Shown: positions 1 through 33,906 of the stretch, in pieces
How positions within the stretch are numbered: position 1 is the first letter of the stretch
How the letters are laid out: each line of letters opens with the position of its first letter
IMG/VR virus record: IMGVR_UViG_3300048009_000431
Location: 1 to 33,906 of that record
Direction: 5' to 3' (one strand)
DNA: 33,906 nucleotides
Origin: a virus
The notes under the pieces: model-generated
Seen by the model: only the letters and a program-made list of their open reading frames with translations
Databases searched by the model: none
Told to the model about the DNA's origin: nothing
Made by a program: the position numbers and the translations under genes

Positions 1-676
1 GCCATGTTTCTACGTCCTCTGGTGAATTTATTTCTACTCCATTATATTGTACACTCAAACAGCCAATATTACAACCGTTTTTTAACCAACGGAGTTGTTC
101 TAATTGTTCTATAGTTTCCTCTTCTGGAACAGCAAGGCTAGGGTACATTTCTAATGCTTTACGTTTGTATCCGTATATGCCTAAGTGCCAATCACCGTAT
201 CCTGTAATACCTCTAGCAAACCATAGTGCTTGATCTCCAGCACGTATCATCTTAACTGTATTAGGATCACCTTGCATACATGGAGGCATATCTGTAAATG
301 CTGTTGTTACTTGATAATGTTTTAATTGATGGTATACACTTTGTATCATATAAGCTGATACGTCAGGCATATCGCCTTGCACATTAATAAATTGGTCATA
401 CTTTTTTAGTTTGTCCCATTTAGTAATAGCACCTGCACATCGTTCAGTACCGTTCTTATAAGGTGCAATATGTTCTTCTTCGATCCAACATACTTCAGGA
501 CCAAACCTGTTAAAGATACGCATGTCGTCTGTTAGAACATATGTATCAATGCCAGACTTACGACATTGTTCGTACACCATACGTACCATTGGAATGTTAT
601 GTAGTGGTGCTAGTGGCTTTCCTGGAAAACGTGTACTACCGTATCTAGCGGGTATAAGAATAGCTGATGATGTCAC
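1..676 (-). CDS. kdsB: 3-deoxy-manno-octulosonate cytidylyltransferase (CMP-Kdo synthetase), C-terminus cut by window edge
   Basis: KdsB activates Kdo with CTP to CMP-Kdo, the donor for Kdo transferases in LPS and capsule assembly (known for the family). About 225 codons are visible. Translating the minus strand from a GTG at 676-674 gives the nucleotide-binding signature IPARYGSTRFPGKPLA near the N-terminus, then YVLTDD, GTERCAGA, NVQGDMP, and near the edge a SVQYNGVEINSPEDVETW-like end, all in the family order. Full-length KdsB is about 250 residues, so roughly 15-25 residues lie outside the window. The GTG start is supported by a strong GAGGAGG ribosome site 5-6 nt upstream (plus-strand 683-689). 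It overlaps the end of kdsA by 32 bp, so the two are probably translationally coupled. Identity is very likely; donor specificity is inferred from the family. Confidence 0.93.
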   Translation of the reverse strand, partial: MTSSAILIPARYGSTRFPGKPLAPLHNIPMVRMVYEQCRKSGIDTYVLTDDMRIFNRFGPEVCWIEEEHIAPYKNGTERCAGAITKWDKLKKYDQFINVQGDMPDVSAYMIQSVYHQLKHYQVTTAFTDMPPCMQGDPNTVKMIRAGDQALWFARGITGYGDWHLGIYGYKRKALEMYPSLAVPEEETIEQLEQLRWLKNGCNIGCLSVQYNGVEINSPEDVETW

Positions 677-1418
677 GTACTACCTCCTCAAAGTCTTTTA
701 GGTATAGCATGTTAGGTCCGTCACTTGGTGCTACATCAGGCTCAGCATGTACTTCCATAAAGAAGGAGTCGATCCCAATAGCAGCCCCAGCACGAGTGAT
801 CCCAGGCACATAATTACGATTACCGCCACTAGAGTCACCTTGTCCTCCCGGCTTTTGTACGGCGTGAGTACCATCCAACACGATAGGCACATCATAATTA
901 TCAAGCATATACTGTAGACCAGTGAAATCCACGACAAGAGTATTATATCCAAAACTAGTTCCTCGTTCAGTTATCCAAACTTCTTTTGCTTCTTCAGTTT
1001 TACTTATCACACCTTTCATATCCCAAGGCGCCATAAACTGGCCTTTCTTAATATTAACAATTTTATCTGTAGCACAAGCTGCTTGTATTAAGTCAGTCTG
1101 TCTACAAAGAAATGCTGGTATTTGATAAACGTCAACAGCATCTTTAAACTCACGTTCAATACGGTTTACTTGTACGTAGTCGTGTACATCAGTTAGTGTC
1201 TTTACACCTAGTTCTACTTTAAGTGCTAAGAAGTCTGTTAGTGTTGTTTCTAATCCTAGACCACGAACACCATTTGCGCTTGTACGGTTAGCTTTATCGT
1301 AACTTGCTTTGAAGTAGTATTCAATGCCGTACTTGTCACATACTCGTTTACACTCTTTAGCAATCTCTAAACTTTGTGGTAATGATTCGTGCTGACATGG
1401 TCCTGCAATTATTCTCAC
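645..1418 (-). CDS. kdsA: 3-deoxy-8-phosphooctulonate synthase (Kdo-8-phosphate synthase), metal-dependent type
   Basis: KdsA condenses arabinose-5-phosphate and phosphoenolpyruvate to Kdo-8-phosphate, the committed step to Kdo. The 257-residue protein carries the hallmark blocks IAGPC (residues 4-8), FKASYDKANRTS (36-47), PAFLCRQTDL (101-110), NIKKGQFMAPWD (122-133), ERGTSFGYN (151-159) and DGTHAVQKPGG (182-192). Cys8, His185, Glu222 and Asp233 match the four metal ligands of metal-dependent KdsA enzymes such as that of Aquifex; the metal-independent E. coli type has Asn in place of the Cys. The length is close to the family norm of about 260-285. The start is GTG at 1418, with AAGGAG 8 nt upstream and a 4-bp GTGA overlap with the preceding gene's stop. 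It lies directly upstream of kdsB. No arabinose-5-phosphate isomerase or dedicated Kdo-8-P phosphatase is visible here, so these steps may use host enzymes. Confidence 0.97.
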   Translation of the reverse strand: MRIIAGPCQHESLPQSLEIAKECKRVCDKYGIEYYFKASYDKANRTSANGVRGLGLETTLTDFLALKVELGVKTLTDVHDYVQVNRIEREFKDAVDVYQIPAFLCRQTDLIQAACATDKIVNIKKGQFMAPWDMKGVISKTEEAKEVWITERGTSFGYNTLVVDFTGLQYMLDNYDVPIVLDGTHAVQKPGGQGDSSGGNRNYVPGITRAGAAIGIDSFFMEVHAEPDVAPSDGPNMLYLKDFEEVVRDIISYSYTR

Positions 1419-1639
1419 TTACAACACTCCTTACAGTTACAATCACGTATAATAAAATGTACTAGTGCCATTGTAAACCACATCCAAGTCATTTCGCCAA
1501 TGCCTAATAATGTATTATTATGTGTCGTCATTTCGTGTTCCATTGCCGCACCTGCACCCATTGAAGGTGGCATTAAGTCTGGTATTAAAAAGTATATTCC
1601 TAATAGTAAGAATAGTACGCCTGCTAATTTATGTCTCAT
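1415..1639 (-). CDS. small two-helix membrane protein with Met/His-rich loop and Cys-rich tail
   Basis: Family not recognised. Starting at the ATG at 1639 the product is 74 residues. It has a first hydrophobic segment at about residues 5-22 (AGVLFLLLGIYFLIPDLM), a connecting loop rich in Met and His (M23, M27, M33, H35, M37, H40), a second hydrophobic segment at about 49-65, and a tail with the cluster CNCKECC (Cys 67, 69, 72, 73). The arrangement suggests an inner-membrane hairpin that could bind a soft metal; that is inference. The start at 1639 is preferred because it makes an ATGA overlap with the oxygenase stop; an in-frame ATG at 1654 lacks a ribosome site. Its own stop overlaps the kdsA start (GTGA), so it is part of the same coupled operon. 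Confidence 0.7.
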   Translation of the reverse strand: MRHKLAGVLFLLLGIYFLIPDLMPPSMGAGAAMEHEMTTHNNTLLGIGEMTWMWFTMALVHFIIRDCNCKECCK

Positions 1640-2229
1640 ATTATTGGTATCCATCTGTTTAATAATAAAGGATCTATCTGTTCACGTTTAATAACATCAA
1701 ACGCTATTGTAATACGAGGTTGATCCTTTTCCCATTCGCTAACACGATGATATAGTCCTGCTGGGCTAAGTGTTATGTAACCATCTTTGTTATCAATTGT
1801 TTTAATAATTTCTTCTTTATCTCTATAAAGAGTTTGACTAGGCTCAGTATTAACAGCAACATACCCGTGCCATCTGCCATCATGTACTTGATTCTCAGGA
1901 CCGTGTTTGTGCCAATTTAAGTAGCCACCTTTGTTATAAATGTTGACCCAACCTGCTAGAGCATAATCTTGATAGTTCGGTATCTTTGATTTAATTGTAG
2001 TTACAATTTGCCTATATAGATCAGTAAACCCTGGGTAATGACATAGGAACACATTGTATGCTTCATACAACTCTGTACTACGGCTACCTTCTGCAAACTT
2101 CATATACCCTGTAGGAAATGTTTGATAGAACTCATCAAATCGTTGCGATACTTCTTGTGCTAGAAGTTTACTACTACGCTCTAATTGTATAAGTGTCAAC
2201 TTAGACACACATGGTTCATGATGTATCAA
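1636..2229 (-). CDS. 2-oxoglutarate/Fe(II)-dependent oxygenase-like protein
   Basis: The 197-residue protein has the C-terminal double-stranded beta-helix pattern of phage 2OG-Fe(II) oxygenases: W-x-N-x-Y (94-98), LNWHKHG (104-110) with candidate metal ligands His107 and/or His109, HGYVAVNTEPS (121-131), then GYITLSPAGLYHRVSEW (150-166) with distal His161, and PRITIAFDV (171-179) with Arg172 as the likely 2-oxoglutarate anchor. The usual HxD first motif appears here as H-x-H, so the exact ligand set is uncertain. Such enzymes hydroxylate proteins, sugars or small molecules; no substrate can be assigned. It starts at 2229 with a 4-bp ATGA overlap to the gene upstream and sits in the kdsAB operon beside a cupin and a methyltransferase, consistent with a tailoring role. 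Confidence 0.8.
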   Translation of the reverse strand: MIHHEPCVSKLTLIQLERSSKLLAQEVSQRFDEFYQTFPTGYMKFAEGSRSTELYEAYNVFLCHYPGFTDLYRQIVTTIKSKIPNYQDYALAGWVNIYNKGGYLNWHKHGPENQVHDGRWHGYVAVNTEPSQTLYRDKEEIIKTIDNKDGYITLSPAGLYHRVSEWEKDQPRITIAFDVIKREQIDPLLLNRWIPII

Positions 2230-2501
2230 TGTGTATCCTTAACAGTATAGTAAGTTGTTACTACTTGGTCTAATAACTTCTTTAAAGTTGGATAAGTCAA
2301 AGACAGCTCACATAGTTCTTGCCACTCGGCATAACTTAACAAGTCACCTTGTGCTCTGGCAACACCTGCAGGATCGCCACCTATAATCCAACGTGGAATA
2401 TCTCTATGCGGAGCATCTCTATATCTTGCATATACAACTCCGTCTGCTCTTTCGTATATTAATGCTTCTCCAGGAATCATTTTATTTTTCGATTGCGACA
2501 T
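2226..2501 (-). CDS. conserved-looking small protein of unknown function
   Basis: This is a 91-residue soluble protein with no recognised domain. The central part, ALIYERADGVVYARYRD followed by IPRWIIGGDP (residues 13-45), resembles short hypothetical proteins I associate with marine T4-like phages, but I cannot name one. The start at 2501 is supported by an AAGGA ribosome site about 8 nt upstream; a second in-frame ATG (residue 8) lacks one. It overlaps the methyltransferase stop by 20 bp and the oxygenase start by 4 bp (ATGA), so it is translated within the same operon. Confidence 0.75.
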   Translation of the reverse strand: MSQSKNKMIPGEALIYERADGVVYARYRDAPHRDIPRWIIGGDPAGVARAQGDLLSYAEWQELCELSLTYPTLKKLLDQVVTTYYTVKDTH

Positions 2502-3009
2502 CTAATTTTCCTTTATTATTCAAATTATTATAAACCACAGTACCGTCTATATATCTACTAATTTGTTCTGTCCACCATGTTTGATCTTCTAATATTAAAT
2601 GTGCATTCCTGCCGTCACTTAATCTCTTACGTGCTGGTTTTGTGTCAATACGTAACCATACATACTTTGTACTTAATTGGTTTATATGATCAAGAACTTG
2701 ATTCAGATATTCGGGTTCAATGTGTTCTAGTACATCATTACTAAACACACACTCTACAGTTGTAGGTTCATTACTAAACATAAGAACAGCAGGATCGTAG
2801 CCTACACATTTAATATTTCTATAACGTGTTTCTAAGTCAGATAGTATACCGCCCTTGCCGCATCCGTAATCCAGTAGCGACAAAGGTTGCCATTGTTCAA
2901 CATACTTGTGGAACTTGCCAAGGTTTTTGGTCTTTCCACCGAAGCCTTTTATTCGACTGCGATCAGCATGTATTACACGAAGCTCTTCGATATACTTCAG
3001 TGAATACAT
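2482..3009 (-). CDS. class I SAM-dependent methyltransferase
   Basis: The 175-residue protein has a Rossmann methyltransferase core: motif I LLDYGCGKGG at residues 45-54, a post-I acidic position after VGYD (69-72), and NDVLEHIEPE (91-100) matching the motif IV/post-IV segment of Methyltransf_11/23-type enzymes. It is short for the class, and the substrate is unknown. It starts at 3009, 1 nt downstream of the cupin stop, and overlaps the following small gene by 20 bp, so the genes are co-transcribed. Its position between a cupin and Kdo synthesis genes makes a small-molecule or sugar substrate plausible, but DNA or protein targets cannot be excluded. Confidence 0.85.
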   Translation of the reverse strand: MYSLKYIEELRVIHADRSRIKGFGGKTKNLGKFHKYVEQWQPLSLLDYGCGKGGILSDLETRYRNIKCVGYDPAVLMFSNEPTTVECVFSNDVLEHIEPEYLNQVLDHINQLSTKYVWLRIDTKPARKRLSDGRNAHLILEDQTWWTEQISRYIDGTVVYNNLNNKGKLDVAIEK

Positions 3010-3010
3010 T

Positions 3011-3361
3011 CTACACTTCGGACCCTGCTGTACGCCTTACGATATCATCGTGATTGAATTCTGCCCAGTATAGCTCAAATGCTACACCATCTTCTAAGCC
3101 TTCAAACTGATGTATCTTGCCTGGCTTAACTTGTGTAAAGTCTCCTGCTTCAAGAATTGTTTCATCTAACAGTCCTTGATCCTCTTGCCAAACACGTACA
3201 ATCATTTTGCCTGATTCTACAAAGAAGCCATTCCATTTAAACTGGTGTTCATGTTCTGAACATTTATAGCCTGCTTTATATTCTATACGGTGAAACTCTA
3301 GTACACCGTTGGCATGTATAAGCTCTGTTGATCCCCATACTTTACCTGCTTTTATTCCCAT
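3011..3361 (-). CDS. small single-domain cupin
   Basis: The 116-residue protein has both cupin motifs: G-x5-H-x-H (GYKCSEHEH, residues 31-39, His37 and His39) with FVESGKMIVRV following, and GDFTQVKPGKIHQFEGL (73-89) with His84 and the typical P-G-x2-H turn. Cupins of this size include sugar-nucleotide epimerases, isomerases, dioxygenases and binding proteins, so no reaction can be assigned. It begins the tightly packed set that continues through methyltransferase, oxygenase and kdsAB, 10 nt after the preceding unknown gene. The start ATG at 3361 is preceded by an AGGAGAA ribosome site. Confidence 0.87.
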   Translation of the reverse strand: MGIKAGKVWGSTELIHANGVLEFHRIEYKAGYKCSEHEHQFKWNGFFVESGKMIVRVWQEDQGLLDETILEAGDFTQVKPGKIHQFEGLEDGVAFELYWAEFNHDDIVRRTAGSEV

Positions 3362-3371
3362 TGTTATTCTC

Positions 3372-3878
3372 CTATATTAACGAAGCGTATTCAATAACTT
3401 CACTCTGTCTTGTAATATCTTTGGCAACAAATATGCACTCTGATTGATCATTATTAGTAAGTGGCATACTTAATAGTTGTCCGTTTTTCATTTTAGGGAA
3501 ATACCATTTTACATCATTGTAAAAGTTTACTATTTCTATTTTACCGTAGTCTGACTTAAATCCTGACAATGGATTAAACAGCCATGCTTCAAAGCCTCTG
3601 TCATTTAAACTTGTTAGTGGTAGTACTTCTAAATCCATACCAGCTTCCGAATCGCCAACAGCAATATGCCAATCAACCGGTAATGTAATTTCGTGTCCGT
3701 TTATATTAAGTACCATTGCAGGTGCGCTGAACGACTCTAGGAATATCAAAGGAATAAAAAAGAAATCTGGTTCCTTTGGATCTGAATTGTCAAGCACACT
3801 AAAACGTATATCTTCGTCAATTTCATCTGGCAGTTTATCTAGATGAAATGTTTTGTCTTCAAGTGTTAGTATTCTCAT
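3372..3878 (-). CDS. unknown protein downstream of uvsW
   Basis: A 168-residue acidic soluble protein without a recognised domain or catalytic motif. Visible features are a stretch DFFFIPLIFLESFSAPAMV (residues 38-56), a PVDWHIAVGD segment (67-76), and DVKWYFPKMKNGQLLSMPL (122-140). It resembles hypothetical proteins seen beside uvsW in marine T4-like phages, by memory only. It follows uvsW by 3 nt and precedes the cupin by 10 nt, so it belongs to the same transcription unit. Confidence 0.8.
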   Translation of the reverse strand: MRILTLEDKTFHLDKLPDEIDEDIRFSVLDNSDPKEPDFFFIPLIFLESFSAPAMVLNINGHEITLPVDWHIAVGDSEAGMDLEVLPLTSLNDRGFEAWLFNPLSGFKSDYGKIEIVNFYNDVKWYFPKMKNGQLLSMPLTNNDQSECIFVAKDITRQSEVIEYASLI

Positions 3879-3881
3879 ATG

Positions 3882-5345
3882 TTAGTTCCAGTCAATTTTT
3901 TCTATCGTGAAAGGATATTGGGCTTCCTTATAGAATTTTTTTCGTTGTGTTAAATGTCTCTTCGCAAACTTACATGTTGATGTAATGTCCCATATCTGTA
4001 CGAAGTCCTTGTCCTTTGCCTTTCTAACGCCTCTGCCTATACTTTGTATTACCCTGACAAAACTTTTGCCAGGCTCAATGAGAACAAGATTAAAAATACG
4101 CGGTATGTTAATACCAACAGCCGCGACCCCGTATGTTGCGATAACCACATGGTTAGTTCCTTCATTGATTTCATCATATGCCTCCTTGCGATCTTTTAAT
4201 TTAACATCGCCTTTCACAAAAACTGATCCTGGGATCAATTCTGCTAGTGCTTCACCTGCACTAATTCTATCTACTAATATAAGTGTGTTGCCTGAATCTT
4301 TTACTGTGTTTAATAATTTGCCTACGTACTCTAAACGTGCTGTGTCTGTTGTTAAGTACTTTAATTCTGATTGATAATCTCTGTGTGCAACAGTGTCAAT
4401 TAATTGACAAACGTTAACATGACACGAAGATAGTACACCTTTGTCTTGTAATTCCTTTGCTGTAATATTTCCAATTACAGGACCTAAACTAGCATGAATA
4501 CTTTCAAATTCAAATTTTTCTTTAGGTACTGTTCCTGTTAGTCCCCAACGGATTGGAGCATTCTTTAAATTACGTGTAAGTAAATTTTTAAGTACTTCTG
4601 CTTTCGCTTGGTGTACTTCGTCGACAATGATCGTGCTTACACCATCTAGGAACTCTGCTAGACTTAATACAGCCGAGCCATCCTTGTGCTTCTTGTCAAG
4701 TATGTTTAAACTTTGCCAAGTACAGATAGTATGAGTCTTACCTAATTGTTTCCTGTCGCCGAAGTACACCCCTACGTCTAAGCCACAGTTAACATAATCT
4801 TCTTCTGTTTGTGTAACAAGGCTTTTGTTAGGCACAATAATAAGACTACGTCCGTATGGCTCACTTATATGTGATAATGTTGCTGTTGTAATAGTTTTAC
4901 CTGCACCAGTTGCAATTTCTTGTAAACTTTGCGGGTGCTTTAAAAAATTGTTAATTGCTTCTACTTGATAATCACGTAGAATAATTTCTTCGCCTTCTGC
5001 TGGATGTCCTTTAGGCCACACTACATCTTGGTCGGCCCAATAACGTTCTGTAATTTGTGGAAAGTTTAATTGTACAGGTATACGTCTGTCATCAATGTCT
5101 GCTATTTGTACATTATTCTTTTGCAATACTTCAACAACAGTATCAAGATGATTAACGTAACCAGTGCCGCCGATACCAAAGAAAGCAACTTTACCATCCC
5201 AACGACCAAGTTTATATTGTGGCATATACTTTGCATATGGCACTTCAAACTTAAGAGCATTAGAAAGTTTCCTTCGTACGTCAACCTCTAGGCCTTCTAG
5301 TTTAATGTTTACTTCATCTTCAATTATTAGTCTACATGTTGCCAT
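3882..5345 (-). CDS. uvsW: UvsW-type RNA-DNA/DNA helicase
   Basis: UvsW is the T4 superfamily-2 helicase that unwinds R-loops and branched DNA, shutting off origin replication and assisting recombination-dependent replication. From the ATG at 5345 the product is 487 residues, near the T4 length of about 500. It shows an N-terminal substrate-binding region with KLGRWDGKV (about 46-54), Q-motif region ILRDYQ (122-127), Walker A ATGAGKT (145-151), DEVH box (242-245), LTGT motif III (269-272) and motif VI QSIGRGVRKAKD near the C-terminus. An upstream in-frame TTG (5372) could be used, but the ATG forms a TAATG junction with the preceding stop. It is cotranscribed with the 409-aa unknown from a near-perfect sigma70 promoter. 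Confidence 0.96.
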   Translation of the reverse strand: MATCRLIIEDEVNIKLEGLEVDVRRKLSNALKFEVPYAKYMPQYKLGRWDGKVAFFGIGGTGYVNHLDTVVEVLQKNNVQIADIDDRRIPVQLNFPQITERYWADQDVVWPKGHPAEGEEIILRDYQVEAINNFLKHPQSLQEIATGAGKTITTATLSHISEPYGRSLIIVPNKSLVTQTEEDYVNCGLDVGVYFGDRKQLGKTHTICTWQSLNILDKKHKDGSAVLSLAEFLDGVSTIIVDEVHQAKAEVLKNLLTRNLKNAPIRWGLTGTVPKEKFEFESIHASLGPVIGNITAKELQDKGVLSSCHVNVCQLIDTVAHRDYQSELKYLTTDTARLEYVGKLLNTVKDSGNTLILVDRISAGEALAELIPGSVFVKGDVKLKDRKEAYDEINEGTNHVVIATYGVAAVGINIPRIFNLVLIEPGKSFVRVIQSIGRGVRKAKDKDFVQIWDITSTCKFAKRHLTQRKKFYKEAQYPFTIEKIDWN

Positions 5346-6574
5346 TAAGGATTCATTCTCCAGTCTCTCCAAATAGGTTCTTTATCGCTATACTCAATAT
5401 ACAAAGTAACATCTTTGGATATATCACCCGAAATAGAATGTCGTTCTGTAGAAAAGGATAACGCGGTATTAGGCAAACAGTCACTCTTAGCAAGTGGCTT
5501 GTTTACCTTACTCTTTAGAGTATACACTATTTTTGTGTCTTTGTCAACCGGAGTATTTAAATTGTTATCTTTAATATATTGGTTATAACCGTTTTTATCT
5601 GAGTGCGAATCCTTTCTATACAATACAGTAATTTGTTCGTTAGGAATATAGTTACGCACTAGTTGGTGTGTTTGTGTTAGTATATCAAATGCACTTTCAT
5701 CGTCAACAAGTATATTAATTGGATAACTGTCCAACTCGTTAAGTGCTTTGAATACCTCTTGTAATGGGGTTTCTTTACTATTAATATATTTGTATAGTGT
5801 TTCTCTAGTAGCAATGTCTGTTACTAACTGTCCATTAACATTAATAGGCTCGTCTATATCGACAATGCCGTATTCAAACCTTTTGTCATAATACAAATGA
5901 ATATTATTTGCTGTTGGTTTTCCTAACCTATTAGTAATTTCATCTATAACGTTTTGAGGTAAGTTTTTAAGTTCACCATTAAATACACCCGGCACATAAT
6001 CTTCTCTGTTCCAAGTAACTATTTCATCATAGATGTCAAATATCTCTTGATCAATTTCAAAATGATTATCTTTAAATGCTTCTATAACTTCATACACTAC
6101 GTTTTCGGTAAGTGCAAAAAAGTGTGTATGTGATCCTTTTGGATGAACATATGTACTTGCTGACATAGGTATTTGTTGCAATCTTACAATTAATTTTTTA
6201 CTAAATGGGAAACGTACTTTAACCCAAGGTAAATTTGACAGTTGCTCTTTCCAACGTTCGCTTTTTGGTTCTGTAAATATATCGTCTTTAGTAACAAGTT
6301 TTATATACTTTGCTCTATCAATACTGCGTAAAGGATATCTTAGATTATTAAATGTTTCTTCAACAATAATATTATTTGCCAACAGCTGATCGCTATAATT
6401 CAATAACTTAGTTTTCATAAGTGCATGTTGTTTATCACTGAGCCCTAATCCTCTAAGGACTTGCTTTGCAATGCTAAACATAATTGTTGCATCTTCTTTC
6501 TTGATACTGATAGGGTCAGGCACATCTCTTAGTCCTGCAACAATTTCAAGGCAATCTTCGATAGTATGCTTCAA
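5345..6574 (-). CDS. unknown 409-aa protein preceding uvsW
   Basis: Not recognised. The protein is 409 residues, mixed alpha/beta, without signal peptide or membrane segment. A middle segment contains HPKGSHTHFFALTE; the C-terminal third holds PINILVDDESAFDIL, ITVLYRKDSHSDKNGYNQ and KIVYTLKSKVNKPLAKSD, whose alternating hydrophobic strands look like a Rossmann or RecA-like half-domain, but no P-loop is visible. The start is TTG at 6574, supported by AGGAG 7 nt upstream; the first in-frame ATG is only at residue 32. Its stop overlaps the uvsW ATG (TAATG), implying translational coupling and perhaps a partner role in recombination. It is the first gene after the strongest promoter in the window. 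Confidence 0.85.
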   Translation of the reverse strand: MKHTIEDCLEIVAGLRDVPDPISIKKEDATIMFSIAKQVLRGLGLSDKQHALMKTKLLNYSDQLLANNIIVEETFNNLRYPLRSIDRAKYIKLVTKDDIFTEPKSERWKEQLSNLPWVKVRFPFSKKLIVRLQQIPMSASTYVHPKGSHTHFFALTENVVYEVIEAFKDNHFEIDQEIFDIYDEIVTWNREDYVPGVFNGELKNLPQNVIDEITNRLGKPTANNIHLYYDKRFEYGIVDIDEPINVNGQLVTDIATRETLYKYINSKETPLQEVFKALNELDSYPINILVDDESAFDILTQTHQLVRNYIPNEQITVLYRKDSHSDKNGYNQYIKDNNLNTPVDKDTKIVYTLKSKVNKPLAKSDCLPNTALSFSTERHSISGDISKDVTLYIEYSDKEPIWRDWRMNP

Positions 6575-6599
6575 GGGTGTTCTCCTATGTATATACTAT

Positions 6600-6628
6600 A
6601 TTATAGCGTATTATAGTTTTGATGTCAA
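6600..6628 (-). promoter_or_regulatory. sigma70-type promoter for the 409-aa/uvsW unit
   Basis: On the minus strand a perfect -35 TTGACA (6623-6628) is separated by exactly 17 bp from a perfect -10 TATAAT (6600-6605). It covers the end of the preceding glycosyltransferase-like gene and the 36-nt gap before the TTG start at 6574. Predicted transcription start is near 6593. It is expected to be read by unmodified host RNA polymerase early in infection. Confidence 0.85.
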
Positions 6629-7483
6629 GTGTTTTAATGGGTAACCTGCAGCTATTTCATGTGTGCTGTACTCAGTATGTGCAAGGTCATTAAGCCATTG
6701 CGTTCTGTCAGGTCTTATAGGGTTGTTTATTTGTTTTATGTCATGTTGTGCTACATCATATGCTAAACTACTAGGCCCTACAAACGCTGGCACACCTTGT
6801 AGTATTGCTCGTATAGCAGGGTTACTACTCCAACTAATAACAGCATATGCATTGGACATATCAAAGTCAAAGTCGTCATATGTTGCGTTATCACGTACTG
6901 GATTTTGTACTTTTACATCTTTGTATTTGTCTGAAAAAGGAGGTATTAAACATCTTGGGTGCGGTCTTATAATAATTTGTTTATCAGTACGTTTACGTAT
7001 AATCGACAAAGTTTTATCTAACCATTTGTCTTGTGGCGGCATATTTGCCCACTGTTGACTTTTGTTATGTTGCAAACAAATAACAATTGGTCCGTCTTCA
7101 TTGTTTGTCCATGGTTGCAATTTTAAACCTAACATCTTTGCACGTTCGTCAGTGTTATTCTTAGGAGCAAAATAAGCATCTCTATTAATGCCGTTTACTC
7201 CTACTTTCCACATAGTACCTCTGTTTAATGCCCCTACTTCTAACACAATTACAGGTTTACCTAACATGCGATTTTGTTCCCAAACTGTTTTGTTATTTGC
7301 CATACGACCGTTCCATAACACACTCCATATAACAGCAACGTCATAATTATCGTAATGATCGAATACTCTATAAGGTTCATTATAGATAACGGTGTGGCCG
7401 GCATCAGCAACACTCTTAGCGAATGCATGGAATACAGGTTGGCTGTTTAGTGCGCCATAATCAGTGTATAAGCAGAAAATCAT
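6611..7483 (-). CDS. capsule/Kdo-transferase-like glycosyltransferase, paralog A
   Basis: A 290-residue GT-B-like protein. The C-terminal half has RTDKQIIIRPHPR (about residues 165-177), then DFDMSNAYAVISWSSNPAIRAILQGVPAFVG, followed by AYDVAQHDIKQINNP. This R-x-H-P plus N-A-x-x-V-[IV]-[ST]-[WY]-x-S plus G-[VI]-P-x-[FY] layout recalls the Capsule_synth family that includes the beta-Kdo transferases KpsC and KpsS. Three further genes in the island share the layout, so they are diverged paralogs. Substrate is inferred, not shown. This is the most divergent copy: it has Trp in place of Tyr in the V-x-Y-x-S motif and lacks the Trp-rich end of the others. It starts at 7483, divergent from the plus-strand glycosyltransferase, with AGGA about 11 nt upstream. 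Confidence 0.78.
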   Translation of the reverse strand: MIFCLYTDYGALNSQPVFHAFAKSVADAGHTVIYNEPYRVFDHYDNYDVAVIWSVLWNGRMANNKTVWEQNRMLGKPVIVLEVGALNRGTMWKVGVNGINRDAYFAPKNNTDERAKMLGLKLQPWTNNEDGPIVICLQHNKSQQWANMPPQDKWLDKTLSIIRKRTDKQIIIRPHPRCLIPPFSDKYKDVKVQNPVRDNATYDDFDFDMSNAYAVISWSSNPAIRAILQGVPAFVGPSSLAYDVAQHDIKQINNPIRPDRTQWLNDLAHTEYSTHEIAAGYPLKHLTSKL

Positions 7484-7485
7484 TT

Positions 7486-7512
7486 GTTAAATATCCTATA
7501 TAAGTATTTAAA
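7486..7512. promoter_or_regulatory. possible divergent late promoters (weak)
   Basis: The 40-bp gap between the divergent genes holds a plus-strand GTTAAATA (7486-7493) and a minus-strand TTTAAATA (7505-7512). Both resemble the GATAAATA element of this phage but deviate at the first positions. The plus gene also has an AAAGGAA ribosome site. Support is positional only. Confidence 0.3.
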
Positions 7513-7523
7513 AGGAATCGTAC

Positions 7524-8369
7524 ATGAATGATATAACTGTGGTTACAACTTTCCATCAACCTGGGCTAAGTTTGTATGGACAAAGATTTATAGATAGTTT
7601 TGCTGAGAATGTTGAACACAAAGTTAAGTTAGTTGTGTATGCAGAAAATTGTAGTCCTACTAATCCAAATCCAGAACAAATTACAATATTAGATGCAAAA
7701 GAAGTGTTACCAAAACTAAATGCATTTAAAGAAAAATACAAAGACGTACCGCATGCAAACGGAGATATTACAAGTCATCCTGCACGTAATGGACGTAAGG
7801 ATTGGCAAAAACAATTTAAGTGGGACGCTGTACGTTTTGCTAATAAAGTATATGCTGTGTTTGATGCATGTGAACGTAAACTAGGTAAATGGGTTGTGTG
7901 GATGGACGCAGATACTTTTATACATTCACCGTGGAAGCACAAAGAATTTAAAAACTTATTACCACAACATGATTACATTACATATGTAGGCAGAGGCAAA
8001 GGTTCACAGACATGGCCTGAGTGCGGCTTCTATGGATTGAATCTTAATCATCCTGTAGCACACGAATTCTTAAAAGAGTTTGAACGCATGTATGAAGATG
8101 CAGACAACGGCATGTTTACACTACCAGAATGGCATGACAGTTATATCTTTGGAGAAGTACTTAACAAATATAAAGAGTTTCCAAGTCACGATTACAGTGC
8201 CCAAATGTATTTGCGTGAAGCAAAGTCAGGCGGTGGCGGACATCCATTAATTAATACCGAACTAGGTAAATGGATGGATCATATGAAAGGTGCCCGTAAG
8301 AATGCTGGTAGAAGTAAGCGTTCAGATATAATGGTTAATAGAAAAGAAAGTTACTGGACACAAAGATAA
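7524..8369 (+). CDS. GT-A type glycosyltransferase with DxD motif
   Basis: The 281-residue protein begins with the strand ITVVTTF and carries WVVWMDADTF (residues 123-132), a GT-A DxD motif (D128, D130) that binds metal and sugar nucleotide, followed by CGFYGLNL, EWHDSYIFGEVL and a C-terminal SGGGGHPLINTELGKWMDH segment resembling the acceptor/metal-binding end of such enzymes. Donor and acceptor are unknown. It is the only plus-strand gene of the sugar island, has its own ribosome site (AAAGGAA about 8 nt upstream) and converges on the next methyltransferase with a 19-bp tail-to-tail overlap, so it needs its own promoter. Confidence 0.85.
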   Translation: MNDITVVTTFHQPGLSLYGQRFIDSFAENVEHKVKLVVYAENCSPTNPNPEQITILDAKEVLPKLNAFKEKYKDVPHANGDITSHPARNGRKDWQKQFKWDAVRFANKVYAVFDACERKLGKWVVWMDADTFIHSPWKHKEFKNLLPQHDYITYVGRGKGSQTWPECGFYGLNLNHPVAHEFLKEFERMYEDADNGMFTLPEWHDSYIFGEVLNKYKEFPSHDYSAQMYLREAKSGGGGHPLINTELGKWMDHMKGARKNAGRSKRSDIMVNRKESYWTQR

Positions 8370-8893
8370 AGTCTACGTTTGCCTGCTTCGTATCCATCAA
8401 GTATTACTTTTACACTTTTAAAATGATTAGTTAACCAAGCAACTTGATCAGGTACCATACTTCCTTTGCCGTGTGCTTCAAACACACATACTTTAGGATC
8501 AAGGTGTGTAATTATTTCTTTCCATGTAGGAACCCATTTTGCTATTGCTAGTGCAAATAATATATCTGTTTTAGGCAAATTATATTTTTGCCAATTGTTT
8601 AAATCTGCAACACTAAAACTAACATTGTCAATATTATTTTCTTTTGCTAAATTGTTTGCAAAACTAATTGCATCAGGATTAATATCACAGCCCCAACCTT
8701 GTTTAATTTGATCTGCAACAGCAAACATTGTACCGCCACAATTACAACCTAAGTCTAATAGAGTTTTATCTTTAAAGTCAATAGGCATTGCTTGTATACG
8801 TTCTAATGGATCACGTGAACCTTCTGATATTAGTTTACCTTTGTAATAAATTTTAGTATAATTATTTGTAAATTTACTATAGTGCTTGGCCAT
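8351..8893 (-). CDS. class I SAM-dependent methyltransferase
   Basis: A 180-residue methyltransferase with motif I TLLDLGCNCGGTMF (residues 44-57), acidic residue after strand 2 in GWGCDINPDAISFANN (67-82), and a motif IV-like LPKTDILFALAIAKW (111-125). It lacks the long C-terminal extension of larger families; the substrate is unknown. The start at 8893 has AGGAA upstream. It overlaps the preceding kinase-like gene by 17 bp and so is cotranslated with it; its 3' end overlaps the plus-strand glycosyltransferase antisense by 19 bp. Confidence 0.86.
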   Translation of the reverse strand: MAKHYSKFTNNYTKIYYKGKLISEGSRDPLERIQAMPIDFKDKTLLDLGCNCGGTMFAVADQIKQGWGCDINPDAISFANNLAKENNIDNVSFSVADLNNWQKYNLPKTDILFALAIAKWVPTWKEIITHLDPKVCVFEAHGKGSMVPDQVAWLTNHFKSVKVILDGYEAGKRRLYLCVQ

Positions 8894-9419
8894 ATTTCCT
8901 AATTCCTTTTTCTAGTATATCGTCCCTATACCATATACGATTGTCGAACGTTTCGAAGTACTGTGTATATCTATTTAGTATCCAGCCCCAACCGCCTCTT
9001 GTTTTAAACTTTGAATATTTCTTTTGTAATTTTGTAGTTAATGTCTTTTCGTCTATTGCAACTTTTTCAAAATCTATAAAAGAAAGTTTGCCATTTTGTA
9101 GTAATATATTACCTGGATGACAATCTAAATGTACAATGTTTTGTTCTTTACAAGCATCGATAAAAGTTCTAACTTGTTGTACTGGGTTATCTATTATAAG
9201 TTTTTTACCTTGTCTTTTTTGTACTGCTGTTAAGATAAACAAACTTGTTCCTGCATATGCTGTTGTTATTGTTAAGTCTTTTTCGTTGGCATTAATTAGA
9301 TTAGGAACATTATCGCAAGACTGTAATCTACGATAACACTCTACTTCATTAGACCAAAAGTCCTTTGTAAGTCTATGTCTTGTAACATCATGCACCGTTA
9401 TATTTTTCCCATTTAACAT
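8877..9419 (-). CDS. small kinase-fold protein resembling Kdo/lipopolysaccharide core kinases
   Basis: The protein shows the catalytic loop HLDCHPGNILL (residues 97-107 from the ATG at 9419; Asp in HxD, Asn in GN) and the metal-binding IDFE (115-118) of eukaryotic-like kinases, with the H-x-D-x-H-P-G-N spelling common in LPS core/Kdo kinases and aminoglycoside phosphotransferases. At about 180 residues it is short: the N-lobe is abbreviated and no glycine-rich loop is obvious; a candidate lysine lies in RHRLTKDFWSNEVECYRRL. It could phosphorylate a sugar or be an inactive relative. The start is uncertain: ATG 9446, ATG 9419 or GTG 9395 are in frame, and it overlaps the HAD gene stop. The context of Kdo genes favours a sugar substrate; this is inference. 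Confidence 0.68.
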   Translation of the reverse strand: MLNGKNITVHDVTRHRLTKDFWSNEVECYRRLQSCDNVPNLINANEKDLTITTAYAGTSLFILTAVQKRQGKKLIIDNPVQQVRTFIDACKEQNIVHLDCHPGNILLQNGKLSFIDFEKVAIDEKTLTTKLQKKYSKFKTRGGWGWILNRYTQYFETFDNRIWYRDDILEKGIRKYGQAL

Positions 9420-10614
9420 TCTTATTAGTAAAATTATGTGTATCATATAACTTAACTAATTCTGTCAATAAGTTTGTATCTTTTTTAAAATTAAAATGTC
9501 TTATATAACGTGTAGCGGCTTGACCTGCTTTTTTATGTATGTCTGCTACATCAGCAGGATGATCATTATTGCCTCTTATTGGACCATTTTCATTCCAATC
9601 TACAATAGGACCTTCTTCAAAACAATTATGTTTTTCCATACTTTTTGTTTGGTAGTTTACTAGACGTGTTACATATGGTGGAGGCTTTCCTCCTATGTAT
9701 GTTGTGCTTGGAGGATTACCATTATAAAAACTTTGTATACTACGACCTTTACCTTGCATATCTACAATAGTTGCGCCTATATCTTTAACAAACTCCATAT
9801 ATTTTGCAAAGTGTTCGTTTGGTGTAAGATACATTTTACGTGATACATCTAGTCTGTGACCTTGCTTACCAGTCATTGCTTCGTATATCTTTTGCCAGTT
9901 ATAACAATCTCTATATGTAAATGCAATAGGTGTATCAGGTAATTCTAATGTTGCTAATGCTAGTACAGGTAAGTTAATATTTGCTTGATCGTTCCAAAAT
10001 TTAATATGTCTTTCATCGTTGAATGGACACATCAATCTTACACTACGCATCCAACATGCAAGTTGTCTATCGTACTTGTAAACAAAGTTTTCTATATCGT
10101 TAAGTTTGTATCCTGTGTACAGTACACCATTTATGCCGTGTGCTTGTGCAGACTTAACATCGCTTTTTTCATTGTCACCGTAGTGATTATCGATGTTATA
10201 GTTTTCATTTATACTATCCCAAATCCAACCTTTTTTCTTGCCGTCTGCTGTAACAACTATCTTTACATCTGCTGTTAGTCCGGCATTACGTAACATTTTC
10301 ATTATGAAGTCTGCTGGCAAGTACATGTCGCTTATCAATAGATCTCCGTCTTTAACCTTCATAATATTTTCATATATAGGAAAGTTATGTTCAAACTCTA
10401 CGTCTAATTCTACTTGTGGATCGTACTCAGTTAGTATGTCATATATCTCTTTGTAGGTTTTATCAGTGCATGTTTTCTTAACTTGTTTCCATGCAGATAT
10501 ACGTTTGTCTTTAAAACTTGCATCACCTATTCGACTACTTACTTCGTCAAAAATAGAGTGCGGATGGAAATGTAATCTTCCAATTAGTGTATCAAAGACA
10601 TCCCATGAATTCAT
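9388..10614 (-). CDS. HAD-superfamily hydrolase-like protein with long C-terminal region
   Basis: The 408-residue protein starts with WDVFDTLIG (residues 4-12), a HAD motif I with Asp5 as candidate nucleophile and Asp8 as acid/base, then LLISDMYLPADFIMKML (motif II, Ser/Asp near 92-95), VVTADGKKKG (motif III lysine region) and YGDNEKSDVKSAQAHG (motif IV DNxxSD). All four HAD motifs fit the group often embedded in bacterial polysaccharide loci. The remaining half, from about residue 195, is unrecognised. It could be a sugar-phosphate phosphatase; whether it serves as Kdo-8-P phosphatase cannot be told, and it does not look like a normal KdsC, which is about 180 residues. The ATGA overlap (4 bp) with the upstream methyltransferase indicates coupling. 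Confidence 0.82.
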   Translation of the reverse strand: MNSWDVFDTLIGRLHFHPHSIFDEVSSRIGDASFKDKRISAWKQVKKTCTDKTYKEIYDILTEYDPQVELDVEFEHNFPIYENIMKVKDGDLLISDMYLPADFIMKMLRNAGLTADVKIVVTADGKKKGWIWDSINENYNIDNHYGDNEKSDVKSAQAHGINGVLYTGYKLNDIENFVYKYDRQLACWMRSVRLMCPFNDERHIKFWNDQANINLPVLALATLELPDTPIAFTYRDCYNWQKIYEAMTGKQGHRLDVSRKMYLTPNEHFAKYMEFVKDIGATIVDMQGKGRSIQSFYNGNPPSTTYIGGKPPPYVTRLVNYQTKSMEKHNCFEEGPIVDWNENGPIRGNNDHPADVADIHKKAGQAATRYIRHFNFKKDTNLLTELVKLYDTHNFTNKNVKWEKYNGA

Positions 10615-11294
10615 TTTTTAACAATCCGTTTAAAATGCAATCTTGGTCCTTTGTCAATTACAATTACACTGTCATAAAAACTTACGCATTGTATATCGTT
10701 AAATGGTTTTACAAACTTTTTTGGTACATGTGGTCCGTCTATAGGTCCGTGTCCTATAGCATGACTTGTATGATGATGACTTAATACGTCTACTACATTC
10801 TTAACATAACTTGTAAAACTTTTTGGATTACCGTAGCCGCCGTCTTCTCTATTTGGATAATAACTTGTGTGAGTATCTTCACACCAGTATACACCTTCTG
10901 ATTTTAATAAACTGTAAAATAGTTTTAATGTTGTAATTTGATCTTGGTTTTCGTGACTTCCGTCATCAATTATAATATCAAATTCTCTTATGTTAAGTGC
11001 TTTCATTTCTCTTTCAACAAACACAGGATCTGTAGCATCTCCTATTGTAACATGTATGTTATTGTCTATGTCTTCGTGTGCTTTGCACTTTGCATCTATG
11101 TCAATACCATGTACATATGTACCTTCGCCAAAGTATTTTTGCCACATTTGTAAACTGCCGCCTCCACGTACACCTATCTCTAGTATGCGTGGACTTTTGC
11201 CTACGTACTTGTTAAAGTGCTTTTCATATAACGGAAAGTAGTGTTGAAACTTATCACATCTTTTAGTTAACCTAGTAAATATTTCTCTTAACAT
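10611..11294 (-). CDS. TylF/CmcI-like SAM-dependent methyltransferase
   Basis: A 227-residue protein with RILEIGVRGGGSLQMWQKYF (residues 36-55, motif I), HGIDIDAKC (62-70), and FDIIIDDGSHENQDQI (105-120), the D-D-G-S-H signature of the macrocin O-methyltransferase/cephalosporin hydroxylase-like group. That group binds Mg2+ through this motif and often O-methylates sugars. A downstream WCEDTHTSYYP segment is also typical. A sugar hydroxyl is therefore a reasonable acceptor, by inference. It starts at 11294, 2 nt after the stop of paralog B, and overlaps the HAD gene by 4 bp. Confidence 0.87.
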   Translation of the reverse strand: MLREIFTRLTKRCDKFQHYFPLYEKHFNKYVGKSPRILEIGVRGGGSLQMWQKYFGEGTYVHGIDIDAKCKAHEDIDNNIHVTIGDATDPVFVEREMKALNIREFDIIIDDGSHENQDQITTLKLFYSLLKSEGVYWCEDTHTSYYPNREDGGYGNPKSFTSYVKNVVDVLSHHHTSHAIGHGPIDGPHVPKKFVKPFNDIQCVSFYDSVIVIDKGPRLHFKRIVKK

Positions 11295-11296
11295 TC

Positions 11297-12247
11297 TTAA
11301 TCCTTAAAGTATACTTGCTTCAAATGAGACCAACATTCACCTGTTTGTACGTCCTCTTTGTTCCACATAGAATATGCAATCTTGTTTTTCCATTCCTGCA
11401 AATCTATATCGTAATTTAAATTTTCTATTTGTGATAAATCTGTGTGTGCTACTGGATATGCCATACTTCCGCCATCTAGTGCAAACACTGGTATGCCTCT
11501 TACTACAGCTTCTACTCCGCTCAAACTGTTATATGTAACAACACAATGAGCATTTCTTAGATCTGCATCTAGTCCTTCTCCGCCTTGTGATCCACCTCTT
11601 GTTAAGTTTTGACTCATTGAGATATTTTTAACATTTACCTCTTGCAACATCTTATTAACAAATTTTGCGCCTCTATCTAAGTTACGAGGATGTGGTCTAA
11701 TAACTATAGGACGATCGGTGTATTGTCTAATAAGTTTACATTGTTCTGCAATGTAGTCGTATATACTTGCATACCCTGCTTTGTATATACTTACCAAACT
11801 ACTGTCACCTTCTTTTTGTCCCATTATTAATATATTCTGACCCGGGCTGTGCCAGTCTTTAAATTTTAATCCTGTGAGGCTTTGGAATCTATTCCATCTT
11901 TCAGGACCTACATTCTCATTATTCCAGTTAGCATCGCACCAACGATAGCTATTCCAGCCAAATCGTAACCAGCCAGGACATTCACGAAATGGTTCGCTTT
12001 CACTGACTATGTAAGGTTTGTTTGCTTGCTGTATGTGTAGCATATACTTGCCGTGCCAAGCGTGTCTGCCGCCATGTAGGAACTTTGGCTTTAGTTCGTT
12101 TGTTTGGTAATAAGCATCAGCTCTACGCACAGTTTTACTAAGCAAGTCGTCACATACCACATATTGGTCGCCAACTCTTTCCATACCTTTTGCCCAATGA
12201 AAATAAGGCTTTGATGCAGGAGGGGGAAACCCTACCATTGTTATCAT
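11297..12247 (-). CDS. capsule/Kdo-transferase-like glycosyltransferase, paralog B
   Basis: A GT-B-like protein of about 316 residues. Its C-terminal half has YTDRPIVIRPHPRN, DADLRNAHCVVTYNS, GVEAVVRGIPVFALD, then AYPVAHTDLSQIENL and a tail with W-x-N-K-E-D-V-x-T-G-E-x-W. This is the clearest copy of the four-member paralog set. The family resemblance is to Capsule_synth/KpsC-KpsS type Kdo transferases (RxHP, then a Ser/Glu-containing donor-site region). Start chosen at ATG 12247 because it makes the ATGA overlap with the stop of paralog C; the longer frame to 12271 would overlap by 28 bp. Tandem arrangement with paralog C points to local duplication. Confidence 0.8.
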   Translation of the reverse strand: MITMVGFPPPASKPYFHWAKGMERVGDQYVVCDDLLSKTVRRADAYYQTNELKPKFLHGGRHAWHGKYMLHIQQANKPYIVSESEPFRECPGWLRFGWNSYRWCDANWNNENVGPERWNRFQSLTGLKFKDWHSPGQNILIMGQKEGDSSLVSIYKAGYASIYDYIAEQCKLIRQYTDRPIVIRPHPRNLDRGAKFVNKMLQEVNVKNISMSQNLTRGGSQGGEGLDADLRNAHCVVTYNSLSGVEAVVRGIPVFALDGGSMAYPVAHTDLSQIENLNYDIDLQEWKNKIAYSMWNKEDVQTGECWSHLKQVYFKD

Positions 12248-13158
12248 ACGTAATCTCTCATGTGTGCCCATGCCTCTCCCGAACTTAGCTCGTCAAAGTT
12301 CCAGTGACACATAGCAAGTTTTTCTATCCAATCTTGTCTTTCAAATGTTTGCGGAGTTTCTATTGTAGACAAATCTGTGTTTGCAACAGCATGTGCTTGA
12401 CTAATACGAGGATTAGGATCTGTAACATACGTAGGTATGCCTTCGATAACACTTGCAACACTAGGACTGCTGTTGTACGTTATAGTGCAATGTGCGTTGA
12501 GTAAGTCCTGTGTTAGTCCAGGTGCTGTACTTACTTGCCAATCTTTGCTTTTAAGATACTTAGGTGCATGTTTGTCTCCTGGGTGTCCTCTAACAACAAT
12601 AGGCCTATCTGTATGCTGTCTAACTTCGTTAATTGTGTTCTTTAACCAACTAACAACATCAAGTCCGCCCATACTCCAGCCGCCATTACGTTGTGTACAT
12701 ATCAATACATGTACACCCGATTGACGCCAATCTTTCATTTTAATACCAAGATCTTTGCGTATTTGTGTCCAACGTTTTGGGTTAACTGTGTCTTGAAAGT
12801 AGTTACCTGTTGTAGGGAATACACCGTCCATGCTGTATCGTAAATATTGCATGTTGTGCATTTTTCCTACAGCATAGTTAAAAAGATTACTGTCAGCAAT
12901 AAAACTATGTTTACCTTTGTTTATGTTTTGCTCATGGGCACGTTTACGTAAAATTAAATGTTGACTAGATGGACTGCCTGCATGTACCCACCCTTGTATT
13001 AAATTAACGTCACTGTCGATTATATTATTACCATAATGTAATATACCTTTGTCGCCGTGTTTTTGTACGCCGTCAATATATCTTTTTAATATATCTACCT
13101 TATGTGGGTTCTTGTGTGGGTTTGGTATACCCGATGCATATCCTACTACTGTCTTCAT
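12244..13158 (-). CDS. capsule/Kdo-transferase-like glycosyltransferase, paralog C
   Basis: About 304 residues. The shared blocks are TDRPIVVRGHPGD (RxHP), QDLLNAHCTITYNSSPSVASVIEGIPTYV and AHAVANTDLSTIETP, ending in W-x-N-F-D-E-L-x-S-G-E-A-W-A-H-M, closely paralleling paralog B. The N-terminal half differs and starts MKTVVGYASGIPNPH. The start at 13158 is chosen for the ATGA overlap with the pyruvyltransferase stop; an upstream in-frame start at 13179 has less support. Role proposed as transfer of a Kdo-like or capsule sugar, on the basis of motif layout and of kdsAB in the same genome; acceptor unknown. Confidence 0.8.
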   Translation of the reverse strand: MKTVVGYASGIPNPHKNPHKVDILKRYIDGVQKHGDKGILHYGNNIIDSDVNLIQGWVHAGSPSSQHLILRKRAHEQNINKGKHSFIADSNLFNYAVGKMHNMQYLRYSMDGVFPTTGNYFQDTVNPKRWTQIRKDLGIKMKDWRQSGVHVLICTQRNGGWSMGGLDVVSWLKNTINEVRQHTDRPIVVRGHPGDKHAPKYLKSKDWQVSTAPGLTQDLLNAHCTITYNSSPSVASVIEGIPTYVTDPNPRISQAHAVANTDLSTIETPQTFERQDWIEKLAMCHWNFDELSSGEAWAHMRDYV

Positions 13159-14072
13159 AATTGCTGTATTTTCCGCCAATGATTATTGTTTGCATCTCTA
13201 CATTCTTGTAATGCCTCGGGGTATGTTGCAACACTGTCTAACAAGTATTCAAAGTTATCTTGAGGATTTATAAATGTTACTCTATGCTTTAGTGTATGGA
13301 ATTTACTACTCCAAGGTCCTGCTACAATTACTTTTTTACCAAGCAATGTACCCCAATATGCACCGTGATAACTGTTTGTTATAATAGTATTTGCACTAGC
13401 TAAAAGTTCAATAGTTTGCTCCATGTTAGCACCACTATTAATATATCTTGGTATTGGTGTTTTTCCAAAATGGTTTGATTTTATTAATTGCTTTTTATGT
13501 TCGTACCAAATTATATCATTTTTGATTCTATAATTTTTATCAAATGCTGCATCTAAACAACTTGCACAAGGTACCCATTCGAATGGTTGACCAAAATCTC
13601 TTACGCCAACTAAATCAAAATTACTTAACCAATCTGGCCACTCAGGTCGTTTAACTCTTTTATTAGTATCTTGGTTATGTCCTGCTCCCCATACAATACG
13701 TGGTGCTGTACTGTTGTCTAACTTGTCTAAATATTCTTTTACAAGTGGTTGTAATTTGCGTAAAAATCCATCACGTGCTTCTATATTATTGTGATTTACA
13801 ACATTCCAAGACTCTTTCCAAAGTGTCATTAGTGCATTTTGATCACTATTGTTAAGAGCATACTGTAAGTCATTTCCTAGGAAGTCATTTGCAATAAGGC
13901 CACCGCCTCCTGCAATTAACGGGACATCGCTTGGATAGTTGTCTGTTGCAAGATCTAATATATCTACTACTTGGTATTCGTGTTCCGGCAAATAATATTG
14001 CAACGGGTTACTTGACATATCACCGAGATTGTTTTTATCAGCTCTATGAACTACTACGTACTTAACTGCCAT
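13155..14072 (-). CDS. polysaccharide pyruvyl transferase-like protein
   Basis: The 305-residue protein matches the PS_pyruv_trans family by the N-terminal NNLGDMSSNPLQYYL (residues 14-28), the GGGGLIANDFLGNDL block (55-69), VWGAGHNQ (128-135), and the C-terminal ITNSYHGAYWGTLLGKKVIVAGP (231-253) containing the family's S-x-H-G motif. Members transfer pyruvyl ketals from phosphoenolpyruvate to sugars of capsules and exopolysaccharides, adding negative charge. Length is close to the family norm of 300-400. The start at 14072 has a strong GGAGG about 7 nt upstream and overlaps paralog D by 11 bp. Confidence 0.88.
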   Translation of the reverse strand: MAVKYVVVHRADKNNLGDMSSNPLQYYLPEHEYQVVDILDLATDNYPSDVPLIAGGGGLIANDFLGNDLQYALNNSDQNALMTLWKESWNVVNHNNIEARDGFLRKLQPLVKEYLDKLDNSTAPRIVWGAGHNQDTNKRVKRPEWPDWLSNFDLVGVRDFGQPFEWVPCASCLDAAFDKNYRIKNDIIWYEHKKQLIKSNHFGKTPIPRYINSGANMEQTIELLASANTIITNSYHGAYWGTLLGKKVIVAGPWSSKFHTLKHRVTFINPQDNFEYLLDSVATYPEALQECRDANNNHWRKIQQL

Positions 14073-14853
14073 AATGTTCCTCCATTATCATGTCGTGAGC
14101 TGTTCCATTTTTCATTTCGCCAATATGAAACTGACCATACGCTAGGTGGCATGCCCAACTGTATATATACTCTTTGTCGTATCGCTCTGGGTTTTCTAAA
14201 TTGTACAAATACTTATTTGCAACAGGATCAGCGGCTGTAGGAGCAAGTGTAAATGCTGGAACTCCATACAGTACACTTTCTACAGCGGCAATACTTTGAT
14301 ATGTTACCATTGCAAATGCATTGTCTAACTCGTTGTATATAGTATTTGTCATTCGTATATGTCTTGGTGGTTTTTCTCTAATAACAATAGGACGATCAGT
14401 ATGCATTTTGATTTGATCTATTGTTTCTTGTTTCCACTGTTCTGCGTCTATACCATAATACTTGCAAGGTTTTTCACTAGGCATAACAAGTAAAATGTTT
14501 CGTCCTGTCTTCTTTCTTTTTGCAATTTTCATTCCTAGTTGTTCCCATCTATCACTAGGACGTTCAATTATTGCATTATGTTGTAGACCGTTTCTAACTA
14601 TACGATGAAATATTTTCCATCCACCTTCATTTATTGGACTTTTGTAATTACCAAGGTAACCACTGTCCATATAATAAAACTCTCTTTTAGTTTCTAAACA
14701 TTTCCAGATAAGTTTTCGCTTTGCTAAACTACGTATTAGTATAGGTTCTTTTTTATTTTCGTGAGCATAAGTGTAGTCATATATAGGAAGTTTTGCTCCT
14801 TTGGCATACATGTTTACATACTCATCTGTTTTGTTTTTACTTAAACATATCAT
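14062..14853 (-). CDS. capsule/Kdo-transferase-like glycosyltransferase, paralog D
   Basis: About 263 residues from the ATG at 14853. It contains TDRPIVIREKPPRH, where the RxHP signature reads R-E-K-P, so the conserved His is replaced by Lys. It then continues like the others: NELDNAFAMVTYQSIAAVESVLYGVPAFTLAP, DPVANKYLYNLENPE, and a tail with G-x-A-H-D. The loss of the His may mean altered or lost catalysis. In-frame ATGs at 14877 and 14904 would extend it deeper into the preceding glycosyltransferase gene; the 14853 start overlaps that gene by only 17 bp and has a GGAAA-type site upstream. Start uncertain. Confidence 0.75.
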   Translation of the reverse strand: MICLSKNKTDEYVNMYAKGAKLPIYDYTYAHENKKEPILIRSLAKRKLIWKCLETKREFYYMDSGYLGNYKSPINEGGWKIFHRIVRNGLQHNAIIERPSDRWEQLGMKIAKRKKTGRNILLVMPSEKPCKYYGIDAEQWKQETIDQIKMHTDRPIVIREKPPRHIRMTNTIYNELDNAFAMVTYQSIAAVESVLYGVPAFTLAPTAADPVANKYLYNLENPERYDKEYIYSWACHLAYGQFHIGEMKNGTAHDMIMEEHYGS

Positions 14854-15508
14854 ACAATTCTTGTTTCCATAATTCATTAAACTCACAATCGCGATAATTT
14901 TCAAACCACGGGCCGCCTTCAGTATAATGAATTAATTTAGGTTTTTCAATATCGTTGTACACACCTACTAAGTAGTTCCATGTATGATCTAGTTCGCCAA
15001 TTTCTTCATCTTGTAGCCAACTAAACCTATGAAAGTATGCACCATTTAATTCTAAACTGTTAACTTGATCTTGGTCAACAACTCTATTACTAGGATGACC
15101 ACAGTTCCATAACACAACACTTGACCAGTTCTTACGTGGATAGATAGTTTGCTTTTGTCCATCCATCTTAATACCTTCTTTAGGTGTGTAATCATGTTGC
15201 ACACACATAACAGCATACTTGTCATCTGCTTGATCAAATAATTCTTTAATGTCTGTGGTAAGGATCATATCGCAATCCATAAACACTGCCCAACCTTTGA
15301 AGTTAGTAAGCTCTGGCACAAGAAAGCGTGTAAACGTAAATTCTGTTGATGCGAGTTTATCTTCAGGACGCTTGTACCATCCTGCTTGTCTTAATTCTTT
15401 TTGTACTAATGGGCGTACATCTGCATCAGGTTGATGCTTTAATATGCTATGCTTACACACTTGGTAAGCCATATCTTCTCTTGGGTCGTAGCCTATGAAT
15501 ACTTTCAT
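14837..15508 (-). CDS. GT8-like glycosyltransferase with DxD motif
   Basis: A 223-residue GT-A protein: MKVFIGYDPRED at the N-terminus, AVFMDCDMILTTDI (residues 74-87) with the DxD pair D78/D80, VVLWNCGHPSN, DHTWNYLVG and the C-terminal IHYTEGGPWF (His and Gly that in GT8 enzymes contribute to metal/donor binding). It resembles the GT8-like glycosyltransferases common in marine T4-like phages. Donor and acceptor unknown. Its ATG shares one base with the stop of the cytidylyltransferase-cupin gene (TTAATG), so the pair is coupled. Confidence 0.88.
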   Translation of the reverse strand: MKVFIGYDPREDMAYQVCKHSILKHQPDADVRPLVQKELRQAGWYKRPEDKLASTEFTFTRFLVPELTNFKGWAVFMDCDMILTTDIKELFDQADDKYAVMCVQHDYTPKEGIKMDGQKQTIYPRKNWSSVVLWNCGHPSNRVVDQDQVNSLELNGAYFHRFSWLQDEEIGELDHTWNYLVGVYNDIEKPKLIHYTEGGPWFENYRDCEFNELWKQELYDMFK

Positions 15509-16284
15509 TAATCTCTTCTTTCTATATCTTCTTCAACACACTTTTCACCAAACTGTACTTCAATAACATGTGCTGGTACATCTTTATTATTCATTGCCTT
15601 GTGCCATACGTTACTACCAATATTGTAACTATTAGTTAATGCAGGCAACTCAAACCCTGAAATAGGGTCGCCTTCAATTTGAATAGCCATAGTTACTTGT
15701 CCTTGTGTAACATACCACATCTCTGATCTATATTTGTGTCTTTGATCGCTTAGACTTTTGCCAGGAAGTATTACAAGCTCTTTGACTTTGTATCCTTTTT
15801 CAGGTTGATCATCTAATACTCTATACCAACCCCAGTTTCTTACAGTTTTTGGATTCTTCCATTCTTCAAGTATCCAACTACTTGAATTCATTTTGTGTTC
15901 GCCGCCAACGCCAAATACAAATTCTACATTTGGCATATCACCATATGTTTTATATTCAGGTGTTGTTGTGTTAGTTCTATCTCCGCCATTGGCAAAGATT
16001 AATTCAATGTTGCTATGTGTACTAAGTGTTTGAAAGATTGCATTACATGCACTATCATCTTCATCGTTAAATCCTATAACTTGATCAACAACGGATAGTT
16101 CTTCTATAATAGAACATCTTTCATGAAAAGGCATAAAGTGTTTGCCTTTCTTTCTAGCAAGCCATTCGTCTGAGTTAACACCAACAACTAATTTGGTGCC
16201 AAGTTTTTTTGCTTCTTTAAAGTAGGCGATATGCCCTGAGTGTAGTGGATCAAAGCCACCAGTGACTAATACAATGCGTTCCAT
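15508..16284 (-). CDS. cytidylyltransferase-like / cupin (type II mannose-6-P isomerase-like) fusion
   Basis: A 258-residue two-domain protein. Residues 1-145 are a nucleotidyltransferase of the HldE/TagD/RfaE-C type: GGFDPLHSGH (9-18) gives the HxGH active site, with MNSSSWIL (132-139) as the counterpart of the I-S-S-T/S nucleotide motif. Residues 150-258 are a cupin like the C-terminal domain of type II phosphomannose isomerases: RVLD, VKELVILPGKSLSDQRHKYR, SEMWYVTQG and VWHKAMN, with His183, Glu188 and His228 as likely ligands. The pair could activate and isomerise or bind the same sugar phosphate. A late-type element CATAAATA ends exactly 5 nt before its ATG and no ribosome site is visible, so a leaderless late mRNA is predicted. 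Confidence 0.9.
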   Translation of the reverse strand: MERIVLVTGGFDPLHSGHIAYFKEAKKLGTKLVVGVNSDEWLARKKGKHFMPFHERCSIIEELSVVDQVIGFNDEDDSACNAIFQTLSTHSNIELIFANGGDRTNTTTPEYKTYGDMPNVEFVFGVGGEHKMNSSSWILEEWKNPKTVRNWGWYRVLDDQPEKGYKVKELVILPGKSLSDQRHKYRSEMWYVTQGQVTMAIQIEGDPISGFELPALTNSYNIGSNVWHKAMNNKDVPAHVIEVQFGEKCVEEDIERRD

Positions 16285-16289
16285 ATAGA

Positions 16290-16297
16290 TATTTATG
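16290..16297 (-). promoter_or_regulatory. late promoter (CATAAATA) of the sugar island
   Basis: Minus-strand CATAAATA followed by TCTAT and then the ATG of the cytidylyltransferase-cupin gene. It differs by one base from T4 TATAAATA. The 5-nt spacing equals that at gp17, gp14, the 386-aa gene and the HNH gene, so the first transcribed base should be at or next to the A of the ATG. Confidence 0.65.
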
Positions 16298-16304
16298 TAC
16301 GCAG

Positions 16305-16970
16305 TTAATGCAATGCTATAAAATTAGATTCATAGCCTTTTGGATCTTCGTACCGTCTTGCATCGGCTGTACGATGTACAAATTCGTCTTTTGTTAATTC
16401 ATTTAGATGTTTGTCATGTACTGTAAAACCGTAGTTACGTAGTTGATTGTATATTTGGTCAGTACCATATAAGTAATCTTTTGTGTGTATTTCGTTACAC
16501 TCAAAGTAAATTACTTTTGCTGATTTAACTGTAAATGATGCACCTTGTAGTGCTAGTAATTCTGCACCTTCTACATCAAGTTTAATAAAATAAGGTTGCA
16601 AATAAAAACTGTCTAGTGTTTTACTAGGTAATTTTAAAGCCTCAAAATTTTCCATATAGGAGTGTTTTCTTAAACCACTCCAACCTAATCTGTCTGTATC
16701 TTTGTAGAAAGTTGTTTCGTTACAATTATTGCTTATAACAAAGTTGTGTACTGTAACATTGTTATGTTTCCTAAATCTATTTGCACATCTTTCATATTGC
16801 TCTGGTAATGCTTCAAAGCAATGAAATGTTGCATTAGGAAATTCTGTTACAAAAGATTTACACCATTTACCTGTGCGAGCGCCAACATCTAACATTGTCA
16901 TGTTATCTGGTGCTGTGTCGCAAATGTATTCGTAAATTAATTTATCGTCGTCTTTTTTAAAGGCTGGCAT
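16305..16970 (-). CDS. FkbM-family methyltransferase
   Basis: About 221 residues from the ATG at 16970. MTMLDVGARTGKWCKSF is motif I. FHCFEALPEQYERC is the F-E-P/A-L segment of FkbM proteins. FIKLDVEGAELLALQGA is the strongly diagnostic K-x-D-V-E-G-x-E block, and VIYFECNE follows it. FkbM enzymes O-methylate small molecules and sugars, and occur in surface polysaccharide loci. The start is chosen for a GGAA site 7 nt upstream; a GTG at 16988 is in frame. It overlaps the preceding gene by 14 bp and so is linked to the recombination operon by transcription, unlike the rest of the island, which has its own late promoter just downstream. Confidence 0.93.
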   Translation of the reverse strand: MPAFKKDDDKLIYEYICDTAPDNMTMLDVGARTGKWCKSFVTEFPNATFHCFEALPEQYERCANRFRKHNNVTVHNFVISNNCNETTFYKDTDRLGWSGLRKHSYMENFEALKLPSKTLDSFYLQPYFIKLDVEGAELLALQGASFTVKSAKVIYFECNEIHTKDYLYGTDQIYNQLRNYGFTVHDKHLNELTKDEFVHRTADARRYEDPKGYESNFIALH

Positions 16971-17412
16971 CTTCCATTCCAGCCACACGTAGTTTAACTA
17001 CGTTTGTAATTTGCCATTGCTTTTGATCAAGTGCTTTAAGTACACCTAACCATTTGTTACGCATTAGTGCAAATTCATTGATAATCTTTTCATAATCAAC
17101 AACGTCTGCTTCACCGTCTACATATTTTTCTACGTCACGGCTAGACAAAGCTCGTTGATAATTTTCTAGATATTTTTTGAAATAAGAGCTACGCAATCTG
17201 CGTAGCTCTATGTTCAAGTAGAATAGGATCGCTTCAATCTCTTGTAGTTGATTAAAGCGATGTTCAACAATGCCTGGCATAGATGCGGCCGCCTTTTCAA
17301 CGTTGCCTGTTAACTTACATTCTTTTTTAGCATCATCTAATTCAGCTTCAAAAAATGCTACAGCATCAGGTATTTTGCCAACGTCTCTGGATACTTCACT
17401 ATACCAACCCAT
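16957..17412 (-). CDS. possible UvsY-like recombination mediator (helical protein)
   Basis: A protein of about 151 residues from the ATG at 17412 (GTG 17424 also in frame). It is largely helical and charged. The stretch LNIELRRLRSSYFKKYLENYQRAL, then KYVDGEADVVDYEKII and ALDQKQWQITNVVKLRVAG, parallels the helical core and C-terminal helix of T4 UvsY in spacing and character; I see no diagnostic motif. UvsY loads UvsX onto gp32-coated DNA, and the operon gp32 - uvsX - small acidic gene - this gene suits such a role. Function is inference from position and weak pattern; the CDS itself is well supported by packing and codon pattern. Confidence 0.6.
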   Translation of the reverse strand: MGWYSEVSRDVGKIPDAVAFFEAELDDAKKECKLTGNVEKAAASMPGIVEHRFNQLQEIEAILFYLNIELRRLRSSYFKKYLENYQRALSSRDVEKYVDGEADVVDYEKIINEFALMRNKWLGVLKALDQKQWQITNVVKLRVAGMEDASL

Positions 17413-17414
17413 TC

Positions 17415-17648
17415 TTAACCCCACTCTTCCTCTTCGTCATTAAAATCGTCTACGTCATCTATTTCTAAATAGTAGCCGATCGCTTCATCAAGATGTGAAT
17501 CGTTGCCTAATAGTTCTTTCATCTGTTGATCGTCTACACCGTAATCGGCAAGGTGATCAACAAACTTTTCGGCAACTAATTCAACTTGTTTCTTGTCAAC
17601 ATACTCTTTGAATAAATTCCAAACGTCAATCGCTTGTTCCAAATCCAT
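17415..17648 (-). CDS. small acidic protein downstream of uvsX
   Basis: A 77-residue, very acidic helical protein ending in a run DDVDDFNDEEEEWG. It has no recognised domain. It lies 2 nt after the uvsX stop with a strong GAGGAG ribosome site and overlaps the next gene's possible GTG start. Small acidic proteins of this kind follow uvsX in some marine T4-like phages (memory). A DNA-mimic or protein-interaction role in recombination is possible but not shown. Confidence 0.85.
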   Translation of the reverse strand: MDLEQAIDVWNLFKEYVDKKQVELVAEKFVDHLADYGVDDQQMKELLGNDSHLDEAIGYYLEIDDVDDFNDEEEEWG

Positions 17649-17650
17649 AA

Positions 17651-18724
17651 TTACTCCTCTGTTACAGCTTCTTCTAATGGTTCGTCTGCTTCAGAGGTAT
17701 TTACCACAGTTGACTCTTTTACAGCGTAATCAGACATTACTTTGTCTAATAATTCGCCTGACCAATTTTTGCGGTATTCTAGGATCTCTTCTCCATCCAT
17801 AGTAATATATTTTAGTCTGTTTCCTTGTTTCTCAATGACGCCTTTTGCTTCAAAAAGTTCTACGATGCCACTGTAAGGATTCATTCCTGTTTCATAAGGA
17901 ATCTTTACTTGTACACCTTCAAACGGTTTTGCGTAACGTGTTTTCATTACTTTACAGCCAGCACGGATACCCATGACTTGACTGATTTTATTACCGTCTG
18001 CATCTTCTTTGAGCTTCATCTTCTTCATTGCTACAACAATGCTAGAAGCGTATATAAAGCCCTGTCCGCCACTTATTTTATCATCTGGATCAAACATATC
18101 CTGCGATGCATAAGTGTGGTTAGTACAAACAAGTCCTACGTTATGAGCACCAATCATGTTAACAGTATTTCTAACAAGTGCTGTTAGTGCTTTAGGCTTA
18201 CGACCCATATCACCTTTCATATCACCTTTGTTAAACTGATCAACATCTGTTGGTGTTAGTAACATACCCAACGAATCAATTACAAACAACACTTTAGGAC
18301 GATCTTCTTCATCCATTGCTTTGTAGTCTGTCATAAACGTTGAAATAGTTTTTGCAACATCATCAATCATACTCATGCTTAACTTGAGTAGTTTTGATTC
18401 GTCACAGTCAACACCTAGTGCTTCTAACCATGCTTGATCAAGTGCATTTTCTGAGTCAATTAAAACTACATAGATGCCTTGTTCTTGTGCGTGTCTTACA
18501 ATATTACCTGCTGCAAAATAACTTTTACCTGCACCAGATTCGCCTGCGAACACTGTTACCTTACCTAGCGGAACACCTTTGTTAAAGTCGCCACTAATAA
18601 GATAGTTAAGTGCATAAGAGCCTGTGCTTACCCAATCCGTAGGATCGTTAAAGCCACTACTCATGCCTTGAATAGACTTTGTTAAGTCTTTTCTAAATTT
18701 ACTTACGTCAAATGATTTAGCCAT
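17651..18724 (-). CDS. uvsX: UvsX RecA-like recombinase
   Basis: UvsX forms filaments on ssDNA and catalyses strand exchange in T4 recombination-dependent replication. The 357-residue protein has Walker A GESGAGKS (residues 61-68), the catalytic-glutamate region IDSENAL (89-95), Walker B KVLFVIDSLGML (144-155), a loop with GDMGRKPKAL, and CTNHTYASQDMFDPDDKISGGQG corresponding to the L2 region and adjoining motif. The length is close to T4 UvsX (about 390). The C-terminus is acidic and ends LEEAVTEE, typical of a protein-interaction tail. A ribosome site AGGAG is present 6-8 nt upstream; the leader carries an 11-bp stem hairpin (18748-18817). Confidence 0.97.
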   Translation of the reverse strand: MAKSFDVSKFRKDLTKSIQGMSSGFNDPTDWVSTGSYALNYLISGDFNKGVPLGKVTVFAGESGAGKSYFAAGNIVRHAQEQGIYVVLIDSENALDQAWLEALGVDCDESKLLKLSMSMIDDVAKTISTFMTDYKAMDEEDRPKVLFVIDSLGMLLTPTDVDQFNKGDMKGDMGRKPKALTALVRNTVNMIGAHNVGLVCTNHTYASQDMFDPDDKISGGQGFIYASSIVVAMKKMKLKEDADGNKISQVMGIRAGCKVMKTRYAKPFEGVQVKIPYETGMNPYSGIVELFEAKGVIEKQGNRLKYITMDGEEILEYRKNWSGELLDKVMSDYAVKESTVVNTSEADEPLEEAVTEE

Positions 18725-18747
18725 TTTATCTCCTATATGAAAGTTTT

Positions 18748-18817
18748 GCTTCTACTAGCGTTTGGTACGTTGACAGGTAAACCGTGAATCTCTGTATCCG
18801 GGTTAACTAGTAGAAGC
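18748..18817 (-). other. structured leader element between gp32 and uvsX
   Basis: The arms GCTTCTACTAG (18748-18758) and CTAGTAGAAGC (18807-18817) are a perfect 11-bp inverted repeat enclosing 48 nt. In the minus-strand transcript the hairpin starts 8 nt after the gp32 stop and ends about 13 nt before the uvsX Shine-Dalgarno. No U-run follows, so it is not a standard intrinsic terminator, and it has no tRNA cloverleaf. The loop can form only short imperfect helices by eye. It may control uvsX translation, act as an RNase processing site or protect the gp32 mRNA end. Confidence 0.65.
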
Positions 18818-18825
18818 ATTAAGTA

Positions 18826-19824
18826 TTATTGACTCTGTCTGTTTCGAATCATTGCAAGTATGTCACTTGCGTTACCTTCAGGTGCAGGAGTCGCTTCTGC
18901 AGCTGGTGCCGCTTCTGCTACTGGTTCAGGTGCCGGTGCTGGTGCAGCTGGTGCCGCAGGTGCTACTGGCTCTGATGAACGAGATGTTGCTGTTGCATTA
19001 GCACTTGCCGCTACTTGCGGGTCGCCTGTACGTGCTTGCATACCTGCAGGACGGAAGTATTGACTCCAACGTTCTGCGTCATACGCTTCGCCGTCTACAG
19101 ATGCTTCAAACATCTCTTGCATAACTTTGACAGCTGTCTCATCTGGCTTCTTAGGTAAGAAGTCACTTAGATTAAACAAGCCATGTGTGTTAACAGCATT
19201 CATTTCAGCATCGCCTAATGGACGATCTCTACGAGCCCATGTTGACGTGGAATAGTCTGCGTAACCACCTTTGCTAGTTTTGTTAAGACGGAAGTCTACA
19301 CCTGCTGTGTAATCTGTTGGCAATTCTTCCATGTCTGGGTCCATCAATGCTTGCTTGATGATTTGGAAAATTTGCGGACCAATAATAAAGCGTCTGACTG
19401 GATTTTCAGGTGCTTCGTCATCGGAGATTGGATTGTCAGTTACAAAGCCTTGGAATACGTATGAACGCTTTTTCCAATACTTACGACCCATATCTTCTAA
19501 TGATGGATCTTTAAACCAACCACGTACTTCATTAAGAATAGTACATGTTTCGCCGTACATTTCCATACATGGAATTTGTACTTGCACAGGACGTGAGTCT
19601 GTTTCGCCTTTTACTCCAGCAAATGGAAGTTTGATCATCAAACGTTCTGCCCAGAAAAATGTGTTATCTGGGTTACCGTCAGGAAGGAAACGTAGAGTTG
19701 AACTCTCGCCTTCTTTCATATTCCAAAATGGGTAAATTGGGTTGGGACCTTGTGGTCCTCTGTTTCCGCCAGTATTGGCTTCTTGTTGTTTGAGCTTTGC
19801 TCGGATTTCTGCTAATGATGCCAT
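18826..19824 (-). CDS. gp32: gp32-like single-stranded DNA-binding protein
   Basis: gp32 coats ssDNA at replication forks and recruits UvsX and the helicase loader. The 332-residue protein has a basic N-terminal self-association segment (MASLAEIRAKLKQQEAN), the core opening YPFWNMKEGESSTLRFLPDGN, an FWAERLMIKLPFAGV strand pair, CMEMYGETC, and RRFIIGPQIFQIIKQALMDPDMEELPTD, as in marine T4-like gp32. Only two cysteines remain near the T4 zinc site, so zinc binding is doubtful. The C-terminal third is an Ala/Pro-rich linker (about residues 285-318) ending in SDILAMIRNRQSQ, likely the partner-binding tail. The ribosome site is AGGAGGC. The 123-bp upstream gap holds its promoter. Confidence 0.95.
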   Translation of the reverse strand: MASLAEIRAKLKQQEANTGGNRGPQGPNPIYPFWNMKEGESSTLRFLPDGNPDNTFFWAERLMIKLPFAGVKGETDSRPVQVQIPCMEMYGETCTILNEVRGWFKDPSLEDMGRKYWKKRSYVFQGFVTDNPISDDEAPENPVRRFIIGPQIFQIIKQALMDPDMEELPTDYTAGVDFRLNKTSKGGYADYSTSTWARRDRPLGDAEMNAVNTHGLFNLSDFLPKKPDETAVKVMQEMFEASVDGEAYDAERWSQYFRPAGMQARTGDPQVAASANATATSRSSEPVAPAAPAAPAPAPEPVAEAAPAAEATPAPEGNASDILAMIRNRQSQ

Positions 19825-19879
19825 AATTTATGCCTCCTATATGCCTTTATGGTTATTTTATGTGCCTAAAAAGTATAAC

Positions 19880-19894
19880 ACATGTATTACATGT
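19880..19894. repeat. 15-bp palindrome in the gp32 promoter
   Basis: ACATGTA and TACATGT are perfect 7-bp inverted arms around one central base. The site overlaps the -10 element at 19891-19896 and spans the predicted transcription start near 19884. It looks like an operator for a dimeric repressor or activator, but no DNA-binding regulator is encoded in the window. Confidence 0.5.
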
Positions 19895-19919
19895 TACACT
19901 CATATATTTATAAAGTCAA
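19891..19919 (-). promoter_or_regulatory. sigma70-type promoter upstream of gp32
   Basis: Minus-strand -35 TTGACT (19914-19919) and -10 TAACAT (19891-19896), 17-bp spacing. The -35 sits in the same CGCTTGAC context as the promoter before the gp1-like kinase. The -10 is weak (4 of 6), which may imply activation. A TATAAATA octamer lies within the spacer. Confidence 0.55.
19905..19912 (-). promoter_or_regulatory. exact T4 late-promoter octamer upstream of gp32
   Basis: TATAAATA on the minus strand, identical to the T4 late consensus, nested in the spacer of the sigma70-type promoter. It could allow continued late transcription of gp32. Other late sites in this phage mostly read GATAAATA, so this may be coincidental AT-richness. 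Confidence 0.4.
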
Positions 19920-19947
19920 GCGTTTTCTTGCCTTTATTTTGAAATAA

Positions 19948-21840
19948 TTAACGGAGTCCCGCTAATTCTCTCATTCGATCATACTCTGAGTCTGTTTCCA
20001 TTTGTTGAGGATTGTTTCTCATTTGAAACTCTTCAAAAGTTTGATTGATCTTTTCGATGAAAGTTTTTGCTGGTTCAATAAACTCTTCACCGTAATCTTT
20101 TTCTATCATAGTTAGTACTGCTGTTTCACCTTTAGGGAAACTTCCGTTTTCTCTATCATAGTATGAAAGGATGAACTCGCCTAATGGTGTCTTTTCGTCC
20201 TTTTCAAGTGTTATTTCGTCGCCGTCTGGTCCGTCAACTTTGTCGCCTTTTTTCTTGCCATTCATTTTGGCTTTCTTTACAGCGTGTGCATATGCATTGC
20301 CTTCGTCCATGTTATCGATCATTTGTTCAATAACACCTTGGATAATATCATCTCTATCGTCATCAGCATGTAAGCCATGTTCCATGCCGTACTCGGTAAT
20401 TTCTTGATCAAGTTCTTGATCGCTTATGCCCATTGCTTTTGCTAGTGCTGGTTCACCACCTTTTTCATATGCTGACATAAATTCGTCTGCCATCATATCT
20501 GCTTTGCTTGGCTCCGAACTTGGATCAAAACTTTCATCTGCAACATGTACTGATACCATATCGTCACCGTTGCGTAGTCCGCCTTTTTTAACTTTTACGT
20601 GTTCTTTGCCGTACTTTGCTACAGCTTCTTCTGGTGACATACTAGTTTGCTTCCATTTCATTTCGCCTTCAGCAAACTGACCCATCATATCTTCAAAGCC
20701 TTGTTCTAATGCAATTTCTTCTTTACTTAGATACTTGTCTTTAATTTTACCTTTTTCTTCTTCGCCGGCGCCCTCACGTCCTGCTTTTTGTAATTCTTCA
20801 AAACCTTTTTTGCCGTACTTCTTAATACCTGTGTAACGTTGTAAGCCTGACTCGTCTAAGTCACCTGGATTAATTTCTTCTGCTTTACTTGCTTCACTTA
20901 CTAGTTTGTAAATGTATGGAAATACATCTGATAGTTCTTCATTAAACTGTCTAATAGTTAATTGGTCAATCCAATTTTCAGCAACGTCTGCCGGAACATC
21001 TTCTAATACAACTGGAGCAAATGCTTCAAATGCTTCTGCATAAAACTTTGGCTTTTGTAATGATTCAATTGTCTTCTTAACTGATGCAACACGTTCTTTA
21101 ACAACATCCATATATTCACTTAGACTTTCTGCCATTACACTAGAGCGACCCATGTAATTTTTGAACTTTCTAAGTTTTGCTAATTCTTCGCTTAGGCTTG
21201 TAATGTGCTTACCAAAATCATCATAAGCATTACCGCCTTCTGCAACGTGACGAGCCATTGCTCTTGCACCACTTAAATGTTTGTATGGATATAAGAAACG
21301 CTCACCTTGTGGTGATTCTACATATATTCTACCAATGCTTCTATTACGTCCTGTAGGTGAAGTTTGGTCAATACTTTCGTTGTGCTTAATTACTAGTCTG
21401 GCTTCTCCAACATCTTGATAACTTATCTTAGATGTGCCATATAATTTTGATTCTGTCATGTTGCTATCTCCGGATCGCTGTGCAAGATATTTATAGTCTC
21501 TTTTCTCTAAGTTAGACTTTGTTATGTCTCTAGTTGTAAAATTTAGTAAACGTTTTTTACTAAAAGTTCTTAATTCTTTTAAGAAGTCATACCATGTACT
21601 TTTACTTACATTGTTTTCTGCTACGTCTTTGTTGTGCATAACAACTACACCATCTTCTTCTGATAGTGATATGCTTACTTTGCCTACATCAGCGTCTGCT
21701 TCTCTAAACGGAAATTCAAAGAATCTTGCTTGTTTAGGTTCTTGTGTAACATTACCTTCTTCGTCGCCAATTGTTACTCCAGGAAATCTACCCCTGATTT
21801 TTGAAAACAATTCTTCTGCTATGATATCTATATTCTGCAT
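19948..21840 (-). CDS. large virion-associated protein of marine T4-like phages (function unknown)
   Basis: A 630-residue acidic protein from the ATG at 21840. The N-terminus (AEELFSKIRGRFPGVTIGDEEGN, FFEFPF, GKVSISLSEEDGVVVMHN, STWYDFLKELRTFSKKRLLNF) and middle (IYVESPQGERFLYPYKHLSGARAMARHVAEGG) resemble a protein that I recall from many marine T4-like phages, usually as hypothetical or virion structural. The C-terminal half is strongly charged, with Asp/Glu/Lys-rich stretches and DDDRDD near residues 505-510, suggesting an intrinsically flexible region. The start at 21840 is chosen over 21891 because it matches the remembered family start, avoids a 41-bp overlap with gp17, and lies 4 nt after a GATAAATA element; no ribosome site is present. 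Confidence 0.78.
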   Translation of the reverse strand: MQNIDIIAEELFSKIRGRFPGVTIGDEEGNVTQEPKQARFFEFPFREADADVGKVSISLSEEDGVVVMHNKDVAENNVSKSTWYDFLKELRTFSKKRLLNFTTRDITKSNLEKRDYKYLAQRSGDSNMTESKLYGTSKISYQDVGEARLVIKHNESIDQTSPTGRNRSIGRIYVESPQGERFLYPYKHLSGARAMARHVAEGGNAYDDFGKHITSLSEELAKLRKFKNYMGRSSVMAESLSEYMDVVKERVASVKKTIESLQKPKFYAEAFEAFAPVVLEDVPADVAENWIDQLTIRQFNEELSDVFPYIYKLVSEASKAEEINPGDLDESGLQRYTGIKKYGKKGFEELQKAGREGAGEEEKGKIKDKYLSKEEIALEQGFEDMMGQFAEGEMKWKQTSMSPEEAVAKYGKEHVKVKKGGLRNGDDMVSVHVADESFDPSSEPSKADMMADEFMSAYEKGGEPALAKAMGISDQELDQEITEYGMEHGLHADDDRDDIIQGVIEQMIDNMDEGNAYAHAVKKAKMNGKKKGDKVDGPDGDEITLEKDEKTPLGEFILSYYDRENGSFPKGETAVLTMIEKDYGEEFIEPAKTFIEKINQTFEEFQMRNNPQQMETDSEYDRMRELAGLR

Positions 21841-21844
21841 AATG

Positions 21845-21852
21845 TATTTATC
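21845..21852 (-). promoter_or_regulatory. late promoter before the 630-aa virion protein
   Basis: GATAAATA on the minus strand, starting within the gp17 stop codon (TGA at 21853-21851) and ending 4 nt before the ATG at 21840. No Shine-Dalgarno lies between, so transcription is predicted to begin at or beside the start codon. Confidence 0.65.
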
Positions 21853-23434
21853 AATAGTTGCTACTAACGAAGATAGGCATTGGTGGTTCATAATCTTCTA
21901 AATCTTCTGCCTGATTAAACGTATTATAAATCCTAGGATCCCAGTCTTTAAGTACAGCCATCATTCTTATAGCAAGTAATGTTGCACTTATTAAATCATC
22001 ATGATGTCCTACCTTTGCTTGGAAACTAGAACCTGTAGCAACAAATGCCTTTAGTTCAGATAACAATGGTTTACTATGCACAATCATTTTGTCGCCTTCA
22101 ACCATTGTTTTTAATCTACTACATGCTGTTATTTTTGTGCCATGTGTTGTGTTAAACCCTTTACGGAATTTACGTACATGGCCTTTTCGAATTGGTTCAG
22201 ACACAAATAGGCCTGGTATATTCTCTTCCCCGAAATCGTTTATAACGATTAGTGCCGCTTCTCCAATACCATTATTTTCTACAGACCAATATACACCATT
22301 TTCGTTATTAGTCTCGGACTGTATGTACTTACAAATGTCTGCTAGTACTCTTATTTGTCCAGGTATTGCTGTAGTGTTGTGTTGCCATTCTGCTACCTGT
22401 GTATAACTAGGTAGTTCAAACACTTGTATTGCGGCATAGTCTCCACCTGTACCCATACTAGGGTCAAGTGCGACAGCATATGTATATTCTGAAGTTGGCT
22501 TTTTGTACCAACGTGTTTGCCCCATATTTAATATAGGGCTTACACCTTCCATGGTTGCAAGATATATACTTGATATTAATGTTTCATCAAATACTAAGAA
22601 TTCACAACCATATTCACGTCTAAACTTTTCTTCGCCTATACGTCCTATTTCTTGGACTTTCCATTCTTCGTCTCTATCAGGATGTTCATCCCATTGGGCA
22701 ACAAAACTATGAAACCCGTTTATACCTAACTCTTGTTCGTTACCGTGTTCATCAAATTTTTCTTCTGCTTGCTTCCAAATAGTTGCAAATGTATCTTCGT
22801 CACTGTTTGGTGTACTAGTAATAATAGCACGACCACCTGTTGCTAGTGTAGGTGATATTGATGTCCAAAACTCTTCAGCAATATTAGGTTGCACAAATGC
22901 AAACTCGTCACAGTATAGTAATGATATAGACATACCACGTCCTGTGTTGCCTGTTGTAGTTTGTGCTACAATACGTGAACCATTTTCAAATTCAATACTA
23001 CCTTTATTGTAACTGGTAACACCTGCTCTAATATGATCTGGACAAGTTTCGTATACGTAACGTATACGTGCCATAATCTCTTGTGCGCCTGTGTACTTGT
23101 GTGCCGCAACAAGAATAGTTTGATCTGGGTTAAACATTGCATACCAAGCAAGATAGATACTAGCACATGTAGTTTTGCCTGTTTGTCTAGGCATCATATT
23201 AATGTTAAAACGATAACTGTGATATGAGTGCATTAATCGTAACTGGTATTCAAACGGAGCAAACAATAGTTTGCCTTTTACAGGATGCTGAATAAATGCA
23301 AATTTCTCTGCAAAATACAAATATCCTAAATCAGGGTCCATACATTTAGCAAGGTCTTCAATCTGAGCCTCGGTAAACGTTTCTTTCTGATTTGCTTTCT
23401 TGGTGAGAACACCATCTAAACTTTTAGTTGCCAT
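21851..23434 (-). CDS. gp17: terminase large subunit (DNA-packaging ATPase/nuclease)
   Basis: The 527-residue protein has both terminase modules. ATPase: adenine-binding FEYQLRLM (61-68), Walker A PRQTGKTT (82-89), Walker B LLYCDEFAF (172-180), and coupling motif TSTPN (206-210). Nuclease: ALDPSMGTGGD (322-332, Asp324), YWSVENNGIG (382-391, Glu386) and GHHDDLISA (476-484, Asp479/480), corresponding to the T4 gp17 RNase H-like Asp-Glu-Asp set. It cuts and translocates concatemeric DNA into proheads. It is shorter than T4 gp17 (610), as in marine relatives. It is preceded by a rho-independent terminator and then by its own late element ending 5 nt before the ATG. Confidence 0.98.
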   Translation of the reverse strand: MATKSLDGVLTKKANQKETFTEAQIEDLAKCMDPDLGYLYFAEKFAFIQHPVKGKLLFAPFEYQLRLMHSYHSYRFNINMMPRQTGKTTCASIYLAWYAMFNPDQTILVAAHKYTGAQEIMARIRYVYETCPDHIRAGVTSYNKGSIEFENGSRIVAQTTTGNTGRGMSISLLYCDEFAFVQPNIAEEFWTSISPTLATGGRAIITSTPNSDEDTFATIWKQAEEKFDEHGNEQELGINGFHSFVAQWDEHPDRDEEWKVQEIGRIGEEKFRREYGCEFLVFDETLISSIYLATMEGVSPILNMGQTRWYKKPTSEYTYAVALDPSMGTGGDYAAIQVFELPSYTQVAEWQHNTTAIPGQIRVLADICKYIQSETNNENGVYWSVENNGIGEAALIVINDFGEENIPGLFVSEPIRKGHVRKFRKGFNTTHGTKITACSRLKTMVEGDKMIVHSKPLLSELKAFVATGSSFQAKVGHHDDLISATLLAIRMMAVLKDWDPRIYNTFNQAEDLEDYEPPMPIFVSSNY

Positions 23435-23439
23435 ATTAA

Positions 23440-23447
23440 TATTTAGT
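23440..23447 (-). promoter_or_regulatory. late promoter of gp17
   Basis: Minus-strand ACTAAATA, then TTAAT, then the gp17 ATG (23434). It lies directly after the terminator at 23449-23476, so gp17 needs its own initiation here. No ribosome site is present. Confidence 0.6.
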
Positions 23448-23448
23448 G

Positions 23449-23476
23449 AAAAAAATAGCGACCGGAGTCGCTATTT
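23449..23476 (-). terminator. rho-independent terminator between the zinc-ribbon protein gene and gp17
   Basis: Minus-strand RNA: a perfect 10-bp stem AAATAGCGAC / GTCGCTATTT closes a TCCG tetraloop and is followed by further T residues (7 in a row including the stem end). It ends the transcript containing gp16 and the two following genes, 31 nt after the last stop. Confidence 0.9.
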
Positions 23477-23507
23477 GAGTTGTGAGAGCTAGTAGTCTTT
23501 TTATTAC

Positions 23508-24317
23508 TTATTTACAGCCGCAGCTGGCACAAGCCATCAATTTAACTTTTCCAGTTTTACCGCATTCTGGACACTTCTCTGTTTTATCTTTTTTATCTTC
23601 GTATGCTTCTTTTTGAAACTGTGGAGGTACTTTACCTTTTTTAGGTTTGCTACCTTTGCCTTTGCCTGCGTCTTTAGCAGCTTTTTTCATAGGCTCTTTC
23701 TTGTCACCGTCTTTGTCTAGATCTAAAAAGTCTGGCTTGCCTTTCTTTTCAGCTAGTAAGTTATAAAGGTGCTCTTTAATACCTTCCATTGCCATTGCAT
23801 TATCGCCTGGCTGTGCAGCTTTGTATTGTTTCTTCTTACGATTAATACCGCCACTTAAATCTTTTGTCATGTGGTGATGATCTTTGTATTCTGGATCGCC
23901 TGCTGACCCTTCAGGTGAATTAGCAAATTCTTCTACTGATTCATCGTCTGCATCAATGTCATCATTACAACTACTATCTGTTGTATCTTCGTCACCTGGT
24001 ACTTCGTCTTTACCTGGAATCTTTGGATCATCCATAATACCTGCTAAACGTTCCATATCCATACGTGGTGAAAGTGTTTTTGCACTTACAGGTTCTGCAT
24101 CATTTAACCCTGCATTTTTCATCATATCTAATAAGTCTGCTACGTGTTCTTTGCCACTAGCATTCATTGATACGTTAATTGTTACAGGATTGCCTTGGTC
24201 CATTGCTGGAGCACTCATTGGAGCATCCATAGGCGGCATACCTGCTTCGTTTTCATTTAATTGTTGTTTTTCAGCTTCGATATCTGTCATTCGCTGAATC
24301 ATATCTTTCATATTCAT
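23508..24317 (-). CDS. probable head-core or virion-associated protein with C-terminal zinc ribbon
   Basis: A 269-residue, low-complexity, strongly charged protein. The N-terminus is Met-rich and helical (MNMKDMIQRMTDIEAEKQQLNE). The middle is acidic (DDIDADDESVEEFANSPEG) and includes KPDFLDLDKDGDKKEPMKKA, a sequence style seen repeatedly in marine phage hypothetical proteins. The last 25 residues form a C-x2-C ... C-x2-C zinc-ribbon pattern (CPEC ... CASC, plus a further Cys). It was not recognised as a named T4 protein. A scaffold or internal head role is a guess from charge and from neighbouring packaging genes. GGGAG ribosome site; the start is 2 nt after the previous stop. Confidence 0.78.
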   Translation of the reverse strand: MNMKDMIQRMTDIEAEKQQLNENEAGMPPMDAPMSAPAMDQGNPVTINVSMNASGKEHVADLLDMMKNAGLNDAEPVSAKTLSPRMDMERLAGIMDDPKIPGKDEVPGDEDTTDSSCNDDIDADDESVEEFANSPEGSAGDPEYKDHHHMTKDLSGGINRKKKQYKAAQPGDNAMAMEGIKEHLYNLLAEKKGKPDFLDLDKDGDKKEPMKKAAKDAGKGKGSKPKKGKVPPQFQKEAYEDKKDKTEKCPECGKTGKVKLMACASCGCK

Positions 24318-24319
24318 AA

Positions 24320-24871
24320 TTAGCTCCCTATTGCGCTTTTAGTGTTTTCGCTGTTGTCGATATCACTTGACTCACCAACTGGTCCGTCGACAGTATCGAA
24401 ACTACGCTCTTTACGAGCTGTTTCTAACTCTTTTAATAAGTCCATTACTCTGTTGCTTGCAACTTCGTTTTGGCCGTCAACACTTTCTAGTTCTTCGGTA
24501 GTTAGTTTTGCAACATACTCACCGTCTTGTGTTTCTTCTTGATATTGCTCTTGTGGTTCCATTGGGTTTCTAACAATGATGTAAGATTGATCTATACCAC
24601 AGCATTGACCTAAGTACTCTTGTAGTACTTGAGTTGTTGTTGGATAATTAAGTTCTGTTTCAAAATATGTAACTTCCATATTTTGTAGTTGTGGAAAATC
24701 TAATGGACGTTCTTGAATAGGTGTTTTCTTACCTGAAGTTATGTTGTTAACTCCATACTTTTCTAAGCATGTTTTCAACATGTCCTCACAGCCTTCTGGA
24801 AGTTCTCCAGCTATACCGATTTTAAAAGGATACACCTTTTTTGCTTCTGCTAAAAATTTTTCAAACGCCAT
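24320..24871 (-). CDS. unknown protein in packaging/structural block
   Basis: A 183-residue acidic protein. Residues 12-101 look like a small alpha/beta domain: YPFKIGIAGELPEG, LEKYGVNNITSGKKTPIQERPLDFPQLQNMEVTYFETELNYPTT, and CGIDQSYIIVRNP. It resembles hypothetical proteins of marine T4-like phages that begin with a similar KxG/AGxLPE motif (memory). The C-terminal 80 residues are acidic and probably disordered. It was not assigned a T4 gene number. It has AGGAAAA as a ribosome site, and a late element 20 nt upstream overlaps the gp16 stop. Confidence 0.8.
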   Translation of the reverse strand: MAFEKFLAEAKKVYPFKIGIAGELPEGCEDMLKTCLEKYGVNNITSGKKTPIQERPLDFPQLQNMEVTYFETELNYPTTTQVLQEYLGQCCGIDQSYIIVRNPMEPQEQYQEETQDGEYVAKLTTEELESVDGQNEVASNRVMDLLKELETARKERSFDTVDGPVGESSDIDNSENTKSAIGS

Positions 24872-24890
24872 TGTAATTTTCCTATATATA

Positions 24891-25385
24891 TTATTTATCT
24901 GATTGGACGTTTTTTAGTTTCTCTAATAGACTGTTGCGATCTGTTACAACATAGCCTTCTCCGTTCACCATACTGTCATCTCCGGTGCCACTGTCTTTAT
25001 CCAATTTCTCTTTTTTAAGTTGTAAATCAACCATTTTTAGTTTTTTGTCTAGTTTTGCTATCTTAGCATCAAGCCCTGTTTTTAACATGCCGCCTGCTAC
25101 TTCAAATACACGACCACTATAACGTGATTCAACATTCATACCAAGATCCATTAGATCTTCATATGCTGTTAATGCTCTGTCAGCAATGTCATTAAGTTCA
25201 ACATCTGCCATTTGGCCTAACCCTTTTACTGCAGGTAATGCTGAACTAATCTTATCAAACTCAGCAATATCACGTAATGTTTCTTTATGCTGTGCGATAG
25301 GCTTAGACTCTTCTTTGGCCTTTGCTTCTTGTATTATTTCTTTAGACTCTGGTAAATCTAACATTTCTTCTAATTTTTTCGTCAT
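24891..25385 (-). CDS. gp16: terminase small subunit
   Basis: T4 gp16 forms a ring that recognises DNA and regulates gp17. The 164-residue protein is helical; residues about 62-127 (ELNDIADRALTAYEDLMDLGMN, YSGRVFEVAGGMLKTGLDAKIAKLDKKLKMVDLQLKKEK) match the central helical-hairpin pattern of marine T4-like gp16, including the R-x-F/Y-E-V-A/V-G segment and following coiled coil. Flanking ends are polar and likely flexible. It is separated from gp17 by two unknown genes rather than being adjacent as in T4. AGGAAG ribosome site; late element upstream. Confidence 0.85.
   Translation of the reverse strand: MTKKLEEMLDLPESKEIIQEAKAKEESKPIAQHKETLRDIAEFDKISSALPAVKGLGQMADVELNDIADRALTAYEDLMDLGMNVESRYSGRVFEVAGGMLKTGLDAKIAKLDKKLKMVDLQLKKEKLDKDSGTGDDSMVNGEGYVVTDRNSLLEKLKNVQSDK
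24892..24899 (-). promoter_or_regulatory. late promoter before the 183-aa gene
   Basis: Minus-strand GATAAATA made by the last gp16 codons and stop (GAT AAA TAA). It is followed by a leader of about 20 nt with an AGGAAAA ribosome site, so this is a conventional rather than leaderless arrangement. Confidence 0.6.
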
Positions 25386-25410
25386 AGTACTTCCTATTAA
25401 CTACTAGTAT

Positions 25411-25418
25411 TATTTATC
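25411..25418 (-). promoter_or_regulatory. late promoter before gp16
   Basis: Minus-strand GATAAATA overlapping the gp4 stop codon (TAA at 25416-25414). A leader of about 25 nt with an AGGAAG ribosome site separates it from the gp16 ATG at 25385. Confidence 0.6.
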
Positions 25419-25851
25419 TTCTTTTGCCCTGGTGGAAAATATCATCTTCGTTTACTATTCTAAAAAAGATACCTTTTTGTTTACACCATGCTTGTGCTGC
25501 ACCCCATTTGGCTTGATTTACTACCCATGCCGCTTGATTTACTTTTGATCTGCCTACTTTTTCTTTAATTGTTTGATTTGCTGGCTTAACTTCTATTAGT
25601 TCAACTTTTTGTTTGCCGTTTCTGTCTACATACACTATAAAAAAGTCAGGTACGTATATAGTATGCTTTCCTGTAAAAGGATGTCTATACGGAATTTTTA
25701 TTGCTTCACTAGCCCATTGAGCTACACTCGGATGTTCGTCACAAAAACGCATAAATGCAAATTCCCAACTACTTCTATATGTAGGAGTTTTGTTGCCTGA
25801 GTATTTGTCAGGATTTTTTAGATTAAATTTACCCTGAGCGAATCTGCCCAT
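25414..25851 (-). CDS. gp4: head-completion protein gp4, PD-(D/E)xK nuclease-like
   Basis: The 145-residue protein parallels T4 gp4 along most of its length: GRFAQGKFNLKNPDKYSG, YRSSWEFAFMRFCDEHPSVAQWASEAIKIPY, and VPDFFIVYVDRNGKQKVELIEVKP. The PD (68-69) and E-x-K (Glu87, Lys89) residues form a nuclease-type active site, with Glu30 in RSSWE as a further candidate ligand. In T4 the protein acts on or seals packaged DNA ends and is required for neck attachment. The gene lies 2 nt downstream of the 126-aa structural gene. Confidence 0.93.
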   Translation of the reverse strand: MGRFAQGKFNLKNPDKYSGNKTPTYRSSWEFAFMRFCDEHPSVAQWASEAIKIPYRHPFTGKHTIYVPDFFIVYVDRNGKQKVELIEVKPANQTIKEKVGRSKVNQAAWVVNQAKWGAAQAWCKQKGIFFRIVNEDDIFHQGKRR

Positions 25852-25853
25852 TT

Positions 25854-26234
25854 CTAGTCCTCAAAAACTTCTATGTTTCTGGACTCTATGATGTTAGTTT
25901 CTATTGGTACTTGAAAACCTAGAGTACTTGTTTTTCCTCTAGCATAGTTTAATACTTCTGCAACTAATGCACTAAGTTGACTTTCATTTAAACCTTTTAA
26001 TGTATCAAGTAATCTAAATACAGGTACATTGTCTATTTTTGCTTGTTGTAAAAGTGTACTAGCAACACTTGCACTAGCTCTATCTTCAAACCCACGTTTG
26101 CCAAAATATGCTAATACAGCATCTACATCATTGCTAGGAAATTCTAATTTGTTTTGATAATATGTATCAAAGAATTCTCTAACTGGCTCGTCACTATTGT
26201 TGTAACCTCGTTGTGGTAAATTTCCTTGTGCCAT
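25854..26234 (-). CDS. conserved structural-block protein, unknown
   Basis: A 126-residue mostly helical protein: PVREFFDTYYQNKLEFPSNDVDAVLAYFGKRGF, then SVASTLLQQAKIDNVPVFRLLDTLKGLNESQLSALVAEVLNYARGKTSTLGF. This resembles a small protein that I recall in the structural block of marine T4-like phages; no T4 number is assigned. The stop/start junctions with its neighbours are tight: it shares its first base with the previous stop and ends 2 nt before gp4, so it is co-expressed with the tube-like protein. Confidence 0.82.
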   Translation of the reverse strand: MAQGNLPQRGYNNSDEPVREFFDTYYQNKLEFPSNDVDAVLAYFGKRGFEDRASASVASTLLQQAKIDNVPVFRLLDTLKGLNESQLSALVAEVLNYARGKTSTLGFQVPIETNIIESRNIEVFED

Positions 26235-27394
26235 TATCCGCCATCTCCTGTTGTTACTGGTAAGTTATTTGCTGCTTGTGCTGAACCAACTTTTGATGCT
26301 GAAAGTGCAGAATTATTAGTTGCACTATTTGATGTAGCAGTTGTAGTATCTGAACTGCCGCCGTTACCGTTAGACTTAGGAACTGATATACCTGGTAAAC
26401 CACCTAAGCCTTTTTTGCCTACGTCTGTAATAGCGCCAGTCAAAATACTTAAACCTTCTGATTTAAGACTATCGCTACTTAATTTTTTCGCATTCTTAAC
26501 AGTGTTAGCAAGTTTAAGTACACTACCTAAACCAAAAGTACCGCCAGTAATATCACCTAGCACACTTGATGCACCATCTAGTACACCGCCACCGCCAAAC
26601 AAGCTGGCTACTCCGCCACCAGCTACACTTAATGGGCTTGGTGAAGTATCGTAATGATCTGTTGCAAATGTTGCAGGACTATCTTCGCCTACTTTACCTC
26701 TACTATACAATACAGCTTCATAGTTAATAGTCATTTTGTTTTCTGCTATACCAGAACCGTCTGTTTGATCCATAGTATCATGGCCCCAACTTTCAATAAG
26801 TGGATTAACAAGTGTGTATTCTGTATATTCGTGTCTGCTGAATTGATATAGTTTTATGTCTTTAAAGAACGGTACTATTTTATCGTTGTCAAGACCAAAT
26901 CTATATGTTCTGCCATTTGCTTCTTTGTAAGCTGAACGTGGGTCATAACTTGCTGTAATATTTGATATGTTGCTATCTCTATAATAGTATCTATAATATG
27001 CTTCCATCAACATAGTTGTTATACCGTTATTGTCATCATGCATTGTAAGACTAACCGGAGTATAGTCTATACGTGTTTGCACATTCTTCTTTCTGTTGTA
27101 AGCATTTTTTACTTCAACAGCTGATCTGTATTGTGGAAGGTCGACACTTTTTACGAGCATATTTAATTCTGCTCTATGTCTATTTTTCATTTTTGGAAAG
27201 CCTGCTAAAACATCGTGCTTGTCATCTTTGTAAAAGTTAAAATTTACAAAATAAAGAAACTTTGTTTTAGGGGCAAGCCTGAATGCATCGTCTACATACA
27301 ATCTAGAGGCATGTGCAAAGTCGCCTAAGTTACCCTTAGGGTTTAGAGCACCGCCGAAAAAATTATCTAAGAATCCGTTTAACTTATTTCCCAT
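26234..27394 (-). CDS. tail-tube/baseplate-tube-like structural protein with low-complexity tail
   Basis: A 386-residue protein. The first 235 residues follow the gp19/gp54-like tube layout: FAHASRLYVDDAFRLAPKTKFLYFVNFNF, LNMLVKSVDLPQY, VKNAYNRKKNVQTRIDYTPVSLTMHDDNN, and NKMTINYEAVLYSRG. That is: solvent-facing loops, a VKS-x-D/x-LP strand, a Y-NRK strand and a D-x-P-V-S strand. The last 150 residues are Gly/Ser/Ala/Asn-rich with SLFGGGG and many SNSATNNS-type stretches, probably flexible. It may cap or extend the tail tube or lie at the baseplate junction. Its ATG is 5 nt after a late element and there is a terminator upstream, so it is a separate late unit. Confidence 0.75.
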   Translation of the reverse strand: MGNKLNGFLDNFFGGALNPKGNLGDFAHASRLYVDDAFRLAPKTKFLYFVNFNFYKDDKHDVLAGFPKMKNRHRAELNMLVKSVDLPQYRSAVEVKNAYNRKKNVQTRIDYTPVSLTMHDDNNGITTMLMEAYYRYYYRDSNISNITASYDPRSAYKEANGRTYRFGLDNDKIVPFFKDIKLYQFSRHEYTEYTLVNPLIESWGHDTMDQTDGSGIAENKMTINYEAVLYSRGKVGEDSPATFATDHYDTSPSPLSVAGGGVASLFGGGGVLDGASSVLGDITGGTFGLGSVLKLANTVKNAKKLSSDSLKSEGLSILTGAITDVGKKGLGGLPGISVPKSNGNGGSSDTTTATSNSATNNSALSASKVGSAQAANNLPVTTGDGG

Positions 27395-27399
27395 ACTAA

Positions 27400-27407
27400 T
27401 ATTTATC
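27400..27407 (-). promoter_or_regulatory. late promoter of the tube-like 386-aa gene
   Basis: Minus-strand GATAAATA, then TTAGT, then ATG (27394). It lies just after the gp19 terminator. No consensus ribosome site lies between element and ATG; an AGAGG directly overlaps the element's upstream side and would not be transcribed. Confidence 0.65.
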
Positions 27408-27429
27408 CTCTAGGATTAAGTACGTATAT

Positions 27430-27461
27430 AAAAAAAAGGAAGACGTTTCCGACTTCCTTTT
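27430..27461 (-). terminator. rho-independent terminator after gp19
   Basis: Minus-strand stem AAAAGGAAG / CTTCCTTTT (9 bp) with a further CG/CG pair closing a GAAA tetraloop after a T-T mismatch, then a run of T. It lies 32 nt after the gp19 stop. Confidence 0.9.
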
Positions 27462-27492
27462 CTTATTCGAATAGCAATCTAGTTAGCGTTTA

Positions 27493-28119
27493 TTATACGC
27501 CGCCGCCTGTTACTAACGAGTTGACTGTTCTGCCAATCGTTGTACCAACTCCTTGTCCTACTGGAGTTTGAATTGCGTTATCATATCTAATTGATAGTGC
27601 AATAGTAGCTGCATCACTTGTTGCATAGTTTAGTGTGTTGTAGTTAGCATTATTTAGGAAACAGCCATAAAGTTCAAATGTTTCTAAAACACCTACTTCA
27701 TTTGCACCGTTACCACCGTCTAATACTTCAATACGTGTTAGGAACTTGTAGTCAATACCACTTGCTGCACTTGACTGTTCAAAGAAGTCAAACTGTTTCT
27801 GTAGTTGCTCGCCTACTTGTTTCTGTACATTGTTACTTACGTCATCACGTACATTCAATGTAATTGGTTCCCAAGTATGTTTACCTGCTAAGTAACTTCT
27901 GGAGTTATACACGTCTAGTGTAATTTCTTCAAATGTTATGTTAGGACGGGTAACATCAATAACTTGTTTTGTTAATTCTGTTGTTGCGTTTGTTACACCA
28001 AAATTTTCCAATGTCACTCTAAAGCGATATTGTAGTTTCGGCATTAAAAGTCCCTGGTTGCTTGCGCTTGTATCGCTCGCTAAAGGAACTGTAATTTTTG
28101 ATAATGTTGAGATTGCCAT
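27493..28119 (-). CDS. gp19: tail tube protein
   Basis: gp19 polymerises into the inner tail tube through which DNA passes. The 208-residue protein shows the marine T4-like pattern: LMPKLQYRFRVTLENFG, TELTKQVIDVTRPNITFEEITLDVYNSRSYLAGKHTWEPITLNVRDDVSN, GIDYKFLTRIEVLDGG, VLETFELYGCFLNNANYNTLNYATSDAATIALSIRYDNA. The length is slightly above T4 gp19 (163). It lies between the sheath gene and a terminator, with its own late element and an AGGAG ribosome site, consistent with very high expression. Confidence 0.96.
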   Translation of the reverse strand: MAISTLSKITVPLASDTSASNQGLLMPKLQYRFRVTLENFGVTNATTELTKQVIDVTRPNITFEEITLDVYNSRSYLAGKHTWEPITLNVRDDVSNNVQKQVGEQLQKQFDFFEQSSAASGIDYKFLTRIEVLDGGNGANEVGVLETFELYGCFLNNANYNTLNYATSDAATIALSIRYDNAIQTPVGQGVGTTIGRTVNSLVTGGGV

Positions 28120-28141
28120 TCTATTTTTCTCCTGTTGCTAG

Positions 28142-28149
28142 TATTTATC
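28142..28149 (-). promoter_or_regulatory. late promoter of gp19
   Basis: Minus-strand GATAAATA followed by a leader of about 22 nt with AGGAG before the gp19 ATG. It lies 8 nt after a short hairpin that follows gp18. Confidence 0.7.
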
Positions 28150-28157
28150 AAAGTGTC

Positions 28158-28177
28158 GACCCCATATTTCAGGGGTC
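28158..28177 (-). other. short GC-rich hairpin after gp18
   Basis: GACCCC (28158-28163) and GGGGTC (28172-28177) pair over an 8-nt loop, 11 nt after the gp18 stop. No T-run follows, so it may be a weak terminator or an mRNA-end stabiliser rather than a full intrinsic terminator. Confidence 0.5.
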
Positions 28178-28187
28178 TATCACCTAA

Positions 28188-31100
28188 TTAAAGTCCTGCA
28201 ATTTCTCCTGTATTTTTAAGTCTAAGTGGAATGAATATAAATTCTACTGCCTTAACTGGTTCAATTGCAATGTCAAGATATAGTTCATTACGATCTATTC
28301 TACTTGGTGTGTTGTTTGATTCATCACATACAACTAGGAAGTCATAAAGTGCTCTTTGTCCAACAAGTTCTAACATTAGACTTTCTGCTGCACCTTTGAT
28401 TTCATCTCTTGTAATTTTGTCATTTGGTTCAAACAAGTAAGGTTTTGCAAGTTTGTTAAGTTGACTACGTAAGTATACAACTAAACGTGCTACATTGATT
28501 CTATCCAATGCACTTGCATTTCTTGCTCTTGTTTTCTGTCCAAATACAACCAATCCGCTTCCGCTTAGGAATGTAACTGGGTTAATTGCTTGTGCGTAAA
28601 GTGTATCTCTTTGACCTTCGTTAAGTGCTACACTTGTAAATTCGCCTTCGCTATTAATATAACCTGCTGCTGTTGCGTTAGTAACACCACCACGTCTTGT
28701 ACCTGCTGGTGCAAACCATGGGAACGATACCTGATCACTTAGTGCAATAGTTCTTAACGCCATGTGTGATGCTGGAACAACAATGTTGTTACCTGCGTTA
28801 TCACTTGTAAAGCCTGCTGGATAGTAAATGCCTAAGTATTCATCAAAACTTACTAAGCCATCGTCATTATCTTCTACAGCCTTACGAACGTTAGTTGCCC
28901 ATTCATTTAGTGAAGTAGCATCTGGTGTTAATCTCATTGGGCTATCACCTACGATAAATGCACTTAGTCCTCTATCATAGTTTAGTGATACCATTTCGCC
29001 AATTAGCTCTGGATACGCTGGTGTTGCCATAATGTTAAATAGTCTTGATTCATCATCTCTAATATCATCATTACTATTAACCATAGCCTGTAACGCTTGT
29101 ATAACAACTTTACGCTGTGCTTTACGTCCAAAGCTACCTGAACCATCAGCTTGGTTGCCTGACTCAGTTACCCATCTGTGTGGATAGTAACCAGCCATTG
29201 ATTCGTCATTGTTAAATCTACCATTTGTACCATTAATGTCTACATAGTTACGTTCAAAACGCTTAACGTTAAATCCGCTTCTACGTAAGTTCCATAACAA
29301 CATACCTTTTGGATATAGTGCTGGATCTGGAGCATCTGGGTCTAAGTAGTTATTTGTTAATAAGTCAACAATACTACCAGCTTCGTCTGCGTTAGCACCT
29401 GCTGTATTATAACGTGCATCTGCAAATAGTACACCGTTTTCAGATGTTTGGTCTGTAACGTCTACTATTGCCCATGCTAAGTTAACACCGTCATATCTAT
29501 AAACTAATGGATAGTTTTCTAAATCTGCTGTGCTAATCCAAAGGTCACCGTCAACTAATGCTGTTGCATCTGTTTGCTGTGTTGGCTCTGTTGCTGAAAC
29601 CATAGGACCAGTTGGGTTAGTATCTGCATAATCTGAACTAAAGTTCTGATAGCCTACCCATGTAGTACCATTGTGTATCATCATGTCAACTTCGTCAACA
29701 ATACTGTTGTACCATAATGCACCTTGTGCAGCCAATGCTCCTGGAGCATCATCACTTGCTGTGAATACTGCCTTCTTCCAGTTACTTGCTGTAAGTACAC
29801 TATTTCTGTTGTATAAGTTAGTTGTTGTGCTTGGGTTGCCAACTACAAATGCTACAAATCCAGCAGCTGCAAATGCGCCGTCTGAATCAACAATAGTAAA
29901 GTCGCCACCCTGTGTGTGCTTAACAACTAGTTTGTTGTCTGCTGTTACTTCTGCTTGAATATTTTCTAATGCTGAATTGTTAATAGCACCTGCCATTAAG
30001 TCTGCATCGCCTACAGCACCTGTTGCTGTGAAGCTAACTGTTACAGCACTTTGTAACGCTGTTTTACCTGCGTCTGTTTCTGCAATATTAAATGCATATG
30101 CTTGAGCACTAAATGTACTTGCTGTAATAGCACTACCAGTAATTGTAGTTGCGCCTGTGTTAGCACGACTAAAGATTGTAAATGCGCCTTCAACTGAAGT
30201 TGCATCTTCTGCATTTGATTTTACAAAAGTAGTTCCTGCTGGTAAGTTAACACCGCCGCCGCTTCTGTCTAACCAATATAACGCCGCTGCTGCTGAACCG
30301 TAAATTGGTGCTGAAACATTATCAAATAATGCTGTGTTAGCATTATAACGCTTGTACTTCCAATTAGCACCCTGATTAGGCTCAGTAGTTTTTAACCAAA
30401 CACTGCCTGTTGGGCGTGGAGTTGTATCACCTGACTTAAATTCAGGTACACTTGTGTGAGCACTAATTTGTGTTTTAGGTGCATCAAATGTTCCTGCTGT
30501 TAAACCTAGTTTGCCAAGCAAACCGTCTGTGTCAGAAATAGTAATTCTTTCATCGCCTGTCGCATCATTAAATATGCTAAATTTGCCATCAATTGCAGCA
30601 AAACTAATTCCTGCTGATTGGAAACTTGCATCTGCGTTTGCTGTTGATACTGTATCTGCTAAGTCTGTACCTTCTGCTACTGTAATTGGCGAACCAGACC
30701 CTACAGTAATAGTTAAGTTTGTTGCACCACCCAGTGTTGGATTTGATGCTGTACCTTGTGCTACATAGTGTGAATTAATCCACGCTGTTGAGCCAACTTT
30801 AACCCAACTACCTGTGTAGTTTCTGTAATATACTCTTAGGACATCTGTTGTTGCTTTTACTGCATAATCACCTATATTTCCAACTGACTCTTTAGGATCT
30901 CCATTACCGTCTAACTTAGTTGTATCTGTAATAACAATTGGAGTTCTTACGCTAAATGACTGACCGCCTGTGATGTTCTTTGGTGAGCTGTTCCACTCAA
31001 AAATACCATATGAACTATCATTAGTATCAAACCAGTTAGTTCCATCTGCTGGACTATCTTTTGGTTCATCTGCTGTTGGTGTTAAAACACCTAAGTCAAT

Positions 31101-31439
31101 ATCTGCACGAGTTACATAAACTCTATTGCTAACACCTAGTAACGAGTAAGCAGCTTGTAAACCATATTCGTTTAGCTCTCCGCCGTGTACTGGGTTGTTA
31201 TTTGAATCTGTATAAAATACTGGGTCGCCGAATGTTTCAGCTAATTCCCTTTGTGAGGTAAGCAAGTAAGGTTTGCCAGCGTTTGCTTTTAGCGTTCCTT
31301 CTGCTGTTCCTGTGCCACTTCCGTTTGTTTTATTTTCTGCGGAAGCAACAAAAATCATTGGTACGGTGCCTGGTTCAGCTGGGGTATAAAAACTTTCGTC
31401 TATTACCTTGACTTCTACACCTGGTGATGATAATGCCAT
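28188..31439 (-). CDS. gp18: contractile tail sheath protein, enlarged
   Basis: gp18 forms the contractile sheath. At 1083 residues it is much longer than T4 gp18 (659). The N-terminal handshake/core region begins MALSSPGVEVKVIDES with VPMIFVASAENK; the conserved C-terminal core (about 700-1083) has LWNLRRSGFNVK, MATPAYPELIGEMVSLN, GIYYPAGFTSDN, AINPVTFLSGSGLVVFGQKTR and INVARLVVYLRSQLNKLAKPYLFEPND. The middle (about 130-670) is an insertion with two similar Ala/Thr/Asp-rich modules (240-317 and 440-533) and four short G-x-[LVN]-W modules (133-152, 345-380, 573-600, 631-664), probably on the outer surface. AGGAG ribosome site. Confidence 0.95.
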   Translation of the reverse strand: MALSSPGVEVKVIDESFYTPAEPGTVPMIFVASAENKTNGSGTGTAEGTLKANAGKPYLLTSQRELAETFGDPVFYTDSNNNPVHGGELNEYGLQAAYSLLGVSNRVYVTRADIDLGVLTPTADEPKDSPADGTNWFDTNDSSYGIFEWNSSPKNITGGQSFSVRTPIVITDTTKLDGNGDPKESVGNIGDYAVKATTDVLRVYYRNYTGSWVKVGSTAWINSHYVAQGTASNPTLGGATNLTITVGSGSPITVAEGTDLADTVSTANADASFQSAGISFAAIDGKFSIFNDATGDERITISDTDGLLGKLGLTAGTFDAPKTQISAHTSVPEFKSGDTTPRPTGSVWLKTTEPNQGANWKYKRYNANTALFDNVSAPIYGSAAAALYWLDRSGGGVNLPAGTTFVKSNAEDATSVEGAFTIFSRANTGATTITGSAITASTFSAQAYAFNIAETDAGKTALQSAVTVSFTATGAVGDADLMAGAINNSALENIQAEVTADNKLVVKHTQGGDFTIVDSDGAFAAAGFVAFVVGNPSTTTNLYNRNSVLTASNWKKAVFTASDDAPGALAAQGALWYNSIVDEVDMMIHNGTTWVGYQNFSSDYADTNPTGPMVSATEPTQQTDATALVDGDLWISTADLENYPLVYRYDGVNLAWAIVDVTDQTSENGVLFADARYNTAGANADEAGSIVDLLTNNYLDPDAPDPALYPKGMLLWNLRRSGFNVKRFERNYVDINGTNGRFNNDESMAGYYPHRWVTESGNQADGSGSFGRKAQRKVVIQALQAMVNSNDDIRDDESRLFNIMATPAYPELIGEMVSLNYDRGLSAFIVGDSPMRLTPDATSLNEWATNVRKAVEDNDDGLVSFDEYLGIYYPAGFTSDNAGNNIVVPASHMALRTIALSDQVSFPWFAPAGTRRGGVTNATAAGYINSEGEFTSVALNEGQRDTLYAQAINPVTFLSGSGLVVFGQKTRARNASALDRINVARLVVYLRSQLNKLAKPYLFEPNDKITRDEIKGAAESLMLELVGQRALYDFLVVCDESNNTPSRIDRNELYLDIAIEPVKAVEFIFIPLRLKNTGEIAGL

Positions 31440-31470
31440 TTTTTTTCTCCTGTTGAGTAGTTGTTATAGT

Positions 31471-31478
31471 TATTTAGC
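31471..31478 (-). promoter_or_regulatory. late promoter of gp18
   Basis: Minus-strand GCTAAATA, followed by a leader of about 31 nt ending in AGGAG and then the gp18 ATG. It deviates from GATAAATA at the second base, as does the gp17 element. Confidence 0.5.
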
Positions 31479-31533
31479 AAGATTTTACAAATCGACCGTG
31501 ATAAACACCTAGAAAAAGGGACCGAAAAGGGCA

Positions 31534-31541
31534 GGTAAATA
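31534..31541 (+). promoter_or_regulatory. late promoter of the HNH gene
   Basis: Plus-strand GGTAAATA, then CTAGT, then the ATG at 31547. The 5-nt spacing and lack of ribosome site match the other predicted leaderless sites. It is divergent from the gp18 element 55 bp away. Confidence 0.55.
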
Positions 31542-31546
31542 CTAGT

Positions 31547-31888
31547 ATGAGACCGTTGTGTAAGAATTGTAAAAGTAAACCATGTGCTATAAACTATTAT
31601 AAGGCTAATAAACCTTACTATAGAAGTAAATGCGAAAGTTGTGCTAGGTATAGCGGGCCGGGTAAAGGTTTGCCTCGTTGGCAACAATACGGTTATGTCA
31701 AAAAGAATGAATGCGAGAAGTGTGGATATAAATCAAAACACAGTGAACAATTTGATGTGTATCATATTGATGGGCGCCTTGAAAATTGTCGACCAACTAA
31801 TTTAAAAACTATTTGTGCTAACTGTCAGCGAACTCTTCAAAAAGAGGGAGTTGCGTGGAAGCAGGGAGACTTAGTCCCCGATTTTTAA
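31547..31888 (+). CDS. HNH-type endonuclease-like zinc protein
   Basis: A 113-residue basic protein. Zinc-binding Cys pairs are C5/C8, C29/C32, C56/C59 and C90/C93. The segment DVYHIDGRLENCRPTNLKTICANC (70-93) is an HNH core: Tyr-His73 with Asp75, Asn at 80/85, and the closing C-x2-C. It ends GVAWKQGDLVPDF, which I recall from similar small proteins in marine T4-like phages. It may be a homing-type or packaging-related nuclease. It is plus-strand, converging on the gp1-like kinase gene with a 71-bp antisense overlap. No Shine-Dalgarno; a late element ends 5 nt before the ATG. Confidence 0.85.
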   Translation: MRPLCKNCKSKPCAINYYKANKPYYRSKCESCARYSGPGKGLPRWQQYGYVKKNECEKCGYKSKHSEQFDVYHIDGRLENCRPTNLKTICANCQRTLQKEGVAWKQGDLVPDF

Positions 31889-32378
31889 AAATAGTTTTAA
31901 TTAGTATATCTACGTTTTTTTCTAAACGTGCTAAGTCGCCATTATTATCAATTGTGTAATCACACATCCATTGCTCAATGCTCATTGAACTAGGATCTTC
32001 TAAGGGCAAATGGTCTGCTCTATCTACCCAAATAGCATAGTCAAATATTTCTTCATTTTGCATTGCAAAGAATTCACGCTTATTACGTAGTCCACAGTAT
32101 ATGTCGTGTTCTGCAAATAAGTTACGTCCTAGTTTTGCTAAATCATCTTTACAATAGTCGTGTATCATATTATACCATTCTGTGCGATGATTGTGTCTAT
32201 CAGCATAACACTCTTCTTCGTCAGCATATCCGTACTGGTCTTTTAGATCATTAAAGATAAAAAGTTCTGAACAAAATTTAGATGATGATTGAAATGTATA
32301 ACTGTATTTTTCTAGTAACTCACAGACAGTGTCTTTACCATGGCGGCCGTGACCGACAATTAATAGTTTGGGCAACAA
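31818..32378 (-). CDS. gp1: deoxynucleoside monophosphate kinase-like protein
   Basis: T4 gp1 phosphorylates dNMPs for DNA synthesis. The 186-residue protein has an N-terminal P-loop LLIVGHGRHGKDTV (residues 5-18; G-x4-G-K-D-T as in gp1 with Lys15 and Thr17), then a helical LID/substrate region with KLGRNLFAEHDIYCGLRNKREF and FDYAIWVDRADH. It is shorter than T4 gp1 (241), and the specificity is inferred. The start is TTG at 32378 with GGAG 8 nt upstream; no better ATG is near. A sigma70-type promoter lies 27-55 bp upstream, fitting early expression. The 3' end overlaps the HNH gene on the other strand. Confidence 0.83.
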   Translation of the reverse strand: MLPKLLIVGHGRHGKDTVCELLEKYSYTFQSSSKFCSELFIFNDLKDQYGYADEEECYADRHNHRTEWYNMIHDYCKDDLAKLGRNLFAEHDIYCGLRNKREFFAMQNEEIFDYAIWVDRADHLPLEDPSSMSIEQWMCDYTIDNNGDLARLEKNVDILIKTIFKNRGLSLPASTQLPLFEEFADS

Positions 32379-32404
32379 AATAATGACTCCTTAATTATCT
32401 ATAC

Positions 32405-32433
32405 AGTATAAAGTCATTTATATTGTTTGTCAA
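32405..32433 (-). promoter_or_regulatory. sigma70-type promoter of the gp1-like kinase
   Basis: Minus-strand -35 TTGACA (32428-32433), 17-bp spacer, -10 TATACT (32405-32410; 5 of 6). It overlaps the 3' end of the 64-aa ORF. The predicted start near 32398 gives a leader of about 20 nt containing the AAGGAG ribosome site. Confidence 0.8.
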
Positions 32434-32608
32434 GCATTTTTTTATATTCTTCTTCGAAACCTACTTCGTGCGTATAACTTTCGGTATTATTCCATAGACG
32501 CTTAAAGTAGCCGTCATAGCAGGCATAAATTGTTTTCATATCATTTGGAAGATGGCCTTTAACCATATAAAAAAGCCTACAGGCTTCTTTTTGAGATGGC
32601 TTAGCCAA
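32414..32608 (-). CDS. small unknown protein between gp13 and the kinase
   Basis: A 64-residue protein: RLFYMVKGHLPNDMKTIYACYDGYFKRLWNN is its best-conserved-looking core and recalls short hypothetical proteins of marine T4-like phages. The start is uncertain. TTG at 32608 overlaps gp13 by 8 bp but has only a weak ribosome site; an internal ATG at 32566 would give 50 residues. A terminator-like hairpin (32569-32592) lies within codons 6-13 of the long form, so expression may depend on readthrough from gp13. No function is proposed. Confidence 0.55.
   Translation of the reverse strand: MAKPSQKEACRLFYMVKGHLPNDMKTIYACYDGYFKRLWNNTESYTHEVGFEEEYKKMLDKQYK
32569..32592 (-). terminator. probable terminator after gp13 (may work in both directions)
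   Basis: Stem AAGCC / GGCTT with a 4-nt loop, extendable by A-U and G-U pairs. On the minus strand it is followed by TTTTTT; on the plus strand by CTTTTT. It starts 9 nt after the gp13 stop but inside the 64-aa ORF. Confidence 0.6.
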
Positions 32609-33365
32609 TTAAGAATCCGTAGCCTACACCACCTGCTACTTGTAGAGATAAATCTTGTTCTAATTTATCCATTTCGGATTGTGCTTCTGCTTTAAGGCTA
32701 TCACCATTTAAAGATGTTCCGCCTTGCGGTCCTGCTACTGTTGCAAACTTACTACGTGCTTCACCTAACATATATTTGCATGATGCTAGTGTGTAATCTT
32801 TGATCCATTGTTTTGCAAGATAGTCTTGGAACAATTGGTCATCTGGTCTATAGTTATATGCATAAATTAACACTTCTTCTTCGCCTCTTGGACGTTGTAG
32901 TATTGTTAATTTTTTAGTTGTTGTATTCCATTTAAATTCAATAAAGCTACCAAACATTCTACCTACAAGTTCTTGATAACCTGCAAACATATCATATGTT
33001 GCTAATCCGCCCATTTGTGTTGAACCACTAAGTAGGTACGTATTTGTAAATGCTAAGTTAAATGGTTCAAACATTGAACTTCCGCCTGCGTTGCCGCTAC
33101 GTGAACCTATAGATCTACGATATAATTTTCTTACTTCAATAATCTCATTTGGTAATATGTATTCGTTTTGATCTTCAGTAAGTGTTAAAAACAAGTATGA
33201 CTCTTCTACAGCATGATCTGTTCTTTGTCTGTATTTTGTAAGTGCTTTTGTTAAAGCAGATTCATAATGAATTGGATCAAGTTCAACATCAACCATGCCT
33301 CCACCTAAAAATGCGTTTACATAGTCGAATATTTCTTGTTTTTGTGTAGTTATACCTGTAGCCAT
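32601..33365 (-). CDS. gp13: neck protein gp13-like
   Basis: In T4, gp13 and gp14 form the neck that closes the packaged head and joins the tail. The 254-residue protein matches the marine T4-like gp13 pattern: KQEIFDYVNAFLGGGMVDVELDPIHYESALTKALTKYRQRTDHAVEESYLFLTLTEDQNEYILPNEIIEVRKLYRRSIG, MFEPFNLAFTNTYLLSG, and LAKQWIKDYTLASCKYMLGEARSKF. It has a GGAG ribosome site in a 19-nt leader. It is transcribed divergently from gp14, whereas T4 and cyanophages have them in tandem. Confidence 0.9.
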   Translation of the reverse strand: MATGITTQKQEIFDYVNAFLGGGMVDVELDPIHYESALTKALTKYRQRTDHAVEESYLFLTLTEDQNEYILPNEIIEVRKLYRRSIGSRSGNAGGSSMFEPFNLAFTNTYLLSGSTQMGGLATYDMFAGYQELVGRMFGSFIEFKWNTTTKKLTILQRPRGEEEVLIYAYNYRPDDQLFQDYLAKQWIKDYTLASCKYMLGEARSKFATVAGPQGGTSLNGDSLKAEAQSEMDKLEQDLSLQVAGGVGYGFLIG

Positions 33366-33384
33366 ATGTCTTGTTCTCCAATAG

Positions 33385-33392
33385 TATTTATC
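33385..33392 (-). promoter_or_regulatory. late promoter of gp13
   Basis: Minus-strand GATAAATA with a 19-nt leader including TTGGAG before the gp13 ATG. It forms one half of a palindrome with the plus-strand element at 33398-33405. Confidence 0.7.
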
Positions 33393-33397
33393 GTATC

Positions 33398-33405
33398 GAT
33401 AAATA
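33398..33405 (+). promoter_or_regulatory. late promoter of gp14
   Basis: Plus-strand GATAAATA, then TGTAT, then the ATG at 33411. The spacing is 5 nt and there is no ribosome site, so a leaderless mRNA is predicted. Only 5 bp separate it from the divergent gp13 element. Confidence 0.7.
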
Positions 33406-33410
33406 TGTAT

Positions 33411-33906
33411 ATGCCAAGACTATCATTATACAAACCAGAAAAGGGCAACGATTACAAATTTATGGATCAAAGGATCTATGAAATGTTTACTATTGGCGGT
33501 ACTGATGTGAATATACACAAATACGTAGGTACTGACGATGGAGAAGTTGTTAAAGATAATACTCAGATTCAAGATATTTTGTTTTTAGAAAATAGAGACA
33601 GAAAGTACGATGATGATATCTATACTATTAGAGGCATATACAATGTACAAGACATTGATTTTGATTTAAGTCAATTTGGGTTATTCTTAACTAATGATAC
33701 GTTGTTTATGACTATACATATTACATCAAGTGTTAGCTCACTAGGTAGAAAAATAATGCCAGGAGATGTAATAGAAATACCACACTTAAAAGATGAGTAT
33801 GCAGAAAATGATTTTGCTACTAGTCTTAAAAGATATTATGTTGTAGAAGATGTAAACAGAGCTGCAGAAGGATTTAGTCCAACGTGGTATCCGCACTTAT
33901 ATAGAA
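33411..33906 (+). CDS. gp14: neck protein gp14-like, C-terminus cut by window edge
   Basis: The frame is open from the ATG at 33411 to the window end (165 codons). Translation gives MPRLSLYKPEKGNDYKFMD, then IYEMFTIGGTDVNIHKYVG, IQDILFLENRDRKYDDDIYTIRGIYNVQDIDFDLSQFGLFLTNDTLF, GRKIMPGDVIEIPHL and RYYVVEDVNRAAEGFSPTWYPHL. This is the pattern of marine T4-like proteins annotated as neck protein gp14. Its pairing with gp13 supports that, although here the two are divergent. In T4, gp14 joins gp13 in the neck ring. Confidence 0.85.
   Translation, partial: MPRLSLYKPEKGNDYKFMDQRIYEMFTIGGTDVNIHKYVGTDDGEVVKDNTQIQDILFLENRDRKYDDDIYTIRGIYNVQDIDFDLSQFGLFLTNDTLFMTIHITSSVSSLGRKIMPGDVIEIPHLKDEYAENDFATSLKRYYVVEDVNRAAEGFSPTWYPHLYR

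Follow-up and report, generated by a model that had tools for sequence, protein, structure and literature searches.

A viral kdsA-kdsB pair and Kdo-transferase-like paralogues in a marine phage: a candidate CMP-Kdo supply module

We favor, with modest confidence, an explanation in which an overlapping kdsA-kdsB pair of a marine phage constitutes a viral CMP-Kdo supply module feeding a KpsS/KpsC-like transferase of the same virus, here called GTa, which would in turn act on a surface glycan. The pair is carried by a 33.9-kb linear IMG/VR fragment (33,906 nucleotides; the window, meaning the whole stretch of DNA analyzed), the phage origin of which is secure and which also encodes a terminase, a UvsX-type recombinase, a tail sheath protein and a helicase; the nearest annotated-phage relatives of the terminase and recombinase are jumbo T4-like phages of Pseudomonas, Sinorhizobium and Agrobacterium. 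In lists of auxiliary genes, the LPS and capsule genes of viruses usually appear one at a time with no use stated. In the present case KdsA and KdsB, which would make the donor, occur alongside a transferase with QXXXD and HP motifs that could plausibly consume it, and the combination recurs in hundreds of marine viral sequences; the long-standing "lock-out" idea of phages rebuilding the host surface thereby becomes directly testable. Large marine phages of this group can probably assemble or modify a surface sugar that contains Kdo while they infect.

The kdsA-kdsB pair and its products

The features at and near the pair are as follows.
2-676, minus strand: kdsB, encoding a KdsB-type cytidylyltransferase (CMP-Kdo synthetase); GTG start, continuing past the end of the window at its 3' side
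645-1418, minus strand: kdsA, Kdo-8-phosphate synthase; GTG start, 257 aa
645-676, minus strand: 32-bp kdsA/kdsB overlap, from the coordinates
683-689, minus strand: kdsB ribosome site GAGGAGG, from the sequence; inside kdsA
1427-1432, minus strand: kdsA ribosome site AAGGAG, from the sequence
3011-3361, minus strand: small cupin, the steadiest neighbor of viral kdsA, with a homologue at every one of 44 long viral loci

Window KdsA scores 334.9 bits against NF003543 (cut-off 242) and 322.1 bits against TIGR01362 (cut-off 314), both curated KDO8P-synthase equivalogs, and its best matches in the PDB are KDO8P synthases (E 3.7e-74), with DAHP synthases far behind. The KANR[T/S] motif, which tells these two synthase families apart, occurs in 72/72 dereplicated viral KdsA sequences. 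The protein carries Cys8, His185, Glu222 and Asp233, exactly the ligand set that a preliminary description of this DNA had named, and these metal-binding positions are likewise invariant in all 72 viral relatives. Metal-dependent KdsA enzymes have a Cys ligand that is replaced by Asn in the metal-independent class; with the four ligands and the KANR motif both invariant across the viral set, viral KdsA is expected to be of the metal-dependent class. The KdsA alignment shows a gap at Cys8 in 26/80 cellular rows, which we attribute to start-codon choice at extraction.

The truncated kdsB frame is complete in a second record, L001, which is 99.95% identical to the window over 6.4 kb, runs on into more phage genes and encodes a full-length KdsB of 231 aa (L001:5743-6438). 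The best-matching families of the protein are all KdsB and its best PDB matches are KdsB as well (E 1.5e-25), but it falls under every curated NCBIfam KdsB cut-off, the full-length protein included (TIGR00466, 110 vs. 155.2; NF003952, 159.8 vs. 193). The positions conserved in cellular KdsB that we scored (R11, R16, K20, Q100-G101-D102, H164, E193-Q194, R196 and D221) are kept in 28/28 viral KdsB. We therefore do not count it as a curated member, and regard it as probably a divergent KdsB-type enzyme that would make CMP-Kdo. A NeuA/NeuB or Kdn-type reading was considered and rejected, as the best model matches, like those in the PDB, are to KdsA and KdsB instead; the sole other model match listed for the cytidylyltransferase is PseF, at E 4e-7 vs. 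1e-46 for KdsB. A PHROGs search returned no match for either protein. Together, these results make both enzyme family assignments well supported and uphold the earlier reading of a phage-encoded Kdo pathway pair, with genes of T4-like jumbo-phage type on its flanks.

The overlap of 32 bp and the ribosome site of each gene, both noted previously, are borne out by coordinates and sequence alike, and the same -32 overlap is repeated in 43/93 non-redundant viral kdsA-kdsB pairs. A Shine-Dalgarno-like site precedes kdsA in 79 and kdsB in 57 of these 93 pairs, as opposed to 6% of random positions. This excess, the recurrent overlap and the equivalog scores of KdsA together indicate that the pair is no product of chance, and translation of the two overlapping genes is probably coupled. 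In nearly all viral loci retrieved, kdsB lies on the strand of kdsA and close behind it. With strict patterns, a scan of IMG/VR gave 256 KdsA relatives; looser patterns raised this to at least 561, both counts taking in redundant records. One virome study lists kdsA and kdsB as common viral genes (PMC10653327). Viral CMP-Kdo supply had been called unusual, a view that these hundreds of relatives overturn: the viral kdsA-kdsB pair is a common viral trait and no oddity. At the sequence level, dN/dS values of 0.12 for kdsA and 0.14 for kdsB show purifying selection on both viral genes.

The sampled IMG/VR KdsA sequences all group together in a single clade (support 100/100), the stem of which measures ~1.2-1.5 changes per site, and viral KdsB is likewise a single clade (SH-aLRT 99, stem 1.35). 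In the KdsA tree an alphaproteobacterial MAG neighbors the viral clade (92/87), which favors Alphaproteobacteria as the putative cellular source, but AU tests reject neither a grouping of viral KdsA with SAR11 (p 0.505) nor one with non-alphaproteobacteria (p 0.394). Recent capture from a sequenced host finds no support, since, among the matches listed, the nearest cellular KdsA is at most 58% identical, a figure obtained with search patterns that came from the viral alignment. The depth of the clade suggests that viral KdsA is a resident viral trait and not a recent capture.

As to the lineage itself, a cyanophage reading was also discarded, psbA/psbD being absent from 21 viral records, and a search for tRNA genes as a host clue found none in a 236-kb relative record. 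That same record (L371:15911-19023, record positions 215911-219023) holds, upstream of its own GT island, a GDP-mannose-dehydratase-like gene and a NeuA-like cytidylyltransferase, both recognized by eye and both lacking from the window.

The Kdo-transferase-like paralogues and the glycan island

The window further encodes four capsule-like proteins that are mutual paralogues (E 7e-36 to 6e-12); the residue numbers given for GTa are those of a 323-residue model with the start Met omitted.
6611-7483, minus strand: GTd, GTa paralogue (26% identity, E 3e-17); retains HP, has Ser in place of the QXXXD Asp
11297-12271, minus strand: GTa, retaining beta-Kdo-transferase-like; QXXXD at Gln151-Asp155, HP at His193-Pro194
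12244-13179, minus strand: GTb, GTa paralogue (33% identity, E 7e-36); retains HP, has Gly in place of the QXXXD Asp
14062-14904, minus strand: GTc, GTa paralogue; both motifs lost; 27% identity to GTa, E 2e-12

A profile of the four paralogues matched nothing in the PDB by sequence, so we turned to a fold search, for which two of the four, GTa and GTd, were modelled. The AlphaFold2 model of GTa (pLDDT 93.3) has KpsC, KrkA and WbbB as its top matches among 350,542 PDB chains, with a TM-score of at most 0.56 and ~13% identity to these Kdo transferases; for the less good model of GTd (pLDDT 81.8), the top 22 matches are WbbB/KpsC/KrkA. TM-scores to retaining beta-Kdo transferases are moderate in both cases (at most 0.58). 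Enzymes of the KpsC, WbbB and KrkA type have their Asp nucleophile in QXXXD and share the HP motif (PMC10148158, PMC12887879); for KpsC, where this residue is Asp160, +220 Da adducts have been published on variants of it (PMC10148158). GTa presents the two motifs as QKEGD and RPHP, and throughout the family they are well kept: Q in 43/44 and D in 39/44 members, H in 43/44 and P in 41/44. Position Glu90 of GTa, a sequence-level candidate for the acceptor-side general base (Glu66 in KpsC), holds E in 39/44 members and D in 4/44. The Asp-to-His spacing of 38 in GTa is that of 10/10 bacterial KpsS-type homologues examined, the spacing in most KpsC modules being 34, and hhalign gives a profile match to bacterial KpsS-type proteins at 92% probability (E 6.7e-7) in which QXXXD and HP are aligned. 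Against PF05159, however, GTa scores 17.3-17.4, just under the cut-off of 20, and at E 0.01 this model matches only 5/44 family members. The earlier identification of four Kdo-transferase-like genes therefore stands in part: the folds of GTa and GTd best match beta-Kdo transferases, but the catalytic Asp is kept only in GTa and is missing from GTb, GTc and GTd. That GTa would use CMP-Kdo as its donor is moderately supported.

Of 28 viral kdsA records, 23 contain the transferase family, each with 3-5 matches that usually lie within ~15 kb of kdsA. In the reverse count, kdsA was found in 10/24 GT-bearing records, in three of them at a contig end, and the family also occurs in records without detected kdsA, one of them of 270 kb; viral kdsA and the GT family are thus associated yet separable. 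Outside this set, BFVD holds four proteins of Tetraselmis virus 1, an algal giant virus, with the GTa fold (A0A2P0VNK4, A0A2P0VP54, A0A2P0VP72 and A0A2P0VP74; TM 0.61-0.70), and one GTa-fold protein of Caulobacter phage CcrColossus (K4JVV7).

The glycan island of the window is bordered by structural and by replication genes of the same strand. Its contents include methyltransferases, a 2OG oxygenase and further modifying enzymes, in addition to three more genes.
13155-14072, minus strand: polysaccharide pyruvyl transferase-like (PF04230, 31.3 bits, cut-off 25.3)
14837-15508, minus strand: GT8-type glycosyltransferase (PF01501, 29.8 bits, cut-off 24.3)
15508-16284, minus strand: fusion of an HldE/RfaE2-like nucleotidyltransferase and a mannose-6-phosphate-isomerase-type cupin (PF01467 and PF01050 over cut-off; phrog_7878)

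A 189-aa kinase-like protein (8877-9446, minus strand) gives weak matches to APH and RIO1 and scores 20.2 against the LPS kinase family PF06293 "Kdo" (cut-off 21.3); phosphorylation of a sugar in this glycan is a possible role. Downstream of kdsB in L001 (7542-10649) are a sulfotransferase-like protein, assigned by eye and with no match in a Pfam search, an APS-kinase-type protein (PF01583), a nucleotidyltransferase-like protein and a full-length serine hydroxymethyltransferase (E 5e-149). The sulfotransferase-like and APS-kinase-type genes hint that the phage may sulfate a glycan.

Supply and use of CMP-Kdo

A search of 17 viral records (32-236 kb; possibly fragments) detected neither KdsD (TIGR00393) nor KdsC (TIGR01670). 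On this evidence the host would supply both arabinose-5-phosphate and the phosphatase. The marine alphaproteobacteria that we looked at encode KdsA themselves and in most cases KdsB as well. It had been proposed that host CMP-Kdo is limiting, absent or in need of synthesis after host shut-off. The absence of KdsD and KdsC from these records argues against a host wholly without a Kdo pathway, so that this part of the proposal finds no support, and boosting or post-shut-off supply fits better.

In the explanation that we favor, we infer a course that runs from enzymatic activity to benefit. KdsA, of the metal-dependent type, would convert host arabinose-5-phosphate and PEP to Kdo-8-phosphate, a host phosphatase would remove the phosphate, and the KdsB-type enzyme would then make CMP-Kdo, a short-lived donor. 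GTa, at least, would move Kdo onto an acceptor among the surface glycans of the infected cell, possibly with help in this step from the island's remaining sugar-modifying genes. The phage would probably gain by having the surface polysaccharide kept or altered while host synthesis is shut down, for example to exclude other phages. Counted against this explanation are the KdsB scores under the cut-offs, the moderate TM-score and low identity of GTa and its place below the PF05159 cut-off, the loss of the Asp in three of four paralogues, and the occurrence of the GT family in records without detected kdsA. A broader claim, namely that a donor-plus-transferase unit has been kept over deep divergence in a marine phage lineage and specifies a viral Kdo glycan on infected cells or virions, we put forward only tentatively; the dedicated viral Kdo glycan suggested earlier remains plausible but unproven.

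The pair could instead merely boost the host pathway, with the extra CMP-Kdo passing to host WaaA and KpsC/S and keeping ordinary LPS or capsule production going through a prolonged infection, and with the phage GT-like proteins acting elsewhere. We consider this unlikely, though it deserves serious attention: since the phage carries only KdsA and KdsB out of four pathway enzymes, KdsD and KdsC not having been found, the module must connect to a host pathway, and the kdsA and kdsB of the examined alphaproteobacteria would be in keeping with such a role. Against it speak the KpsS/KpsC-like family in most viral kdsA records, usually near the pair, and the preservation of QXXXD and HP in GTa. A second alternative places Kdo on the virion itself, as a capsid or tail glycan and hence as a dedicated viral glycan; the position of the island between structural and replication genes on one strand is compatible with it, and we rate it as quite improbable. 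No more credit is due to a reading in which the substrate of the KdsB-type enzyme is a related 3-deoxy-ulosonic acid, such as a modified Kdo, and its product is not plain CMP-Kdo. The divergence of KdsB, its scores, its long stem and an island equipped with an oxygenase, methyltransferases and other modifying enzymes would suit such a substrate, but the conserved KdsB positions are kept without exception, kdsB adjoins a gene whose product makes the Kdo precursor, and the PseF model is far weaker than KdsB. Finally, the notion of functionless passengers, put forward for LPS genes of large phages as "stuffer DNA" (cited in PMC9529941), is disfavored and highly improbable given the low dN/dS, the invariant active sites, and a linkage and overlap conserved across wide divergence. 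DNA hypermodification was also considered as a use of Kdo, and we found no evidence for it.

Comparison with known systems

Viral KdsA resembles the bacterial metal-dependent KDO8P synthases (Aquifex type, PDB 1fwn; 3fs2) in its full-length alignment, its Cys/His/Glu/Asp ligands and its KANR motif, but stands in a clade of its own on a long stem. The viral gene order, kdsA and then an overlapping kdsB, differs from that of bacterial loci where both genes are nearby, in which kdsB is mostly upstream of kdsA. The viral cytidylyltransferase shares with KdsB/KpsU its best family match and the conserved positions; unlike them, it lies below the curated cut-offs, is shorter (about 221-231 aa) and forms a separate clade. 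GTa, in turn, has its best PDB folds and its QXXXD and HP motifs in common with KpsC (GT107), WbbB (GT99), KrkA (GT140) and KpsS, and its D-H spacing with KpsS in particular, yet it is a single module of ~320 aa with ~13% identity to them and a subthreshold PF05159 score, and its three window paralogues are without the Asp.

Both KdsA and KdsB are also encoded by Synechococcus phage S-SCSM2R (PQ898602) and the 462-kb uncultured phage LR756500, the KdsA proteins of which are ~38-40% identical to window KdsA; in the trees, their KdsA and KdsB alike fall on separate long branches. In S-SCSM2R the two genes are convergent, unlike those of the window, and the GTa family was found in neither genome. 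In LR756500, kdsA and kdsB lie close to a KpsF/KdsD-like isomerase domain (412-aa frame, 159 bits, below cut-off), which would amount to a fuller Kdo pathway. S-SCSM2R carries psbA and psbD besides its KdsA and KdsB. Marine Synechococcus LPS is reported to be without Kdo.

As far as their available text goes, several studies treat viral kdsA or kdsB as LPS-type auxiliary genes: the two are among the commonest LPS genes of surface viromes (PMC10653327), a complete 179-kb T4-like genome encodes Gmd, WcaG, ManC, NeuA, KdsA and WaaG and is discussed with citation of the lock-out hypothesis (PMC5332604), and kdsB and kdsA are mentioned as viral genes elsewhere (PMC9529941, PMC11018836). The same portions of these four papers describe no clade analysis, overlap or link to Kdo transferases, and our literature search, with most subscription journals outside it, found neither a connection of viral kdsA/kdsB to retaining Kdo transferases nor a description of the viral clade. 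Viral kdsA and kdsB were thus already known; what appears to be new is the set of GT paralogues that accompanies them in the window, members of a family that, as modelled, best matches the folds of retaining beta-Kdo transferases.
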